From Comamonas halotolerans (GTDB lineage: Bacteria; Pseudomonadota; Gammaproteobacteria; Burkholderiales; Burkholderiaceae_C), in the NCBI RefSeq assembly GCF_030162935.1, contig NZ_JASAUZ010000001.1, positions 1-64,000 of the forward strand: a stretch of 64,000 nucleotides of DNA, written 5' to 3'. The notes below the pieces were generated by a model. The model had not been told where the DNA came from and did not search any database. It saw only the letters and a program-made list of their open reading frames with translations. Shown here in pieces: positions 1 through 64,000 of the stretch. The translations under genes and the position numbers were made by a program. Position 1 is the stretch's first letter; the number at the start of each line of letters is the position of its first letter.

Positions 1-1
1 A

Positions 2-388
2 GTGAGCATTGAGCTTGATGGCAACAACATCACGCTGAACATGCCCGCCACGCTGGACATCAAGGGCTCCACCAAGAGCTTTGTGGGGCCGGGCAGCTCT
101 GCGGCGCAGTTGCCCAACTTGCCAACCCAATCCGCCACGCTCACCAATTGGATAGCCATCAATCACCGAGACCCCGAAGGTTTGCCCATGGCAGGACAGG
201 CCTACAAGATCTTTTTTGCAAGCGGACAAGTTATTTCAGGCCAATTGGATGCACAAGGCCAAGCACGACATGACAACGTTCCAGAAAAAGCACAGCGCGT
301 TGAATACAGCCCCCGCCAACCGCTGAAAGACAAGCCCTGGGATGCCCTGGAAAAACTTGTCACTGCAGCCAAAAACAAACTTGGGTAG
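2..388 (+). CDS. vgrG: VgrG spike protein, C-terminal part (5' end outside window)
   Basis: Open frame running in from the left edge; the GTG at base 2 is only the first in-frame start codon visible, so the true start is upstream. The first ~35 residues (IELDGNNITLNMPATLDIKG, then a STKSFVGPG stretch) are typical of the repetitive beta end of the VgrG gp5/DUF2345 needle. They are followed by a small domain with the pattern YKIFFASGQVISGQLDAQG, the transthyretin-like adaptor often found at VgrG C termini that docks a cargo effector. The next gene begins 5 bases after the stop, as expected of a VgrG-effector pair. VgrG trimers cap the T6SS tube and are exported with their cargo. Family is clear; the extent of the protein cannot be judged from this fragment. 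Confidence 0.8.
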   Translation: MSIELDGNNITLNMPATLDIKGSTKSFVGPGSSAAQLPNLPTQSATLTNWIAINHRDPEGLPMAGQAYKIFFASGQVISGQLDAQGQARHDNVPEKAQRVEYSPRQPLKDKPWDALEKLVTAAKNKLG

Positions 389-393
389 CCGTA

Positions 394-1857
394 ATGTGGG
401 AAGAACTTGAAAACGCTCTGGCATGGTATGCCTCTGCTCCGTCACGCTGGATCAATAGTGCAAAGCAAGACCTGAGTGCGGCAGCCGAATGGATCTGGGT
501 TGTGCTGCAAGGCGACTTTTCGGAAGAGCAGACCACCGCGCAGACCATCACATCAACGGCCATCAGCATGATCCCTTTTGTCGATCAGATCTGCGACGTG
601 CGTGATCTGGTTGCCAACTGCAAAAAAATCAATGATGACAGCAGCAACAAATGGACGTGGGTGGCCTTGGTGCTCACGCTCATTGGTCTGTTCCCCACGC
701 TGGGCAGCCTGGTCAAAGGTTGCTTGAAAATTGTGTTCGCCTATGGCCGCAAAGGCGTGTTGCAAGCAGGCACGCGTGCGCTGGACAGCAATATGTGGCA
801 AGCCACCCAGCCCTTTGTGGAATCGGGCATTGTCAAACTCAACGAGTTTTTAGCCCGCCCCGCTGTGCGACGCAGTCTTGCGGCGCTCAAATGGGACAAC
901 GTATATCTGGAGTTGGCCAAGCAAGTGCGTTCCTTGTCTTCGGCACTGAACGTCGCTGCACTTTTGCGTGTCATGGACGAAGTCATTGCCGTGTTGCGCC
1001 AACTCACCGACCTGATGCAGCGCTTTGGCACAGCCGCCCTCTCTACCCGCGCGGGCCAGTTGGTGCAAATGGTGGGCAATGTGCGCAACAAGGCCAACCA
1101 GGGCCTGCGCCAGGCCCTGGCCCCCGTGCAGGACTGGCTCAACCGACTGGCCCAGCGCCTTGAGGTGGAGCACCGGCTGGGCTACAGAGCCAGTACCAAT
1201 GCCGTCAACCCGCATCACTTCAGCAGGCCATCCCTGAACGCTGAAGTCCAGGCACTGACCCGCAAAAAACCGGAATGGGTGGATATGGCAAAAGCCGGGC
1301 GGCACCCTGGGCTGGATATAGCGCCGCCCCCCACCGCTACACATTCAGACATTAGCGATGCGGCTGCAAAGCCAATGAAATCTGCATTCAACACTTTTAA
1401 CGATATTCAGCCAGATACGCTGCCGCCCGGCACCGTTATCTACCGCGTGCTTGATCCCCAATCCTACGACAACAGCATTTGCTGGATGTCTGCGCAAGAA
1501 TTCAAGCAGCTGCGCAGCAAGGCAGAATGGCGCCGCCGCTTTGCCGTATGGGGCAACTGGAACAGCAATGGCGAGTTTGTGACCTATACCGTGCCGCCCG
1601 GCCCAGGCCTACCTGTATGGCGTGGCAAAACCGCTTCACAGCAATTGCGCAATACCGCAGGCCAAATTGTGCAAGCTGATAACAAAGGCAATAGTTTCTG
1701 GCTCGAAGGTGGCGCCGAGCAATTGGTGCTAGACCCCAAGCACCTCAGCCAGCAACATCTGGGCCCGCGTGAATTTACCGGCTGGGGGTATGACGAGTTT
1801 GGCCAGGAAGCTGGCCTGATTGGCGTGCCCATCCTGCAACACTACTGGAGACCATAA
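394..1857 (+). CDS. Candidate T6SS effector with unassigned C-terminal toxin domain
   Basis: 487 residues, starting 5 bases after vgrG and followed 7 bases later by a probable immunity gene. Residues ~52-72 (SMIPFVDQICDVRDLV) and ~87-118 (hydrophobic, WTWVALVLTLIGLFPTLGSL) resemble the N-terminal membrane-active region of many VgrG/PAAR-linked effectors. The middle is helical and low in landmarks. The last ~145 residues, from PPGTVIYRVLDP to GVPILQHYWRP, form a compact Trp-rich domain with conserved-looking blocks: YRV, CWM, WRRRFAVWGNWNSNGEF, PVWRGKTA, LEGGAEQLVLD. The placing of YR, an N-S segment and a Glu-containing block recalls ADP-ribosyltransferase/NADase-type toxins, but that is inference and no catalytic triad is assigned. 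The 3' end of a second, diverged effector with the same C-terminal tail survives at about 4660-4731, so this toxin type has been exchanged at the locus. Confidence 0.65.
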   Translation: MWEELENALAWYASAPSRWINSAKQDLSAAAEWIWVVLQGDFSEEQTTAQTITSTAISMIPFVDQICDVRDLVANCKKINDDSSNKWTWVALVLTLIGLFPTLGSLVKGCLKIVFAYGRKGVLQAGTRALDSNMWQATQPFVESGIVKLNEFLARPAVRRSLAALKWDNVYLELAKQVRSLSSALNVAALLRVMDEVIAVLRQLTDLMQRFGTAALSTRAGQLVQMVGNVRNKANQGLRQALAPVQDWLNRLAQRLEVEHRLGYRASTNAVNPHHFSRPSLNAEVQALTRKKPEWVDMAKAGRHPGLDIAPPPTATHSDISDAAAKPMKSAFNTFNDIQPDTLPPGTVIYRVLDPQSYDNSICWMSAQEFKQLRSKAEWRRRFAVWGNWNSNGEFVTYTVPPGPGLPVWRGKTASQQLRNTAGQIVQADNKGNSFWLEGGAEQLVLDPKHLSQQHLGPREFTGWGYDEFGQEAGLIGVPILQHYWRP

Positions 1858-1864
1858 GAGCACC

Positions 1865-2812
1865 ATGCCCACGCCTTTGATTCCCCAAGAAATCTACTTG
1901 CTCGAGCGCTATACCTCTCTGGATTACTTTGCCGAGATGCGCGATGCCTGGGCCGCCATGGTGCAAGCCGGTGAAGATGCGCTGGAGGCCTTTATGCGCC
2001 AGTTGCCGCCCGACTACCGCAGCCGCCCGCTTTGGAACCAGCCCGATATTGTCTGGGGCGAGCGCGTGCTGCCCAATTTGCGTTGGACGCTCACAGGGCT
2101 AAATAACGGCTTTATCCAGCTCACTCATGGTGAATGGGATGCCCTGCAGTTTGCTGGCAATGTAAATACCGCCTGCGCTGGTATGAACCGTGACTACAGC
2201 GCAGAATGGATGCCCGAGTCTTTTGCAAAAACTTTTGACGAGCAAGAGACCATTGCTGGCCAAGCTGCTCGCAACATTAGCTTCACCGTCTTGAGCGGTT
2301 GGCTATTTGGCGCACTGTCACATGGCTACCATGCACCCACCCGAGGTCCACTGAATCCGCCTGCCTCATGGCCGGTCTACCGTCTCAACCCCCATGTCCG
2401 CGTACGCACCGACCAAGCCGTGCCGCAAAACGGTATTTATCTGCCTGACGCGGACGACTGCTCTGCCCAGGCCCTGGTCAAAGGCTATGACGCACCCGAG
2501 GCCAATGTGGGGCGCAACCCCGTCACCACGCAGCGCCTGAGAACCGAGCCCACCACCTGGACCTTGGTGGAACGCATTGCCGACGAAGGCGGCGGCACTC
2601 CTGGGCAAGAAGACCTCAGCGCATCAGCACACACACGCCTGCGCCGCGAAGGTGGGCAGCCCTGCCCGCAAGCGGGCTGGTGGTACACCCCTGCGCAAAA
2701 TCACAGCCGCCGTTATTTCAAAGCTGGCGAGCTCATGCCGGTGGTTGAAGGCAGCAGCTACGGAGAAACCTATTGGATTTGGGATCCCAACCAGGAAGCG
2801 CCCAAGCTGTAA
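1865..2812 (+). CDS. Probable cognate T6SS immunity protein (copy A, intact)
   Basis: 315 residues from ATG 1865 (MPTPLIPQEIYLLERY), 7 bases after the effector stop; a longer frame upstream overlaps the effector and is rejected. No signal peptide or TM segment, so a cytoplasmic protector is expected. Residues 1-260 are an N-terminal domain of an Imm71/72-like kind (tentative; to be confirmed by HMM). Residues ~265-315 are a separate module with the pattern CPxxGWWxTPAxxxSRRxF, then GELMPVV and YGETYWIWD. The N-terminal domain recurs in copy B (4739-5575) and the C-terminal module recurs in the DUF3396 gene (3273-4568). Position directly behind the effector makes it the best candidate for its antitoxin; function is inferred from position and architecture only. 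Confidence 0.65.
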   Translation: MPTPLIPQEIYLLERYTSLDYFAEMRDAWAAMVQAGEDALEAFMRQLPPDYRSRPLWNQPDIVWGERVLPNLRWTLTGLNNGFIQLTHGEWDALQFAGNVNTACAGMNRDYSAEWMPESFAKTFDEQETIAGQAARNISFTVLSGWLFGALSHGYHAPTRGPLNPPASWPVYRLNPHVRVRTDQAVPQNGIYLPDADDCSAQALVKGYDAPEANVGRNPVTTQRLRTEPTTWTLVERIADEGGGTPGQEDLSASAHTRLRREGGQPCPQAGWWYTPAQNHSRRYFKAGELMPVVEGSSYGETYWIWDPNQEAPKL

Positions 2813-2859
2813 GGACTGTCTTATTTTTAACGTTCGCAACAGGTGCAGGGTGAACCATT

Positions 2860-3261
2860 GTGAGACTTGCACTTGTTGTTCGCAGTTCTTTTATCTGCTT
2901 TCTTATTTGCACAGGCCATTGCCTAAACCTACTGTCCACCCTACCGAATAAAAAAGGAAGTATTGCAGCAGACTTGATGATTCCAGAGTACCAGCATCAA
3001 CGCCCAGACAAAGCAAACGTTTTTGCTATTGTCGAAATAAAATTCCAGGATGATCGCCAATTCAACAAATACATTGACTTATTAAAGCATGCAGCAAGCG
3101 TTAAAACCACAGAATCCCCCATACGATTTAAAGCAAGACCCGTAAAGGCGGAAGATATGCTCTCACTCTTTAGATACCCTGAAGATATTGCTGTGCATGG
3201 GAAAGAAAATAATAAACAAGCCCCAGAAAATAAAGGCAAAAAAGGTTCAAAGGGCCATTAA
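2860..3261 (+). CDS. Small hypothetical protein in the immunity array
   Basis: 133 residues from a GTG at 2860 with a weak GGTGCAGGG-type ribosome site about 9 bases upstream. The N terminus (residues ~5-25, LVVRSSFICFLICTGHCLNLL) is hydrophobic and could be a signal or anchor, but no clean lipobox is visible. Residues 45-105 look globular (VFAIVEIKFQDDRQFNKYIDLL) and the tail is Lys/Gly-rich. The gene is more AT-rich than its neighbours and ends 11 bases before the DUF3396 immunity gene, suggesting the two were acquired together. I do not recognise the family. It may be a second-compartment immunity protein or accessory; a false start (true start further in) is possible. Confidence 0.5.
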   Translation: MRLALVVRSSFICFLICTGHCLNLLSTLPNKKGSIAADLMIPEYQHQRPDKANVFAIVEIKFQDDRQFNKYIDLLKHAASVKTTESPIRFKARPVKAEDMLSLFRYPEDIAVHGKENNKQAPENKGKKGSKGH

Positions 3262-3272
3262 AGGAAATTACC

Positions 3273-4568
3273 ATGAGTACATCCGAACTGTTTTTAGACC
3301 CTGATGAGATTGAAGAATTCATCCGAGAAACCAAAAAACATCCTCAATGGTTCTACGGCTATGAAGGACAAGAGCTAGGTATCTGTCCTTATATAACTTT
3401 TTATGTCTATCACCCTGATGAGGACTTTACACCTATCGCCAAAGAATTTTTGCTTGTCTGGAAACGCTTTCAAGAGCTAATGGATTTACCTTTTAAAAAA
3501 ATATTCAAAAACAAAACCGAAGTTTGGTTGAATGCCAATGATAAACGTTTACCTACTGATCTGATGGCCGAAGCAGAGCAAGCAAGCAAGAGAGGGTTTG
3601 AAGACTTTTACCTTATGGCCACGGATATGGATTCACCCGATGAATCACCGCGTTGGTCATATGCCGCTAGCATCACCAGCAATCATTACCAAAGGTATAG
3701 TTTTCTCAAACTAGGATTTCGCTATAAATGGTATGCAGCGGGCAATCAGAATATTTGGAAGCAGTTTATCAGGGAATGTGTTACAAGCCTGCAGCCTGAG
3801 CATTGTTATATGGGTTATGAGGTCGGTAATGGTGGGCTTAGTGTCATGACTGGCTATGAGGCCAATGTACTTGAACGCATCTGCGCAGATTATTTTTATG
3901 GAATGGATATCGACCATCCATGGAATATGACTTACCACGGTCATGGACAAGATTATTTCGACCCGAGTCGACTGGGTGCAGGTATCCGTACCCCCACTTG
4001 GTGTTTTATGCTTTCTCCCTTTTGGCAACGCAAGCTGGGTAAAGATGAACAGCAAATTCGTGCGGAGCTAGATGACCCGCGCATACGCATTACGCCAGTT
4101 CCCTATGCAGCCAACGCGCTCAATCCAGAAGGCGCCAATGGTTTGTGGATTGAACTGGGGGACTTGAATCTCTACCCTGTGGAAGATGGCGTACCTGATT
4201 TGCTGGTCAAAGCCAACCGTTTGATACGCCCCATCCGATGCGATGAGCTGTCCCTCTCCACACTGGCTTCCTGGGCTGACGACCCCAACCCACGCTTCGA
4301 ATATGAAGACTCCATACGCTGGATGCGTCGTTTTGATGAAGACAGTGATTGGCCCAATGCACAGATTCGGCATGGTGGCAATCCTTTAGCACCGGACCGA
4401 ATACCCAGCGGCCAGCCCTGCCCGCAAACGGGCTGGTGGTACACACCTGCGCAAAACCACAGCCGCCGTTACTTCAAAGCTGGCGAGCTCATGCCGGTGG
4501 TTGAAGGCAGCAGCTATGGCGAAACCTATTGGATTTGGGACCCCAAACAGGATGCGCCCAAGCTGTAA
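3273..4568 (+). CDS. DUF3396-type T6SS immunity protein with swapped C-terminal module
   Basis: 431 residues; ATG 3273 has a good ribosome site (AAGGAAATTACC). Residues ~40-365 match what I know of the DUF3396 'type VI immunity' family: an early FYVYHP segment, the FLKLGFRYKWY block near residue 150, and a GAGIRTPTWCFMLSPFW block near residue 235. The family's usual end is then followed by residues ~380-431, the same CPxxGWWxTPA / SRRYF / GELMPVV / YGETYWIWD module as in copy A. The DNA for this module is almost identical in both genes and the match runs past the stop codon (AAGGACTGTCTT). The 5' two thirds are AT-rich, the 3' part matches local composition. No matching effector lies next to it, so it looks like an orphan immunity gene protecting against foreign toxins. 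Confidence 0.7.
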   Translation: MSTSELFLDPDEIEEFIRETKKHPQWFYGYEGQELGICPYITFYVYHPDEDFTPIAKEFLLVWKRFQELMDLPFKKIFKNKTEVWLNANDKRLPTDLMAEAEQASKRGFEDFYLMATDMDSPDESPRWSYAASITSNHYQRYSFLKLGFRYKWYAAGNQNIWKQFIRECVTSLQPEHCYMGYEVGNGGLSVMTGYEANVLERICADYFYGMDIDHPWNMTYHGHGQDYFDPSRLGAGIRTPTWCFMLSPFWQRKLGKDEQQIRAELDDPRIRITPVPYAANALNPEGANGLWIELGDLNLYPVEDGVPDLLVKANRLIRPIRCDELSLSTLASWADDPNPRFEYEDSIRWMRRFDEDSDWPNAQIRHGGNPLAPDRIPSGQPCPQTGWWYTPAQNHSRRYFKAGELMPVVEGSSYGETYWIWDPKQDAPKL

Positions 4569-4659
4569 GGACTGTCTTGTTCAGTGGCAGGGTGCGGCCA
4601 TCTGCACAAGGCAATGGCTGCATGTTTGTAGGCTCAGCCGTATGCATCGGTTGACAGTG

Positions 4660-4738
4660 GGCTGCGGCGAGTTTGGTCAGGAGTTTGACCTGATTGGCGT
4701 ACCCATCTTGCAACACCACTGGAGACCTTGAGACCGCC
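4660..4738 (+). pseudogene. Remnant of a second effector gene (last ~22 codons)
   Basis: Reading CGEFGQEFDLIGVPILQHHWRP followed by TGA, this segment matches the last residues of the effector ending at 1857 (DEFGQEAGLIGVPILQHYWRP) with several substitutions. It sits in the same position relative to the next immunity gene as in the intact pair. No upstream portion of the effector survives; only about 90 bases separate it from the DUF3396 gene. It is therefore the scar of a displaced, diverged effector allele, kept because recombination reached only to its end. Confidence 0.75.
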
Positions 4739-5575
4739 ATGCCCACGCCTTTGATTCCCCAAGAAATCTACTTGCTCGAGCGCTATACCTCTGTGGAATA
4801 CTTTGCCGAGATGCGCGATGCCTGGGCCGCCATGGTGCAAGCCGGTGAAGATGCGCTGGACGCCTTTATGCGCCAGTTGCCGCCCGACTACCGCAGCCGC
4901 CCGCTTTGGAACCAGCCCGATATTGTCTGGGGCGAGCGCGTGTTGCCCAATTTGCGCAACACCCTCATTGGCCTGGATAACGGCGTGATTCATCTGTCCC
5001 ATGGAGAATGGCGTGCGCTGCAATACGCGGGAAATATTGAGGCGGCTCGAGCCGGTATGTGGCGTGACCACAGCGCAGAATGGATGCCCCAGCCTTTCGC
5101 AAAAATTTTTAACGTGCAGGAAAGCATCGCTGATAGAAATGCAGGCAATATCAACTTCACCATCTTGAGCGGCTGGCTACTTGGCGCTCTGTCTCATGAC
5201 TACCATGCACCGACCCGAGGCCCACTGAACCCACCTGCCTCATGGCCGGTCTACCATCTCAACCCCCATGTCCGCGTACGCACCGACCAAGCCGTGCCAC
5301 AAAACGGTATTTATCTGCCTGATGCGGACGACTGCTCTGCCCAGGCACTGGTCAAAGGCTATGACGCACCCGAGGCCAATGTGGGGCGCAACCCTGTCAC
5401 CACGCAGCGCCTGAGAACCGAGCCCACCACCTGGACCTTGGTGGAACGCATTGCCAACGAAGGCGGCGGCACTCCAGGGCAAGAAGACCTCAGCGCATCT
5501 GCACACACACGCCTGCGCCGAGAAGGTGGGCAGCCCGGAAACGCGATGGGTGGTACACCCTGCGCAAGACCATAG
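4739..5575 (+). CDS. Second immunity gene copy (copy B), C-terminal module lost by frameshift
   Basis: From ATG 4739 (MPTPLIPQEIYLLERY) this is a paralogue of the 1865-2812 gene. Residues 1-73 and ~150-265 are nearly identical to copy A, also at DNA level, whereas residues ~74-150 differ at many positions (for example RWTLTGLNNGF versus RNTLIGLDNGV). After GGQP the DNA keeps similarity to the CPxxGWW module, but a net loss of 4 bases and then one C in the run before TGCGCAA put it out of frame, giving a short unrelated tail (GNAMGGTPCARP). The N-terminal domain is intact and may still bind a toxin; whether the shortened protein works is unknown. A longer upstream start at 4694 lies in the effector remnant and is rejected. 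Confidence 0.6.
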   Translation: MPTPLIPQEIYLLERYTSVEYFAEMRDAWAAMVQAGEDALDAFMRQLPPDYRSRPLWNQPDIVWGERVLPNLRNTLIGLDNGVIHLSHGEWRALQYAGNIEAARAGMWRDHSAEWMPQPFAKIFNVQESIADRNAGNINFTILSGWLLGALSHDYHAPTRGPLNPPASWPVYHLNPHVRVRTDQAVPQNGIYLPDADDCSAQALVKGYDAPEANVGRNPVTTQRLRTEPTTWTLVERIANEGGGTPGQEDLSASAHTRLRREGGQPGNAMGGTPCARP

Positions 5576-5690
5576 CCACGTCACTTCAAAGCCGGGAAGA
5601 TGCGCTGGAGACTTTTGTGGATCAACAGCGCTGTAAGCGCCAACGAATATTGCCAAGCGCAACTCTCCATCCATTGCGCTAGCGCATGGG
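5540..5690 (+). pseudogene. Decayed 3' end of immunity copy B plus fragment of a third family member
   Basis: Bases 5540-5594 are the out-of-frame remains of the GWWYTPA...HFKAGE module. At 5591-5610 the sequence passes directly into GCCGGGAAGATGCGCTGGAG, which matches the AGEDALE codons near the start of the immunity genes (1967-1986 in copy A) apart from one missing base. It continues as a fragment reading EDALETFVDQQR that fits neither copy. The junction lies where FKAGE and QAGE codons share a short identical stretch, consistent with a microhomology deletion between two immunity genes. Bases 5690-5864 hold no gene that I can see. Confidence 0.5.
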
Positions 5691-5864
5691 CTCTTTTTCT
5701 CAGACTGCTAGAAAGGACAGTTGCTTCTCTTTTCGAGAGGCTACCTGCAGGAGTCGGCATCGCCATAGCGCATTTGACAGAGCAGTCAGCTGGGCTGCGA
5801 TTGCCGTCTTGCAACGCCATTTCCCTGTAGCTGAAAAGTGCTGCAGACCAACACATTTTTTCTT

Positions 5865-6953
5865 ATGCTTTTTGATATCTCTGAGCTTCTTCACCCTATT
5901 ACTGATGCGCAACCAAGCGGGCCAGACATGCTGCTGACCACTGATTTTGATGAAATCCAGTCCGCACGGCAGCAGGAGGACATGTCCTTGGATCAAGGTG
6001 AGTGGGTCACTGACCGCAAAGAGGCTGATTTACCTTTTGTGGTGCAGCGATGCACGCAATTATTGCGTGAAAGCACGAAGGACTTGCGGTTGGCTATCTG
6101 GCTGACAGATGCTGCCGCTAGCCAGGTAGGGCTGCAAGGGCTTACTCAAGGATATGCGCTGCTCAATGCATTACTCACGCGCTACTGGGATAGCGTGCAC
6201 CCGGAGCCTGAGGACGGGGATATGAGTGCCCGTGTCGGCAACATCAGCTGGCTGCTCAAAAGAACCATTGAACAATTGGAGCGCGCCCCTCTTTTGCAGA
6301 CAGACAGCGCAAAAATCAGCATGATCAATTGGCAAACTGCGGTTGCGCTTGACCAGGCTGTTCGACGTAATCCATCAGAAGCCAGCGATATCCTGCATGG
6401 CAAAACTACACTTGAAGAGCTGGAGCGCATAAGGGCTCAAGTGCCCAGTCAGCGTTTACAGGCCCTAGGCAATCAGCTGTCACAGTGCAGAACAGAGGTA
6501 GAGGCTCTCGAAAGTACGCTTGATGCGCAGTTGGGAGATGAAGCACCAAGCTTTACTGCAGTTCGAGAAACTTTGGATCAACTTCAGCATTTGGCCCGTC
6601 GGTGGGGGGCACACGATGACAGTACCACTTCAGATAGCGTCCCCCAGGAAACAGCTGAGGCATCGGTATCCAATCCCCAGCAGCCTGGCAGCCCTGCCGT
6701 AACTGCCACACATGTAATGGCAGGCCCTATTCATACGCGGGCCGATGCCATTCACATGCTTCAGCAGGTCTCTGCTTTTTTTGAACGCACAGAGCCTTCA
6801 AGCCCGGCAGCATACATGGCACAAAAAGCTGCGCGCTGGGCCCAACTCCCCCTGCATGAATGGCTCAAGCATGTAGTAAAAAGCGATGAGGAATTGGCCC
6901 AACTGGAGGAGATGCTTGGCGTTAGTCGACACGCACGCGTCGCGGGAGAATGA
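5865..6953 (+). CDS. tssA: T6SS assembly protein TssA (ImpA N-terminal family)
   Basis: 362 residues from ATG 5865 (MLFDISELLHPITDAQPSGPDM); a longer frame from 5838 is less likely. The N-terminal ImpA domain is clear: PSGPDMLLTTDFDEIQSAR, then DLRLAIWLTDAAASQVGLQGL and LLTRYWDSVHPEPEDGDMSARV, the signature of the family. The C-terminal ~100 residues include a Pro/Ser/Thr-rich linker and a helical tail (AIHMLQQVSAFFERTEPSSPAAYMAQKA) as in short TssA proteins. TssA primes the baseplate and coordinates tail sheath and tube growth. It is the last gene of the plus-strand vgrG-immunity group and converges on the OmpA gene. Confidence 0.9.
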   Translation: MLFDISELLHPITDAQPSGPDMLLTTDFDEIQSARQQEDMSLDQGEWVTDRKEADLPFVVQRCTQLLRESTKDLRLAIWLTDAAASQVGLQGLTQGYALLNALLTRYWDSVHPEPEDGDMSARVGNISWLLKRTIEQLERAPLLQTDSAKISMINWQTAVALDQAVRRNPSEASDILHGKTTLEELERIRAQVPSQRLQALGNQLSQCRTEVEALESTLDAQLGDEAPSFTAVRETLDQLQHLARRWGAHDDSTTSDSVPQETAEASVSNPQQPGSPAVTATHVMAGPIHTRADAIHMLQQVSAFFERTEPSSPAAYMAQKAARWAQLPLHEWLKHVVKSDEELAQLEEMLGVSRHARVAGE

Positions 6954-6985
6954 ATAGCTCACACAACGTCTAGCCTTGATGCACA

Positions 6986-7007
6986 GCAGGGCGGTAAACC
7001 GCCCTGC
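6986..7007. other. Strong hairpin between convergent tssA and OmpA genes
   Basis: GCAGGGCGG, loop TAAA, CCGCCCTGC: a perfect 9-bp stem. The A-run lies to its right on the plus strand, so neither strand has a U-tract directly after the stem; it may still stall or insulate convergent transcripts but is not a textbook intrinsic terminator. Confidence 0.55.
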
Positions 7008-7030
7008 AAAAAACATGAGATGCGCTTCAA

Positions 7031-7852
7031 TCAATCGCCTACACGAAACTCAATCCTTCGGTTTTTAGCGCGACCTTCTGCAGTGTCGTTGCTTGCGATG
7101 GGTTGATCCGGGCCAACGCCTGATGTGGAGATCCTGCCGGGATCAATACCTTGATCGACCAGGTAGCCCTTTACTGCATCTGCCCTTGCTTGACTCAACG
7201 TCAAATTCAATCGCCGATCTCCACTGTTGTCAGTGTGGCCAACCAGCGAAAGTTTGCGTTTGCCAATTTCCAACAGTACAGGCACCACTGCATCCAGTAC
7301 CTGACGACCACCTGCGGTAAGTGTTGCACTTCCAGTCTCAAACCCAATCGTACGATCTGCCAACGCCTGCGAAACCAGCTGCCCGCTGTCAACCGCAGGT
7401 ATCTGTAGATTATTGCGAATGCTATATGTTGGGTTAAGGCTGTTTGCCATATCACTCAACAGCTTTTGACGAACTGCTTCATTGGCAACTTCGCCATTGA
7501 TCACGAGTTGCGTGCCATCAACCGTTAGCTGACCCTTATGTATTTGGCGCAATTCCGATGTCAGCAACTTGCTCACATTACTGGACCAGTTTGGCGGAGT
7601 GGAGATAGACCCCACCACCTCGATGCGGTCCACCACATTGGATGCGCCATAGACTTTTCCAAGCGCATTCAGAATTGACACCCGTGTCGCCTCATCAGCC
7701 ACCTGCCCCCCAACAACCACTTGAGAGCCTGTGCCTGTCACTGCATTGTGTATCTGCGCGCCAGACTCCTGTGCCTGAGCCACCCCGAGTACGGCAGACC
7801 CAGCCAGCACCGCACAGCCAATGCCCATCTTCAAAAAAGCTAACTGTTTCAT
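7031..7852 (-). CDS. Periplasmic BON/OmpA-domain protein of the T6SS operon
   Basis: 273 residues with a signal peptide (MKQLAFLKMGIGCAVLAG..., cleavage near AQA 25-27). Residues ~30-150 carry two repeats of a BON-like fold (VVGGQVADEATRVSILNAL and LVINGEVANEAVRQKLLSDM). Residues ~165-273 form an OmpA C-terminal peptidoglycan-binding domain: IGFETGSATL, LVGHTDNSGDRRLNLTLSQARA, and a closing NRRIEFRV. The ATG overlaps the tagF stop in an ATGA, so translation is coupled. In other T6SSs the peptidoglycan anchor is fused to TssL or is TagL; here a free BON-OmpA protein probably gives the TssJLM complex its cell wall contact (inference). Confidence 0.8.
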   Translation of the reverse strand: MKQLAFLKMGIGCAVLAGSAVLGVAQAQESGAQIHNAVTGTGSQVVVGGQVADEATRVSILNALGKVYGASNVVDRIEVVGSISTPPNWSSNVSKLLTSELRQIHKGQLTVDGTQLVINGEVANEAVRQKLLSDMANSLNPTYSIRNNLQIPAVDSGQLVSQALADRTIGFETGSATLTAGGRQVLDAVVPVLLEIGKRKLSLVGHTDNSGDRRLNLTLSQARADAVKGYLVDQGIDPGRISTSGVGPDQPIASNDTAEGRAKNRRIEFRVGD

Positions 7853-8862
7853 CCGATAAACACCTCTTTAAATGCATCTAGCACCACATCCAATGGCAAC
7901 TGAGGCTGTTCCAGATAGCTCACCAGTTTGTAGAGTGCATGGCTGCTATGAATGCTGTCTTCCACCCATTCAGCGTTATCAATATTGATGTTGTGCTCTG
8001 CATAAACTTGCTGGTTCAGGACGCTTTGCAGGCTCTGCGCTGATAGGCCATTGAAGCCGATTACCAAGCGCCGCCGTCCCTGTATTTCTCCAATAAAAAC
8101 CACGAGCTCAAAATCAGCACGTTGCAAAAAGCGAGAAATAAAGTCCAGCCACAAACTGGCAACAAGTGATTCGTTGCTCCTATCCTGAGGCAGTGGAAGT
8201 GTTAAGCCTTTGTCCAATCGCGATACCGCACTGGCCATTACAGGCTGCAACAGCAGTCCTAAGGCGAGAATCAAACGGCGTACAGATACGCTCTGATCCT
8301 CAGGCTGACCAACCACATTAAGCATCTGCTCAAGGTGGAGCAAGTTTCGCTCGCGAACAAAAGTGCCGTAGCTACTTTTTTCTGTACTGACCAATAACTC
8401 AGCTTCATCTGGAACCTGCAAGCTATCAAGCTCCCTGAGCTGCAGCTCTGCTGCTTCTTCTGAATCGGCTTGAATCAGGCGATTGCAGGCGCCATGGCAT
8501 GTTTGCCAGAACGGTTGCAGCAACATGGGGGCATCAATCATGAAGTCCAGTGCTTGCTCGACTTCAAGCGGAGCAGCAAGCACCAAGGGATAGCGTCTTT
8601 TCGCCAAGTCATGACTTGCGGCCAAGAAGCCTGCTATTGCCAGCTTGTTTCTCGAGCCCATGCAAATAAATTGCAGCGGTTCAACACGGTCGTAGATAGC
8701 TTTCCACTGCGCATCCTCAGCCAGCAATTCCATGGACTTGGACAGCCAGTTGTCCAGAAGCTTGAGAATCTGCGGGTTGTAACTACCTTTGACAAAGTCT
8801 CCACGAGCCGGGATTTTTCCGAAGTACGACAATTGCCGTACCTGCAGCGCCGATGTACTCAT
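7849..8862 (-). CDS. tagF: T6SS-associated protein TagF
   Basis: 337 residues. The opening YFGKIPARGDFVKG block is diagnostic of the TagF/BMA_A0400 family, followed by DNWLSKSMELL and the family's FIMDAP-like ALDFMIDAPMLLQPFW region. The N-terminal ~150 residues are the conserved domain; the rest resembles the longer beta-proteobacterial forms. In Pseudomonas aeruginosa TagF is a post-translational repressor of the H1-T6SS acting through Fha1; here no Fha or PpkA/PppA gene is in view. The start codon overlaps the tssM stop (ATGA at 8859-8862) and its own stop overlaps the OmpA start, so three genes are translationally chained. Confidence 0.9.
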   Translation of the reverse strand: MSTSALQVRQLSYFGKIPARGDFVKGSYNPQILKLLDNWLSKSMELLAEDAQWKAIYDRVEPLQFICMGSRNKLAIAGFLAASHDLAKRRYPLVLAAPLEVEQALDFMIDAPMLLQPFWQTCHGACNRLIQADSEEAAELQLRELDSLQVPDEAELLVSTEKSSYGTFVRERNLLHLEQMLNVVGQPEDQSVSVRRLILALGLLLQPVMASAVSRLDKGLTLPLPQDRSNESLVASLWLDFISRFLQRADFELVVFIGEIQGRRRLVIGFNGLSAQSLQSVLNQQVYAEHNINIDNAEWVEDSIHSSHALYKLVSYLEQPQLPLDVVLDAFKEVFIG

Positions 8863-11800
8863 GATCGTTCTCCCATAGCAGCCTCCGAGACCATACGCTC
8901 ACCAGGTACCTCTACAACTGCTTGTGGCAGTACGAGGCTGCGCAAGCGATTGCCTTGAGGTGCATCGTTGTTTTGGGCCGTGGCTTGAGGGCTTTGCACG
9001 ATGCGCAGCAAAACAGAGACTGCGACGCCATCACGACTCCAAGTCATCTCGAAACTTCCGTCCGGTTGACGATTCTTGCTTGCGGTATTCACAAGCCGCT
9101 CCAAACCGAAGTTACCCGGCTCGTTCACCAGTTCAATCGTTCGCCCATCGAAGGCGGTAGCAACCACTCGAGCCCCTGGTGTTCCTTGGGGATGAGGCCA
9201 TACGAAGTCGGACCAGCGCGCAGGCGTATTGCGATAACGCAGTTGCTGTCCGTCAATATCAATGGTGTATTCAGTTACGCCCGGCGATGGGCGCGGCTGT
9301 ATCTGGAACATGGTTTGCTGCTGTGCAGCCGCGCTTGATGCGCCACCAGACAAGGCGGCAACCCAACCACCGAATCCAGTGACCAGCTCTTGCTTCAGAC
9401 GCAAGCCTTCCTCTCCCCACACCCGAGGGGAAAGCAGGTCGCCACGTCGAACAACCAGCGGCCCCAGAGCAGTGGTGACATACTGGCTGATCGCACCTTC
9501 AGGCCCGAAGACCTGGGCAATTTCAGCAGCGGAGGCTTCCACCTTCGCATTCGCATTGAATGGATACTTGGTAGCCAAATTCCGCTGGAAAAGCTGATAG
9601 ACCTGGGCATCCCAGACCTTGTTCAGCTCAACAGAAGCAGGCTTGATAATGACTGCGTATGCCTGCAGGAGCGGACGAACCAGCAAAGGACGCAGTACTT
9701 GGCGTTGCGATGCATCCATACCGGTGAACATCTGTTCGTCCACGAATTTAAGCGAGGCTGCCAATTCTGATCCATTGCCTTCAATTGTCTGTTGCAAGAG
9801 CTGGCGCGAACCTGGGCCCGGATCTCCTTCATTTTTAATCTGATTAAATCGTGTGCGCAGTTTGGACAAGGTTTCCAGATAGCCATTGAGCAGTGTGGTT
9901 CCATCACGATTCATCATGATGCGGGCAACCCCCGCGAACTCACGACCGATAGGCCCCACCGGCAATTGCGCCGTCATACCATCAGCACCTACAGGCATAT
10001 CGACCGCTACTGGAGTGGTTCGATTCCAAAAGCCCTTGATACGGTCAAGAATGCCCGGGCTGACTGCTTTCAGTCCAGCATTCACCAAGGCTGGATTATC
10101 CCAGGAGGTCTGCTCATAAACGGTTTCAAGCAGTTTGCGCAGCGCTGAATTTTGAGAATCTCCAAGGTTATTCATGGCTGTTACCGCCTGATCAAACCCC
10201 GTCATCTGCTGAATCGCCACACCTTGCAAGAACTGCTGCCACTCCTTGCTGTACTCCTGCTTGTACATGCCTACCAAAAGCTTGCGTATCTGCTCTGGAC
10301 TGCCTTCAAGTGTGAGATCGTCATTCGCAGCGACATTAAGCACCCAGTCCGTGCTGCTGCTTTCCTGGGTCGCGGCATCCCGAATTGCCTTGTCTACATA
10401 GCCCTCCCACGCTTCACGGGTGAAAGCGCCTGATATCACATGGCTTCCTGCAATCAGGTCTCCCCCGGAATCCTTGCCCAAAATACGCGAAACCGTCATT
10501 GGCGCATAGCGCGTTGCAGCACGTGCCTTGATCTCACCATAAACCCGTTCACGTGCTGGCATCCCACGCACAACCTTTCTCAGGTTTTCGCGAGTCTGAT
10601 CAACCAGCAAAAGATTGCTGTCTTTCAGCATGGGCCAGGTATTGTCTTTAACCCGGGATAGGTAGAAAGAAAGTGTGCGCTCTGCATCGCGAATCATCTG
10701 GTCTCTCGACATTTCGCCGCGGTTGCCCTCTAACCAGACACGCCAGAAACGCGATAGCTGATCGGTCAGATGTGCAGTTTCAACACGGCGCTTGTCTCCA
10801 AGCATCAAATAAGTCTTAAGCGCGTTGTACACATCCTGGCTGCTGCTCACTGATGAGCCTGCATAGAGTTGTCCAGCTTGAGCAGATTGATCTGCTATCG
10901 GCGTCTTCTCCTGAGAGTTTGCTTCCTTGTTTTGCGCCTGCAGATTTTCGGGATGGGCATTTGCCTGCCGCAAAAACTCCTCAAGATTGGCTGCCACTGG
11001 GGTCAAAAGGATCTGCTGCAAGCCCGCGTAATACTCTGTGAGCAGACGATCTTCCATATAGTTGCCCTGGTACAAGCCCAGCGACAGTGAGATCGGCCGA
11101 TCTTCACGAAACTTGGCGAGCTGTTCTATGCGATCCTGCAAAATACCCAACGCTTCAAACCTGGCTTGTAAACCCGGATTGGCCTGCTGCACTTTTACAG
11201 CTTGCTCCAGATCAGCCTGAACGTTCGCAAGTAGTTGCTGATTGCCCATATAAGACCAAGTCCAGCCGCCCAATAGCAAGCCCAGCACCAGTACAAAACT
11301 GAAAAATGCTGCATAGCGCAAACGTGTTTTTCCTGGATGCGCAAACTGACGCACAGTGCCTTTGTCAGCAAAGATCACTTTGGAAAACAGGTCTCGCAAG
11401 AAAAAACCATTTTGCGATTGCACACCTTGGTCTGCTGTGTCCAGGCTTTGCAGCTGCAGACCAAAACGCTTAGCAATACGCTCCGTCGAAATGCTTTTTA
11501 CCGCCCCCTCTTGCAATGCACTGGTGAAGTAGAAGCCACGCAAAACAGGCCTGTACTGAAAGGGATTGACCTCAAACAAGGTACTCAGAAAAGCTCTGAT
11601 AGCAGGCTTTATGGCTGCGAATTCCAATGGAAAGGCCAGTACTTCCGGTGAGCCTTTGCCACCACGTTGCATCGAAACTTGTGCAACGCTCAGCTCTTTC
11701 AAGCCGGAGTAAAGCTCATCGAAGCGAGCATCGAAATCAGCCAGCGGATCTGACTTTTCTTGCGGGTCATAGGGCAAGGTTGCACCCCACACACGGTCGC

Positions 11801-12638
11801 GCTCTACTTTCTCACTGCCCCCGAAAAATCGCGTGAAACCGGTGATCAGGTCTGCTTTCGTAAACATGACATAGACCGGCGCAAAAATTTCCAAACGTTC
11901 CGTCAGCTCCTGGACCCGTTGTCGCAAATTTTTTGCCAGATTGATCGTCACATCGGGACGGGAGTTCATCAACTCCGGAATACTCACCGTCACCACGATG
12001 CCGTTAATTGGCGCTTTGGGACGATGTCGCTTGAGCAAGTCCAAAAAACCAAACCACTCGCTGCGATCTTCCTCATGTACAGAATATCGACCCGCCGTAT
12101 CCAGCAAGATGCCTTCAGTGGTGAAGAACCAGTCACAGTTACGTGTTCCACCCACGCCTTGAATTACGGCACCACCTTTATCAGCGAATGGAAACTGCAA
12201 GCCCGAGTGGAGTACAGCAGAGCTCTTGCCCGCAGCCGGATTGCCGATGATCATGTACCAAGGCAGCTCATACAGCGCACGGCTGCCGCTCAGATGTCCC
12301 AACTTGGAAGTCTTGATGGTCTTTATGGCCTGTGACAATCTGCCACGCAATTCGTCCAATTCAGCCTTGCGAGCAGGATCGCCGCTGCTGATAAAGCTAT
12401 TGTTTTCAGCTTGCGTCTCCAAGGCTCCACTGAGCTTCTTTTCCGCGGTTCGTGCGCGTAGCCTGCGCACTAGCCACACAACGCCCCACAGAGCCAGAAT
12501 CCCCCCGAGAACTAGCAAAGCGTAGAGCAGCCCGACCTCAAGTGTGTGTGCTCCCAACAGTAAAAAAGCGGCCAAAGCCACGACGCCAATAACCGACAGC
12601 GTACGCGGATTAATCAGGAAGCGGAGAAGTCGACGCAT
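8859..12638 (-). CDS. tssM: T6SS membrane core protein TssM (IcmF)
   Basis: 1259 residues, a usual size for TssM. Two TM helices at ~14-30 and ~36-57, a cytoplasmic GTPase-like domain with Walker A GNPAAGKS at 132-139, a third TM near residue 450 (FSFVLVLGLLLGGWTW), and a long periplasmic part with the IcmF-related and C-terminal DUF1215/DUF1305-like blocks (for example RYRNTPARWSDFVWPH and GARVVATAFDGRTIEL near the end). TssM spans the envelope with TssJ and TssL and anchors the baseplate. TssJ and TssL are not next to it here. The gene lies 53 bases downstream of the ketosynthase-like gene in the same operon. Confidence 0.95.
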   Translation of the reverse strand: MRRLLRFLINPRTLSVIGVVALAAFLLLGAHTLEVGLLYALLVLGGILALWGVVWLVRRLRARTAEKKLSGALETQAENNSFISSGDPARKAELDELRGRLSQAIKTIKTSKLGHLSGSRALYELPWYMIIGNPAAGKSSAVLHSGLQFPFADKGGAVIQGVGGTRNCDWFFTTEGILLDTAGRYSVHEEDRSEWFGFLDLLKRHRPKAPINGIVVTVSIPELMNSRPDVTINLAKNLRQRVQELTERLEIFAPVYVMFTKADLITGFTRFFGGSEKVERDRVWGATLPYDPQEKSDPLADFDARFDELYSGLKELSVAQVSMQRGGKGSPEVLAFPLEFAAIKPAIRAFLSTLFEVNPFQYRPVLRGFYFTSALQEGAVKSISTERIAKRFGLQLQSLDTADQGVQSQNGFFLRDLFSKVIFADKGTVRQFAHPGKTRLRYAAFFSFVLVLGLLLGGWTWSYMGNQQLLANVQADLEQAVKVQQANPGLQARFEALGILQDRIEQLAKFREDRPISLSLGLYQGNYMEDRLLTEYYAGLQQILLTPVAANLEEFLRQANAHPENLQAQNKEANSQEKTPIADQSAQAGQLYAGSSVSSSQDVYNALKTYLMLGDKRRVETAHLTDQLSRFWRVWLEGNRGEMSRDQMIRDAERTLSFYLSRVKDNTWPMLKDSNLLLVDQTRENLRKVVRGMPARERVYGEIKARAATRYAPMTVSRILGKDSGGDLIAGSHVISGAFTREAWEGYVDKAIRDAATQESSSTDWVLNVAANDDLTLEGSPEQIRKLLVGMYKQEYSKEWQQFLQGVAIQQMTGFDQAVTAMNNLGDSQNSALRKLLETVYEQTSWDNPALVNAGLKAVSPGILDRIKGFWNRTTPVAVDMPVGADGMTAQLPVGPIGREFAGVARIMMNRDGTTLLNGYLETLSKLRTRFNQIKNEGDPGPGSRQLLQQTIEGNGSELAASLKFVDEQMFTGMDASQRQVLRPLLVRPLLQAYAVIIKPASVELNKVWDAQVYQLFQRNLATKYPFNANAKVEASAAEIAQVFGPEGAISQYVTTALGPLVVRRGDLLSPRVWGEEGLRLKQELVTGFGGWVAALSGGASSAAAQQQTMFQIQPRPSPGVTEYTIDIDGQQLRYRNTPARWSDFVWPHPQGTPGARVVATAFDGRTIELVNEPGNFGLERLVNTASKNRQPDGSFEMTWSRDGVAVSVLLRIVQSPQATAQNNDAPQGNRLRSLVLPQAVVEVPGERMVSEAAMGERS

Positions 12639-12691
12639 ATCGTTCTTTTCTTACACATTATCTTTTTAATGAATTCCTGCAGGCCTTTGCC

Positions 12692-14221
12692 TCAGGCTGC
12701 TTCTGTGCCCGTATCTGAACCCCAGCCTGGCGGCATCAGCAAGGCTGCTGCACGCCATGGTTCTGAAGCGAGCGCTAGCGCTAGCGCGGCGCGCTGTTCC
12801 TGAACTGCGTATTCGGCCGCCAAAATCAGGCTAGTCAGCGCACCCACTGCGCCTGTATTTCCATTAGCAATACCTACAGGGAAGCAGTCGCTCTCCAGCG
12901 ACAGGTCTGGGAAATGCTGCCCCAGCAGCAGGGCAATACCCTTCAAGGGAGCTTCCCGGTGATCGGCGTCACAAAAGAGCCTGCCAATATCTGCAGAGAT
13001 CACCCCGCAGCCTTCAAGCATCGGGACGGTCATTGTTTCAATTGCTTGACTACTGTTTGCAGCAATGGAGGCCAGCTTGGCATCAGCAACCACCGCCAGC
13101 TCCCGGTGCTTAGGTGACGCCGCCGGGACGCCTTTGGCAACCTGATGGCGCAGAAATGTCACCGCTGCTGCTCCTTCTCCCACTATCCTTCCATTACGGT
13201 ACTTGGGCCCATAAAGCTGGCCACTGACCGCCAATCTATCTACTTCAGATTGGTCAATTTCAGAATGTGCAGCTGCTAGCAACCAAATCTCACCACCACC
13301 AAACACATCGCTTTCGGAGGGTTGAAACACAGCATCTTTGGCCTCAAGCAACGCGGAGGGCCAAGGGAAGTTCACATCTGACTGCGGTGAATAATGCCGA
13401 ACATCAAAACGCAGTGCTGGAGCACTTCGCTTCAGCCAATGTTGAGCCCAGCTTTGCAAATGCTGCAAATCACCTGCATCCCAACCAGCAGCTGTTGCCA
13501 GACGAACTTGTAGAGCAGGGAAAACTGCTTTAGCCTTTGATGAGCTGTTTTGCCGTGCATGCAGCAGGATGTCACGCTCAACTGCTTCAGCGCACTCTGC
13601 AAGCACACTGGCAAGCAGACGCATCTCACGAGCTTTGGATGCAGTCAGCTGAGCAACCCATGCGCGTCCTGATGGAAGCTCTGCATCCAGTTCCAATCCA
13701 TCCCACCATTGCAAAGCGTCAATATCGTCAAGCTCTGCAACCCGGGCTGCCATGACAGGGAATCCCTGGTCGTTACATAATTCTCCATCCAGATCAGGGC
13801 GCACCTCTTCCATGCACGCCTGGAGCAACTCCTGGGTTTGCCCTGCAGGCATTTTGACGCTTGATCCCATGACAAAGAGTTGCATCGGCGTGGAGTGTTT
13901 TTGCCTATCTTCCACCTCCCGTGGAGTGACAGATCCCGCGCCAGAAGCTTCTCCCGATTGAGCAAGAGCCGGTGCTTGCAGAACATGTCCCAGTACATGC
14001 TTGAGCACAACGTAGCCTGCAATGAGCATGAGGGGAACGCCCAACAAACCCAGTGCTAGATCACCAGTGGAAGGCTCATGCGAGCGCCAATACCAAACGG
14101 CCCCAACAACTCCCCAGATCACCAATACCAAGACTGACCAGCTAGCAAAGGTCTTCAAGCGACTTCGCACGAACCACTCCTTTTCATTGTTGGATCCATG
14201 CTGGCGAGCATTTCTCGCCAA
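12692..14221 (-). CDS. T6SS operon membrane protein with ketosynthase-like domain
   Basis: 509 residues from a TTG start 3 bases after the PAAR stop, so probably coupled to it. Two TM helices near residues 28-46 and 55-75, then a linker and a large cytoplasmic domain. The C-terminal half has features of the thiolase/ketoacyl-synthase fold: NGRIVGEGAAAVTFL (compare the GxxPGEGAAAxxL of ketosynthases), CDADHREAPLKG, and PVGIANGNTGAVGALTSLILA (compare GxTGAAxG). I do not see the active-site Cys context (DTACSS) nor the His pair, so it looks like a non-catalytic member. Similar genes occur beside tssM in some betaproteobacteria as far as I recall, but no role is established. It is neither TssL nor TssK. 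Confidence 0.6.
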   Translation of the reverse strand: MARNARQHGSNNEKEWFVRSRLKTFASWSVLVLVIWGVVGAVWYWRSHEPSTGDLALGLLGVPLMLIAGYVVLKHVLGHVLQAPALAQSGEASGAGSVTPREVEDRQKHSTPMQLFVMGSSVKMPAGQTQELLQACMEEVRPDLDGELCNDQGFPVMAARVAELDDIDALQWWDGLELDAELPSGRAWVAQLTASKAREMRLLASVLAECAEAVERDILLHARQNSSSKAKAVFPALQVRLATAAGWDAGDLQHLQSWAQHWLKRSAPALRFDVRHYSPQSDVNFPWPSALLEAKDAVFQPSESDVFGGGEIWLLAAAHSEIDQSEVDRLAVSGQLYGPKYRNGRIVGEGAAAVTFLRHQVAKGVPAASPKHRELAVVADAKLASIAANSSQAIETMTVPMLEGCGVISADIGRLFCDADHREAPLKGIALLLGQHFPDLSLESDCFPVGIANGNTGAVGALTSLILAAEYAVQEQRAALALALASEPWRAAALLMPPGWGSDTGTEAA

Positions 14222-14224
14222 AGC

Positions 14225-14494
14225 TCAAGCATTTGAAGCATCAACTTGCGAAGACAGCAAGGTTGCACCACAAGCCGTCAGATCACCATGTCGGGCCACC
14301 ATGCGACCATCAATAACCATGCTTGAAGATCCGGTCGCAATCGTTGTCGTGCCACCGTGACCTTTGCGGGGACAAGTCACGGTATCGCCGACACAGGCTA
14401 CTGGCTTGCCATCGATCAACGTTACAGAGGACCCCTTCAGCACCACCCCTCCGTGGCTGGTTTTGTCTCCTACAACAATGAATGGCTTAGTCAT
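14225..14494 (-). CDS. PAAR-domain T6SS spike tip protein
   Basis: 89 residues, essentially a single PAAR domain: IVVGDKTSHGGVVLKGSSVTLIDG, ACVGDTVTCPRKGHGGTTTI and ARHGDLTACGATLL. The spaced His and Cys residues fit the zinc site at the tip of the cone. Stand-alone PAAR proteins sharpen the VgrG spike and may bind effectors non-covalently. It is the first gene of the minus-strand T6SS operon, with a ribosome site AAAGAGTAGAG just upstream of the ATG. There is no C-terminal toxin extension. Confidence 0.92.
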   Translation of the reverse strand: MTKPFIVVGDKTSHGGVVLKGSSVTLIDGKPVACVGDTVTCPRKGHGGTTTIATGSSSMVIDGRMVARHGDLTACGATLLSSQVDASNA

Positions 14495-14856
14495 GCATCT
14501 CTACTCTTTCGAATTAATTCCAAGAACTTTTAATGACCGAGAATCTTAAAAAGATTCTTTTACATATACAAATCAAAACCGCATTTTTAACGTTTGTTAT
14601 TGAAATTCCCAAAGCTCCGCCACTTTATTCAGCAAATTCTGCCATCCCTCAAGCCTTCACCTATTTTTCTTAAAAATAATTGATAGTCATCAAGAGATTT
14701 TTGACAGATATCAATTTATAGATTCGCTTGCTGATTGCTATTTAACCTATCAAACATCGTAGAGCAACTAAATTTCAAGCCCCCAGCCAGATCGCTTCTA
14801 TCTTTTTATGGAGCAACCATCCTTGTCATATCTCATCTTTTTTATTTTTTACGCAC
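14495..14856. promoter_or_regulatory. AT-rich gap holding the promoter region of the PAAR-tssM operon
   Basis: About 360 bases, clearly more AT-rich than the flanks, no convincing ORF. An 8-bp perfect dyad (AGAATCTT, AAA, AAGATTCT; 14540-14558) lies ~45 bases upstream of the PAAR ATG and is a candidate operator or leader hairpin. I did not find a convincing sigma-54 -24/-12 element by eye. Confidence 0.35.
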
Positions 14857-15738
14857 CTACCGTGCTGGGAGCCTGAAACCTGGCTTTCGATATTCGACAT
14901 GCCCGTAGTCTTTGAACGACCAATTTCCGCCCCAAACAAGACCCACAGACTGAGCCACCTCTCCATAAAGGCGATAGCCTTCCATTGCCCAAGGGTCTTT
15001 TTCAGAAATCACAATGCGTCCATTCCGTAAAAATGCGCTATCAGCAGCCAAGCCATATTGGTGATAACTCCTGTTAGCGCCTGCTTGCGTGACATGCCCA
15101 CCTAATGCAGCCAGCTTGGCTTGGCGTTCTGGACTTCGATAGCCTTCAAGCAAGGCCATTTCATAGCCATGTTGCTCACGCATGATCTTGTAGACCAAAA
15201 GTAGCCGACGCGTGAACTCACCATCCAAAGCCTCCCAATTTCTACTGGCCTCACGCACCAACGGTATCGCCATTTCGATTTCTGGCGCTTCAAATATCTC
15301 TGGGGGCAAGGCAGGAGGAGGAACCAACTGCTCCCCCTGTAGTAGAAGCGCAACTCTAGAATCTGGATCTCTTGATGCATCTTCAAAAAATGCCAGATTA
15401 TGCTTCCCCAACCACACCCCTAGTACTGCTGGAACAGCAATTAAAAATACCCCCCCCAGCCAAAGCCAGCGGTTCAAAGACATATGCCTCAACGTCTTCC
15501 AAAGTGATTGCGTGACTCCATGGCTTGCTGCATTGGAAGATCGTCCGATTGCATTAAATAACTTTTTAACCGCTAAGGACGCCAGATGCCACGCATGTTT
15601 TCCCAGGCTAGTTACACGATTACGCACTTCAGGCAAGAAAATGCACGCAGCAATTATTACCATCAGTAAAAAATAGAAAATAGTTACAACAATTAACATC
15701 TGGTATTCACAGAAACTCAGAAAGTTGATCTTTCGCAA
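14857..15738 (-). CDS. Membrane-anchored M15/VanY-type peptidase, TagX-like
   Basis: Up to 293 residues from a TTG at 15738; an ATG at 15699 (MLIVVTIFYFLL) gives 280 and fits the first TM equally well; neither has a strong ribosome site. TM segments near residues 14-34 and ~95-112. The C-terminal ~150 residues are a D,D/L,D-peptidase of family M15: GYRSPERQAKLAAL, then SYHQYGLAADSAF (the HxxGxAxD zinc ligands) and GGNWSFKDYGHVEY (third ligand His). In Acinetobacter the VanY-type endopeptidase TagX opens peptidoglycan for T6SS assembly; place and architecture make this a likely functional counterpart (inference). It could instead be a general wall-remodelling enzyme. Confidence 0.75.
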   Translation of the reverse strand: MRKINFLSFCEYQMLIVVTIFYFLLMVIIAACIFLPEVRNRVTSLGKHAWHLASLAVKKLFNAIGRSSNAASHGVTQSLWKTLRHMSLNRWLWLGGVFLIAVPAVLGVWLGKHNLAFFEDASRDPDSRVALLLQGEQLVPPPALPPEIFEAPEIEMAIPLVREASRNWEALDGEFTRRLLLVYKIMREQHGYEMALLEGYRSPERQAKLAALGGHVTQAGANRSYHQYGLAADSAFLRNGRIVISEKDPWAMEGYRLYGEVAQSVGLVWGGNWSFKDYGHVEYRKPGFRLPAR

Positions 15739-15876
15739 GGAATGAAATAGTTATTCATGCAACAGCTTGTTGCAGGCATGAAAATACCAATTCTATATTT
15801 GCAAACTTTGCTGATATTCTTTTTATTTTCATAAACACGTAATTTCTTGCTGCTTGGCAGCTTCAGTGGATGAACT

Positions 15877-16542
15877 ATGTCAACACACAATGATGGCCTC
15901 CAACACAGTGGCAAACCTAGCTTTTTCAGTGCTGAACAGACAGACACCACTGCTGCACAAGAAAATACCCGGGTACTTGCTCACCTGGAAGGGCAGCCAC
16001 ATTCGCGCCTAAAAAGCAAAACCATAGTGAAAGCACTTGCTGCAGCACTGCTTATCGGAGGCGTTGCTGTATTTGCATGGAAACCATCAAGCAAATACGA
16101 GCGTAGCGATCTTGCAAAAAATTCCACCATAGCTGTACCCGCCCAAAGCGAACAGCAACCTGCCCAGACTCCAGCCTCTGCGCCATTAATAGAGCCTGCC
16201 CGGATATTGCAGGACAGCAGCATTGAAGCAAGTATTAGTGATACGGACGCCATGAATGAGGGGGGTCACAGCATCTCGAACCCTGCAAGCCATATCACTT
16301 CAGCAGCGCTTGCTTCAGCCGCCCCAGTTGAAATTGGCTCCTCGGCAGCCAAAGCGAAAAAGTCTGCAGCAAGTCCCAAAGTGCATGCAAAGGCTGAGAG
16401 AGCAGCAAGCACCCAACGCGCTTCAGCATCTAAGCGACGAGTACCGAATCCCAAAGCGACCTCCAACTCAGACGCTGAAGTTCTTGCCACATTGCTCGAA
16501 CGTCGAGATCCACAGGACATTGCCGCAGTACCTAAAGAATAG
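15877..16542 (+). CDS. Hypothetical single-TM protein with Ala/Ser/Lys-rich periplasmic tail
   Basis: 221 residues from ATG 15877, divergent from the M15 peptidase gene. A short cytoplasmic N terminus is followed by one TM segment at ~50-67 (IVKALAAALLIGGVAVFAW) and a low-complexity tail rich in Ala, Ser, Pro and Lys. The last 20 residues (SDAEVLATLLERRDPQDI) look like a small helical motif. It resembles the layout of type II-oriented wall-spanning accessory proteins, but I do not recognise the family. It marks the right end of the T6SS island. Coding status is supported by length, a typical start and the absence of competing frames. Confidence 0.55.
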   Translation: MSTHNDGLQHSGKPSFFSAEQTDTTAAQENTRVLAHLEGQPHSRLKSKTIVKALAAALLIGGVAVFAWKPSSKYERSDLAKNSTIAVPAQSEQQPAQTPASAPLIEPARILQDSSIEASISDTDAMNEGGHSISNPASHITSAALASAAPVEIGSSAAKAKKSAASPKVHAKAERAASTQRASASKRRVPNPKATSNSDAEVLATLLERRDPQDIAAVPKE

Positions 16543-16618
16543 TTCTACCACGGCATTCCCAGAACACTTTTGCATATTCAGCATCCAGCGCTGCACATCG
16601 AACCCACGCTGGCTCAAT

Positions 16619-16642
16619 ACCCGGCTTCTCCGACTGCCGGGT
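16619..16642. other. Hairpin downstream of the single-TM gene
   Basis: ACCCGGC, 10-base loop, GCCGGGT, without a clear T-run. The rest of 16543-16811 has no ORF or RNA that I can support; the folA promoter presumably lies here. Confidence 0.35.
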
Positions 16643-16811
16643 TGGAATCTGTGCGCCGGGATGCCGGCATTGGTGCCAAGTCTGTATCTAACGCATAACG
16701 AGAACGAATAAGCGTTACTTGCACGCGGTTGTTCTTCCCTCGCGATACAGAGTTGTCACAAGTCTATAAATTACACATCTAACCTATTTACATTGCCCTA
16801 CTACATTGATC

Positions 16812-17309
16812 ATGGCGATCCATCTCATCTATGCCCGCGCAGCCAATGGCGTGATCGGCTTGAACAACACCATGCCATGGCACCTGCCCGAGGATCTGGC
16901 TCACTTCAAACAGCTGACCAGCGGCAGCCCTGTCATCATGGGACGTAAAACCTGGGACTCGCTGCCCGAGCGTTTTCGCCCGTTGCCTGGTCGCACCAAC
17001 ATCGTTGTCACACGCAATCCTGACTGGCAAGCTGATGGTGTGCTTTGCGCCGGCAGCTTGGAAAAAGCCTTGCACATAGGTGCGCAACACGGTGACAACG
17101 TCTGGGTGATGGGTGGTGCGCAAATTTACGCTCAGGCCCTACCTTTGGCCGACACGGTGGAAGTCACCATCATCAACAAAGACTTTGCAGGTGATGCCTA
17201 TGCTCCTGTACTTGGTCCTGAGTGGAATGAAATTGCGCGCGAGGACCACGTGAGCGTCAAGGGTTTGCCTTTTAGTTTTGTGCGCTACGAGCGCCAACGC
17301 TCATCGTGA
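16812..17309 (+). CDS. folA: Dihydrofolate reductase
   Basis: 165 residues from ATG 16812 (MAIHLIYARAANGVIG); a TTG two codons upstream is less likely. Reduces dihydrofolate to tetrahydrofolate with NADPH. Diagnostic parts are GVIGLNNTMPWHLPEDLAHFK (substrate site with the Trp-His-Leu-Pro-Asp/Glu pattern), MGRKTWDSLP, and WVMGGAQIYAQALPLAD for the cofactor side. Length is normal. thyA, which often precedes folA in this family, is not adjacent here. Confidence 0.96.
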   Translation: MAIHLIYARAANGVIGLNNTMPWHLPEDLAHFKQLTSGSPVIMGRKTWDSLPERFRPLPGRTNIVVTRNPDWQADGVLCAGSLEKALHIGAQHGDNVWVMGGAQIYAQALPLADTVEVTIINKDFAGDAYAPVLGPEWNEIAREDHVSVKGLPFSFVRYERQRSS

Positions 17310-17383
17310 TTTCTGCCCTTTGGAACTGTTAGCTCCTTCGGGTGAAGACGGGTTGACGTTTTTGCTGCATTGCAACAATATTG

Positions 17384-17415
17384 AACGCCCGTGCGCTATT
17401 TGACGGGCGTTTTAG
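17384..17415 (+). terminator. Intrinsic terminator after folA
   Basis: AACGCCCGT, 10-base spacer, ACGGGCGTT, then TTTAG: a 9-bp stem with a short T-run, 75 bases after the folA stop and 18 bases before the next ATG. Confidence 0.7.
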
Positions 17416-17433
17416 TTGAAAGCCCCTATCGCC

Positions 17434-18504
17434 ATGAGCCTGATTCAACCTCTGCCTTCCGGACCGCTTGACATCGTAGGAGACATCCACGGTGAACTGC
17501 ATGCCTTGCAGGCGTTGTTGCACCATCTTGGCTATGACGAAACTGGTCGCCATGGGCAAGCGCGCACATTGGTGTTTGTTGGCGACTTTGTCGACCGCGG
17601 CCCAGATAGCCCCGGTGTAGTGGGTCTGGTACAGCGCTTGGTTGAAAGCGGTAACGCTTGCGCTATAGCGGGCAATCATGAAATAAATTTGTTACGCCAC
17701 GATGCCAAAGACGGTGCCGGCTGGTTCTTTGAAGAGCGTGTTGCCAGCGACACTACCAAATACAGCCACTTCGTACGTGCGACCAATATGCTGCAACGTG
17801 CACGCATAGAGACTTTTTTGAACAGTCTTCCTCTGGGCCTCGAGCGAGAAGACTTGCGAGTCATTCACGCCGCATGGCATGCCCCCGACATTGCCAAGGC
17901 TCGAACCATGTCTCTAGGTAGTGCACGCACCCAATATGACCATTGGGAAAGTCAGGCTGCCCAAGTGGCTCGCGAGTTGTGTATTGCCGATCGCATGGCC
18001 GAAGAGAAAGCCATCTGGCCACACAGCCTTGAAGATGGTGAGCGCTGCCCTCCGTTCTTGAAAGCACATTGCGACAACGAACTCAACAAAGCACTGATCA
18101 ACCCACTCAAAGTACTCACTTGCGGGCTGGAGCGACAAACACCGGAGCCATTTTTTGCAGGAAACAAATGGCGCTTTGTTGAACGCATGCCATGGTGGAA
18201 CAGCTATCCAGACGCTACTCCTGTGGTGATCGGACACTATTGGCGCTCTACTCTGCCTGCGCAAACCACCCACGAAGGGCTGTTTCGAAACATTAGCCCT
18301 TACGCATGGCATGGCCTGCACAGCAATGTGTTTTGTGTGGACTACTCAGTCGGTGCCCGTGCCCAGGCACGTACGTTCAATCGACCGAACGAACATATGA
18401 AGCTGGCAGCCTTGCGCTGGCCTGAACGCACCCTGGTATTTGATGATGGAAGCACCCACGCCACAACGGGTTTCATGCAGACACATATTGCCAATGCAGC
18501 CTGA
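17434..18504 (+). CDS. Calcineurin-like metallophosphoesterase
   Basis: 356 residues from ATG 17434 (MSLIQPLPSGPLDIVGDIHG). The metal-binding motifs of PPP-type phosphoesterases are intact: GDIHGE (D, H), GDFVDRGPDS (GDxxDRG) and GNHEIN (GNHE). A later VIGHYW supplies a further His. This places it near ApaH/PrpA-like enzymes that act on diadenosine polyphosphates or phosphoproteins, but it is longer than ApaH (~280) and its substrate cannot be read from sequence. It stands alone between two terminators-like hairpins. Confidence 0.85.
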   Translation: MSLIQPLPSGPLDIVGDIHGELHALQALLHHLGYDETGRHGQARTLVFVGDFVDRGPDSPGVVGLVQRLVESGNACAIAGNHEINLLRHDAKDGAGWFFEERVASDTTKYSHFVRATNMLQRARIETFLNSLPLGLEREDLRVIHAAWHAPDIAKARTMSLGSARTQYDHWESQAAQVARELCIADRMAEEKAIWPHSLEDGERCPPFLKAHCDNELNKALINPLKVLTCGLERQTPEPFFAGNKWRFVERMPWWNSYPDATPVVIGHYWRSTLPAQTTHEGLFRNISPYAWHGLHSNVFCVDYSVGARAQARTFNRPNEHMKLAALRWPERTLVFDDGSTHATTGFMQTHIANAA

Positions 18505-18509
18505 AAAAA

Positions 18510-18535
18510 AGCCACCCCACGGCAATGAGGTGGCT
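18510..18535 (-). terminator. Stem-loop after the phosphoesterase, U-tract on minus strand
   Basis: AGCCACC, 12-base loop, GGTGGCT, with an A-run to its left; read on the minus strand it ends in a T-run. It probably also ends the plus transcript less efficiently. Confidence 0.45.
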
Positions 18536-19062
18536 ATCAGTTACAAGCGTTTCGGGCAAACCCCACCCGAGCAACGAACTATACACATATTTCAGTAATT
18601 ACTGAAAATTAAAAATTCAATATATTTGTACTTCTACGCTGCGTGTATCCTCCAAGCCCTCCTGCGGTCTGATGACACTCACATACTCAGTACATCTCCC
18701 CAAGCAGACAATCAGCTCCACATCTATTAGCTAGCTTGGTGCCTTATGCAAAAAGACTAAAAGCGTGTCCTGCACGCTTGATCAACAAGTCATAAGCACA
18801 CACTTTCAGAAATCCTGACAGACATTAGGCATCTCCAGTGGAGCACGTCACGAGTCACAAAAGCTGGCAAGATGGCGTTTGTCAAGATCAGCACACGCGC
18901 TGCGCTTAACAGATGTCATCGTGCGCAAAACACATCCCAACGCCTTGTGTGCCAAGTAGGTGACTCGACCAAATTGAAATTGGTTACCCCGGCAAGCAGC
19001 AGGCGCAGAAACTCCGACATGCGCAGCCTGCTGCCCATATAAAACCTAGTGAATTTTTAGAC
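18536..19062. other. Long intergenic region with an 18-bp palindrome
   Basis: About 530 bases without a supported gene or tRNA. It contains TTTCAGTAATTACTGAAA at 18590-18607, a perfect palindrome in an AT-rich patch. Presumably includes the xthA promoter; no -35/-10 pair was convincing. Confidence 0.4.
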
Positions 19063-19839
19063 ATGCAAATTGCCACCTGGAACATCAACTCTCTGAACGT
19101 ACGCCTGCCTCAGTTGCTGGACTGGTTGCAAGCCAACCCCGTTGATGCCATTGGCCTGCAAGAACTCAAGCTCACCGACGACAAATTTCCCTTCATGGAG
19201 CTGGAGGCAGCAGGCTATCAAGCCGTTTGCCACGGTCAAAAAACATACAACGGCGTCGCAATTCTGAGTCGCTACCCCATGCGTGATGTGGTGCGCAATA
19301 TTCCTGGACTGCAAGACGAGCAGGCCCGTGTCATTGCGGCTACCCTAGATACGCCCCTGGGTGAAGTGCGCTTGATCAACTGCTATTTTGTGAACGGTCA
19401 AGCACCTGAATCTGACAAATTTGTCTACAAACTGCGTTGGCTGGCTGCGCTGGAAGCGTTTGTGAAGGCACAGTTGCAGCAGTACCCCCAATTGGTTTTG
19501 GTGGGTGATTTCAATGTTGCGCCAGAAGATCGCGACTCGTACGACCCAGAGGGGTTGCGCGGCACCATCCATCACACGCCCGAAGAACGCGCACACTTCC
19601 AGCAATTACTGGATTTGGGTCTGACTGATGCCTTCCGCATGTTTGAACAACCCGAAAAAAGCTACTCTTGGTGGGACTACCGTATGTTGGGTTTTCAGAA
19701 GAACCGTGGACTGCGCATCGACCACATTCTGGTCAGTACTGCACTGAAAGCACAAACCACCGCTTGCGTGGTGGACCGTGCTCCACGCAAAAACAAGCAG
19801 CCCAGCGACCACGCCCCCGTCGTCGTGACCTTGGGCTAA
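19063..19839 (+). CDS. xthA: Exodeoxyribonuclease III (AP endonuclease)
   Basis: 258 residues, usual length for ExoIII. Endonuclease/exonuclease/phosphatase fold with the signatures ATWNINSLNVRLPQLLDWL, LQELKLTDDKFP (catalytic Glu), VLVGDFNVAPEDRDSYDP (Asp/Asn) and RIDHILVS ... SDHAPVVV (Asp-His pair). It cuts abasic sites in base excision repair. Followed by a strong terminator. Confidence 0.95.
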   Translation: MQIATWNINSLNVRLPQLLDWLQANPVDAIGLQELKLTDDKFPFMELEAAGYQAVCHGQKTYNGVAILSRYPMRDVVRNIPGLQDEQARVIAATLDTPLGEVRLINCYFVNGQAPESDKFVYKLRWLAALEAFVKAQLQQYPQLVLVGDFNVAPEDRDSYDPEGLRGTIHHTPEERAHFQQLLDLGLTDAFRMFEQPEKSYSWWDYRMLGFQKNRGLRIDHILVSTALKAQTTACVVDRAPRKNKQPSDHAPVVVTLG

Positions 19840-19848
19840 GCCAATAAG

Positions 19849-19873
19849 AAGCCGCTATCACAGCGGCTTTTTT
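19849..19873 (+). terminator. Intrinsic terminator after xthA
   Basis: AAGCCGCT, loop ATCAC, AGCGGCTT followed by TTTT; lies 10 bases after the stop and 30 bases before the MFS start. Confidence 0.85.
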
Positions 19874-19902
19874 GCGTAGATTTTCTTTTTCAACAGTTTG
19901 CT

Positions 19903-21153
19903 GTGTCGAGTTCCCTTCCCGTTCGCAACGCAGTGTGGCGTGACCCTGCTTTTGCCTCCTTCCTGACCGCCCGCATGCTGGGTGTTTTTGCCCAGCAAAT
20001 GCAGGCAGTGGTGGTCGCATGGCAGGTCTATGAAATCACTCGCACCCCTATCTCTTTGGCATACGTGGGGCTGGCACAGTTTCTGCCGATGTTGCTGCTG
20101 CTGATCCCGGCAGGAGATCTGGCAGACCGCATCAGCCGCAAGCACATTCTGGCCTCAAGCTGGAGTGTGGCTGCTGCATGCGCTGCGCTGCTGTGGTGGC
20201 TGAGCACCTTGGGTGAACACGGTGTGGGTGGCATCTATGCAGTGCTGGTGCTGTTTGGTTGCAGCCGTGCTTTCACAGGACCGGCCATGCAGAGCCTGCT
20301 GCCACAAATTGTGCCGCGTGAGCAGCTGGCGCAGGCTTTGGCCACGAACAGCATGTTGATGCGCAGTGCTGCTATTGCCTCGCCTGTACTTGGTGGCGTG
20401 CTGTTTGGCCTCGGTGGTGGAGAACTCACATACGCGGTTTGTGCCGTGGCATTGAGCCTGGCCGTGCTCCTGCTGTGGCAAGTGCCGGTGAAATACGCAG
20501 CGCCCCGCCAGGAGCTGCAAGGCACAATGTGGCAACGCGCTGCCGATGGCTTTCGCTTTATCGGCAGCCGCCCGATTGTGCTGGGAACCATCTCGCTGGA
20601 TTTGTTTGCAGTGCTGCTTGGAGGCGTCGTTGCCTTGTTGCCTGTTTATGCCAAAGAGGTGCTGCACACCGGCCCTGAAGGACTGGGTTTGCTGCGCTCG
20701 GCCATGGCAGGTGGTGAGGTGGCGATGGGCTTGTGGCTCAGCGTCAGACCTATCCAGCGGCACGTTGGCAAAGTGATGTTTGGAGCTGTCGCGGTTTTTG
20801 GCTTGGCCAATCTGGTATTTGCGCTGTCGCACTGGTTCTGGCTGTCTATGACCATGCTAGCCATTGCCGGTGCCGCCGATATGGTGAGCGTCTACATTCG
20901 CTCGGCCCTGGTGCAATTTTCAACGCCCGACTCCATGCGCGGACGTGTGAATGCCGTGAACATGCTGTTCATCAGCTCCAGCAACGAGCTCGGTGAATTC
21001 CGGGCCGGTGCCATGGCCGCGGCGTTGAGCACAGTGCCTGCCGCGATTGTGGGCAGCGTTTGCACATTGGGCGTCGTCGGCGTGTGGATGCAACTGTTCA
21101 AGCCCTTGCGCGACGTGGATCGTCTGGAAGATGCTGGCGCACTTCAAAATTGA
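19903..21153 (+). CDS. Major facilitator superfamily exporter (EntS/DHA3-like)
   Basis: 416 residues from GTG 19903; about 11-12 hydrophobic helices. The order of segments, with LYGLADFLPMLLL-like VGLAQFLPMLLLLIPAGDLADRISRKHIL (motif A, GDLADRxxRK) and a late SALVQFSTPDSMRGRVNAVN, matches the MFS_3/DHA3 group that includes the enterobactin exporter EntS. Substrate unknown; no siderophore genes nearby. The start has no good ribosome site, so initiation a few codons off is possible. Confidence 0.85.
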   Translation: MSSSLPVRNAVWRDPAFASFLTARMLGVFAQQMQAVVVAWQVYEITRTPISLAYVGLAQFLPMLLLLIPAGDLADRISRKHILASSWSVAAACAALLWWLSTLGEHGVGGIYAVLVLFGCSRAFTGPAMQSLLPQIVPREQLAQALATNSMLMRSAAIASPVLGGVLFGLGGGELTYAVCAVALSLAVLLLWQVPVKYAAPRQELQGTMWQRAADGFRFIGSRPIVLGTISLDLFAVLLGGVVALLPVYAKEVLHTGPEGLGLLRSAMAGGEVAMGLWLSVRPIQRHVGKVMFGAVAVFGLANLVFALSHWFWLSMTMLAIAGAADMVSVYIRSALVQFSTPDSMRGRVNAVNMLFISSSNELGEFRAGAMAAALSTVPAAIVGSVCTLGVVGVWMQLFKPLRDVDRLEDAGALQN

Positions 21154-21216
21154 TGCAACCTTTGCACACAGCTCAGCACCAACACCTGTGCACATTGCAA
21201 CTGTTTGCTTCATACC

Positions 21217-21681
21217 GTGATACGTTATCTGCCACTCCTTACCTTGGTCTTCGCACTTGCCGGGTGCGGAGACTTTCTTACGCGTCTGAATGGCTATCCT
21301 GAAACTGACACTTCAATCAATGTAGAAACTGCGACGCCCAACGAAATTGCCGATGCCTTGAGTCAATTGGCGCATATTGCAGTGATTGGTGATGACTGGG
21401 AGTTCCTAGATCCCAACGATGCTTGCACGGTCCACGTCATCGATAAAAGTGCCGATGAAAGTTACCCCCTGCACCTGCAAGGTGCCACGTTCACCTTGCA
21501 GCATGACAAAGCAAGCAAAAACTATTACGCCCTCATGCATCGCGGCGGCCAGCTGGTGTACGGACATGACCAGAAGCCACTGCGTTTGTTTGAAACGGAC
21601 AGCTACCACGATGTATTTTTTGCCGAGGGCTACTTGCTGGCTCTGGCAAAAAAATGCCAGCAAGGTCTGCGTGCTCACTAG
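21217..21681 (+). CDS. Small hypothetical lipoprotein
   Basis: 154 residues from GTG 21217 (a TTG at 21205 is the other choice). Signal peptide IRYLPLLTLVFALAGC with a clear LAGC lipobox at ~14-17, so a lipid-anchored envelope protein is expected. The mature part is acidic and has two further Cys residues (DACTV and KKCQQG) that might pair. No family recognised. Ends before a strong bidirectional terminator. Confidence 0.65.
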   Translation: MIRYLPLLTLVFALAGCGDFLTRLNGYPETDTSINVETATPNEIADALSQLAHIAVIGDDWEFLDPNDACTVHVIDKSADESYPLHLQGATFTLQHDKASKNYYALMHRGGQLVYGHDQKPLRLFETDSYHDVFFAEGYLLALAKKCQQGLRAH

Positions 21682-21728
21682 TTCCAGCACACCTGAGGCC
21701 CAGTTCCCAATCCGTGCCACATCGGCAT

Positions 21729-21766
21729 GAAAAAGCCCCGCTGACGTTCATCCGCGGGGCTTTTTC
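21729..21766. terminator. Bidirectional terminator between convergent genes
   Basis: GAAAAAGCCCCGC, 12-base loop, GCGGGGCTTTTTC: a perfect 13-base inverted repeat with U-tracts on both strands, ending the lipoprotein gene and the ddh gene. Confidence 0.92.
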
Positions 21767-21790
21767 CATCCACTGCAACAGTCAGCGTTT

Positions 21791-22789
21791 TTACAGTGCT
21801 TCCTTGCGCAATTGTTCAGGGCTCTTGGCAGACAACCAGCCTGGCGCCACATCGAACACCGTCTTCGCACCGGTCATACCCCATTGCTGCATGCGATGCA
21901 CGGCACGCGCATAAGCTACCAGCACGCTGGAAGTGAACTCAGGGTTGCTGTCGAGTTGCAAGCGGTACTCGATCACCTGCTTGTTCTCACCCGAAGTGTT
22001 GCCGCTGCGGATCACAAAACCGCCGTGGGGCATGGCGCTGTGGTTTTGTTGCAGCTCCTGTGCCGAGATGAAGTTGACCGTGGTGTCGTACTCATCAAAG
22101 TAGTGCGGCATGGTCACAATGGCTTGGCGCACGGCTTCGGCATCTGCACCTTCGGTCAATACCACATAGCAGTGGCGCTCGTGCTTTTGGCGTGTGCTCA
22201 GAGCAGGACGTGTGCCACTGCGCACAGCGTCCACAGCAGCTTCTACGGGGATGGTGTACTGCACGCCACCAGCCACGCCTGGAATGCGGCGAATCGCGTC
22301 GGAGTGCCCCTGGCTCAAACCCTTGCCCCAGAAGGTATAGGTGGCACCATCAGGCAGCAAAGCTTCGCCCATGACACGGTTGATGGAGAACATGCCGGGA
22401 TCCCAGCCTGCAGAAATCAAGGCCGTGGTTTTGCCCCCCATGGCCGCTGCATCAACGGCAGCAAAGTGCTCAGGCACTCGGGCGTGGGTATCAAAGCTGT
22501 CCACAATGCAGAACTTTGCCGCCAACGCGGGCGACTGAAGAGGCAAGTCATCCTTGGAGCCACCACACAGCACCAGCACATCCACACGGTCTGCGTGTTG
22601 CTCCAGATCTGCCATTGAGAACACGGGAGTGCCTTCAAACACAGGTTTGAGTTGACTGGGATCGCGGCGGGTGTAAATGCCTGCGACCATCATGTCAGGG
22701 TTCTTGGCAACTGCGTTCTCCACGCCACGACCCAAATTTCCATAGCCCACCACGCCAATGCGGATAGGGTTGGCTGCTGTTGTTTCCAT
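21791..22789 (-). CDS. ddh: meso-Diaminopimelate D-dehydrogenase
   Basis: 332 residues from ATG 22789, chosen because AAAGGAAG lies 8 bases upstream. N-terminal Rossmann motif IGVVGYGNLGRGVE, then YTRRDP and LVLCGGSKDD (NADP side), and the family's substrate region SFDTHARVPEH, SAGWDPGMFSINR, FWGKGLSQGHSDAIRRIPGV. The enzyme makes meso-DAP directly from tetrahydrodipicolinate with NADPH and ammonia, a one-step route that bypasses DapD/C/E/F in some bacteria. Whether it is the main route here cannot be told from the window. Confidence 0.93.
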   Translation of the reverse strand: METTAANPIRIGVVGYGNLGRGVENAVAKNPDMMVAGIYTRRDPSQLKPVFEGTPVFSMADLEQHADRVDVLVLCGGSKDDLPLQSPALAAKFCIVDSFDTHARVPEHFAAVDAAAMGGKTTALISAGWDPGMFSINRVMGEALLPDGATYTFWGKGLSQGHSDAIRRIPGVAGGVQYTIPVEAAVDAVRSGTRPALSTRQKHERHCYVVLTEGADAEAVRQAIVTMPHYFDEYDTTVNFISAQELQQNHSAMPHGGFVIRSGNTSGENKQVIEYRLQLDSNPEFTSSVLVAYARAVHRMQQWGMTGAKTVFDVAPGWLSAKSPEQLRKEAL

Positions 22790-22853
22790 GAGCAAACTTC
22801 CTTTCAAATCAAACATCTAGGCAACCGATGAAATACCGTTGCCACTCATTTCT

Positions 22854-23768
22854 TTATTTGGTCTTGCTGGTGCTGCTGGCATCAGCGGAGCGGCGCAGTT
22901 GCAAAGCGCCCTCCAGCGCCAGCAAGGCCACTGCTGCGCCAATCAAGACGTACATGGGCTCCTGGCCTACTTGAATTCGCTCGCCCATCAACAATGCAGC
23001 CAGCACCAGCAGCATGGGCTCTACATAAGACAGCAAGCCAAACAAGCCCAGCGGCAGCAAACGACTGGCCGTCATATACAAAGCCAACGCCACCGCACTG
23101 ATTACACCAAGCAAAGGCACCATCCACTGCAGCACTGAAGTGCTTTGCACCGCCTGCCAGCCCGTAAAGGCTGCAGAGGCATCGCCCCAGGCAAACCATG
23201 CGCACACCGGCAACATCAACACCACATCCAGCCAATGGCCTGCCAAACTATTGGTTTTCAATACACGGCGCAGTACAAAGTACGCGGGATAGCCGATCAC
23301 CACAACCCAGGTCGACCAAGCCAATCCCCCTGCGCGCCAGATCTCCCACACCATGCCACATGCAGCCAAGGCTGTTGCGCCGGTTTGCCACAGTGTCAAA
23401 CGCTCTTTGAACACCAAGCGCCCCGCCAACACCATGGCCAAGGGCAACAGGAAATAACCCAGTGATACCGGCAAAGCATGTCCGTGCAAGGGTGCCCACA
23501 TAAACAGCCACAACTGAACACCCGCCAGAGAAGAAGACAGCAGCAGCATCAACGCCAAAGGCCAGTTTCTGGATACACGCTGCAACAAGGTCCATACCGC
23601 CGCACCTTGGCCGCTGTAAAGCAGCCATGCCGTAGTGAAAGGGATGGTCATCAGCATGCGCCAGCCAAAGATTTGCTCTCCAGTCAGCGGTTGCAGCAGC
23701 GGCGCCAAATAGTAGATGGCTCCAAAAATGCATGAGGCCACGATTGAAGCTGCTACGCCCTGAAACAT
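22854..23768 (-). CDS. rarD: EamA-family transporter RarD
   Basis: 304 residues from ATG 23768 (MFQGVAASIVASCIFGAIYY); the longer frame to 23936 adds a hydrophilic stretch unlike the family and is rejected. About ten TM helices in two EamA repeats. RarD-type marks include QIFGWRMLMTIPFTT, PLHGHALPVSLGYFLLPLAMVLAGR and a second-half LLSYVEPMLLVLAALLMGE. RarD homologues are inner-membrane carriers of uncertain substrate (chloramphenicol sensitivity phenotypes are described in Pseudomonas). No operon partner. Confidence 0.85.
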   Translation of the reverse strand: MFQGVAASIVASCIFGAIYYLAPLLQPLTGEQIFGWRMLMTIPFTTAWLLYSGQGAAVWTLLQRVSRNWPLALMLLLSSSLAGVQLWLFMWAPLHGHALPVSLGYFLLPLAMVLAGRLVFKERLTLWQTGATALAACGMVWEIWRAGGLAWSTWVVVIGYPAYFVLRRVLKTNSLAGHWLDVVLMLPVCAWFAWGDASAAFTGWQAVQSTSVLQWMVPLLGVISAVALALYMTASRLLPLGLFGLLSYVEPMLLVLAALLMGERIQVGQEPMYVLIGAAVALLALEGALQLRRSADASSTSKTK

Positions 23769-24172
23769 CCCATCCCAACTTTCTAGATTTATCTGTGCGC
23801 CTTGACCCCACACTGCGCCAAAAAGATGCAAGCATGCACCAAACAGGTGATTCTCGGTGAAATCCTCATTACTTCGTGCACGTATTTGCTTATCCACATG
23901 CACGCCAGCAACGCCGCCCTTGAACTTGCCCCGCAAGCAGCAAGTTATAAGCTGACCCAGCCAAGTCTTGCTGACACATCAGTTGGCCCCACCTGGCTAT
24001 CTTCTTTTATCCACCCGCCGTCTGAAGCAAAGACAAGCATTTGCAGATCTACTGCAACACACCCGCTTAATTGCGCAGCGCCGCTGGCTCCACCCCTGTA
24101 CATGTCTGCACACAATCACAAGCTTTATCCTAAACGCCTACACTTGCCCGCTTTGCGCATTTCTTCCCAACC

Positions 24173-24985
24173 ATGACCGACGCCGCCGAACGCCCCTGCT
24201 ACACACATCCGCTGGAGATTCTTTGGCAAGACGAAGACATGGTGGTGGTCTACAAGCCTGCGGGCTGGCTGGTGCACCGCACCGCCATAGCGCGCCATGA
24301 AACACGCTTTGTGCTGCAAACCTTGCGCGATCAAATTGGCCGCCATGTCTGGCCGGTGCACCGCCTCGATCAAGGCACCTGCGGGGTGCTGGTATTTGCG
24401 CTGAACAAGGAAAGCTGCCAAAAGCTGGCCGCATGCTTTGTGGAACACACCGCCCATAAGCACTATCTGGCCCTGGCGCGTGGGTGGCTGCCCGATGAGG
24501 TGGAGGTGGACTACGCACTCAAGCCCGACGATGCGCCCGAGGACGCCCCCGCCCAGCCTGCGCAAACCACGCTGCGCTGCCTGGCACACCTGGAATGGCC
24601 TGAAGCCTATGACAAGCGCCATGCAAGCACCCGTTTATCGCTGGTGGAGGCCTTCCCCAAAACAGGCCGTCGCCACCAGATCCGACGTCACCTCAAGCAC
24701 GAGTCGCACCCCATCATTGGCGATGCCACACATGGCAAAGGCCCGTTGAACCGCTGGTGGGCCGAGCGGATCGGGCTGCACCGCCTGTGGCTACACGCGC
24801 ATGCGCTGCAATTGCCCCACCCACGCACTGGCGAGCGCATGCACTTTTGCGCAGACTGGCGCCAATTGAACCATGTCCCAGAGGTTCAACAGTGGCAGCA
24901 GTTGCTTCGTATCAACGGCTGGCAGGCATTGCTACGCGGCTTGCCCGAAAGCTGTGGCATCACCTTGCCCCCCAAGCCGGTCTGA
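24173..24985 (+). CDS. truC: tRNA pseudouridine(65) synthase TruC-like
   Basis: 270 residues. RluA-family pseudouridine synthase with the catalytic-Asp motif in PVHRLDQGTCGVLVFAL, preceded by VVVYKPAGWLVHR and followed by ALARGWLPDE, KTGRRHQIRRHLKH and the end block IGLHRLWLHAHAL. The short N terminus without an S4 domain and the GKGPLNRWWAERIGLHR segment point to TruC rather than RluA/C/D. It isomerises U65 of certain tRNAs. Confidence 0.85.
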   Translation: MTDAAERPCYTHPLEILWQDEDMVVVYKPAGWLVHRTAIARHETRFVLQTLRDQIGRHVWPVHRLDQGTCGVLVFALNKESCQKLAACFVEHTAHKHYLALARGWLPDEVEVDYALKPDDAPEDAPAQPAQTTLRCLAHLEWPEAYDKRHASTRLSLVEAFPKTGRRHQIRRHLKHESHPIIGDATHGKGPLNRWWAERIGLHRLWLHAHALQLPHPRTGERMHFCADWRQLNHVPEVQQWQQLLRINGWQALLRGLPESCGITLPPKPV

Positions 24986-25010
24986 CAGGATTTCCTGCGT
25001 TGAAAGAAAA

Positions 25011-25043
25011 AAGGACTTCAGATACCAAGTAGCTGAAGTCCTC
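25011..25043. terminator. Terminator hairpin between convergent truC and DHH gene
   Basis: AGGACTTCAG, 11-base loop, CTGAAGTCCT then CTTG, with an A-run on the left. The identical stem recurs after tolA at 44344-44375. Confidence 0.65.
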
Positions 25044-25097
25044 TTGTTCCACCATCCATGCAGCAATCCATGACTGCATGAGGGCAGCACTGGCCGA

Positions 25098-26096
25098 TCA
25101 CTTCTTGGGCTTGACCCACTTGCCTTCTTCATCGAACTCGAGCAACGGCGCAGGCACGAGAACGTAATCAGCTTCACGGTCAGCTTTCAGCTCTCCCTTG
25201 AGCAGGTCCAGCAGGCGATCATTGTCCATCCTGAAACCACATGCCTGCGCATGGCCACCACCGCCAAAGCTTTCTGCCAACGGAATACAGTTGAACTCCG
25301 AGCGCGAACGCAGCCCCACCTTGGTGCCTTTGGGGTTGGCGTGCCACATCAACGCAAAGCTGCCGCTTTGGCGCGAAAGCAGATCACCCACCTGGCTGTG
25401 GAATACACCCGGGCAGTTGACCATCAGCCCCTGGAAGCCATTGAAGGTCAGCACCTGCGCGCCTGAGGCGATGTCTTCACACAAGCTTTTGAACTTTTCA
25501 TCCATGGCACCACCACGCGCCATGAAAGCAGCCTCTTGCTCCGGCGTAAAGGCAGCAATTTCTGCCCAACGCTCAAAGCTGCGCACCTCCATGTCCAGAG
25601 CTGCCAAAAACGGAGCACTTTCTGCAAACTCCCACTTCCAGATATCGCGGTCTTCGATGTACTTGATCAGACCCGGCACGGGTTTTTCGGGATGAAAGAA
25701 TTCCCAAGCCAGCCTGGCACCTGACTTGTTCATGTCAAAGTGCACCACACCGCACTGGCATTGGTAACCCGTCAGCTTTTCCGCCGCACTCTTGTGATGG
25801 TCCAAAACCACCAACTTGCTGACCTTGGACTCAATCTCCGCCATCAGCACAGGCTCAAACGCAAAGTCCACCACGTATACGGCACGGCCTTGCAAGTCCT
25901 CGCCCAGATCAGCAGCAGTCTGAATTTCTCCGTGATCCAAGCCACGGTACTCTGCCTTGTCACCGTAGAACAGCCAGGCGGCCAAGGCAGCGCCAAAACC
26001 GTCCGGGCAGCGGCGTCCGTGGTAGAGGATCAAGGGGCGAACGTCTTCCAAAGAAGCTTGCACAAACAATTGCAATGGGAGGATGGTATTTTTCAT
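25098..26096 (-). CDS. DHH/DHHA1-family phosphoesterase
   Basis: 332 residues from ATG 26096 (MKNTILPLQLF) with GGGGCAAC upstream; the frame extends further but without support. DHH domain: ILYHGRRCPDGFGAALAAWL (metal-binding Asp), VVDFAF and the namesake VVLDHHKSA. The DHHA1 end carries SFGGGGHAQACGFRM, the substrate-binding GGGHxxAxG motif. Such enzymes hydrolyse short oligonucleotides, pAp or cyclic dinucleotide products; this one is nearer to the uncharacterised 'exopolyphosphatase-like' group than to RecJ. Substrate not assignable. Confidence 0.85.
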   Translation of the reverse strand: MKNTILPLQLFVQASLEDVRPLILYHGRRCPDGFGAALAAWLFYGDKAEYRGLDHGEIQTAADLGEDLQGRAVYVVDFAFEPVLMAEIESKVSKLVVLDHHKSAAEKLTGYQCQCGVVHFDMNKSGARLAWEFFHPEKPVPGLIKYIEDRDIWKWEFAESAPFLAALDMEVRSFERWAEIAAFTPEQEAAFMARGGAMDEKFKSLCEDIASGAQVLTFNGFQGLMVNCPGVFHSQVGDLLSRQSGSFALMWHANPKGTKVGLRSRSEFNCIPLAESFGGGGHAQACGFRMDNDRLLDLLKGELKADREADYVLVPAPLLEFDEEGKWVKPKK

Positions 26097-26237
26097 GTTG
26101 CCCCTATTTTCACCGCGTAGCGTCCAACTCACACGACGTAGGTGCAAGATGACACGCATTTGCGGCAGACAAAAACAGCATCTAGAGCCTCAGCAGCGCA
26201 CCATGATGGACATATTCCACACGCAGGAGCAGCACCC

Positions 26238-26762
26238 ATGCAATGGTGGCAAGAGGTGGCGGCAGTCGCCATGGCAGAATTTTCCGATGTTCCAGACCCT
26301 GGGCAGGCCACGCGCATCGTCATGCGCCTGACTCTGGCGGCCCTGCTCGGCGGCTTGCTGGGCTGGGAGCGGGAGGCCACGGGCAAAGCGGCAGGCGTTC
26401 GCACGCATATGCTGGTGTGCATGGGCTCAGCCATGTTTGTGATGATTGCACTTCAGACAGGCGCTCAGGCTAATGAGGCCAGCCGCGTCATGCAGGGAGT
26501 GATTGCAGGTGTCGGCTTTCTGGGTGCCGGCACAATTTTGAAAGAAAACTCCGATGTTGGGGCACTGCCGCAAGTCAAAGGTCTGACTACAGCCGCAGGC
26601 ATCTGGCTGACGGCAGCCATTGGAGTGGCAGCCGGTCTGGGAGAAGAGGCAACCGCCGTGCTCAGTGCCTTGCTGGCATTTGGCATCCTGCGCTTGGTTC
26701 CTGTCCTGCTAGGACGAAGTGATGCGAAAGGCAATGAAGAAAAAAACCAACAAGGCGATTAA
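26238..26762 (+). CDS. MgtC/SapB-family membrane protein
   Basis: 174 residues from ATG 26238, with AGGAG 8 bases upstream; the in-frame extension to 26142 is hydrophilic and rejected. Four or five TM helices with the family motifs RLTLAALLGGLLGWERE, AGVRTHMLVCMGSAMFV, GVIAGVGFLGAGTILK and VKGLTTAAGIWLTAAIGVAAGLG. MgtC relatives modulate ATP synthase or magnesium-limited growth; this short form lacks the C-terminal ACT-like domain of MgtC proper, so the role is uncertain. Confidence 0.85.
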   Translation: MQWWQEVAAVAMAEFSDVPDPGQATRIVMRLTLAALLGGLLGWEREATGKAAGVRTHMLVCMGSAMFVMIALQTGAQANEASRVMQGVIAGVGFLGAGTILKENSDVGALPQVKGLTTAAGIWLTAAIGVAAGLGEEATAVLSALLAFGILRLVPVLLGRSDAKGNEEKNQQGD

Positions 26763-26992
26763 TGCAAGTTTGGAATGATTCGATTTCACCACCTCATGCG
26801 AAACAAGACACAAAAATATTTGAAAATTTCAAATAAATCAATGACTTAATTTAAAAAATCACCAATTAAACAATACCTCCCTCCTTGATGATTACATTCC
26901 CAACCCGCAGACAGTTTCGCAGGCTCGTCACATAATGGTTTCATCCATATATCAGTGACTGGTGCACGAAGCTGTGCCAGCCACCCAAACTG

Positions 26993-28183
26993 ATGAATAC
27001 CGTCAACGACATCACCCCTTATTTGGGACAACTGCTCAGCTTCCGTCATGACATGCATGCGAACCCTGAGCTGCGCTATGAAGAACATCGTACTGCCGAC
27101 AAGGTTGCGGCGTTTTTGCAAGCACTGGGCCTTCCTGTGCACCGTGGTCTAGGCAAAACCGGCGTTGTTGCCACCATCTACGGCCAAGGCCGCTCCAAAG
27201 ACAATCCTGGCCGCACCATCGGTATCCGTGCCGACATGGATGCACTGCCTGTGACCGAGATGACCGGCGTGCCCCATGCCAGCTGCGTCCCCGGCAAGAT
27301 GCACGCTTGCGGCCACGATGGACACACCACCATGCTGCTGGGTGCAGCCACATTGCTGGCCAGAAACCCTGCTTTCGGTGGCACGGTTCACCTGATTTTT
27401 CAGCCAGCTGAAGAAGGTGGCGCTGGTGCCAAGGCCATGATGGATGACGGCCTGTTCAAGCTCTTCCCGTGTGACGCAGTATTTGCGCTGCATAACTGGC
27501 CCTCGCTGCCCCAAGGCCAGATGGCCGTGCGCGTGGGCCCCATCATGGCATCCACCATGCGCTTCGAGATCAAGGTGCGCGGCAAGGGCGGCCATGCGGC
27601 CATGCCCCACAAGACGCTGGACCCCATCCCCGTTGCCTGCGCCATTGTCAGCCAGCTGCAGACCCTGGTTTCGCGGGGCGTTGACCCTCTTGACTGCGCC
27701 GTGTTGACTATCGGCAAGATTGAAGGCGGCACCGTGGAAAACATCATCCCTGATGAATGCTCCATTTACGGCACTGTGCGCACGCTCAAGAAGTCCACAC
27801 AGGAATACATGATTGAGGGTCTCAAGCGGGTCTCCAGCAATGTGGCTGCGGCTCACCTGTGTGAAGCCACCTATATCCACAAGCCCGGTTATCCCAACAC
27901 CACCAACACGGCAAATGAAGCACGCTTCATGGGTGAAGTCATGCAGGAAATGGTCGGTAAAGACAATGCCTTCCCGGACATTGATCCAGCCATGACAGCA
28001 GAAGACTTTGGCTTCATGCTGGAAGAAGTACCCGGTGCTTATGGCTGGATTGGCAACGGCCCCAATGGCCAGCCAGGCATTGGCCTGCACAACCCAGGCT
28101 ACGATTTCAACGACGACAATATCGACCTGGGTTCACGCTTCTGGGATCGACTGGCTCGCCGCTGGTTCGAGCAACCGCGTTAA
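26993..28183 (+). CDS. M20-family amidohydrolase (hippurate hydrolase-like)
   Basis: 396 residues. M20D metallopeptidase with RHDMHANPELRYEEHRT, IGIRADMDALP, MHACGHDGHTTMLLGAA (metal-binding Cys and His), FQPAEEGGAGAKAMM (catalytic Glu pair), HNWPSLP and a C-terminal MTAEDFGFMLEEVPGAY. The family removes acyl groups from N-acyl amino acids such as hippurate. It is followed 20 bases on by a terminator and then a BUG receptor, an association often seen in Burkholderiales, so the receptor may bring in its substrate (inference). Confidence 0.92.
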   Translation: MNTVNDITPYLGQLLSFRHDMHANPELRYEEHRTADKVAAFLQALGLPVHRGLGKTGVVATIYGQGRSKDNPGRTIGIRADMDALPVTEMTGVPHASCVPGKMHACGHDGHTTMLLGAATLLARNPAFGGTVHLIFQPAEEGGAGAKAMMDDGLFKLFPCDAVFALHNWPSLPQGQMAVRVGPIMASTMRFEIKVRGKGGHAAMPHKTLDPIPVACAIVSQLQTLVSRGVDPLDCAVLTIGKIEGGTVENIIPDECSIYGTVRTLKKSTQEYMIEGLKRVSSNVAAAHLCEATYIHKPGYPNTTNTANEARFMGEVMQEMVGKDNAFPDIDPAMTAEDFGFMLEEVPGAYGWIGNGPNGQPGIGLHNPGYDFNDDNIDLGSRFWDRLARRWFEQPR

Positions 28184-28203
28184 ACACTTGTTGCATCAGA
28201 ACG

Positions 28204-28229
28204 AACCGCGCCCTGGCGCGGTTTTTTAT
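28204..28229 (+). terminator. Intrinsic terminator after the amidohydrolase
   Basis: AACCGCGCC, loop CT, GGCGCGGTT followed by TTTT. It lies directly before the BUG gene, allowing partial read-through or separate control. Confidence 0.85.
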
Positions 28230-28243
28230 TGGGAATAGACATC

Positions 28244-29242
28244 ATGAGCATCGCAAACCGCCACCAACTCAGCCGTCGCAGCGTGTTGCTAGTAAGCGCT
28301 GGCTTGGCTGCTGCAGGCTTGCCCAGCATAGGCGCAGCCGCTGACAAGCCTTGGCCCAGCAAACCCATTCGCATGATCGTGCCCTATCCTGCAGGTGGTG
28401 TGAATGATGTGGTGGCACGCATGTTTGGCGGCATCATGGGCCAAAGTCTGGGCCAGCCTTTGATTGTGGAAAACAAGCCTGGAGCGGGTGCCACCATCGG
28501 CATGGCCGAACTTGCCAAGGCCGATGATCAGCATACCTTTGCATTTGCAGCCATCAGCCCCCTGACGCTCAACCCCTACCTGATGAAAGTGGCCTACGAC
28601 CCCTTGCAAGACATCATTCCGGTGGCCAGCGTGATGTATGCGCCTGTCTATGTGCTCGCCACCGCCGCCTTTCAGGGCCGCAACTTTGCCGATCTATTGA
28701 CCCAGGCCAGAACCAGCAAAGGGGTGAGCGTAGCCACATCAGGCTACGGCACGCTGGCTCACATCATGGTGGAACAACTCATACGAGCCACAGGCGGCAA
28801 GTTTGTACATGTGCCATATAAAGGCGGCAGCCAACTGATCACCGATGCCGCAGGTGCTCAATTTGACGTGTTGCTGGCCAACCCTTTTGCCCCGATCAAT
28901 GCGCTGATTGATCAGGGCAAGCTGCGCGTGCTGGCCACCACCGGGCCACAGCGCGTAGCCAGTTTCAAAGACATTCCCACACTGGGTGAGCTGGGCTTTG
29001 ACAAAGCCAATCAGACTTCTTTGTTTGGGTTTTATGCACCGCACACCACGGATGCCGCTGTAGTGAAGCGCTTTCACACAGAAGTCAACCGCATCTTGTT
29101 AGGTCAGGACATGCAGCAGCGCCTGCGCAAGCTGGACAATGTGCCAAGAGCCACTTCTCAATCAGACTTTGCGGCAGCAGTGCGCAAGGACTATGCACTC
29201 AATGGCGTGGTGATCGAGCAAGCAGGCATCAAGGCGGAGTAA
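28244..29242 (+). CDS. TctC/BUG-type periplasmic receptor 1
   Basis: 332 residues from ATG 28244. Signal peptide with a twin Arg (LSRRSVLLVSAGLAAAGLP), possibly Tat-dependent. The BUG family pattern is complete: WPSKPIRMIVPYPAGGVNDVVAR, IVENKPGAGATIG, HVPYKGG and PTLGELGFD. These proteins bind carboxylates or aromatics with high affinity; TctA/TctB membrane partners are not in the window, as is common for the expanded BUG set of Burkholderiales. Its 3' end overlaps the convergent PAS-GGDEF-EAL gene by 14 bases. Confidence 0.9.
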   Translation: MSIANRHQLSRRSVLLVSAGLAAAGLPSIGAAADKPWPSKPIRMIVPYPAGGVNDVVARMFGGIMGQSLGQPLIVENKPGAGATIGMAELAKADDQHTFAFAAISPLTLNPYLMKVAYDPLQDIIPVASVMYAPVYVLATAAFQGRNFADLLTQARTSKGVSVATSGYGTLAHIMVEQLIRATGGKFVHVPYKGGSQLITDAAGAQFDVLLANPFAPINALIDQGKLRVLATTGPQRVASFKDIPTLGELGFDKANQTSLFGFYAPHTTDAAVVKRFHTEVNRILLGQDMQQRLRKLDNVPRATSQSDFAAAVRKDYALNGVVIEQAGIKAE

Positions 29243-31199
29243 GCGATTCATGGGACAGTTGCTCCAGCCACTCCTGGACCGGCATGGGGCGACTGTACAA
29301 ATATCCCTGACACAGAATCGCAGGGTACCAGGCACGCAAGATGGCCGCCTGATCTTCCGTCTCCACACCTTCAGCCACAACCCGCAAATGCATGCTCTTG
29401 GCCACCATCAACAGTGCCTGCACCAAGGTGCCGCTGTTGGCGTCGGGCTCAAGGTTGTGAATGAACGATTGATCGATCTTGATCTCCTGGATAGGCAAGC
29501 GGTTGAGATACGAAAGCGATGAGTATCCTGTACCAAAATCATCCAGTGCACACTGCACTCCCAGGCCATTGAGACGCGTCATTTTCTGAACCGCCTCATT
29601 CACATTGGTGAACACCATACTCTCCGTCACCTCCAGAACCAGCCGCCCCTGACCCAGATATTTACCTCGGAGTAAGTTGGTAACTTTGTCGACAAAATCT
29701 GCCTGGACAAACTGCCTTGCACTGATATTGACGGCCACAGACATCTGTGCCCCTCTCACCAGAGGATGTGTCAGCAACTCGACTGCCTGACGCAGCATCC
29801 AGTCGCCCAGTTGCACTATCAACTGAGAATCTTCCGCTATGGGAATGAATGTGCCCGGCGAGACCATGGCCTCCCCAGGAGGCTGCCAGCGCAACAAGGC
29901 CTCAACGCCCCGCACCTTGCCTGCAATATCAACCTGTTTTTGTACAAAAATGCGTAAATGGTCGTGTGCAAGCGCTTCGTACAGACCTTTTTCAATTGCC
30001 AGCTTACGCTGGCTGCTTTGCTCCAGGGCTTCATAAAACATATGCACCTGCCCAACGCCCTGCGCTTTGGCCTGGTACAACGCTAACGTGGCTCTACGGT
30101 AGATATGATCTTCTGAATCCCTTTTACGCGCTGGCTCGGTGAAAGGAAACACAGTGATTCCAACACTGAACGCCAGTTGCACTGCCTCCATTTCCTCGCG
30201 GGCCAATACCACATGGCGCAAGCCACGCTGTAACTCTGTAGCCAGTGCATAGGCCATCATGCGTGCATCCACGCGGCTTCTCGCAGCATCTTGCAAGACC
30301 ACCGCAAACTCGTTGCCCGAAGTACGTGCTACCCAAGCAGTTTTCGGGACCAGGCTTTGCAGCCTTTTGCCCACTGCACGCAACAGTGCATCACCCCACT
30401 CCAGGCCTCTGCCCGCGTTGAATTTGGAGAACTTGTCCATATCAAACAACAGCAGCGCATGCCAGTGCTCAGGTTCATGCGGAAAGCCTTGTTCAGACTT
30501 GATCATCTCATCGAGGTGCTGCGACAACGCCCAGCGATTGGGAAGCAATGTCAGCGCATCAAAATTGAGCATCTGACTCAAACGGCCCCGGGATTGCAAC
30601 AGCTCTGTAATGTCCTGTTTGAGCTCCACAAAGCCTTGTATGGAGCCATCAGCCCCCATCAACGAAGAAATGCTTACGCCTTCCTGCATCTCTGAGCCAT
30701 CTTTGCGACGATTGACCATCACACTGCGCCACACCCCGCCGCCCATGGCTACTGCACGCATTTGCAGACGTTGCTCTTCGCTCATGCCTGTGGAAGATAT
30801 CTGACGCGCAGGCTTGCCCAGCACTTCAGGCAAGCTATAGCCGGTACGCTCCAAAAATGTGCGATTGGCATAGAGCAAGTGGCCATCAAAATCCACGACC
30901 ACCATGCTCTCAGGGCTTTGCTCTATGGCTGAGAACACCAATTCTGTTCCTGCCAACGCGGCCTGATCCGAATGGCGTACATGCAGCATGGATCCTCGCC
31001 ATAAACAAACCACCCCTGCCAGCAATGCTGTCAATACCAGCATCATCAAAGCCATTCCCGCCGTGCCACGCACCCATACAGCGGCAAGCAACATCGCTGA
31101 CATCAGCAAAAGCGCCCAGATGGCACTTTTATTGGTCAAAAAAGGGCCGCTGAAAAACGTCCCTTTCACAAGAGGAGCAGCAATAGGTGAGGCAGCCAT
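29229..31199 (-). CDS. PAS-GGDEF-EAL protein, probable c-di-GMP phosphodiesterase
   Basis: 656 residues from ATG 31199 (start uncertain, weak ribosome site). Two TM helices near 25-70, a PAS domain at ~90-205 (FSAIEQSPESMVVVDFDGHLLYANRTF), a GGDEF domain at ~215-385, and an EAL domain at ~400-650. In the GGDEF domain the signature is RTSGNEF instead of GGDEF, so cyclase activity is unlikely. The EAL domain keeps GVEALLRW, NISARQF, EVTES, DDFGTGYSSLSYL, IKIDQSFI and VAEGVET, all needed for c-di-GMP hydrolysis. Likely an inner-membrane sensor that lowers c-di-GMP, perhaps with the degenerate GGDEF as a GTP sensor. Confidence 0.9.
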   Translation of the reverse strand: MAASPIAAPLVKGTFFSGPFLTNKSAIWALLLMSAMLLAAVWVRGTAGMALMMLVLTALLAGVVCLWRGSMLHVRHSDQAALAGTELVFSAIEQSPESMVVVDFDGHLLYANRTFLERTGYSLPEVLGKPARQISSTGMSEEQRLQMRAVAMGGGVWRSVMVNRRKDGSEMQEGVSISSLMGADGSIQGFVELKQDITELLQSRGRLSQMLNFDALTLLPNRWALSQHLDEMIKSEQGFPHEPEHWHALLLFDMDKFSKFNAGRGLEWGDALLRAVGKRLQSLVPKTAWVARTSGNEFAVVLQDAARSRVDARMMAYALATELQRGLRHVVLAREEMEAVQLAFSVGITVFPFTEPARKRDSEDHIYRRATLALYQAKAQGVGQVHMFYEALEQSSQRKLAIEKGLYEALAHDHLRIFVQKQVDIAGKVRGVEALLRWQPPGEAMVSPGTFIPIAEDSQLIVQLGDWMLRQAVELLTHPLVRGAQMSVAVNISARQFVQADFVDKVTNLLRGKYLGQGRLVLEVTESMVFTNVNEAVQKMTRLNGLGVQCALDDFGTGYSSLSYLNRLPIQEIKIDQSFIHNLEPDANSGTLVQALLMVAKSMHLRVVAEGVETEDQAAILRAWYPAILCQGYLYSRPMPVQEWLEQLSHESLTPP

Positions 31200-31271
31200 A
31201 GCAGGGTGCAAAAAAATGTTCCCGCCAGCGTGTCACGGCGCAATGCCTTTTCACGTAGGCTGAAAGCGCAA

Positions 31272-32216
31272 TTACCAGCGCTTCACACCCTTTTTTTTGG
31301 CTGCTGCGATTGCCTCTTTGCGCGCCAGGCGCTCTGCATCGGCTATGGCCGCTGCGGCAGCCCATTGCTCAAACTCTTCAGGTGTTTCCAGCGTGATACG
31401 TCCCAGCATATGTGTACGGTAGTCGGTAATCACAATTTCAGCAGCCTTTTGTGTGTTTACCCTTCCACCGCTCATCACGCAGCCACGTTTGCGGCCAATG
31501 GCATCGAGCAACTCATCATCGTGCAACGCCTGAATCTTTGCCACACCCAGGCCCAGTTTGAAGCGATCCTCCAGATTCTGGGGATAGTGCTTTTGCAGAA
31601 TCAGCAGCAACTCCAGGGCCACCAACTCTTCGTCATAGGCATTGCGCCCAACCGAGCCGGAAGCCGCAAGGTTGAAGCCGCTTTGCTCAATCGAGATGCG
31701 TGGCCACAGCATGCCTGGGGTATCCCAGAGATAGAAGTCATGGTCCAGCACAATGCGCTGCTCATCCTTGGTCACACCCGCCTCATCGGCTGCTTTGGCC
31801 TGCTTCTTGCCACTCATCGTGTTGATCAATGTGGATTTACCTACATTGGGCACTCCACAAATCAGCACCCGCATGGGTTTGGCCATACCACCGCGGTTGG
31901 GCGCCAGCTGACGGCAGGTCTCCACCAGGCGTCGTGCCGGGGCGATCTCTTCCGCATCCATCGCGATGGCGCGGGTGTCGGGCTGGGAGTTGTACCAATC
32001 CAGCCATTGCTGGGTTTTTTCCGGGTCGGCCACGTCTTGCTTGTTCAACAATTTCATGCGCGGCTTGTGCCCCGTCAACTCTTGCAACAAGGGGTTGAAA
32101 CTGGAGCCCGGAATACGCGCATCCAGCACCTCAATGACCACATCAATGTCTTTCACGCGCTCTTCAATGAGCTTGCGTGTGGAGTTCATGTGGCCGGGGA
32201 ACCATTGGATTGCCAT
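31272..32216 (-). CDS. ylqF: Ribosome biogenesis GTPase YlqF/RbgA-like
   Basis: 314 residues. Circularly permuted GTPase: the G4 motif LLNKQD (~residue 58) precedes G1 ICGVPNVGKST (~119) and G3 LWDTPG (~165). The opening IQWFPGHMNSTRKLIEE is the hallmark of the YlqF group, which assists late 50S assembly. The C-terminal ~90 residues form the family's helical domain and end in a Lys/Ala-rich tail. Confidence 0.92.
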   Translation of the reverse strand: MAIQWFPGHMNSTRKLIEERVKDIDVVIEVLDARIPGSSFNPLLQELTGHKPRMKLLNKQDVADPEKTQQWLDWYNSQPDTRAIAMDAEEIAPARRLVETCRQLAPNRGGMAKPMRVLICGVPNVGKSTLINTMSGKKQAKAADEAGVTKDEQRIVLDHDFYLWDTPGMLWPRISIEQSGFNLAASGSVGRNAYDEELVALELLLILQKHYPQNLEDRFKLGLGVAKIQALHDDELLDAIGRKRGCVMSGGRVNTQKAAEIVITDYRTHMLGRITLETPEEFEQWAAAAAIADAERLARKEAIAAAKKKGVKRW

Positions 32217-32297
32217 GGGCGTGCTTTCTTATTTTCAACAGGAGCTTGGGGCCGCAAGGATAATCGCAAGCTGTTATCTCGTCACAACGGTCCTGTC

Positions 32298-32540
32298 ATG
32301 TCCTCGCAACGCTCCAAACCATCTCCACATCCTTTGAACAACGACATGCTGGTACGAGGCGTGATTTTGGTGCTGATTGGCCTGGTCCTGATCATCGCCC
32401 CGCACTTCATGTCTGCCAGTGAAACCCGTGAGCTGTTTCAACATGCGCGCATCCCGGCCTGGTTCTCGCTGGTGTTGGGCCTGGCGTTCATGGGCCAGTA
32501 TGCGCTGCGCCGCCACAAAGAGCGGCAGACCAGGCAATAA
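32298..32540 (+). CDS. Small two-TM membrane protein
   Basis: 80 residues from ATG 32298, hidden inside a much longer open frame whose upstream part is antisense to ylqF. Two TM helices: VRGVILVLIGLVLIIAPHFM (~19-38) and PAWFSLVLGLAFMGQYAL (~53-70), with a basic C terminus (RRHKERQTRQ). It is divergent from ylqF and convergent with the chemoreceptor gene. Family unknown to me; small membrane proteins of this layout are common near ylqF in related genomes as far as I recall, which is not certain. Confidence 0.6.
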   Translation: MSSQRSKPSPHPLNNDMLVRGVILVLIGLVLIIAPHFMSASETRELFQHARIPAWFSLVLGLAFMGQYALRRHKERQTRQ

Positions 32541-32556
32541 GCCTCTTAAAAGGCTG

Positions 32557-34170
32557 CTAAACCATCTCGGTTTGCAGGGCTTGCAGCTTGAACACCGCTA
32601 CTTGCTGCGCCAGGTGTCCCGCCTGAGCATGCAGACTTTCAGCAGCATGACTGCTGGCCTGCACCAGACGGGCGTTATCTTGCGTCATGCCATCAAGCGC
32701 CACCATCGCGTGGTGCAATTGCGCTATGCCAAGGCTTTGTTCCTGGGCTGTTTGGGTAATTGTCCCCACCAGACTGCTCACGTTTTGGACGTCCTGCACG
32801 ATGCGTTGCATGCGCTGGCCCGCCTCCTGCGCCAACCCCGCGCCAGCTTCCATCTGCTCCAGTGAGCTGCCTATCAATGTCTTGATCTGACGGGCTGCCT
32901 CAGCACTGCGCAATGCCAAGGCACGCACCTCGGCTGCCACTACCGCAAATCCCCTCCCCTGCTCACCGGCACGCGCAGCTTCTACGGCAGCATTGAGTGC
33001 CAGAATATTCGTTTGAAAAGCGATGCCATCAATCACACCGGTGATGGCTGCAATTTCTGCACTTTGGGAGCGCAAGCTGTCCATGCTGTGCACCATGTGC
33101 TGCACCACAGCCCCCCCATCTCTGGCAGATTGTGCCGCGGAAGCCGAGAGCTGGTGCGCCTGATCGGCGCTGGCCACTGAATCAGCCAGTTGCTGGCTGA
33201 TTTGCTCTATCCCCGTCACTGCCAATTGCAGCTGTGCATCGGTGTGCTGGGTGCGCTCGGCCAGTTCGGTATTGCCTTTTGCCAAGCGACTTGCCGTTTG
33301 AGTGACATGACCGACGCCACTGCGCACCTGTGCCACTACGCCATGTAGCTGTTGCCCCATGCGATCAAAGGCGCGCAGCAAACTTCCCATCTCATCTTTG
33401 CGACTCTCTGCTGCCTGCTCCGTCAGATCGCCATGTGCAATGGCCTCAGCCAGCGCCACCGCCTGGGCCAGCGGTTGTGTGATGGAACGTGTAATCGCTA
33501 CAGAAATCCACACGCCCACAACAAGCAGCACTGCATAAATGCCCAAGGCCCATATTTGCGCCTGCTGACGCGTCTGCGCTGCCGTCTCCTGAGCATTCAG
33601 CCTATCTTGCTGCAGCTGTTGCAGCCATAGATCCTGGGCATTCAGATAGCTCTGCGCGGCAGGCTGCAGCGATTCCTTGACCAGCCGCTCAGCCTCCCAT
33701 GCCATGCCCAGGTCACGCGCACGAAAGCTCTCGGCGTAGCTTTTGGCCAGCGCAGCTTCCAGCTCATGCAGTTGAGCTCCTTGTGCACCATCCAGTGTCA
33801 TGGCTTGGCCCAGGTTGCGAGCTTGCTCAAGATAGTCACGGGCTTTACTTGCAAATGCGGCAATCACAGACTCTTCGGATGACAAAACGCTGGCCAAGGC
33901 CGTCTCTACGCCTTTTTGTGTCAACGCCTGCCATTGCCGTACCTGGCCGATACCGCTGTCGTGCCACTGCAAGCTGGCAACTGCATCTCGCTCGACTTTT
34001 TGCAGGTAAGCAATCAAGCCTCCAGCCACCAATACGCCACACAGCAACAAACCACCAAACACCACTGCGATCTTGGCCGCTACAGGCCAATTGCGCAGCA
34101 AGCCAGATGAAGATGATGACGGCGCGTCCACTGCAACCGTTGGCGCAAGAAAAGGAACAGGTAGCGACAT
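32557..34170 (-). CDS. Methyl-accepting chemotaxis protein
   Basis: 537 residues from ATG 34170 (a TTG three codons upstream is possible). TM1 near 30-55, periplasmic sensor domain of ~150 residues, TM2 near 205-225 ([17 protein letters not shown]), HAMP ([22 protein letters not shown]) and a long coiled-coil signalling domain whose tip is [33 protein letters not shown]. Helical sensor, ligand unknown. No che genes nearby, so it is a lone receptor feeding a distant pathway. Confidence 0.94.
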
Positions 34171-34389
34171 AAACAGCAAACCACTTCGTTCAAGGTGTTT
34201 GCAATTTAATGTTACAAAATGTCAGAACAATGACAAATCCAAGACATTCTGCAGCCATGCTGCAAAACATGGCTGAAGCATCAGACGCTGCACACAAGCG
34301 GGCCCTATCTCTATCTGTAAACTGCAGCAACCGATATCGGGGCGAACAAAGCCGACGCGATCACGATCTCTGTTAACGGAAAGCCTCTG

Positions 34390-35919
34390 TCAACCCAAGG
34401 CTGCTGGATCCATATAGCGCAGTCGCCATTCCTCAAAAGTGCCTGTATCGGCAGCTTCGATCTCTCGCTGCTTTTGCACCGAAATGTCTGCCATGTCTGC
34501 AAATCGGGTCTGCTGCGCATCGGTCCATGGCAGGCTGAGCAAGTGCTCGCGTGCCCAATCCGACTGCGCCAGACCGAACTGCGCGAAACTGTTGCCATGC
34601 ATGCTTTGCATTTGCGCCAGCACCCGCGCAGAAGGGGTACTTTCTGGCTGCGCCACACGGGTTTGCGCCTGCGCCAAAGCAGCACTGTAGTCCTGTGTGC
34701 CATGGGTGGCATCAAGCGCAGCAGCAAACGGCGCACACTCATTCAGAACCTGCTTTGCCCAATCACTGAGCAGCAGTTCTTCAGAGCCGCGCTGCAGTTT
34801 CAGCCCTGGCTCACGGCCACGTTCCGCCACCAAGTGCTGATTGTTCTTGAGCTGTGCAATTTCTTCGGGCGAGTCATTGGGGCTGTCGTGAAACAGGCAG
34901 TGCAGCAAAAATACATCCAGCATGCGCATGGTGGCTGCATTGATACCCAGGGGCTCGAAAGGATCAATATCCATCAACCGCACTTCCACGTATTCCACAC
35001 CCCGTTCACGCAGCGCATGCAGCGGACGCTCGCCACTGTAGGTTGTGCGCTTGGGACGAATAGTGCCGTAGAACTCGTTTTCAATCTGCAGCAAGCTGGT
35101 GCCCAGCTGGTTGTAATCACCGCCGGGATTTCGAATGCCGAGTTGTTCATAGGCGGGATACGGCTGTGTCAGCGCCTGATGCAGCGAGTTGGCATAACCT
35201 TCCAGGCCGTTATAGCTGACATTGATGGATGACTGTGCATCACTTTGATAACCCAAACGCCCCATGCGCAACGAAGTGGCATAGGGAAGGTACAAAGCCT
35301 TTTGCCTGTCTCCCAATGGTTGCAGACGATGCTCGCGTCCTTGCACAAAGCACGGGCTCAATGCAGGCGAAGCACCGAACAAATACAGCAGCACAAAGGC
35401 ATGGCGACGGAAGTTGCGAATCAGTGCAAAGTATTCTTCGCTGGTCACTCCTGGCAGTGACCAGTTGTAGTGAATGCCCGAGATGGTTTGCATGCGGCGG
35501 CCATAGCGATGCCCCAGCCCCATGCGATAGACACTCTTGGAGCGTCCAGAATGCGAGGCCCCGTAGCGCCCAAGGGGAATGGTTTCATCCGTTGGCAAAC
35601 CGCAGGGCATGCTGCAGTTCCACATGGCCTCCTCACCCAGGGCTGCCATGCTGCGCAAGGTGTACTGGTGCACCTCTTGCAACTCTTGCAAACACTCCTC
35701 AACACCTAAGCGCGCCCCGGTGATCAATTCCAGCTGAGACTCACTGTAATCGGTGGTGATGAAGGGATGAGTCAGCGCCGAGCCCAGCGCTGCAGGGTGC
35801 GGCGTGAGCGCAAGATAACCGTTGGGCAAGACGCGCAAACCTTCTTTTTCTATACCGCGGCGTATGCCTGCCAGGCGCTCTGCAGCGGGAAGGGAGAACG
35901 ATTTGGGCGATGGATTCAT
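34390..35919 (-). CDS. gshA: Glutamate-cysteine ligase
   Basis: 509 residues, the usual size of the E. coli type. Recognised by GIRRGIEKEGLRVLPNGYLA, FITTDYSESQLELIT (with the active-site Glu region), MWNCSMPCGLP, GIHYNWSLP and VEYVEVRLMDIDPF. Makes gamma-glutamylcysteine, the first step of glutathione synthesis. gshB is not in the window. Confidence 0.95.
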   Translation of the reverse strand: MNPSPKSFSLPAAERLAGIRRGIEKEGLRVLPNGYLALTPHPAALGSALTHPFITTDYSESQLELITGARLGVEECLQELQEVHQYTLRSMAALGEEAMWNCSMPCGLPTDETIPLGRYGASHSGRSKSVYRMGLGHRYGRRMQTISGIHYNWSLPGVTSEEYFALIRNFRRHAFVLLYLFGASPALSPCFVQGREHRLQPLGDRQKALYLPYATSLRMGRLGYQSDAQSSINVSYNGLEGYANSLHQALTQPYPAYEQLGIRNPGGDYNQLGTSLLQIENEFYGTIRPKRTTYSGERPLHALRERGVEYVEVRLMDIDPFEPLGINAATMRMLDVFLLHCLFHDSPNDSPEEIAQLKNNQHLVAERGREPGLKLQRGSEELLLSDWAKQVLNECAPFAAALDATHGTQDYSAALAQAQTRVAQPESTPSARVLAQMQSMHGNSFAQFGLAQSDWAREHLLSLPWTDAQQTRFADMADISVQKQREIEAADTGTFEEWRLRYMDPAALG

Positions 35920-36081
35920 TCTTGTCGGGTGTTACGGTCAGAAAACGGGGGCAACCTTAGCATGCCTCTTTCATTCGAGGTGATGATAGAGACATGCTTG
36001 CAAATCTGGTGCCAGCCCCGTGCATAACCACGTACAGGCTGTGTCGCCCGCTCACGTGATTGCACACTGACTTTGTAACAG

Positions 36082-37017
36082 CTAGAGATGCTCGTCTATC
36101 AGACAGGCTGAACGCTCGGCCATCGCCTTCCCCACCTCGATCTGCCCTTGCGCGGCCCCACTTTGCGGTACTTGCTCGCCCTGCCGGTTGCTGACCGCAG
36201 TCAGCTGCTGGGCAAGCAACTCTGGCGCATCCTCTCCCATGCCCACATAAACACCTTGCGTCAGCGTGATATGTGCAGCCTCAAAGCTGCCTGCACCTGC
36301 GCACAGAATGGTGCGATTGGGCGCTGTTGCATGGGCCAGCACCAGCATGGCGGGCACCACGGCCTCAGGCTTCAATGCAGCCAATACGGCATCCGGCATC
36401 AGGCCCTCCGTCATGCGCGTCGCGGCTGTGGGTGCCAAAGCATTCACATGGATGTTGTACTTGGCACCTTCAATGGACAAGGTCTGCATCAGGCCCACCT
36501 GTGCCATCTTGGCAGCGCCATAGTTGCTCTGTCCGAAGTTGCCGTACAGACCGGAGGACGAGGTGGTCATCACAATGCGGCCATAGTTTTGTGCCTGCAT
36601 ATGCGGCCACACAGCCTTGCAGCAGTTGGCCGCTCCCATCAGGTGCACCTCGACCACCAGACGAAAGTCATCCATATCCATCTTCGCAAAGCTCTTGTCA
36701 CGCAAGATGCCTGCATTGTTGACGAGGATATCCACACGCCCCCAAGCATCAATGGCTTGCTGCACCATGGCCTGCACGGCAGCAAGATCCGTTACAGATG
36801 CACTGTTGGCAATTGCCTCGCCTCCCAGGGCCTTGATCTCGTCCACCACAGTCTGGGCAGCAGATACGGAGCCGCCTGAGCCATCAACGGCTCCACCCAA
36901 GTCATTGACCAAAACCTTGGCTCCTCGTCGTGCCAGTGCGAGTGCGTGCTCACGCCCTAGCCCACCACCAGCTCCGGTCACAATGGCCACTTGCCCTTCA
37001 AACGTCAACGCTTGCAT
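36082..37017 (-). CDS. Short-chain dehydrogenase/reductase
   Basis: 311 residues from ATG 37017, with AAGGAG in the leader. Classical SDR: VAIVTGAGGGLGREHALALA (TGxxxGxG), VLVNDLGG, NNAG in LVNNAGILRDKSF, catalytic Ser in TTSSSGLYGNFGQSNYGAAK (YxxxK). The VNDLGGAVDGSGGS insert and the C-terminal extension resemble the dehydrogenase part of MFE-2-type 3-hydroxyacyl-CoA dehydrogenases, so an acyl-CoA substrate is plausible. Confidence 0.88.
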   Translation of the reverse strand: MQALTFEGQVAIVTGAGGGLGREHALALARRGAKVLVNDLGGAVDGSGGSVSAAQTVVDEIKALGGEAIANSASVTDLAAVQAMVQQAIDAWGRVDILVNNAGILRDKSFAKMDMDDFRLVVEVHLMGAANCCKAVWPHMQAQNYGRIVMTTSSSGLYGNFGQSNYGAAKMAQVGLMQTLSIEGAKYNIHVNALAPTAATRMTEGLMPDAVLAALKPEAVVPAMLVLAHATAPNRTILCAGAGSFEAAHITLTQGVYVGMGEDAPELLAQQLTAVSNRQGEQVPQSGAAQGQIEVGKAMAERSACLIDEHL

Positions 37018-37628
37018 CAAAATCTCCTTGCTCAATATTTGCTTGCTCCTGACGTTGGCACTGTACGCACCTGCCAATCCAAATGCTTTCTCACAGGTGA
37101 CTGCAGCGCACGCTCAAGCCGCCACCCAATTTATCCCCCGCCGCACGGCACAAGCATGTGGACAAGCTTTGCATGGTCGCCAACAACTACGCTAAGCCCT
37201 TGTTTTACAAGCACACACCACGATTGCACATTTTTTAATCACCGCAGATGAGCCATGATTTTTTTGGCCCCAGAAAACTTGGACAATTCTGTGGATAAAT
37301 CACCAAAAGATCAGCAACAACTAAATCAACTTGTTGTTTTTATTAAAAATAAATTTACTTGATTATTTTTTAACCAGTCAAAAAGACACTGAACAAGCTC
37401 AAGCCCACTGCAATAATGGACAAGAAAAAACAGACAGTTGCCCCCAAATTGGCTGGACAACTTTGTGGATAACATCCTTCCAAGCACATCCCCGTCGCAC
37501 AACTGCTTGATCTGCAAGGGCTGAAAGTTCATTGCTTATTTTTTAAGCAATTGTGACACTCCTGTCAGACATGTCCGATACCGTCACAATCTGCAGTGAC
37601 ATTGCGCATTTTTTCGATCTTTTCACCC
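37018..37628. promoter_or_regulatory. AT-rich intergenic region with DnaA-box-like repeats and a dyad
   Basis: About 610 bases without a supported ORF. TGTGGATAA, the reverse complement of the DnaA box TTATCCACA, occurs at 37290-37298 and 37464-37472, each inside an imperfect 20-base direct repeat (TTGGACAATTCTGTGGATAA and CTGGACAACTTTGTGGATAA). A related TGTGGACAA lies at 37157-37165. At 37531-37551 ATTGCTTA and TAAGCAAT flank five T residues. Runs of A/T lie at 37330-37380. Confidence 0.5.
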
Positions 37629-37925
37629 ATGACCACTCCCCAAACACCTGAGCTATTCACCATCAAACTTGAACCCAGCGGGCAGCAATGTGACGCTTGG
37701 GCTACAGACACATTGCTGGACTCCATCGAAATGGGTGGATTGCAATGGCCCAGCTCCTGCCGCAATGGCACCTGTCGCACTTGTTTGGGAACAATCACTT
37801 CAGGATCCGTACGTTACGAAATTGATTGGCCAGGACTGACACCCGAAGAGAAAGCCGAGGGTTGCGTGCTGCCATGTGTGGCCTATCCCAATGGCGATGT
37901 CAGCTTGCAAGACCCTGCAAACTGA
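37629..37925 (+). CDS. Plant-type [2Fe-2S] ferredoxin
   Basis: 98 residues from ATG 37629. Cluster ligands are Cys44, Cys49 and Cys52 (SSCRNGTCRTC) and Cys83 (VLPCVAYP), the C-x4-C-x2-C...C pattern of plant-type ferredoxins. Acidic in the second half (PEEKAEGC), as needed for partner binding. Stands alone; redox partner not evident. Confidence 0.93.
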   Translation: MTTPQTPELFTIKLEPSGQQCDAWATDTLLDSIEMGGLQWPSSCRNGTCRTCLGTITSGSVRYEIDWPGLTPEEKAEGCVLPCVAYPNGDVSLQDPAN

Positions 37926-38140
37926 AGCAGAGCAACAGTACATTTCCTGCAGGCATGCTGCAAAGCACTAAAATGGCTGCTTTCAATAGGACCGCGCACC
38001 ATCCGGCGCCGGCACAATGCGACGGTGACCGTCTGCACATATGTTCTTTGGACTGCATGTACACATGCACGCTGGGCGGGTGCCCACACAAAGGCAGTGC
38101 TGCCGGCTACCCGACAGGTTAATCCAAGGAACGAGACACC

Positions 38141-39262
38141 ATGAACGCCCCCCTCACACCCGTGCAAATTTCGCCGGTGGAAGATATCGTTGCTGACATG
38201 CGCGCAGGCCGCATGGTCATCTTGGTTGATGAAGAAGATCGTGAAAACGAGGGGGATCTGGTACTTGCAGCCGACCATGTCACTGCAGAAGCCATTAACT
38301 TCATGGCCAAGTTTGGCCGTGGCCTGATCTGCCTGACGCTGACCCGTGAACGTTGCGAATACTTGAAGCTCCCTCCCATGGCGGCACGCAACGGCACCGT
38401 CTACAGCACTGCCTTCACTGTCTCGATTGAAGCCGCGGAAGGGGTAACCACCGGCATCTCCGCCGCAGACCGCGCGCACACAGTGCGTACCGCCGTCGCC
38501 AAAGATGCAAAGCCCACAGACTTGGTTCAGCCCGGACACATCTTCCCACTGCAAGCCATGGAAGGAGGCGTTCTGATTCGCGCTGGTCACACGGAAGCTG
38601 GTTGTGATCTGGCTGGCATGGCCGGCTGCAGCCCATCGGCTGTGATCTGCGAGATCATGAAAGATGACGGCACCATGGCTCGCCTGCCCGATCTGCAATT
38701 GTTTGCCGCAGAGCATGGACTGAAAATTGGCACCATTGCCGACCTGATCCAATACCGTAGCCGCAATGAATCACTGCTTGAGAAAGTGGGCACACGCCCA
38801 CTAAATACAGCCTGGGGTGAGTTCACTGCACACCTTTTCCTCGACAAGCCCAGCCAATCCGTTCATATGGCACTGGTCAAAGGCACTTGGAGCGAATCTG
38901 ATGAGGTTGCCGTGCGCGTGCACGAGCCTCTGTCTGTACTGGACGCTCTGGAAGTCAACCGCGCCATGCACTCGTGGGGCCTGGACACCAGCTTGCAATA
39001 CCTGAATGCCCAGGGCCAGGGCGTGGCCGTGCTGCTCAACTGCAATGAAAGTACAAGCCAATTGCTGGCGCAGTTTGACGGAAGCGCCCGCTCAGCCCAA
39101 GCCCCCGAGCGTGGCCGCATGGACTTGCGCACCTATGGAATTGGTGCACAGATCCTGCGTGAATGTGGCGTGCACAAAATGAAATTGATGGGCCAGCCTC
39201 GTCGCATGCCCAGCATGGCCGGCTATGGTCTTGAAATCACTGGCTATATCACCAAGGAATAA
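38141..39262 (+). CDS. ribB: 3,4-dihydroxy-2-butanone 4-phosphate synthase with degenerate GTP cyclohydrolase II domain (RibBX)
   Basis: 373 residues with AAGGAACGAG upstream of the ATG. Residues ~12-205 are a full RibB domain: [38 protein letters not shown], and GHIFPLQA with [12 protein letters not shown]. Residues ~215-373 align to GTP cyclohydrolase II but lack the zinc Cys motif (CLTGDxxxSxxCDCG); the equivalent part reads [15 protein letters not shown]. This is the RibBX arrangement known in proteobacteria, where only the RibB half is active. It opens a ribB-ribH-nusB cluster. No FMN riboswitch was recognised in 37926-38140. Confidence 0.9.
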
Positions 39263-39267
39263 AAAAG

Positions 39268-39732
39268 ATGCTGAACGCTGAAAAAGGCTCCGCCACCAAT
39301 CTGAACGGACAAGGACTGCGTATTGGCATCGTTCAAGCCCGCTGGAACGAAGGCATTACCAATGCTTTGGCCGAGGCATGCCACCAAGAGCTGCTGGCAA
39401 CTGGTGTACACACTGATGCCATCGACCATGTCATGGTTCCCGGTGCACTCGAAGTGCCTGTGGCCCTACAAGCCATGGCTGAGCGTGGCGGCTACGATGC
39501 GCTGATCGCACTAGGCTGCATCATCCGTGGGGAGACATACCACTTCGAGCTGGTAGCCAATGAATCGGGCGCAGGAGTCACACGCTTGAGCCTGGACTAC
39601 AAGCTGCCGATTGCCAACGCAATCATCACCACTGAAAACCTAGAGCAAGCGATTGCTCGCCAGACCGAAAAAGGCCTGGACGCAGCGCGTGTGGCCGTTG
39701 AGATGGCCACACTGCTTAAAAAACTGAAATAA
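39268..39732 (+). CDS. ribH: 6,7-dimethyl-8-ribityllumazine synthase
   Basis: 154 residues, five bases after ribB. Signatures: [58 protein letters not shown] (with the catalytic His region) and [15 protein letters not shown]. Joins the RibB product with the pyrimidine to form lumazine in riboflavin synthesis. Confidence 0.96.
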
Positions 39733-39734
39733 CC

Positions 39735-40277
39735 ATGAGCGACGAACAATCCCCATCGGCTGGCAACAGCCGTCCACCCCGCCAGAAACGCACCGGCCTG
39801 ACCAGTACCGGTGTACGCAAGGCTGCCTCCAAATCTGCTCGTACACGCTCACGTGAATTTGCGCTGCAGGCACTCTACCAACACCTGGTAGGTCGCAACA
39901 GCGCCAGCTCCATTGACATGTTCACGCGTGATCTTGCAGGTTTCCACAAGTGTGACGCCGCGCACTATGACGCTCTGCTGCACGGATGCATCGAGATCGA
40001 AGAAGATCTGAACGCCCTGATCCTGCCCAAGCTGGATCGCAAGTTGGAAGAGCTCTCGCCCATCGAGCATGCCTGCATGTGGATTGGAGCCTATGAACTG
40101 ATGCACTGCATGGACGTTCCATGGCGCGTGGTGCTCAACGAGGTGATTGAGCTGGCCAAGGAGTTTGGCGGCACCGACGGACACAAATATGTCAATGGCG
40201 TACTCAATGCCTTGGCCCCTGAGTTGCGCGCAACCGAAGTGCAAGCAGACAAGGCAAAGGCAGAGAAAAACGCCTAA
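39735..40277 (+). CDS. nusB: Transcription antitermination protein NusB
   Basis: 180 residues, two bases after ribH. The first ~30 residues are a basic, disordered extension ([14 protein letters not shown]); the NusB domain starts at [13 protein letters not shown] and contains [34 protein letters not shown] and [29 protein letters not shown]. Works with NusE/S10 at boxA in rRNA operons. The ribH-nusB link is widespread. Confidence 0.96.
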
Positions 40278-40289
40278 GCCACTCCGCAC

Positions 40290-40321
40290 AAGGCAGCGCG
40301 CTCCAGGCCGCTGCCTTTTTT
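40290..40321 (+). terminator. Intrinsic terminator after nusB
   Basis: AAGGCAGCG, 10-base loop, CGCTGCCTT followed by TTTT; ends the ribB-ribH-nusB transcript. Confidence 0.85.
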
Positions 40322-40370
40322 CATGCTTTTAGTTATTCCTCAGTGACAGCGCATTGCGACTGCCAAGCCC

Positions 40371-41555
40371 ATGAAGTTTTCTACGCGCGCCGAAAAGATT
40401 GAACCCTTTTATGTCATGGAAGTGGCCAAGGCCGCCCAGCAAATGGCAAAACAAGTGGCCAGCAGCGCTGAGCCCATGATTTTTTTGAACATTGGCGAGC
40501 CTGACTACACCGCTCCTGCACAGGTCCAGGCTGCGGCCAATCAGTGCATTGCCGAAGGCGCCACGCAATACACCAACGCCCTGGGCCTGGAGCCACTGCG
40601 TGAAGCCATCAGCGCCTGGTACCAAAGCCGCTTCAATGTGGATGTGCCTGCACGGCGCATCGTGATCACTGCAGGTGCCTCCGCTGCTTTGCAACTGGCT
40701 TGCTTGGCACTGATTGAAGCTGGGGATGAGATTCTCATGCCCGATCCCAGCTACCCCTGCAACCGCCATTTTGTGAGAGCGGCTGAAGGTGTGGCCAGAC
40801 TCATACCCACTGGCGCTGCAGAGCGCTACCAGCTCAGCGCGCAGCAGGTACAAGCCCACTGGGGGAGCAAGACTCGTGGCGTGCTGCTGGCATCGCCCTC
40901 CAACCCCACAGGCACCTCGATTGACCCCAGCGAGCTGCGCCGCATTCATGCAGTGGTCAAGGCCAAGGGTGGCATCACCATCGTTGATGAAATCTATCTG
41001 GGCCTGTCATATGAAGAAGCCTTCGGGCACAGTGCTCTTGCCATCAGCGATGACATCATCTCCATCAACAGCTTCAGCAAATACTTCAATATGACGGGCT
41101 GGCGTCTGGGCTGGATGGTGGTGCCCGACGCCATGGTTTCCGTGGTTGAGCGCATGGCGCAAAACCTGTTTATCTGCGCCTCCACCATCTCGCAGCATGC
41201 TGCCCTGGCATGTTTCACACCCGAGAGCATTGCGATCTACGAGGCTCGCCGCGCGGAATTCAAAGCCCGTCGAGATTACTTTCTGCCCGCCTTGCGTGAA
41301 CTGGGCTTTGGCATTGATGTGATGCCTGATGGTGCTTTCTACGCATGGGCAGATTGCACACCTCTGTGCAAGAAACTGGGGGTCAAAGACAGCTGGGAGT
41401 TTGCCTATGCACTGATGGAGAAAGCCCACCTCGCCATTACACCAGGGCGCGACTTTGGCACTGCGGACACCGCCCGCTATGTGCGTTTTTCCACCGCCAA
41501 CTCCATGGAACAGTTGCAAGAAGCTGTGCGCCGCATGCAACTGCTCTTCAAATAA
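40371..41555 (+). CDS. Class I pyridoxal-phosphate aminotransferase
   Basis: 394 residues. Fold type I enzyme with IFLNIGEPDYTAP, TNALGLEPLREAI, ITAGASAALQLA, PSNPTGTSI, IVDEIYLGLSYEE and the PLP-Lys motif SFSKYFNMTGWRLGW, then RYVRFS near the end for the substrate carboxylate. Closest to the AspC/AlaA-type 'pyridoxal phosphate-dependent aminotransferase' of betaproteobacteria; amino-group donor not assignable. Followed 11 bases later by ybgC. Confidence 0.9.
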   Translation: MKFSTRAEKIEPFYVMEVAKAAQQMAKQVASSAEPMIFLNIGEPDYTAPAQVQAAANQCIAEGATQYTNALGLEPLREAISAWYQSRFNVDVPARRIVITAGASAALQLACLALIEAGDEILMPDPSYPCNRHFVRAAEGVARLIPTGAAERYQLSAQQVQAHWGSKTRGVLLASPSNPTGTSIDPSELRRIHAVVKAKGGITIVDEIYLGLSYEEAFGHSALAISDDIISINSFSKYFNMTGWRLGWMVVPDAMVSVVERMAQNLFICASTISQHAALACFTPESIAIYEARRAEFKARRDYFLPALRELGFGIDVMPDGAFYAWADCTPLCKKLGVKDSWEFAYALMEKAHLAITPGRDFGTADTARYVRFSTANSMEQLQEAVRRMQLLFK

Positions 41556-41566
41556 GGGGAACTTTG

Positions 41567-41980
41567 ATGGCCTTCACCTTTCCCATCCGGGTGTATTGGG
41601 AGGACACGGATGCCGGTGGCATCGTCTTTTACGCCAACTACCTCAAGTTCTTTGAGCGTGCGCGTACGGAATGGCTGCGAAACTTGGGCGTTGAGCAGCA
41701 AAAGCTGCGTGATGAAGTTGGTGGTATGTTTGTGGTCACTCAGGCAGAAATCAACTACCTCATACCTGCGCGTCTTGATGACGTGGTGGAAGTTACCGCT
41801 GTGTTGCAATCAGCAGGCCGTGCCTCGATCACAATCAGACAGCAAGCTTTTTTGAAGCCCGTGTCATCCAATCAAGCACCGCAACTGTTATGTGAAGGCA
41901 GTATCCGCATCGGCTGGGTCGATTCGACCACCATGCGCCCTGCCCGTATTCCGAACTCCATCGTGGAAAAACTCTCATGA
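41567..41980 (+). CDS. ybgC: Acyl-CoA thioesterase YbgC (Tol-Pal associated)
   Basis: 137 residues from ATG 41567 with AAGGGGA upstream; the much longer open frame to 41345 overlaps the aminotransferase and is rejected. Hot-dog fold with the YbgC active site RVYWEDTDAGGIVFYANYLKFFERARTEWL (catalytic Asp). The stop overlaps the tolQ start (ATGA), the standard ybgC-tolQ coupling. Confidence 0.94.
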   Translation: MAFTFPIRVYWEDTDAGGIVFYANYLKFFERARTEWLRNLGVEQQKLRDEVGGMFVVTQAEINYLIPARLDDVVEVTAVLQSAGRASITIRQQAFLKPVSSNQAPQLLCEGSIRIGWVDSTTMRPARIPNSIVEKLS

Positions 41981-42687
41981 ACGCAGCCCAAGACATGTCC
42001 ATCTTCAGCCTCATTCTTCAGGCCAGCTGGGTGGTGCAATTGGTCATGTTGATTTTGGTCGTCGCTTCCGTTGCAAGCTGGGCCACCATTTTTCGCAAGT
42101 CCCAGGCACTCAAGCAAGTGCGTCAATTCAACGAAGCGTTTGAGCAAGACTTCTGGTCCGGCCAAAGCCTCAATGACCTCTACAACAGCGCCACACAAAA
42201 CGCCAAGCATGGTGGTCCCATGGAACGCATTTTTGCCAGTGGCATGCGCGAGTACAAAAAACTGCGCGAACGCCGTATCAGCGACAGCGGCACTTTGATG
42301 GACGGCACTCGTCGTGCCATGCGCGCAAGTTTTCAGCGCGAAATGGATGAAGTGGAGTCTGGCCTGTCCTTTTTGGGCACCGTGGGCTCCATCACGCCTT
42401 ACATCGGCTTGTTTGGTACGGTGTGGGGGGTGATGCACGCTTTCACCGGCTTTGCCAATATGGAGCAGGTCACCCTGGCTACGGTGGCACCAGGTATTGC
42501 AGAAGCTTTGGTGGCGACTGCGATGGGTCTGTTCGCGGCGATTCCCGCTGTGGCAGCCTACAACCGTTATGCCAACAGCATTGACCGCATTGCCAACAGC
42601 CAAGAGACCTTCATGGAAGAGTTCACCAACATCTTGCAGCGCAATGTCAGCAGCCCCGCAGCCACTGCGACGGCTTCGGGCCACTAA
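41977..42687 (+). CDS. tolQ: Tol-Pal motor subunit TolQ
   Basis: 236 residues, three TM helices: ~18-38, ~135-155 and ~170-190. MotA/TolQ/ExbB features include SFLGTVGSITPYIGLFGTVWGVMHAF and ATVAPGIAEALVATAMGLFAAIPAVAAYN. The proton-driven TolQR motor energises TolA for outer-membrane constriction at division. Within ybgC-tolQ-tolR-tolA. Confidence 0.95.
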   Translation: MNAAQDMSIFSLILQASWVVQLVMLILVVASVASWATIFRKSQALKQVRQFNEAFEQDFWSGQSLNDLYNSATQNAKHGGPMERIFASGMREYKKLRERRISDSGTLMDGTRRAMRASFQREMDEVESGLSFLGTVGSITPYIGLFGTVWGVMHAFTGFANMEQVTLATVAPGIAEALVATAMGLFAAIPAVAAYNRYANSIDRIANSQETFMEEFTNILQRNVSSPAATATASGH

Positions 42688-42701
42688 AACTGGAGCCGCC
42701 C

Positions 42702-43130
42702 ATGCCTGCAGCCAGCTCCCGAGGTCGCGGTCGCCGCACCGTCAATGAAATCAATATGGTGCCGTTCATTGACGTGATGCTGGTGCTGCTCATCATCTTC
42801 ATGGTGACAGCCCCCATGCTCACGCCCGGCGCCATCAATGTGCCCAGTGCTGGCAAGTCCAGCAAACCTGCCGTTAAAAACGTTGCCCATGTGCTGATGG
42901 AGGCGGATGGCAGCATCCGTATCAAAACCTCCAATGGAGAGCAGGCGGTATCGTTGCAAGAGCTGGGCACACTGGCAGCCACATGGCAGTCCAACCAGCC
43001 CGAAGACAGTGCGGTCATGATTCAGGCAGACAAAGGTCTGACCTATGAAACCGTGGTTGCTGCCATGGGTGCGCTGCAAGCCGCAGGTGTCAAGCGTGTA
43101 GCACTCGGCGTGAAGTCTGCCGCCAAATAA
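42702..43130 (+). CDS. tolR: Tol-Pal motor subunit TolR
   Basis: 142 residues: one TM helix near 20-40 with the proton-binding Asp in NMVPFIDVMLVLLIIFMV, then the periplasmic domain with DKGLTYETVVAAMGALQAAGV. Acts with TolQ. Confidence 0.95.
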   Translation: MPAASSRGRGRRTVNEINMVPFIDVMLVLLIIFMVTAPMLTPGAINVPSAGKSSKPAVKNVAHVLMEADGSIRIKTSNGEQAVSLQELGTLAATWQSNQPEDSAVMIQADKGLTYETVVAAMGALQAAGVKRVALGVKSAAK

Positions 43131-43169
43131 ACCTCTTATCCCGTTCGCGTCCCAGCGTTTTTATTGTCC

Positions 43170-44312
43170 ATGTCTTCTCGTCTCGATCACGATCCATTTG
43201 CCCCGCCCCGACAGTCCAAGCGACTGCGCAACTGGGTGATGGCATTGCTGGCACATGCCATTTTGGTAGGGGCCTTCGTATGGAAAGTGAACCCTCCCGA
43301 GGCCGTTGAAGAAGCGGCCGTGGAGGCAGAACTGTGGGCCGACAACTTTGAGCAGGCTGCACCACGTGCACCCAACCCGCCTCCAGCACCTGAACCAGAG
43401 CCTACACCCGAGCCCGAGCCCGAGCCCGAGCCAGCACCTGCGCTACCTCCACCACCACCTCCCCCTCCTCAGCCTAGCCAGCAGGAGTTGCAAGCTCAGC
43501 GCGATGCAGAGCTGGCGCTGCAAGAGCGCAAGCAAAAAGAAGCCGAACTGAAGAAGCAACGAGAACTGGAAGCGCAAAAGGCCAGGGAAAAAGCCGAGCA
43601 AGAGAAGGCTGAAAAAGCAGAAAAAGCCAAGCAGGAAAAAGCCAAGCTCGAAAAAGAGAAGGCGGAACAAGCGCGTAAGGACAAGCTCGAGCAAGAAAAA
43701 CGTGACAAGGCAGAAAAAGCCGAGCAACAAAAGCGCGAGAAAGCAGAGCAGGAAAAGAAAGAGCGTCTAGAAAAAGAAAAACGCGAAAAGGCTGAAAAGG
43801 AGAAAGCCGCCAAAGAAAAGGCGGAGAAAGAAAAAGCCGAAGCTGCGAAAAAGGCTGCTGAGGACAAACGCAAGAAAGAACAAGCGGCCAAAGATGCCAA
43901 GGTCGCCAAGGAACTGGAGCGCATGCGCCAGGAAAACCTCAAAGCCATGGCCGGCATGGCCGGTGGATCTGGAGGTTCCGGTTCAGCCGAACGTAGCAGC
44001 GGCCCCAACGGCGGCAAAGGAACGGGCGGTGGCACTGCAGGACACTCTGCAGGCTATGGTGCACGCGTGGCAGCCAAGGTCAAACCCAATATTGTCTACC
44101 CCGATATGATCAGTGGCAATCCGCGCGCCGAAGTGCGCGTGCGCGCTGCACCGGATGGCACGATCACTGGTGTGCAACTGGTCAAATCCAGTGGAAACAA
44201 GGCCTGGGATGATGCAGTGGTACGTGCGCTGCACAAAACAGACACCTTGCCCAAAGACACGAATGGCAAGGTGCCTGCAGAGTTCACGTTTGGTTTCCGT
44301 CCACAGGATTGA
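43170..44312 (+). CDS. tolA: TolA, envelope-spanning energy transducer
   Basis: 380 residues from ATG 43170. One TM helix at ~25-40 (VMALLAHAILVGAFVW), a Pro-Glu repeat tract (residues ~70-100, PEPEPEPEP then PPPPPPPP), a long Lys/Glu/Ala helical stretch of KAEKEKAEK-type repeats (~105-255), a Gly/Ser hinge, and the C-terminal TolA/TonB domain with VAAKVKPNIVYPDMISGNPRAEVRV and VRALHKTDTLP. It bridges the TolQR motor and TolB-Pal. tolB and pal do not follow, unlike in most proteobacteria; a terminator does. Confidence 0.93.
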   Translation: MSSRLDHDPFAPPRQSKRLRNWVMALLAHAILVGAFVWKVNPPEAVEEAAVEAELWADNFEQAAPRAPNPPPAPEPEPTPEPEPEPEPAPALPPPPPPPPQPSQQELQAQRDAELALQERKQKEAELKKQRELEAQKAREKAEQEKAEKAEKAKQEKAKLEKEKAEQARKDKLEQEKRDKAEKAEQQKREKAEQEKKERLEKEKREKAEKEKAAKEKAEKEKAEAAKKAAEDKRKKEQAAKDAKVAKELERMRQENLKAMAGMAGGSGGSGSAERSSGPNGGKGTGGGTAGHSAGYGARVAAKVKPNIVYPDMISGNPRAEVRVRAAPDGTITGVQLVKSSGNKAWDDAVVRALHKTDTLPKDTNGKVPAEFTFGFRPQD

Positions 44313-44342
44313 TTATTTACATAGCACCTAGTGCCCTACACA

Positions 44343-44376
44343 AAGGACTTCAGATAGATAACTAACTGAAGTCCTT
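44343..44376 (+). terminator. Terminator after tolA
   Basis: AGGACTTCAG (44344-44353), 12-base loop, CTGAAGTCCT (44366-44375), then TCTTACTT. Same 10-bp stem as at 25012-25042. Confidence 0.7.
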
Positions 44377-44495
44377 CTTACTTATGTTTCACGTGCTTTT
44401 GCTCCCATAGCAACTAGCGCTGTTCCACGTTGCTGACGGGTGCATGTTCACACGGTCGTGACGAACTGACGCCAATCAAGGAAAATACGCCCCCT

Positions 44496-45872
44496 ATGAA
44501 AGCCCCTGAACTGTTGCTTCCCGCCGGCTCGCTCGACAAGATGCGCGCCGCCTATGACTTTGGCGCTGACGCTGTATACGCTGGCCAGCCGCGCTACTCC
44601 CTGCGTGCGCGCAATAACGAGTTCCGCATGGAACAGATTGCCCAAGGCATTCAGGAAGCCCACCAGCGTGGCAAAAAATTCTTCCTGACCTCCAACGTCA
44701 TTGCCCACAACGACAAGATACGCACCTATCTGCGTGACATCGAGCCCATCATCAACATGAAGCCCGATGCATTGATCATGGCCGACCCAGGGCTGATCAT
44801 GATGGTCAAGGAAAAATGGCCTGAGGCCGTGATCCATCTCTCGGTGCAAGCCAACACCACCAACTACGCCACCGTCAAGTTCTGGCAGAAGATGGGCGTT
44901 GAGCGCATTATTTTGTCACGCGAGTTGAGCCTGGACGAGATTGAGAAAATCCGCCAGGAATGCCCGGACATGGAGCTTGAAGTCTTCGTCCATGGTGCGC
45001 TGTGCATTGCTTACTCGGGCCGCTGCCTGCTGTCGGGTTACTTCAACCGCCGCGACCCCAACCAGGGCACATGCACCAACGCCTGCCGTTGGGAATACAA
45101 AACACACGGCGCCGATGTAGACCCCAACACTGGTGAAGCGCTGGGTCAGGCCATGGAAAAAGGCTTCAACTTTGAAGATGCCAAGAATGACCTGGACAAC
45201 CAGTTCACCAGCACCTGTGGTGACCAGAAACGTCACCCAAAGGCCGACGCCATCTACCTGCTGGAAGAAAAAGGCCGCCCTGGCGAAATGATGCCCATCA
45301 TGGAAGATGAGCACGGCACCTACATCATGAACTCCAAGGATCTGCGCGCCGTGGAGCACGTTGAGCGCCTCACCAAGATTGGCGTGGACTCGCTCAAGAT
45401 CGAAGGCCGCACCAAGAGCCTGTACTACGTTGCTCGTACCGCACAAACCTATCGCCGTGCAATTGATGATGCCGTGGCCGGTCGCCCCTTTAACCCCCAC
45501 CTCATCACCGAACTGGAAGGCCTGGCCAACCGTGGTTACACAGGGGGTCTGCTTGAGCGCCGTCCTGCCAACGACTATCAAAACTACGAAACTGGTACCT
45601 CTGTGCTGCAACGTAGTCACTTTGTGGGTCAGGTACGTGGTTACGAAAATGGCTTGGCCGAAATCGAAACCATGAACCGGTTTGCCGTAGGTGACATGAT
45701 TGAGATCATCCACCCTACGGGCAATCGCACCATGAAGCTGGAGCAAATGTTCAACCTGGATGGTGAACCCGTACAAGTAGCGCCTGGCAATCCCGTGCGC
45801 GTACGCATTCCAGTGGAAGGCCCGATTGAAGGCGGACTGATCTCGCGCTTGTTGCAACCCGAGAACGCTTGA
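44496..45872 (+). CDS. trhP: U32-family tRNA uridine hydroxylase TrhP (YegQ)
   Basis: 458 residues from ATG 44496, with AAGGAAAA upstream. Peptidase U32 signature ELEVFVHGALCIAYSGRCLLSGYFNRRDPNQGTC with the Fe-S Cys cluster (GALC, GRC, GTCTNAC), and SLKIEGRTKSLYYVA. The C-terminal domain (RFAVGDMIEIIHPTGN) is the long-form extension. YegQ/TrhP hydroxylates U34 of some tRNAs using prephenate. Collagenase-type naming in old records is misleading. Confidence 0.9.
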   Translation: MKAPELLLPAGSLDKMRAAYDFGADAVYAGQPRYSLRARNNEFRMEQIAQGIQEAHQRGKKFFLTSNVIAHNDKIRTYLRDIEPIINMKPDALIMADPGLIMMVKEKWPEAVIHLSVQANTTNYATVKFWQKMGVERIILSRELSLDEIEKIRQECPDMELEVFVHGALCIAYSGRCLLSGYFNRRDPNQGTCTNACRWEYKTHGADVDPNTGEALGQAMEKGFNFEDAKNDLDNQFTSTCGDQKRHPKADAIYLLEEKGRPGEMMPIMEDEHGTYIMNSKDLRAVEHVERLTKIGVDSLKIEGRTKSLYYVARTAQTYRRAIDDAVAGRPFNPHLITELEGLANRGYTGGLLERRPANDYQNYETGTSVLQRSHFVGQVRGYENGLAEIETMNRFAVGDMIEIIHPTGNRTMKLEQMFNLDGEPVQVAPGNPVRVRIPVEGPIEGGLISRLLQPENA

Positions 45873-45957
45873 TTGGCGAGGCTGCCAAGATGGGTTGGTG
45901 AAGTCTTAGAGACATTCACGTTTCTGTATTTCAAGCCCATTGAGCAGCACCTGCAAC

Positions 45958-45982
45958 AAAGGCACCTACGGGTGCCTTTTGA
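45958..45982 (+). terminator. Intrinsic terminator after trhP
   Basis: AAAGGCACC, loop TACG, GGTGCCTTTT; 85 bases after the stop. Confidence 0.85.
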
Positions 45983-46045
45983 TTTTGATCTTTGACATTC
46001 ACGGCCAGATGGCTACAGTCCATGGGCCGCAGAAACTGGAATTCC

Positions 46046-46918
46046 ATGAGTACCGAAGAGATTGTTGTCCTGCCTGAACTCAAGGCCTATATCGACCCCC
46101 TCACCCCTGATGAGCACGAAGCACTGGAGCGCAGCATCCTTGAAGAAGGTTGTCGCGATGCGCTGGTGCTGTGGGGCAATATTTTGGTGGATGGTCACAA
46201 CCGCTATGGCATCTGCCAAAAACACGGCCTGCCATTCAAAACCATTCAGAACGAACGCTTCCAGAACATGGAGGACATCCACCTGTGGATGATTGACCAG
46301 CATCTGGGCCGCCGCTCCGTGTCTGACTTTCAACGCGGAGTGCTCGCCCTGCGCAAGCGCGAAATCATTGCCGAACGGCGTGCTGCAGCTGCTGCTGCCG
46401 TTAATGCAGCCAAGGCCGAAGCAGGCGATGCCGCAGAGGCCCCCTGGGAAGGTGATACCGACCCCGTCGTGGCCAAAGCCCTGGCCAATGTGCCCAAGGT
46501 GCCTGACGAGGCGCTGGACACCCGAGAAGCCCTGGCACGCGCAGCCCGACTGTCAGCAGGCCAGGTCAAGATGATTGAGACCATCCAGGAAAAAGCCGCG
46601 CCGGAAGTGGTCGCTGCGGTCAAAGCCGGAGAGCTGTCGCTCAATGCCGCGGCCGTGGTTGCCACCCTGCCTGTTGAAGAACAGCAGGCAGTAGCTGCTG
46701 AGGGTGCGGATAGCCTCAAGCAGGCGGCCAAGCGTGTACGTGACGCCAAGAAAAGGCCCAAAGCTGAAAAAATCGTGAACGCAGACGAGAACGTGGAAGC
46801 TGCACCTGCGGCCTCTGCAGAAGAACTTCAAGCACGCGTGACTGAACTTGAAGCCGAGAACGAACGCCTGCGCATGCAGGTCAAAACTCTGCAAGAGCTG
46901 CTGGCCGAGCAAGGCTGA
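46046..46918 (+). CDS. Orphan ParB/RepB-like nuclease-fold protein with coiled-coil end
   Basis: 290 residues from ATG 46046; an upstream in-frame start at 45992 is weaker. Residues ~8-90 look like a ParB N-terminal fold (PLTPDEHEALERSILEEGCRDALVLWGNILVDGHNRYGICQKHG), then a helical middle with ARAARLSAGQVKMIE (a possible HTH) and VKAGELSLNAAAVVATLP, and a Lys-rich linker into a coiled coil (~255-290, ELQARVTELEAENERLRMQVKTLQELL). There is no parA or parS nearby. Function unknown; such chromosomal ParB-like orphans may be DNA-binding regulators or nucleases. Confidence 0.7.
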   Translation: MSTEEIVVLPELKAYIDPLTPDEHEALERSILEEGCRDALVLWGNILVDGHNRYGICQKHGLPFKTIQNERFQNMEDIHLWMIDQHLGRRSVSDFQRGVLALRKREIIAERRAAAAAAVNAAKAEAGDAAEAPWEGDTDPVVAKALANVPKVPDEALDTREALARAARLSAGQVKMIETIQEKAAPEVVAAVKAGELSLNAAAVVATLPVEEQQAVAAEGADSLKQAAKRVRDAKKRPKAEKIVNADENVEAAPAASAEELQARVTELEAENERLRMQVKTLQELLAEQG

Positions 46919-46940
46919 AGCCAGCGCCATATAGCTCGGC

Positions 46941-46977
46941 ACGGGGTCCCCGGTTTGATCGATGGCCCCGTTTTTTT
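46941..46977 (+). terminator. Intrinsic terminator after the ParB-like gene
   Basis: ACGGGG ... CCCCGT followed by a run of T; stem of about 6-8 bp with a 19-base loop region. Confidence 0.75.
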
Positions 46978-47029
46978 ATGCCATGCTGACTGGATCTTTG
47001 ATCTGCAATCCACTGAGAGCTTTCGCGCA

Positions 47030-48136
47030 ATGTCTGCTTTGTTTTCCCCCCTCCATCTGGGCAAATTGGAACTGGCCAACCGCATCGTCATTCCGCCTAT
47101 GTGCATGTATTCAGCCGAAGAAGGTTGCGCCAGCAACTGGCACATCATGCACTATGGCAATCTGGCGCAATCCGGTGCGGGCTTGCTGATTCTGGAAGCC
47201 ACCGCCGTAGAGGCACGCGGTCGCATCAGCGCTTACGACCTGGGTTTGTGGAACGATACACAAGCCCAGGCGCTTCAAGCTGTGCTGGCACCTATCCGTC
47301 GATACAGCTCCATGCCCATTTGCATTCAACTGGCCCATGCCGGACGCAAAGCCAGCAGCTTGCGACCCTGGGAGGGCGGCGGCGCAATGGCGGCAACGCA
47401 TCCGCAGGCATGGCCTACCATCAGCGCCAGTGCCCAGGCTTTTTTGCCGACTGACCCCACGCCGACCAGCGCCACGCTGGAGGACATCAGCCATATCAAG
47501 CAAGCCTTTGTCGATGCCGCTGTGCGTAGCCAGCAACTCGGGCTGGATGCCATTGAGCTGCACGCGGCACACGGCTACTTGCTGCACCAGTTTCTCTCCC
47601 CCCTGTCCAACCTGCGTACCGACAGCTATGGCGGGAGTCTGGACAACCGCATGCGGCTGACGCTGGAGGTATTTGACGCCATGCGTGCAGCACTGCCTGC
47701 TGACTATCCTGTGGGAGTGCGTATCTCCGCCACCGACTGGGTGGATGGCGGCTGGGATGTTGACCAGAGCAAGGTGCTTGCGCAAGCGCTGGCGCAGCGC
47801 GGCTGCGCTTTCCTGCATGTCTCGAGCGCAGCCTTGAGCCCCGCCCAACAAATTCCTGTGGGGCCCGGATACCAGGTCCCACTGGCAGCAGCATTACGCG
47901 AAAGCTTGCATGAAGCCATGCCTGTGATTGCCGTGGGGCTGATCACAGATGCTCAGCAGGCTGAGGACATCTTGCAAGCTGGCCAAGCCGATGCCATCGG
48001 TATCGCCCGTGCCATGCTCTACAACCCACGCTGGCCATGGGAGGCAGCACGTCAGCTGGGTGCACGTGTACATGCGGCACCGCAATACCTGCGCTGCCAG
48101 CCCCATGGGGCCAAGGATTTGTTTGACGCGCCATAA
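47030..48136 (+). CDS. Old-yellow-enzyme family NADH:flavin oxidoreductase (YqjM-like)
   Basis: 368 residues from ATG 47030 (MSALFSPLHLGKLELANRIV); upstream starts fall in the terminator. FMN barrel with VIPPMCMYSAEEGCASNWH (the Cys typical of YqjM-class enzymes), QLAHAGRKAS, IELHAAHGYLLHQFLSPLSNLRTDSYGGS (His-His-x-x-Tyr region) and GIARAMLYNPRWPW at the phosphate end. Reduces activated C=C bonds; natural substrate unknown. Confidence 0.9.
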   Translation: MSALFSPLHLGKLELANRIVIPPMCMYSAEEGCASNWHIMHYGNLAQSGAGLLILEATAVEARGRISAYDLGLWNDTQAQALQAVLAPIRRYSSMPICIQLAHAGRKASSLRPWEGGGAMAATHPQAWPTISASAQAFLPTDPTPTSATLEDISHIKQAFVDAAVRSQQLGLDAIELHAAHGYLLHQFLSPLSNLRTDSYGGSLDNRMRLTLEVFDAMRAALPADYPVGVRISATDWVDGGWDVDQSKVLAQALAQRGCAFLHVSSAALSPAQQIPVGPGYQVPLAAALRESLHEAMPVIAVGLITDAQQAEDILQAGQADAIGIARAMLYNPRWPWEAARQLGARVHAAPQYLRCQPHGAKDLFDAP

Positions 48137-48151
48137 ACACGGAGCCATAAA

Positions 48152-48173
48152 AAAGGAGTGCTTGAACTCCTTT
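48152..48173 (+). terminator. Terminator-like hairpin after the OYE gene
   Basis: AAAGGAGT, loop GCTTGA, ACTCCTTT; short T-run. Confidence 0.55.
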
Positions 48174-48244
48174 CTACACACGATTTCACCTGCAGTTTTG
48201 TCGGAACATGCAAGTAGCTGTAGTCGCAGGTGCTACCGTGATTC

Positions 48245-49411
48245 TTATGTCTGTAAAAATGTATCTCCTGGCGTCAAGGGCGGCACACGATATGTAGCAG
48301 GTGTACGGCTGAGCTTGACCGGCGCGCCCAGCCCTCGGTAGCCACAGGGCATTTCCACCACCATTTCCCTGTGCAAGGTATGTGGATGCTGCAAAGCTCC
48401 ATCTACCGATTGCACAGGTGCTGCCGGGACGCCAATGGCCATCAAATCGGTCGCAAGCTGCTCCCCCTCAAACGAGGCCAAAAACTTTTCCAGCAAGGGC
48501 TTGAGTGTGCTGCGGTAAACCGAGCGCTGACCTGCACTGGCAAAGCGCTCATCTTCCGCCAGTTGCGGGCAGCCGATATGCGCGCACAGAAGACGGAACT
48601 GCCGGTCATTGCCCACCGCAAAAAACACGGGGATGGAGCCTGTCTGCAGCACATCATACGGATAGATATTGGGATGGGCATTGCCCGTGCGTTGTGGCTG
48701 CTTGCCATCCATAAACCAGTTGGGTGCATGGGGGTGCAGCAAGGAAATACCGCTGTCGTAAAGTGACGCATCCACCAACTGCCCCAGCCCGCTGCGTTGT
48801 CGCTCTTGCAAGGCCAGTAGCACACCGATAACGGCATTCATCCCCGTCACCATGTCGACCACCGGTAACCCCACGCGCAGCGGATCGCTACCGGCCTCAC
48901 CATTGATGCTCATGATGCCGCTCATGGCTTGAATGGCTGCGTCATAGCCCGGCCATGCACCCAGTGGCCCATCTGCGCCAAAGCCGCTGACACGACACCA
49001 GATCAGCCCTGGGAAACGTGCTTGCACCTGCTCCCAGCCAATCCCCCACTTCTCCAGCGTGCCGATTTTGAAGTTCTCCACGACGACATCGGCCTGCGCC
49101 ATCAACTCCAGCACCCTGGTTTGCCCTTCAGACTGGCTGAGGTCAAGAAATTGCGTGCGCTTGTTCCGGTTCAGCCCCCTGTAGTAAGAGGCAACCCCCT
49201 CCTGGAATGGCGGTCCCCACGTGCGCGTGTCATCGCCCTGTGGTGGCTCCACTTTCAGCACATCCGCGCCATGATCTCCCAGGATTTGACCGCACAACGG
49301 ACCTCCCAGAATGCGAGAAAGATCCAGAACTTTGAGCCCTTGCAAAGCTCCAGCTGACGCGTCAACCAAGCCGTTGACTTGTGTGTGGGGGGTAGAGAAA
49401 GTTTCAGTCAT
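48245..49411 (-). CDS. Family III CoA transferase (CaiB/BaiF)
   Basis: 388 residues. Family III marks: LKVLDLSRILGGPLCGQILGDHGADVLKVEPP, GDDTRTWGPPF, NRNKRTQFLDL, ADVVVENFKIGTLEKWGIGW, GYDAAIQAMSGIMSI and LPVVDMVTGMNAV with the catalytic Asp near residue 187. Transfers CoA between carboxylic acids. Last gene of the minus-strand catabolic unit behind two BUG receptors and an acyl-CoA dehydrogenase, so it probably activates the acid that they capture (inference). Confidence 0.92.
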   Translation of the reverse strand: MTETFSTPHTQVNGLVDASAGALQGLKVLDLSRILGGPLCGQILGDHGADVLKVEPPQGDDTRTWGPPFQEGVASYYRGLNRNKRTQFLDLSQSEGQTRVLELMAQADVVVENFKIGTLEKWGIGWEQVQARFPGLIWCRVSGFGADGPLGAWPGYDAAIQAMSGIMSINGEAGSDPLRVGLPVVDMVTGMNAVIGVLLALQERQRSGLGQLVDASLYDSGISLLHPHAPNWFMDGKQPQRTGNAHPNIYPYDVLQTGSIPVFFAVGNDRQFRLLCAHIGCPQLAEDERFASAGQRSVYRSTLKPLLEKFLASFEGEQLATDLMAIGVPAAPVQSVDGALQHPHTLHREMVVEMPCGYRGLGAPVKLSRTPATYRVPPLTPGDTFLQT

Positions 49412-49433
49412 ACAAAAATCTCGCTACTCCCTG

Positions 49434-50435
49434 TTAATCCAGCCGGGCACCCGAGGCATGCACCACGGCTTGCCACTTGGCGACTTCTTCAGGAATGAAG
49501 CGCCCCAGGCCTTCGGGCGTCAGGTCAGGAGCTGGTTCCAGCCCTTGGCTAGCAAATGTGCTGCGTACTTTTTCACTGCTCAAAGCTTTGCGGAATGCCT
49601 GATTCAGCACGTTGATACGCTCGGTTGGGGTACCAGCAGGAGCCACCACGCCAAAAAACACGCTCACGTCGTAACCAGGCAGGCCCTGTTCTGCAATCGT
49701 GGGTACATCAGGCATGGCTTGCGAGCGTTTTGCCGTCGCCACCCCCACCATCTTGAGCTTGCCACTTTGCACATAGGGCATGGCGGTCAGGATGTCGGTA
49801 AAACTCATGTCCACCTGGCCTGCCAGCAAATCGTTGAGGGCTGGCCCCGTACCTTTATAGGGCACATGCTGAAATGTTGTTTGAGCCTCTTGGTTAAACA
49901 GCACTCCCGCCAAATGCGAAGATGCACCATTGCCTGACGATGCGTAATTCAAGCTACCGGGCCTGGCCTTGTCCAGTGCAATCAACTCTTGCACAGTGTT
50001 GGCTTTTACGTTGGGATGTACCACCAGCACATTGGGCAGATAGCCCACGCGAATAATTGGAGCAAAGCTCTTGGCAGGGTCATAGCCAATCTTGCTGTAA
50101 ATGCTCTTGTTGATGGCCAACGGACCAGAAGTTCCAAACATGATGGTGTAGCCATCAGGCTTGGCGCGCGCCACCGCGTCGGCACCAATGTTGCCACCTG
50201 CGCCTGCACGGTTTTCCACAATCACGCTTTGGCCCAGCGCCTGTGTCAAGGCCACTCCCAAGGTGCGTGCCATTGCATCCGTAGGACCACCCGGCGGGAA
50301 GGGCACCACAAATGTCACTGGTTTTTCTGGAAAAGGCTCGGCCAGTGCCATCGCTGGTGTGGCGCTGCCCAGTATGGTTACAGCCCAAGCGGCGGCCACA
50401 GCCCAGCGTGATGTTTTTTTCAAATTCATTGTCAT
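49434..50435 (-). CDS. TctC/BUG-type periplasmic receptor 2
   Basis: 333 residues from ATG 50435, with GGAG 8 bases upstream. Signal peptide to about AMALA (residue 31), then PEKPVTFVVPFPPGGPTDAMAR, IVENRAGAGGNIGADAVARAKPDGYT, HVPYKGTGPAL and DVPTIAEQGLPGYD, all standard for the family. Ligand unknown; lacks TctA/B nearby. Lies 22 bases upstream of the CoA transferase gene. Confidence 0.92.
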   Translation of the reverse strand: MTMNLKKTSRWAVAAAWAVTILGSATPAMALAEPFPEKPVTFVVPFPPGGPTDAMARTLGVALTQALGQSVIVENRAGAGGNIGADAVARAKPDGYTIMFGTSGPLAINKSIYSKIGYDPAKSFAPIIRVGYLPNVLVVHPNVKANTVQELIALDKARPGSLNYASSGNGASSHLAGVLFNQEAQTTFQHVPYKGTGPALNDLLAGQVDMSFTDILTAMPYVQSGKLKMVGVATAKRSQAMPDVPTIAEQGLPGYDVSVFFGVVAPAGTPTERINVLNQAFRKALSSEKVRSTFASQGLEPAPDLTPEGLGRFIPEEVAKWQAVVHASGARLD

Positions 50436-50556
50436 CTTGTGTCTCCAATATTGCTCACACGCGCCAGACCACTGTCACGGTCTGTGCACACAAGCTTTCT
50501 TATTCATGAGCATCAAACTCTTAGCCTGCGGGCGTTTGACGCATTTTTCTCTTCAT

Positions 50557-51537
50557 TTACCTCAGCAGCCCTCTGTCTCGCATCCATGCCACGCGCGTTT
50601 TTTCACGTGCGAAGGTTGCCTTGGCATACGACTGGTAGTCAGCAGGGGCTTTGTAGTTCGGTTGCTGATTGAGTTGCTGCAGCACACGCTGCCCGGCTGG
50701 TGAAAGCAGTGCTTGGTGAAAAGCGGCATTGATTTGTGCGACCCGTGCTGGGTCCATACCTTTGGGACCGGCGACCCCGTAAGGGGAGTCGATATGGACG
50801 TTGATGCCAGCCTCTCGCAACGTTGGAAGGTCAGGGAACTGCGGCACGCGTTCAGCTGTCAGCATGACCAGATAGCGCATCTTTCCCGCTCTAATATGGG
50901 GCACTGCCACGCCTGACAACGGGGAAGCATCAATGTGTCCGCCCAAAATCGCGGTCACCACATCGGCATCGCCTTTGTACGGGACCATGTTTGCAGCAAT
51001 ACCCGCAGCATCCATGGCTTCTTCCATGCCAATTCGAGGTGTGCCCGTGGCCCCGCCTGTCGCGCCAATATTGATGGCTCCTGGACGTTTTTTGGCATCC
51101 GCCACCAAATCTGCCCACGTTTTCCACGGCGCATCTTCACGCACCGCCAAACCGAAGCTGTAATCAGAGAGCAACGCGATATAGCTAAAGCTGCTGGTGG
51201 GGTCAAACGACACCTTGTTGATATAAGGCTCACGATAGACCGATGCAGGCAGCACGCCCAGTGTGTACCCGTCGGGTGCCGCACGAGTCAGTGTTGCTGC
51301 AGCTGTCACTCCATTCGCGCCGGGACGGCTGTCCAGCACAACGGGTTGTCCCAGGATTTTTCCGGCCTCCTCAGCTACTACGCGCAGGTGCTGGTCCGTC
51401 GGGCCTCCCGGAGCGTAGGGCTGAATCAAGGTAATCGGTTTCTGAGGAAAGTCTGAACTGCTGTTTCGGGCCCAACCGGCCACCCAAGGTGCGGCAGCAA
51501 GCGCTGCAGCGCTTTGCAGAAAAACGCGTTTATCCAT
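50557..51537 (-). CDS. TctC/BUG-type periplasmic receptor 3
   Basis: 326 residues from ATG 51537 (MDKRVFLQSAAALAAAPWVAGWA), chosen for AGGAGA 6-8 bases upstream; an extension to 51630 is rejected. Family pattern QKPITLIQPYAPGGPTDQHLRV, LDSRPGANGVTAAATLTRAAPDGYTLG, MVPYKGDADVV and DLPTLREAGI. Clearly diverged from receptor 2, so the pair is probably not a recent duplication and may bind different ligands. Confidence 0.9.
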   Translation of the reverse strand: MDKRVFLQSAAALAAAPWVAGWARNSSSDFPQKPITLIQPYAPGGPTDQHLRVVAEEAGKILGQPVVLDSRPGANGVTAAATLTRAAPDGYTLGVLPASVYREPYINKVSFDPTSSFSYIALLSDYSFGLAVREDAPWKTWADLVADAKKRPGAINIGATGGATGTPRIGMEEAMDAAGIAANMVPYKGDADVVTAILGGHIDASPLSGVAVPHIRAGKMRYLVMLTAERVPQFPDLPTLREAGINVHIDSPYGVAGPKGMDPARVAQINAAFHQALLSPAGQRVLQQLNQQPNYKAPADYQSYAKATFAREKTRVAWMRDRGLLR

Positions 51538-51681
51538 GGTTTGTCTCCTAGGAAGTAGTCCCTGCCTCTGTATCAAGGCTTGGGGAAGCGGGCCGTGCTG
51601 GGAGCACCAGCCACCGCCCAGTGCAGCCACGGATCTCTGCCCCGTGCTGCATATGCTGTACCTGTGTACAGAAGCTAAGCT

Positions 51682-53379
51682 TTAGGCCCAATCAGCTGGC
51701 AGAGCGCTCATGCTTAGCGGATCTCGTGGCAACGCTCGGTGCAATAGCACCAGCTGTGCCCAACGCATACGCTGCTGGCATTGGATTTGAGACGCTTCCC
51801 AAGCCATGGCAATGGCCGTAAAACAGTGATAGAGGCCAGAAGCGGCAGCACGCGCTAGGTGCTCTCCATCAGAAGCTGCATCGGTAGCTGCTTGCGCCAG
51901 TTCACAAGCACGTTGCATAGCGTGCTCTAGCGCAGTTTTAAATGCTGGGGCTGCTTGTGTTTGCCCCAACAGTTGAGAAGCATGGGCTTGCAGCACCGGC
52001 AATGAGCCTTCGCGGCGCACGGCACGCAGCACATCAAGCGCCACAATATTGCTTGTGCCTTCCCAGATGCTCCCCAGATGGGCATCACGTACCAAGCGTG
52101 GATCGCTCCACTCCTCGATATAGCCGCAGCCGCCGCGCACTTCCATGGCATCACCAGTGACCATACGCGCATCACGGCAGGCTCGAAACTTAATCATGGG
52201 CGTCAAAATACGTAGCAAAGCGTAGCCCCCCTCTTCGCCTGCATCGGAGCGTTGCAATGCTTGAGCGGTCTGCAGCACCATGGTTCGTGCTTGCTCTGCA
52301 CGAATGCGTAGCTTATCCAGCTGCCGCTGCATCAGTGGCATATCTTGCAGAGCCTTACCAAAAGCTTGCCGCTCTCGAGCAATGAACTCTGCTTCTGCCA
52401 CAGCACGGCGCATCAGGCCTGCAGCTCGCACTCCATTGGACAGGCGAGAGTTGTTGACCATATCTGCTATCTGCACAAAACCTCGTCCTTGCTCCCCCAC
52501 AAGATAGGCAACAGCACCATCCATGCGAATCTCTCCGCTTGCCATGGAGCGTGTTCCCAGTTTTTCTTTCAGCCGAACGATGCGATAGTGATTGGCACTG
52601 CCATCGTCTAATTTCCGCGGCAACAGAAACAGGGAAATGCCTTTCATGCCAGCAGGCGCGCCTTCGACACGCGCCAGTACCATGGCAAATGCTGCATCCG
52701 GGTTGGAGCAAAACCATTTTTCGCCTGTCAGGCTCCAACTGCCATCCACATTCGGGCGTGCCATGGTCTGTGTGTTGGCGATATCCGAACCAGCCGCCTG
52801 CTCTGTCATAAACATTGCACCCTGTGCCATGTCCTCAAAATCCGTGGCGGTCAGTTGGCTCCAGTACTTTTCGACCAGCGCCGGGGCGCCATACTTGCGC
52901 AATGTACGGGTGAGCGAATCCGTCATGGACAACGGGCAGCACAAACCAAACTCCGCCTGGACAAACAAATATGTCAACGCATATTTGGCCAGAGGTGGCA
53001 ACTTTCCTTCCCACCCCAAGACTCCTTCACGGTGTGACATGGTGGCCAGCGCAAATTCGCCATAGGCCACACGTTCCAGCTCCACATAAGCGGGGTGCTT
53101 GTGAATGCGCTGCGCATCTTGTCCTGTGCGAGTGCGATGGTCTAACGTGGGCGGATTCTTATCTGCTTCCAATGCCAGCTCATCCAGCCTCCCCCCGGCC
53201 AAGTGTCCCATACGATGCAAATAAGGCTGCAGATGCGCATGCACTGGAGAAGGCAGGTAGAGCTTTAACAGTGGCTCCAACTGCGAATCCGTGCTGTACA
53301 AATTGCTGCCATGGCGATCTGGTACAGGGTGTGCCAGTGAGATTGCTGCTTGCTGTTGGGTTTGCATCGGAAGGCGCAT
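51682..53379 (-). CDS. Acyl-CoA dehydrogenase, AidB-like long form
   Basis: 565 residues from ATG 53379; GTG 53385 is equally well placed against AGGAG. The long N-terminal domain with LTYLFVQAEFGLCCPLSMTDSLTRTLRKYG, then MTEQAAGSDIANTQTMA, WSLTGEKWFCSNPDA, RLKEKLGTRSMASGEI, and MEVRGGCGYIEEWSDPRLVRDAHLGSIWEGTSNIVALDVLR, follow the AidB/ACAD11-like subgroup. The Glu of GYIEE is in the subgroup's pattern. FAD-dependent oxidation of an acyl-CoA, perhaps the one formed by the downstream CoA transferase. First gene of the unit. Confidence 0.9.
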   Translation of the reverse strand: MRLPMQTQQQAAISLAHPVPDRHGSNLYSTDSQLEPLLKLYLPSPVHAHLQPYLHRMGHLAGGRLDELALEADKNPPTLDHRTRTGQDAQRIHKHPAYVELERVAYGEFALATMSHREGVLGWEGKLPPLAKYALTYLFVQAEFGLCCPLSMTDSLTRTLRKYGAPALVEKYWSQLTATDFEDMAQGAMFMTEQAAGSDIANTQTMARPNVDGSWSLTGEKWFCSNPDAAFAMVLARVEGAPAGMKGISLFLLPRKLDDGSANHYRIVRLKEKLGTRSMASGEIRMDGAVAYLVGEQGRGFVQIADMVNNSRLSNGVRAAGLMRRAVAEAEFIARERQAFGKALQDMPLMQRQLDKLRIRAEQARTMVLQTAQALQRSDAGEEGGYALLRILTPMIKFRACRDARMVTGDAMEVRGGCGYIEEWSDPRLVRDAHLGSIWEGTSNIVALDVLRAVRREGSLPVLQAHASQLLGQTQAAPAFKTALEHAMQRACELAQAATDAASDGEHLARAAASGLYHCFTAIAMAWEASQIQCQQRMRWAQLVLLHRALPRDPLSMSALPADWA

Positions 53380-53469
53380 GTTCACGATTGCTCCTCTCAG
53401 GCTTGACTGCCTAGTTATGACATGCATCAAATCATGCAAACACAATCAATTTGTGTCGAATATTATTGA

Positions 53470-53502
53470 GGTATTGATCTATATAAATAAACAATAGACC
53501 AG
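53470..53502. promoter_or_regulatory. Candidate LysR operator between the divergent genes
   Basis: GGTATTG ... CAATAGACC (ATTG-N15-CAAT, 53473-53495) forms an imperfect dyad in the AT-rich gap between the acyl-CoA dehydrogenase and the LysR gene, the place where LysR proteins bind. Identified by eye only. Confidence 0.35.
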
Positions 53503-53526
53503 CAATTACTAAAGAGAGAATTCGCT

Positions 53527-54441
53527 ATGGAATTGCGTCAATTGCAGTATTTCGTTGTTCTGGCAGAAGAGTTGCATTTCAGTCGCGCAGCCCAACGACT
53601 GCATATTTCTCAACCCCCGTTAAGCGTAGCCATCAAGCAGCTAGAGGGGCAGCTCAATGCCCTGCTATTTGAGCGGAGCAGCAAAGAAGTTCGCTTAACT
53701 GCAGCAGGGAAATTTCTTCTGGAACAGGCTCGGGATATCTTGGAACGCAGTCGCCGCGCTGAGCTGGACACCCGGGCAGTGGCACAAGGCATGGCCGGAT
53801 GCTTGCGCCTCGGTTTTGTAGGCTCCAGCATGTACAGAGGCCTGCCAGAAGCCTTGGCCCAATTGAAGGCGCTACACGGGCAGGTTCGCATTGACCTGCA
53901 TGAACTCAATAGTGCCGAGCAGGTTGCAGCACTGCAGCAAGGCAAGATTGATTTGGGTTTGATGCATACGTCGGCAACACCATCAGGATTGAAGACATGC
54001 ACCCTGCTGCGCGAACCCTTCATGGTATGCATGCCTGCCCAGCACCCACTGGCTTCGCAAACCAAGCTCAGCATTTCCAGCCTCGCAAAAGAACGGTTGG
54101 TCCTCTTTTCTGGCGTCATCTCGCCAGAATACTTTCGCAGCATCCACAGTCTTTGCCTACGTGCAGGCTTTGACCCTGAGTTGCGACACGAGGTGCGTCA
54201 TTGGCTTTCTGTACTTACACTCGTCAGCAAGGATCAAGGGGTTTCAATCGTGCCTGCTTGCTTGCAGCGCGTGGGCATGCCTGGCTTGGCATTTCTCCCT
54301 ATTAGTCCAAGCTCCGATTACTCGGAAATGCAGGCAATGTGGAGGGCTGCCCCCCAGCATCCTCTGGTCATGGCTCTACTTGCATGCCTCAAGGAACAGA
54401 TTGCACTGTCCGAGCTTTCTTTGCAGATCGCTGCGAAATAG
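53527..54441 (+). CDS. LysR-family transcriptional regulator
   Basis: 304 residues. N-terminal winged HTH MELRQLQYFVVLAEELHFSRAAQRLHISQPPLSVAIKQLEGQL, then LTAAGKFLLEQARDIL and the effector domain (LRLGFVGSSMYRGLPEAL). Ribosome site AGAGAG before the ATG. Divergent from the acyl-CoA dehydrogenase-BUG-BUG-CaiB unit, so the likely regulator of it, with the pathway substrate or CoA ester as inducer (inference). Confidence 0.92.
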   Translation: MELRQLQYFVVLAEELHFSRAAQRLHISQPPLSVAIKQLEGQLNALLFERSSKEVRLTAAGKFLLEQARDILERSRRAELDTRAVAQGMAGCLRLGFVGSSMYRGLPEALAQLKALHGQVRIDLHELNSAEQVAALQQGKIDLGLMHTSATPSGLKTCTLLREPFMVCMPAQHPLASQTKLSISSLAKERLVLFSGVISPEYFRSIHSLCLRAGFDPELRHEVRHWLSVLTLVSKDQGVSIVPACLQRVGMPGLAFLPISPSSDYSEMQAMWRAAPQHPLVMALLACLKEQIALSELSLQIAAK

Positions 54442-54457
54442 GATGCCCGTCAAAAAA

Positions 54458-54483
54458 CAAAACCCGCCGGGAGGCGGGTTTTG
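54458..54483. terminator. Bidirectional terminator between lysR and acnB
   Basis: CAAAACCCGCC, loop GGGA, GGCGGGTTTTG: 11-bp perfect stem with T/A runs on both sides. Confidence 0.92.
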
Positions 54484-54503
54484 TCATTTTGCAGAACTGC
54501 TGC

Positions 54504-57095
54504 TTAGGCGTTCACACCCTTGGCCACTTCTGCGTACTCTTCGATCTGGTCGAAGTTCATATAGCGGTAAACGGATGCCTTGTCAGCATCGATCACGCCC
54601 ATTTCCTTGAGGTACTCTTCCTTGGTGGGCAGATAACCCAGGCGCGATGCAATCGCGGACAACTCGGCCGAGCCCAGGAACACATTGGTGTTCTTGCCCA
54701 GACGATTCGGGAAGTTGCGGGTCGATGTCGAGATCACGGTCGCGCCCTCACGCACTTGTGCCTGGTTACCCATGCACAGCGAGCAGCCGGGCATTTCGGT
54801 ACGCGCACCAGCTGTGCCGAATGCTGCGTAATGACCTTCCTTGATCAGCTCATCCTGGTCCATCTTGGTAGGAGGTGCCACCCACAGCTTGACGGGGATG
54901 TCACGCTTGCCACCCAGCAGCTTGGCTGCTGCGCGGAAGTGGCCAATATTGGTCATGCATGAACCAATGAACGCTTCATCAATCTTGGTTCCAGCCACAT
55001 CAGACAGGAACTTGGCATCATCAGGATCGTTAGGGCAGCAAACGATAGGCTCGGTGATCTCGTTCATGTCGATTTCGATCACAGCTGCGTACTCGGCATC
55101 CTTGTCGGCTTCCAGCAAATCAGGCTTGGCCAACCAGGCTTCCACCTTCTCAATGCGGCGCTGCAAGGTCTTCGCATCTTGGTAACCGTCAGCGATCATG
55201 TTCTTCATCAGAACGATGTTCGAAGTCAGGTATTCCTTGATAGGCTCAGGGTTCAGCTTGATAGTGCAACCTGCTGCAGAACGCTCAGCCGATGCATCAG
55301 ACAACTCAAATGCCTGCTCCACCTTCAGGTCTGGCAGACCCTCAATCTCCAGAATCTTGCCAGAGAACACATTGACCTTGCCTGCCTTGGCCACAGTCAG
55401 CAGACCTTGCTTGATGGCATACAGCGGGATGGCATGCACCAGATCACGCAGGGTCACACCGGGCTGCAGTTCACCCTTGAAGCGCACCAGCACGGACTCG
55501 GGCATGTCCAGAGGCATCACGCCAGTCGCAGCGCCAAAAGCCACCAGACCGGAACCTGCAGGGAACGAGATGCCGATAGGGAAGCGGGTGTGCGAGTCAC
55601 CACCTGTACCCACGGTATCAGGCAACAGCAGACGGTTCAGCCAGCTGTGAATCACACCGTCACCAGGACGCAGGGCCACGCCACCACGGTTGGAAATAAA
55701 GGCAGGCAGTTCGCGATGGGTCTTCACGTCCACAGGCTTGGGATAAGCGGCCGTATGGCAGAAAGACTGCATCACCAGATCTGCGGAAAAGCCCAGGCAA
55801 GCCAGGTCCTTCAACTCGTCGCGGGTCATTGGACCTGTGGTGTCCTGAGAACCCACTGTCGTCATACGAGGTTCGCAGTAGGTACCGGGACGCACGCCTT
55901 GACCTTCTGGCAGGCCGACAGCACGACCCACCATCTTTTGCGCCAAGGTGAAACCGGCCTTGGATTCTGCAGGAGCCTGGGGCAGACGGAAAGCAGTAGA
56001 GGCTGGCAGACCCAGGAACTCGCGCGCCTTCGCAGTCAGTGAACGGCCAATGATCAGGTTGATACGGCCACCGGCCTGCACTTCGTCCAGCAGTACGTCA
56101 CTCTTCAAAGCGAACTCGGCCACGGTCTCACCGTTCTTGACCAGCTTGCCTTCGTAGGGCAGCACGTCGATGACGTCGCCCATTTCCAGCTTGGAAACAT
56201 CCACTTCGATGGGCAACGAGCCCGAGTCTTCCTGGGTGTTGAAGAAAATAGGGGCAATCTTGCCGCCCAGGGTCACACCACCAAAGCGCTTGTTAGGCAC
56301 AAAGGGAATGTCTTGACCTGTCGCCCAGATCACCGAGTTGGTAGCTGACTTACGCGAAGAGCCAGTACCGACCACATCACCCACATAAGCGACCACATGG
56401 CCCTTTTTCTTCAGATCCTCAATGAACTGGATGGGGCCGCGCTTGCCGTCTTCTTCAGGCTTGAACGCTGCGTCAGGACGAGTGTTCTTGAGCATCGCCA
56501 GATAGTGCAGAGGAATGTCCGGACGGCTCCAGGCATCAGGTGCAGGCGACAAGTCGTCAGTATTGGTCTCACCAGGCACCTTGAACACGGTCACGGTGAT
56601 CTTTTGCTCCACCTTGGGACGCGAGGTGAACCACTCGGCATCCGCCCAGCTTTGCATCACTTCCTTGGCCTTTGCATTGCCAGCCTTGGCCTTGGTTGCC
56701 ACATCGTTGAAAAAGTCAAACATCAACAATGTCTTCTTCAGCGCTGCAGCGGCCACGTCGGCCACTTCAGCGTCATCGAGCAACTCGATCAGAGGGTGCA
56801 CGTTGTAGCCGCCGACCATGGTGCCCAGCAACTCTGTGGCCTTGGCCTTGGAGATGAGAGCCACTTGCAAGTCACCGTGTGCCACGGCCGCCAGGAAAGA
56901 CGCCTTGACCTTGGCCGCATCATCCACGCCTGGTGGCACACGATGGGTCAGCAAGTCCAGCAAAAATGCATCTTCACCAGCAGGAGGGTTCTTGATCAGT
57001 TCGATCAATTCAGCCGTTTGCTTGGCGTCGAGTGGCAGGGGCGGGATGCCCAGTGCAGCACGCTCGGCTACATGGTCACGGTAGGCTTTCAACAT
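54504..57095 (-). CDS. acnB: Aconitate hydratase B
   Basis: 863 residues with GGAGAGAG upstream of the ATG. The order of domains (N-terminal HEAT-like [33 protein letters not shown], then swivel, then 4Fe-4S domains) is that of AcnB. Cluster ligands lie in [33 protein letters not shown] and [12 protein letters not shown]. Converts citrate to isocitrate in the TCA cycle. In E. coli apo-AcnB also binds mRNA; nothing here tests that. Confidence 0.97.
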
Positions 57096-57159
57096 GGTTC
57101 TCTCTCCATTGGTTTTCTAAGAGTGGGGCAGCGTTCTTACGCGCTTTGGCACCCGCTAA

Positions 57160-57732
57160 TCACTTAGCAGGCGCGTCCAGCAGACTCTGGGGTGGGGCTT
57201 TCTTGATGGCTTCTGCCACCTGAAGTTGTTCGGGGCTCATGCATTCATCAGCCAGGCGCTTGCCCTGCTTTTGGTTCATGAGCATGGATTTGTTGGCGAT
57301 CTGCAGCCAGACCGCACCCGCTTTTGCATCTTCAAGACGCACAACACCGGTACTGGTACCTACAGGCGTCATATGGAAATTGAAGCCGTTGCCGCTTACC
57401 AGGAAGTGGCCTGCGTTGTTACTGTCCTTGGTGACGTTCACATGCTGGCCCAGTTCGCAAGCGATACGACCTGTGTGCACACGATCCGCAAGTGCCAGCT
57501 CATCGGCACTCAATGCACGGGGTGCAATCACGGCAGCCGCCGCGGCTGCACCAGTGGCTGCTACAGCAGCTTTCTTGCGAGTCGTTGTGGTTTTCTTTTT
57601 CACAGATGCCGTGGTCTTCTTGGCAGCAGTGGCGGTTTTAGTCGCAGCAGGCTTAGTAGTAGCTGCTTGTGCAGTAGTAACAAAAGCCAATGCAGGTGCA
57701 ATGAGCAAAACGGAGGCAATCAGTTGTTTCAT
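57160..57732 (-). CDS. Exported hypothetical protein with Ala/Lys/Thr-rich linker
   Basis: 190 residues from ATG 57732, with TGGAG upstream; the longer frame to 57969 is rejected. Signal peptide MKQLIASVLLIAPALAFVTTAQA, then a low-complexity tract (TATAAKKTTASVKKKTTTTRKK) like histone H1 tails, an Ala run, and a C-terminal domain of ~110 residues with LADRVHTGRIACELGQHVNV, VSGNGFNFHMTPV and LADECMSPEQLQVAEAIK (two Cys). Seen beside acnB-mdh in betaproteobacteria as far as I recall. Role unknown; a wall- or DNA-associated basic linker is conceivable. Confidence 0.7.
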   Translation of the reverse strand: MKQLIASVLLIAPALAFVTTAQAATTKPAATKTATAAKKTTASVKKKTTTTRKKAAVAATGAAAAAAVIAPRALSADELALADRVHTGRIACELGQHVNVTKDSNNAGHFLVSGNGFNFHMTPVGTSTGVVRLEDAKAGAVWLQIANKSMLMNQKQGKRLADECMSPEQLQVAEAIKKAPPQSLLDAPAK

Positions 57733-57781
57733 GCGAACTCCAGCGGGGAAAAAGTTAAATCGTTGAACATGCATGGCACCT

Positions 57782-58780
57782 TCATGCCACACTCCCATCC
57801 AGCCATTGTCGCGCTTGTTGTGGCAACTCCATGGCAGTACGTTGCGCACGCTCCAGCAACTGCCAGTAATAACGGTAACTGGCGCGGTCATGCAACACGC
57901 CGTTATAACTAATTGGCCCCCAGTCTGCGTTGACCGCAGCCTGCAAAATGTCAGTGGCCTCCTGTACATCCTTCATGGCAGGTGCAAATGCAGCCAGGAT
58001 CGGACGAATTTGTGCCGGGTGGATACTCCACATTCGGGTATACCCGAACTCTGTACTCGCATGCGAGGCGGCTGCCTGCAGCGCCTGCGCATCCTTGAAC
58101 TCTGTCACCACACAATGCGAAGGCACTTTGCCATGAGCGTGGCATGCCGAGGCAATTTCCAGCTTGGCGCGTACCACCAAAGGATGAACAAACTGCCCCT
58201 GCACACCCATTGCGCTGCCAGGAATAGCCCCACCATGCGCAGAGACGAAATCCATCAGGCCAAAGGACAAACTCTGCACAGATGGGTGTGCTGCAATATC
58301 AAAGCAGCGATGCACAGCAGCAGGAGATTCAATCAAGGCATGCAAGGGTATATGCGAACCCGATGCACGTTCCAGTGTGCGTTGCGCACGCAAGATGTCA
58401 CCCACTGACTCGACCTTGGGAAGCATGATGTGCGAGAGCTTGTGTCCAGCTTCACCCACAATGGTGGCAATGTCTTCCTCAAACGCAGGGTGCTCCACCG
58501 CATGCACACGCGCAGCAACACGGCAGCCATCTTGCGCCACCTTGACCAAGCTTGCTACAAGCTGCGCATGTGCTTTTTCCTGACCAACTGCTGCGCCATC
58601 CTCGCAGTCCAGCGTTACGTCAAAAACGCAGGTGCCGAACTCTTGGAGCATCTGCGCTTGCAGCTCCAGGCTTTTGCGCATGCGCACTTCCACGCCGCTG
58701 TAATGATCACAAACGGGCAGCACATTGGCAGCTGCTTGAGCGCCCAACAAAATCTCGCGGGGATGGGTAGTGGTACGCAT
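57782..58780 (-). CDS. HpcH/HpaI-CitE family lyase
   Basis: 332 residues from ATG 58780. CitE-like TIM barrel: CVFDVTLDCEDGAAVGQEKAHA (metal-binding Glu-Asp), VAARVHAVEHPAFEEDI, IMLPKVESVGDIL (catalytic-type Glu), ALIESPAAVHRCF, SLSFGLMDFVSAHGG, and MWSIHPAQIRPILAAF. In this group are citramalyl-CoA, malyl-CoA and citryl-CoA lyases; lack of citD/F partners argues against citrate lyase. Position between acnB and mdh suggests a C4/C5-dicarboxyl-CoA reaction linked to the TCA cycle. Confidence 0.87.
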   Translation of the reverse strand: MRTTTHPREILLGAQAAANVLPVCDHYSGVEVRMRKSLELQAQMLQEFGTCVFDVTLDCEDGAAVGQEKAHAQLVASLVKVAQDGCRVAARVHAVEHPAFEEDIATIVGEAGHKLSHIMLPKVESVGDILRAQRTLERASGSHIPLHALIESPAAVHRCFDIAAHPSVQSLSFGLMDFVSAHGGAIPGSAMGVQGQFVHPLVVRAKLEIASACHAHGKVPSHCVVTEFKDAQALQAAASHASTEFGYTRMWSIHPAQIRPILAAFAPAMKDVQEATDILQAAVNADWGPISYNGVLHDRASYRYYWQLLERAQRTAMELPQQARQWLDGSVA

Positions 58781-58976
58781 GTATAACCTAAGGGAACAAA
58801 GCGCGTTCAGCGCAGTTGTTCTGGATTTCAATCACACCCATCACAACCATCTGAAAAACACCTTTTGCTCAACCAGCAGCTATGCATGTTGTGCAAAAGA
58901 TCTCTCTCCAAAGCCCCTGCAGCGCCCAGTGAGCACTGCAGGGTCGTGAATCACACGGATTCAGTGCAAGCTTGCT

Positions 58977-59963
58977 TTACAGCAGGTGCTTGACACCATC
59001 TTGCTCGCCTTGCAGCTCAGCCAGTGTCTTGTTGATGCACTCTTGCGAGAAAGCGTCAATTTCCAGGCCTTCCACGATCTTGTACTCACCGTTCTCTGTA
59101 GTCACGGGGAAACCGAACACGATGCCAGCGGGAATGCCGTACTCGCCATTCGATGGCACCCCCATCGTCACCCATTCACCGTTGGACCCCAATGCCCAAT
59201 CACGCATGTGATCGATAGCGGCGTTGGCAGCCGAGGCAGCGGAAGACAGACCACGCGCGTTGATGATGGCAGCACCACGCTTGCCCACCGTGGGCAGGAA
59301 CACATTGGCGTTCCATTCCTGATCGTTGATAGCGTCCTTGACAGACTTGCCATCAACTGTCGCAAAGCGGTAGTCGGCGTACATGGTGGGCGAATGGTTG
59401 CCCCACACGGTCAGGCTCTTGATGTCGCCAACCTTGAAGCCGCCTTTGGCAGCCAGTTGAGAGGCAGCGCGGTTGTGGTCCAGGCGCAGCATGGCGGTGA
59501 AGTTCTTTGCTGGCAGATCGGGCGCAGACTTCATGGCAATGTAAGCATTGGTGTTTGCAGGATTACCCACCACCAATACCTTCACATTGCGCGAAGCAAC
59601 GGCATTCAGTGCCTTGCCTTGCGCAGTGAAGATCTGTGCGTTGGCAGCCAGCAGGTCTGCGCGCTCCATGCCCGGGCCACGGGGACGGGCGCCAACCAGC
59701 AGCGCATAGTCAGTGTCCTTGAAGGCTTGCAAAGGATCGCTGTGTGCCTCGATACCTGCCAGCAGAGGGAAAGCGCAGTCTTCCAGCTCCATAATGACGC
59801 CCTTCAGCGCATTCTGAGCCTTCTCGTCAGGAATTTCGAGCAGTTGCAGAATAACGGGCTGATCCTTGCCCAGCATTTCGCCGGATGCGATACGGAACAA
59901 CAGGGCGTAACCAATTTGACCTGCGGCGCCGGTGACGGCAACTCGGACGGGCTTCTTGCTCAT
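58977..59963 (-). CDS. mdh: Malate dehydrogenase
   Basis: 328 residues from ATG 59963 with GGAG in the leader. NAD site [23 protein letters not shown], substrate Arg region [29 protein letters not shown], the catalytic [14 protein letters not shown] and [12 protein letters not shown] (Asp-His pair). Group of ~330-residue cytosolic-type MDHs common in beta-proteobacteria. Divergent from gntR. Confidence 0.97.
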
Positions 59964-60057
59964 GGTGAGAACTCCAGATTTCGGAAATAAACAGTTGTCG
60001 GCGCACTGTCGCTCCAGCATCTGTAACCAGTAGCCCGTGCTCCGTAAACAGGCAATA

Positions 60058-60116
60058 AGTGTACTCTTGATTTTGTCCCTCGGTCAACTTGTCTTATGTC
60101 TTATATAAGATATGAT
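60058..60116. promoter_or_regulatory. Divergent mdh/gntR promoters with TCTTATATAAGA palindrome
   Basis: For gntR (+): -35 TTGTCT (60089-60094), 16-base spacer, -10 TATGAT (60111-60116); the perfect palindrome TCTTATATAAGA (60099-60110) fills the end of that spacer. For mdh (-): TTGACC (reverse of 60082-60087), 18 bases, TACACT (reverse of 60058-60063), putting the palindrome just upstream of its -35. GntR/HutC regulators bind such dyads, so autoregulation and joint control of mdh are likely (inference). Confidence 0.5.
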
Positions 60117-60187
60117 CTCGTCTGAGCATCTACAAAACCCATAGGCTCAAATTCGCATCCGGAGGCCTAGAACTTTCGAACACCCTT

Positions 60188-60982
60188 ATGTCCTCATCGC
60201 AACCACCCTCTTCCGACAGTGCTATTGGCGCCAATGCGAATAACGCCTCTGCACTCACCCCGGCTTTCAGCCCGCTGTACCAACAAATCAAAGGCTTGAT
60301 CCTGCAAAGCCTACAGGCTGGTGAATGGCGCCCGGGAGAGTTGATCCCCAGCGAAATGGAACTGGCGGCACGCTTCAAAGTCAGTCAAGGCACCGTACGC
60401 AAAGCCATTGACGAGCTGGCCGCAGAGAATTTGGTCATGCGCCGCCAAGGCAAAGGCACATTTGTCGCTACACACTCTGCACAGCAGGTGCAGTACCGTT
60501 TTCTAAAGCTTCACCCAGACATTGGCGACCTTGAAGGCGAAGGCCGCGCCCAGCGCACCATCCTGGAATGCAAGCGCGTGCGCGCCCCCGCCGAAATTGC
60601 GCGCCTGCTGTCTTTACGCAGCGGTGACACTGTCGTGCAAGTACGACGCGTCTTGGCTTTTAGCGGTATTCCGACTATTTTGGAAGACATTTGGCTGCCT
60701 GGACATGCCTTCAAAGGCCTGACTGCCGAGCAGATGGCATCCTATAAGGGGCCCACCTACGCTATGTTTGAAGGAGACTTTGGCGTGCGCATGGTGCGCG
60801 CCGATGAGAAGCTGCGCGCTGTGCTACCTGACGAAGCGCAAGCCAAATTGCTGGACGTACCTACCCAGACGCCGTTACTTAGCGTCGAACGTCTTGCTTA
60901 TACCTACAACGATATTCCTATGGAGTTACGACGCGGTATCTACAGAACTGACACACACCATTACAAGAACGCCTTGAACTAA
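60188..60982 (+). CDS. GntR-family (HutC/UTRA) regulator of the TCA block
   Basis: 264 residues. Disordered first ~28 residues, winged HTH at ~30-97 (SPLYQQIKGLILQSLQAGEWRPGELIPSEMELAARFKVSQGTVRKAIDELAAENLVMRRQGKGTFV), then a UTRA ligand-binding domain (~105-255, ending in ERLAYTYNDIPMELRRGIYRTDTHHY). Located between mdh and sdhCDAB, the customary place for this regulator in betaproteobacteria, so dicarboxylate-responsive control of sdh/mdh is likely but the ligand is not known from sequence. Confidence 0.9.
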   Translation: MSSSQPPSSDSAIGANANNASALTPAFSPLYQQIKGLILQSLQAGEWRPGELIPSEMELAARFKVSQGTVRKAIDELAAENLVMRRQGKGTFVATHSAQQVQYRFLKLHPDIGDLEGEGRAQRTILECKRVRAPAEIARLLSLRSGDTVVQVRRVLAFSGIPTILEDIWLPGHAFKGLTAEQMASYKGPTYAMFEGDFGVRMVRADEKLRAVLPDEAQAKLLDVPTQTPLLSVERLAYTYNDIPMELRRGIYRTDTHHYKNALN

Positions 60983-61116
60983 ATTACCCAGTTACACGGC
61001 GATAAAAGGCAACAATCGCGCAACCACCGACCAACGGTAGTGCGAGTGCAATAGAATTTTGAATCTTTTGCTCCGCGCGATTACAACGCAGTTACATCCA
61101 CGAAAGCACCCCCGCC

Positions 61117-61551
61117 ATGACAGAGCTTGAAAAAAAGAAGCGGCCCGAGTTCCGCAACATCAATGTTTTAGAAGGTTTGCCACACCGCCTCCCAGTTGGA
61201 GGCTATGTGTCCATTCTTCACCGTATCAGCGGGATGCTGATGTTTGTCCTGCTGCCATTCGTTATCTGGATGCTGGACACCTCTTTGTCTTCCGAGTTCT
61301 CCTTCGCGAAGTTCAAGGCCGTGTTTAACGAAGGCTGTGGTTTCGTGCCCGGGTGGTTCATCACCCTGGTGGCTCTGGCCATTATCTGGGCATATCTGCA
61401 CCACCTGATGGCGGGTTTACGCCACCTTTTCATGGACGTGAACCACAACTTGGTAAGCAAGTCCTACGCAAAGTCTTCCGCCATCACCGTTCTGGTGCTG
61501 AGCATTGGTCTGACCGTTGTGCTGGGCGCCAAGCTGTTCGGCCTGTACTAA
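61117..61551 (+). CDS. sdhC: Succinate dehydrogenase cytochrome b556 subunit
   Basis: 144 residues, three TM helices. SdhC signature RPEFRNINVLEGLPHRLPVGGYVSILHRISG (quinone-site Ser and Arg) and haem His in LHHLMAGLRHLFMD. First gene of sdhCDAB; 134-base leader after gntR. Confidence 0.95.
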   Translation: MTELEKKKRPEFRNINVLEGLPHRLPVGGYVSILHRISGMLMFVLLPFVIWMLDTSLSSEFSFAKFKAVFNEGCGFVPGWFITLVALAIIWAYLHHLMAGLRHLFMDVNHNLVSKSYAKSSAITVLVLSIGLTVVLGAKLFGLY

Positions 61552-61569
61552 GTTGAGAGGGAATAAATC

Positions 61570-61935
61570 ATGTCTGTGAATTACGGTTCTAAGCGCACCG
61601 TTGTCGGCGGCCATTACGGTCTGCGCGACTGGTTGGTACAGCGTGTGACTGCTGTTTTGATGGTGATCTTCACTGTCGTTGTGTTGGCTCAGCTGATCTT
61701 CTCGCAAGGCGAGATTGGCTATGAGCTGTGGGCAGGCATCTTTGCAGCCCAATGGATGAAGTTCCTTACCTTTGCCGTGATTGTTGCAATGATCTGGCAC
61801 GTCTGGGTAGGCGCACGTAATGTCTGGATGGACTACGCCAAGTCGGTCGCTTTGCGTCTGACCTTGCACGTTTTGTCCCTGATTTGGTTGATCGGCTGCG
61901 CAGGCTGGGCTTTCCAGGTTCTGTGGCGTCTGTGA
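61570..61935 (+). CDS. sdhD: Succinate dehydrogenase membrane anchor subunit
   Basis: 121 residues with GAGAGGG upstream. Three TM helices; GLRDWLVQRVTAVLMVIFTVV carries the conserved Arg region, and AMIWHVWVGARNVWMDYAK contains the haem/quinone His and Asp-Tyr. Anchors SdhAB with SdhC. Confidence 0.94.
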   Translation: MSVNYGSKRTVVGGHYGLRDWLVQRVTAVLMVIFTVVVLAQLIFSQGEIGYELWAGIFAAQWMKFLTFAVIVAMIWHVWVGARNVWMDYAKSVALRLTLHVLSLIWLIGCAGWAFQVLWRL

Positions 61936-61971
61936 TTGGCGCAAGACCGCTTCCACGATTGAAAGTAAAGA

Positions 61972-63777
61972 ATGAGCTACTCCAAAGCAAATATCACCAA
62001 GCGCAAGTTTGACGTTGTCATCGTTGGCGCTGGCGGCTCCGGTCTGCGCGCCGCTCTGGAATTGTCCCGCGCTGGTTTGAGCGTGGCCTCCCTGTCCAAG
62101 GTTTTCCCTACACGCTCGCACACTGTGGCAGCGCAAGGTGGCGTTTCTGCCTCTTTGGGCAATATGTCGGACGACAACTGGCACTACCACTTCTACGACA
62201 CCATCAAGGGCTCTGACTGGCTGGGTGACCAGGATGCCATCGAGTTCATGTGCCGCGAAGCTCCCAACGTCGTGATCGAGTTGGAACACTTTGGCATGCC
62301 TTTTGACCGCAACCCTGATGGCACCATCTATCAGCGTCCTTTCGGCGGTCACACAGCCAACTACGGTGAAAAGCCTGTGCAACGCGCTTGCGCAGCCGCC
62401 GACCGTACCGGCCACGCCATGCTGCACACGCTGTACCAGCAAAACGTGGCGTCCAAGACCAACTTCTTCGTGGAGTGGATGGCGCTGGACCTGATTCGCA
62501 ACACCCAAGGCGATGTTGTCGGTGTAACCGCTCTGGAACTGGAAACTGGCGACCTGTACGAACTGCACGCCAAGGCAGTGCTGCTGGCCACTGGCGGCGC
62601 TGGCCGTATCTTCCAGGCTTCGACCAATGCCTTCATCAACACCGGCGACGGTCTGGGCATGGCTGCACGTGCAGGCATTCCATTGCAAGACATGGAGTTC
62701 TGGCAGTTCCACCCCACCGGCGTGGCCGGCGCGGGCGTGCTGCTCACCGAAGGCTGCCGCGGTGAAGGCGCTATTTTGCTCAACAGCGAAGGTGAACGCT
62801 TCATGGAGCGCTACGCACCTACGCTGAAAGACCTGGCCCCCCGTGACTTCGTTTCACGCTCGATGGACCAGGAAATCAAGGAAGGTCGCGGCTGCGGTCC
62901 CAACAAGGACTACATCCTGATGAAGCTGGACCACCTGGGTGCTGAAACTATCCGCAAACGTCTGCCTTCCGTGGAAGAAATTGGTCACAACTTCGCCAAC
63001 GTCGACATCACCAAGGAACCGATTCCTGTGGTGCCAACCATCCACTACCAGATGGGCGGTATCCCAACCAACATCAACGGTCAAGTGGTGACTTACGACG
63101 GCACACAGAACCGTGTTGTAAACGGTTTGTATGCTGTGGGCGAATGCTCTTGCGTATCGGTCCACGGTGCCAACCGCCTGGGTACCAACTCGCTGCTGGA
63201 CCTGCTGGTATTCGGCAAGTCAGCAGGCAAGCACATCGTGGAGTTCGTCAAGGGCTTTGGCGACCACCATGAAGTGCCTGCTGATGGCGCTGACCGCACA
63301 CTGGCACGCTTGAATCAGCTGGATGAGTCCAAGGACGGCATCTATGCCCAAGACATTGCAGGCGAAATCCGTACTTCGATGCAAACACACGCAGGCGTGT
63401 TCCGCACCCAAAAGAGCATGGACGAAGGTGTGCTCAAGGTCAACGCCATCCGCGACAAGGTCGGCGCTGTCACCTTGAAGGACAAGTCCAAGGTCTGGAA
63501 CACTGCCCGCATGGAAGCGCTGGAAGTGGACAACCTGATCGAAGTGGCTCAGGCCACCATGACTTCCGCAGCTGCACGCAAGGAATGCCGTGGCGCACAC
63601 ACTGTGTACGACTACGAGCACCCTGCCGATCACCCAGACTTCCCGCTGGGCCGCAACGACAAGGAATGGCTGAAGCACACCCTGTGGGATAGCGCCACCA
63701 ACAGCCTGTCGTACAAGCCTGTGAACCTCAAGCCCCTGACAGTGGACAGCGTGCCACCCAAGGTCCGCACGTTCTAA
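61972..63777 (+). CDS. sdhA: Succinate dehydrogenase flavoprotein subunit
   Basis: 601 residues. FAD site VIVGAGGSGLRAALEL, flavinylated His50 in TRSHTVAAQGG, RPFGGHTANYG, QFHPTG, TEGCRGEGAILLN (active-site region), HYQMGGIPTNINGQV, GECSCVSVHGANRLGTNSLLDLLVFGKSAG. Oxidises succinate to fumarate. Normal length. Confidence 0.98.
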   Translation: MSYSKANITKRKFDVVIVGAGGSGLRAALELSRAGLSVASLSKVFPTRSHTVAAQGGVSASLGNMSDDNWHYHFYDTIKGSDWLGDQDAIEFMCREAPNVVIELEHFGMPFDRNPDGTIYQRPFGGHTANYGEKPVQRACAAADRTGHAMLHTLYQQNVASKTNFFVEWMALDLIRNTQGDVVGVTALELETGDLYELHAKAVLLATGGAGRIFQASTNAFINTGDGLGMAARAGIPLQDMEFWQFHPTGVAGAGVLLTEGCRGEGAILLNSEGERFMERYAPTLKDLAPRDFVSRSMDQEIKEGRGCGPNKDYILMKLDHLGAETIRKRLPSVEEIGHNFANVDITKEPIPVVPTIHYQMGGIPTNINGQVVTYDGTQNRVVNGLYAVGECSCVSVHGANRLGTNSLLDLLVFGKSAGKHIVEFVKGFGDHHEVPADGADRTLARLNQLDESKDGIYAQDIAGEIRTSMQTHAGVFRTQKSMDEGVLKVNAIRDKVGAVTLKDKSKVWNTARMEALEVDNLIEVAQATMTSAAARKECRGAHTVYDYEHPADHPDFPLGRNDKEWLKHTLWDSATNSLSYKPVNLKPLTVDSVPPKVRTF

Positions 63778-63807
63778 TCCAGCAGTAGCCCACGAGAGAA
63801 TTTCAAA

Positions 63808-64000
63808 ATGAAGCGTACTTTTAAGATTTACCGCTACGACCCCGATGTGGATGCCAAGCCTTACATGCAAACGGTTGAAGTCGAACTCGACGGCCACGAG
63901 CGCATGCTGCTGGACGCATTGGTGAAGCTCAAGGCCCAGGATCCTTCGATCTCTTTCCGTCGCTCCTGCCGCGAAGGTGTGTGTGGCTCCGATGCCATGA
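63808..64000 (+). CDS. sdhB: Succinate dehydrogenase iron-sulfur subunit, 5' part
   Basis: First 64 codons from ATG 63808 (MKRTFKIYRYDPDVDAKPYMQTVEVEL); the window ends inside the gene. FRRSCREGVCGSDAM is the start of the [2Fe-2S] ligand region (C-x4-C-x2-C-type). Confidence 0.96.
   Translation, partial: MKRTFKIYRYDPDVDAKPYMQTVEVELDGHERMLLDALVKLKAQDPSISFRRSCREGVCGSDAM

Follow-up and report, generated by a model that had tools for sequence, protein, structure and literature searches.

The analysed window comprises 64,000 nucleotides of Comamonas halotolerans, from the start of contig NZ_JASAUZ010000001.1, and carries part of a type VI secretion system (T6SS). The minus-strand order is TagX-like peptidase, PAAR, tagZ/tsmK-family gene, TssM, TagF and TagN; beyond them, TssA is encoded on the plus strand. 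The TagX-like protein (14857–15738, minus strand) is a peptidoglycan peptidase of the M15 type (PF13539, E 8.2e-14) that carries a hydrophobic segment at its N-terminus and has a 36% match in the Acinetobacter baumannii locus L117. The PAAR spike-tip protein (14225–14494, minus strand; PF05488, E 3.4e-28) lies directly upstream of the tagZ/tsmK-family gene and TssM (IcmF; 8859–12638, minus strand; TIGR03348, E 1.2e-207) directly downstream of it. This is the position between PAAR and TssM that a first-pass annotation had assigned to the gene. The operon continues with TagF (7849–8862, minus strand; TIGR03373, E 7e-29) and an OmpA/BON protein (7031–7852, minus strand; PF00691, E 3.2e-21), which we take to be TagN from the gene order; TssA follows at 5838–6953 (plus strand; ImpA_N, PF06812, E 5.5e-34).

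The gene under study, an asaB homologue, is contained in a minus-strand open reading frame (ORF) at 12692–14221, the sole long one of this stretch. The frame is opened by a TTG at 14221, three bases past the stop codon of the PAAR gene. Its real start is likely the GTG at 14170 and not this TTG, because AAAAGGAG lies 6 nt 5' of the GTG and two homologues of the same genus start at the equivalent position. Read from the GTG, the gene (14170–12692, minus strand) has 492 codons plus a stop and encodes two N-terminal hydrophobic helices and a pseudo-ketosynthase domain, which is probably cytoplasmic.

Other T6SS genes are found at the start of a second contig (C34) of the same genome. There, family searches identified TssJ and TssK, and Pfam the TPR part of a TPR lipoprotein. 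A VgrG fragment, TssL, TssB, TssC, Hcp, TssE, TssF, TssG and ClpV are presumably encoded as well, as judged by sequence features and gene order. The families of TssM, TssK and TssJ each matched once in the genome, the TssM of the window being the only one detected, which points to a single T6SS cut by the assembly. The break probably falls at a repeated vgrG, since VgrG-like sequence occurs at both contig starts: the second contig opens inside a VgrG-like frame, and the first ORF of the window has a weak match to DUF2345 (VgrG tail; E 0.0052, below the cut-off).

Two closely alike ORFs (1820–2812 and 4694–5575), both lacking a Pfam match, lie on either side of a gene (3273–4568) with a TsiV-type immunity domain (PF11876, E 9.6e-11); the region 1820–5575 has the appearance of an effector/immunity cassette that was duplicated behind VgrG. 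ORF 394–1857 (487 aa, no Pfam match) overlaps the next ORF and occupies the usual site of a VgrG-linked effector. At the other end of the operon, a divergent ORF (15877–16542, 221 aa) has a low-complexity stretch rich in Ala, Pro, Ser and Lys and what seems to be a single hydrophobic segment. It is kept beside TagX in the loci L005 (39%) and L062 (33%) and takes the place of TagY in Burkholderia T6SS-1 clusters, a likeness by position alone. Compared with the same two loci, the pseudo-ketosynthase has diverged furthest among the six proteins encoded on the minus strand (42–50% identity within the genus); the values for TagX, PAAR, TssM, TagF and TagN are 70–83%.

Fold, membrane hairpin and catalytic residues

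No Pfam or NCBIfam family matched the protein at E ≤ 1, and an assignment as β-ketoacyl synthase (KS) is therefore absent from those libraries; the Pfam model of the T6SS adaptor Tla3 (PF11394) gave no match at E ≤ 1 either. The AlphaFold2 model, computed with 16 relatives (pLDDT 79.3, pTM 0.74), has two long helices, 2–28 and 35–64, followed by a mixed α/β KS fold at about 92–483. Both helices are hydrophobic by sequence and are predicted transmembrane (TM) segments, in line with the two TM helices noticed at first sight. A thiolase/KS-type part had also been claimed, with a Foldseek comparison named as the check. Foldseek matched the model to KS and chain-length-factor structures from E 8.6e-12 downwards, the best match being a KS/chain-length factor, and VIA-align gave a Z of 28.2 for FabF of Pseudomonas aeruginosa (330 residues, 3.9 Å). 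The motifs quoted in support of the claim align with the GEGAG strand and the second-His region of KS enzymes. In a profile-profile comparison with hhalign, the family matched 11 diverse true KS domains with E 6.5e-9 and a probability of 95.8% over 325 columns. Given these Foldseek, VIA-align and hhalign values, the KS fold of the window protein is far above chance; the outcome that would have refuted the claim, a predicted structure lacking a thiolase fold, did not occur.

The outcome of the profile comparisons varied with the reference set. The first true-KS profile contained truncated polyketide fragments and gave E-values of 8.5e-9 over 152 columns and 1.1e-7 over 109; it was rebuilt from 10 and then from 11 complete domains. 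With the set of 10 sequences, mostly FabF, the match had a probability of 38.8% and an E-value of 3.2e-4. Searches of PDB sequence profiles yielded weak KS matches, the best being 0.0036 (profile A3) and 0.13 (profile A6); for profile A6, two chance matches to ribosomal protein L4 outrank the KS match. PHROGs gave a single chance-level match (E 0.51). Although the fold is like that of FabF and the KS/chain-length-factor enzymes, the identity to KS II (FabF-type) chains is 7–14% among those listed by VIA-align, and the window protein differs from these enzymes in having an extra membrane hairpin and in lacking the catalytic residues.

The hairpin was studied in a member profile consisting of the 30 sequences left by an 80% identity cut. 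Its residues W19, W26 and P46 are invariant in this set. The net charge is positive before TM1 in 30/30 members and after TM2 in 18/30, and the loop is neutral on average. Because positive charges precede TM1 and often follow TM2, a cytoplasmic KS domain is favoured by the sequences. The sections of Kandolo et al. (PMC10564176) cited here argue for the same location in A. baumannii, whereas a periplasmic domain was assumed in the corresponding part of a 2019 survey of Acinetobacter (PMC6838775).

In the profile alignment, which places single residues with less certainty than coordinates would, the nucleophilic Cys of KS enzymes aligns to H259 of the window protein, the first catalytic His falls in a gap beside C400/D401, and the second His aligns to I434, in a column that is variable among the 30 members. 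The nucleophile column contains Cys in 2 of the 30 non-redundant members, and at each of the six Cys positions of the window protein Cys is present in at most 43% of them; the earlier remark that no catalytic Cys is visible is thus borne out. The signature of an active β-ketoacyl synthase (catalytic Cys plus two His, or Lys) was absent from the window protein in this alignment. The catalytic triad is not kept and, as far as aligned residues can tell, the protein is a pseudo-KS.

Family membership, distribution and gene linkage

The protein is a further member of a family that is already described. Spiewak et al. (2019; PMC6612558) gave the name TagZ to asaB homologues of β- and γ-proteobacteria, listing Ralstonia, Rubrivivax, Xanthomonas, Achromobacter and some Burkholderia; in the part of the paper drawn on, these have TM segments near the N-terminus, a paar gene immediately upstream and a setting in Burkholderia-type T6SS-1 clusters with TagX, and the word "ketoacyl" does not occur in the paper, so that their KS nature goes unmentioned. 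Kandolo et al. (2023) renamed AsaB of A. baumannii (A1S_1301) TsmK and described a pseudo-ketoacyl-synthase fold with two TM helices (PMC10564176). The accessible part of their text terms TsmK specific to Acinetobacter and contains neither "Spiewak" nor "TagZ"; the Acinetobacter survey of 2019 had, in the part cited, connected the Acinetobacter protein with TagZ (PMC6838775).

In order to compare the window protein with TsmK, the A. baumannii T6SS was reached via the window TssM (44% identity, 90% coverage). Directly upstream of TssM in this locus lies a 470-aa ORF (L117, 16354–17763), whose length and TM layout are those given by Kandolo et al. An HMM of the family from which Acinetobacter was left out detects this protein with 101.1 bits (E 2.2e-31 against the ORFs of L117), and hhalign aligns it with the family at a probability of 98.8% (E 7.6e-17, 299 columns). 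The window protein alone matches it with a tblastn E-value of 3e-5 and 22% identity over a short stretch. Common to both proteins are the two N-terminal TM helices, predicted here by model, hydrophobicity and charge pattern, the KS fold deprived of its catalytic residues, the gene position directly upstream of TssM, and a cluster that also contains TagX, TagF and TagN. They differ in that PAAR and TagX are upstream of the window gene but elsewhere within the A. baumannii cluster, and in that TsmK belongs to a T6SS without TssJ and with a GS-linker in TssM, whereas the window genome has TssJ and its TssM lacks the linker patterns. With the TagZ proteins of PMC6612558, the window protein shares the N-terminal TM segments, the paar gene immediately upstream and the T6SS-1 cluster with TagX, TagF and TagN; this link is one of description, gene order and shared AsaB homology, and not of comparison with the sequences named there.

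By homology, fold and gene order, the window protein belongs to the wider AsaB/TagZ family. By the BLAST cut-off of 2023 (E < 1e-20, at least 60% coverage; PMC10564176), which it does not reach in our far smaller search, it would not be called TsmK. What sets Acinetobacter apart at that threshold is similarity, and neither the fold nor the gene position. As a side observation, record NZ_CP104448.1, which carries the T6SS core cluster of A. baumannii, is filed as a plasmid of 4.09 Mb; because it is chromosome-sized, it is probably a mislabelled chromosome.

With the window protein as query, matches were found in 3/61 genomes, its own included. A three-row profile gave matches in 14/399 genomes of the order and an 18-row profile in 23/369 genomes of the class. 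Four of the latter, again including the query genome, were full length with the N-terminal part; the other 19 were not counted as TagZ, 18 of them having the KS part only and one (G446) a 146-aa frame of the N-terminal part. The 16 loci of a scan with named organisms belong to Acidovorax (1), Massilia/Telluria (7), Dechloromonas (2), Azonexus (2), Aromatoleum (1) and unclassified MAGs (3). A marker protein of Acinetobacter stayed below the cut-off in all 369 class genomes. The searches lend no support to an origin in phages or plasmids: viral contigs contained no relative of the window protein, plasmids contained none with it or the L018 protein as query, and the only two plasmid matches of the L014 protein were at chance level (E 0.5) and fell within genes for DNA ligase.

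Linkage to T6SS genes, whose failure elsewhere would have spoken against the first-pass annotation, was found throughout: a T6SS gene lies beside the family gene in 35/35 distinct loci, the window included. TssM is directly downstream in 27/35 and PAAR upstream in 27/35; TagX was found in 25/35 and TssK upstream in 3/35. These counts are based on tblastn with the window proteins and flanks of up to 1.5–1.6 kb, several being shorter than 1.5 kb; duplicates (L002, L003, L006, L010, L013, L014, L034) and second pieces (L024–L028, L030, L031, L033) were left out. The 35 loci come from fewer genomes, as G092 and G303 give two each. Both of these possess two TagZ paralogues, of which one adjoins TssM and the other TssK (L011/L029 in G092, L032/L073 in G303).

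The gene accompanies only some of the systems. In the genus, TssM occurs in 13/53 genomes at 15 places, 3 of which are TagZ places. Two of the 12 others (G798, G799) were left out; at the remaining 10, in 9 genomes, stretches of 11.4–12 kb contained no TagZ, and their TssM is 21–30% identical to that of the window. Among the 37 genomes common to both searches, TssM occurs in 8 and TagZ in 3, and each of these 3 is also one of the 8. Genome G009 has three TssM places, with TagZ beside one only. In Paraburkholderia largidicola, whose T6SS is of the same subtype (TssM 62% identical to the window's), TagX is followed directly by TssM, and no family gene was found in the 33.6 kb read; the protein may therefore be dispensable in some relatives or be located elsewhere.

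Role in the secretion machine and relation to soluble proteins

The first-pass annotation had suggested that the fold is reused as a structural or cargo-docking part of the secretion machine. The structural reading is in accord with what others have shown for the homologue of A. baumannii: according to the cited portion of PMC10564176, TsmK is essential, deletion of tsmK abolishes Hcp secretion, and the protein binds TssL, TssM, TagX and TssK and stabilises TssL-TssM. Cargo docking finds some support in homology to soluble pseudo-KS proteins, some of which are encoded in effector clusters. The observations made here are that the protein belongs to the family, has the KS fold, has lost the catalytic residues and is linked to T6SS genes, and that TssJ is present. 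Going further, we consider it fairly probable that the membrane-anchored dead KS of the TagZ/TsmK family serves one T6SS subtype as a scaffold for assembly and docking, which couples TssL/TssM to baseplate and spike alongside TssJ. The N-terminal hairpin would reside in the inner membrane with TssL and TssM, as co-purifications by others in A. baumannii suggest. The cytoplasmic KS-fold domain would bind the baseplate, in analogy to the TssK contact shown by others in that species, and probably also the PAAR-tipped spike, as the gene order and the homology to soluble pseudo-KS proteins suggest. In this manner the scaffold may steady the membrane complex TssL-TssM and couple it to the baseplate, working in addition to TssJ and not in its place. 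We read the protein as such an inner-membrane adaptor because of its hairpin and charge pattern, the published contacts with TssL, TssM and TssK, the copies adjacent to TssK and the pairing with PAAR. It counts against the scaffold that TssM is not adjacent in 8/35 loci; moreover, at 22% identity to TsmK the function of the window protein may differ.

The best surviving alternative, which we regard as rather unlikely, is an effector or spike adaptor: a membrane-tethered, Tla3-like loader for the PAAR-VgrG spike that would act on the membrane complex only indirectly. The frequent PAAR gene directly upstream fits this idea, all the more as it is kept in five Massilia/Telluria loci without TssM beside the gene (L063, L065, L066, L069, L071). 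So do the closest profile relatives. The strongest non-TagZ matches of the class search are open frames of about 340–430 aa with no added TM part, in which the Cys and His motifs of KS enzymes, searched as simple patterns, gave no match. In the 9 of these loci whose flanks were scanned, the neighbour is DUF2169 twice, a PAAR-like toxin once and a VgrG-type protein once (L040); the other neighbours are AHH-type nuclease domains (3), a HEAT-repeat protein (1) and DUF2931 (1). The set fits the "thiolase-like" genes that are reported, in the part of PMC11883445 cited, from VgrG-DUF2169-PIPY clusters (synteny type A), and the "thiolase-like" PA0098 of P. aeruginosa in the cited part of PMC7970981; it is tied to them by the neighbours in some loci, and the likeness to PA0098 is one of description, not of compared sequences. 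Like the window protein, these proteins are KS-like, have lost the catalytic motifs and occur in T6SS clusters; unlike it, they have no membrane anchor and stand beside effector-type genes, whereas the window protein has a hydrophobic hairpin and PAAR and TssM as neighbours. Tla3 (PF11394), a T6SS effector adaptor, has a KS-like fold by Foldseek too: its crystal structure (8yz3) is at rank 20 of the fold matches with E 9.5e-10, albeit with a poor rmsd of 10.2 Å over the whole alignment. The Tla3 profile, however, matches TagZ only weakly in the C-terminal part (E 3.7e-4, probability 36%; 0.4% for true KS and 1.9% for soluble pseudo-KS). Further points against a mere spike adaptor are the loss of the whole Hcp secretion upon tsmK deletion, whereas Tla3 is effector-specific and Hcp secretion does not require it (PMC6560169), the frequency of TssM directly downstream, and the PAAR gene found in A. 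baumannii, which is not adjacent to tsmK.

Very improbable is that the protein compensates for an absent TssJ, as proposed in the cited part of PMC10564176 from the absence of TssJ in Acinetobacter, to which the TssM GS-linker is tied there. The TssJ family PF12790 was above its cut-off in 19/19 TagZ-bearing genomes, comprising all those from the window-protein and order searches and the full-length ones of the class search. Some of them may hold several T6SSs, as G009 does, and therefore this count alone does not prove that both proteins belong to one system. The case is clear in three genomes: that of the window has one TssM, one TssK and one TssJ, G033 has one TssM and one TssJ, and in Dechloromonas denitrificans (L072) TssJ lies about 9 kb from TagZ in the same cluster. 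The GS-linker patterns, present in the TssM of A. baumannii, are missing in that of the window; three of 11 other distinct TssM tails (L070, L072, L074) match at least one of them, L072 being the cluster with TssJ. A value in the cited part of the same paper, TssJ in 77.1% of the non-Acinetobacter genomes with TsmK-like sequences (PMC10564176), already pointed away from a replacement. Because TssJ is present in TagZ genomes, including those with one TssM and the L072 cluster, standing in for TssJ is not the general role of TagZ, and for the window lineage this role is rejected. The result corrects the published inference: the family is neither specific to Acinetobacter nor a general replacement of TssJ, and its role has to be sought elsewhere.

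That the protein is an active condensing enzyme, by which a lipid or lipoprotein would be modified for the T6SS, is rejected as the least credible reading, since the equivalents of the KS Cys and of both His are not kept, even though the KS fold is complete and D401 and H404 (492-aa numbering) are present in 28/30 and 19/30 members.

The proposed assembly and docking scaffold bears on how the T6SS membrane complex recruits the baseplate and the loaded spike. Should the pseudo-KS prove to be the coupling piece, structure work would gain a defined target. The presence of TssJ together with TagZ and the kinship of TagZ with the soluble pseudo-KS proteins go beyond the papers cited; among the matches listed from title and abstract starts and in open-licence literature, which includes few subscription papers, no link of TagZ/TsmK to soluble pseudo-KS proteins or Tla3 was found.

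This kinship is indicated by profiles and by a tree. TagZ matches the soluble pseudo-KS set with an hhalign E-value of 9.2e-22 over 342 columns (6.8e-20 to 7.1e-18 for 8-member subsamples), compared with 6.5e-9 for true KS; the soluble set matches true KS with 6.6e-16 and for this reason stands between the two. A FastTree phylogeny of 59 sequences and 343 columns, which was rooted at the midpoint and says nothing on KS monophyly, separates 48 T6SS pseudo-KS from 11 true KS with a support of 0.994. On both counts, TagZ is closer in sequence to a soluble, apparently dead KS family than to FabF. A common origin is likely but no more than that, because a shared loss of catalysis could mimic relatedness at such divergence; if true, it would, together with the fold shared by Tla3, connect effector loading to the assembly of the membrane complex. 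A more far-reaching scenario, which we put forward as possible though doubtful, is that T6SSs have repeatedly used one dead KS fold as a spike-handling domain: a soluble PAAR/PIPY-VgrG loader would have gained the hairpin and become TagZ/TsmK, which receives the PAAR-tipped spike and the baseplate, and the loss of TssJ in Acinetobacter would be a later, separate event. Within the tree, the soluble set is grouped (0.925), and the TagZ clade alone has a support of 0.534. The protein of L040 (1072–2148), soluble, TagZ-like and adjoining the VgrG-type gene, groups with TagZ (0.87) and is a possible intermediate between the soluble pseudo-KS proteins and TagZ.
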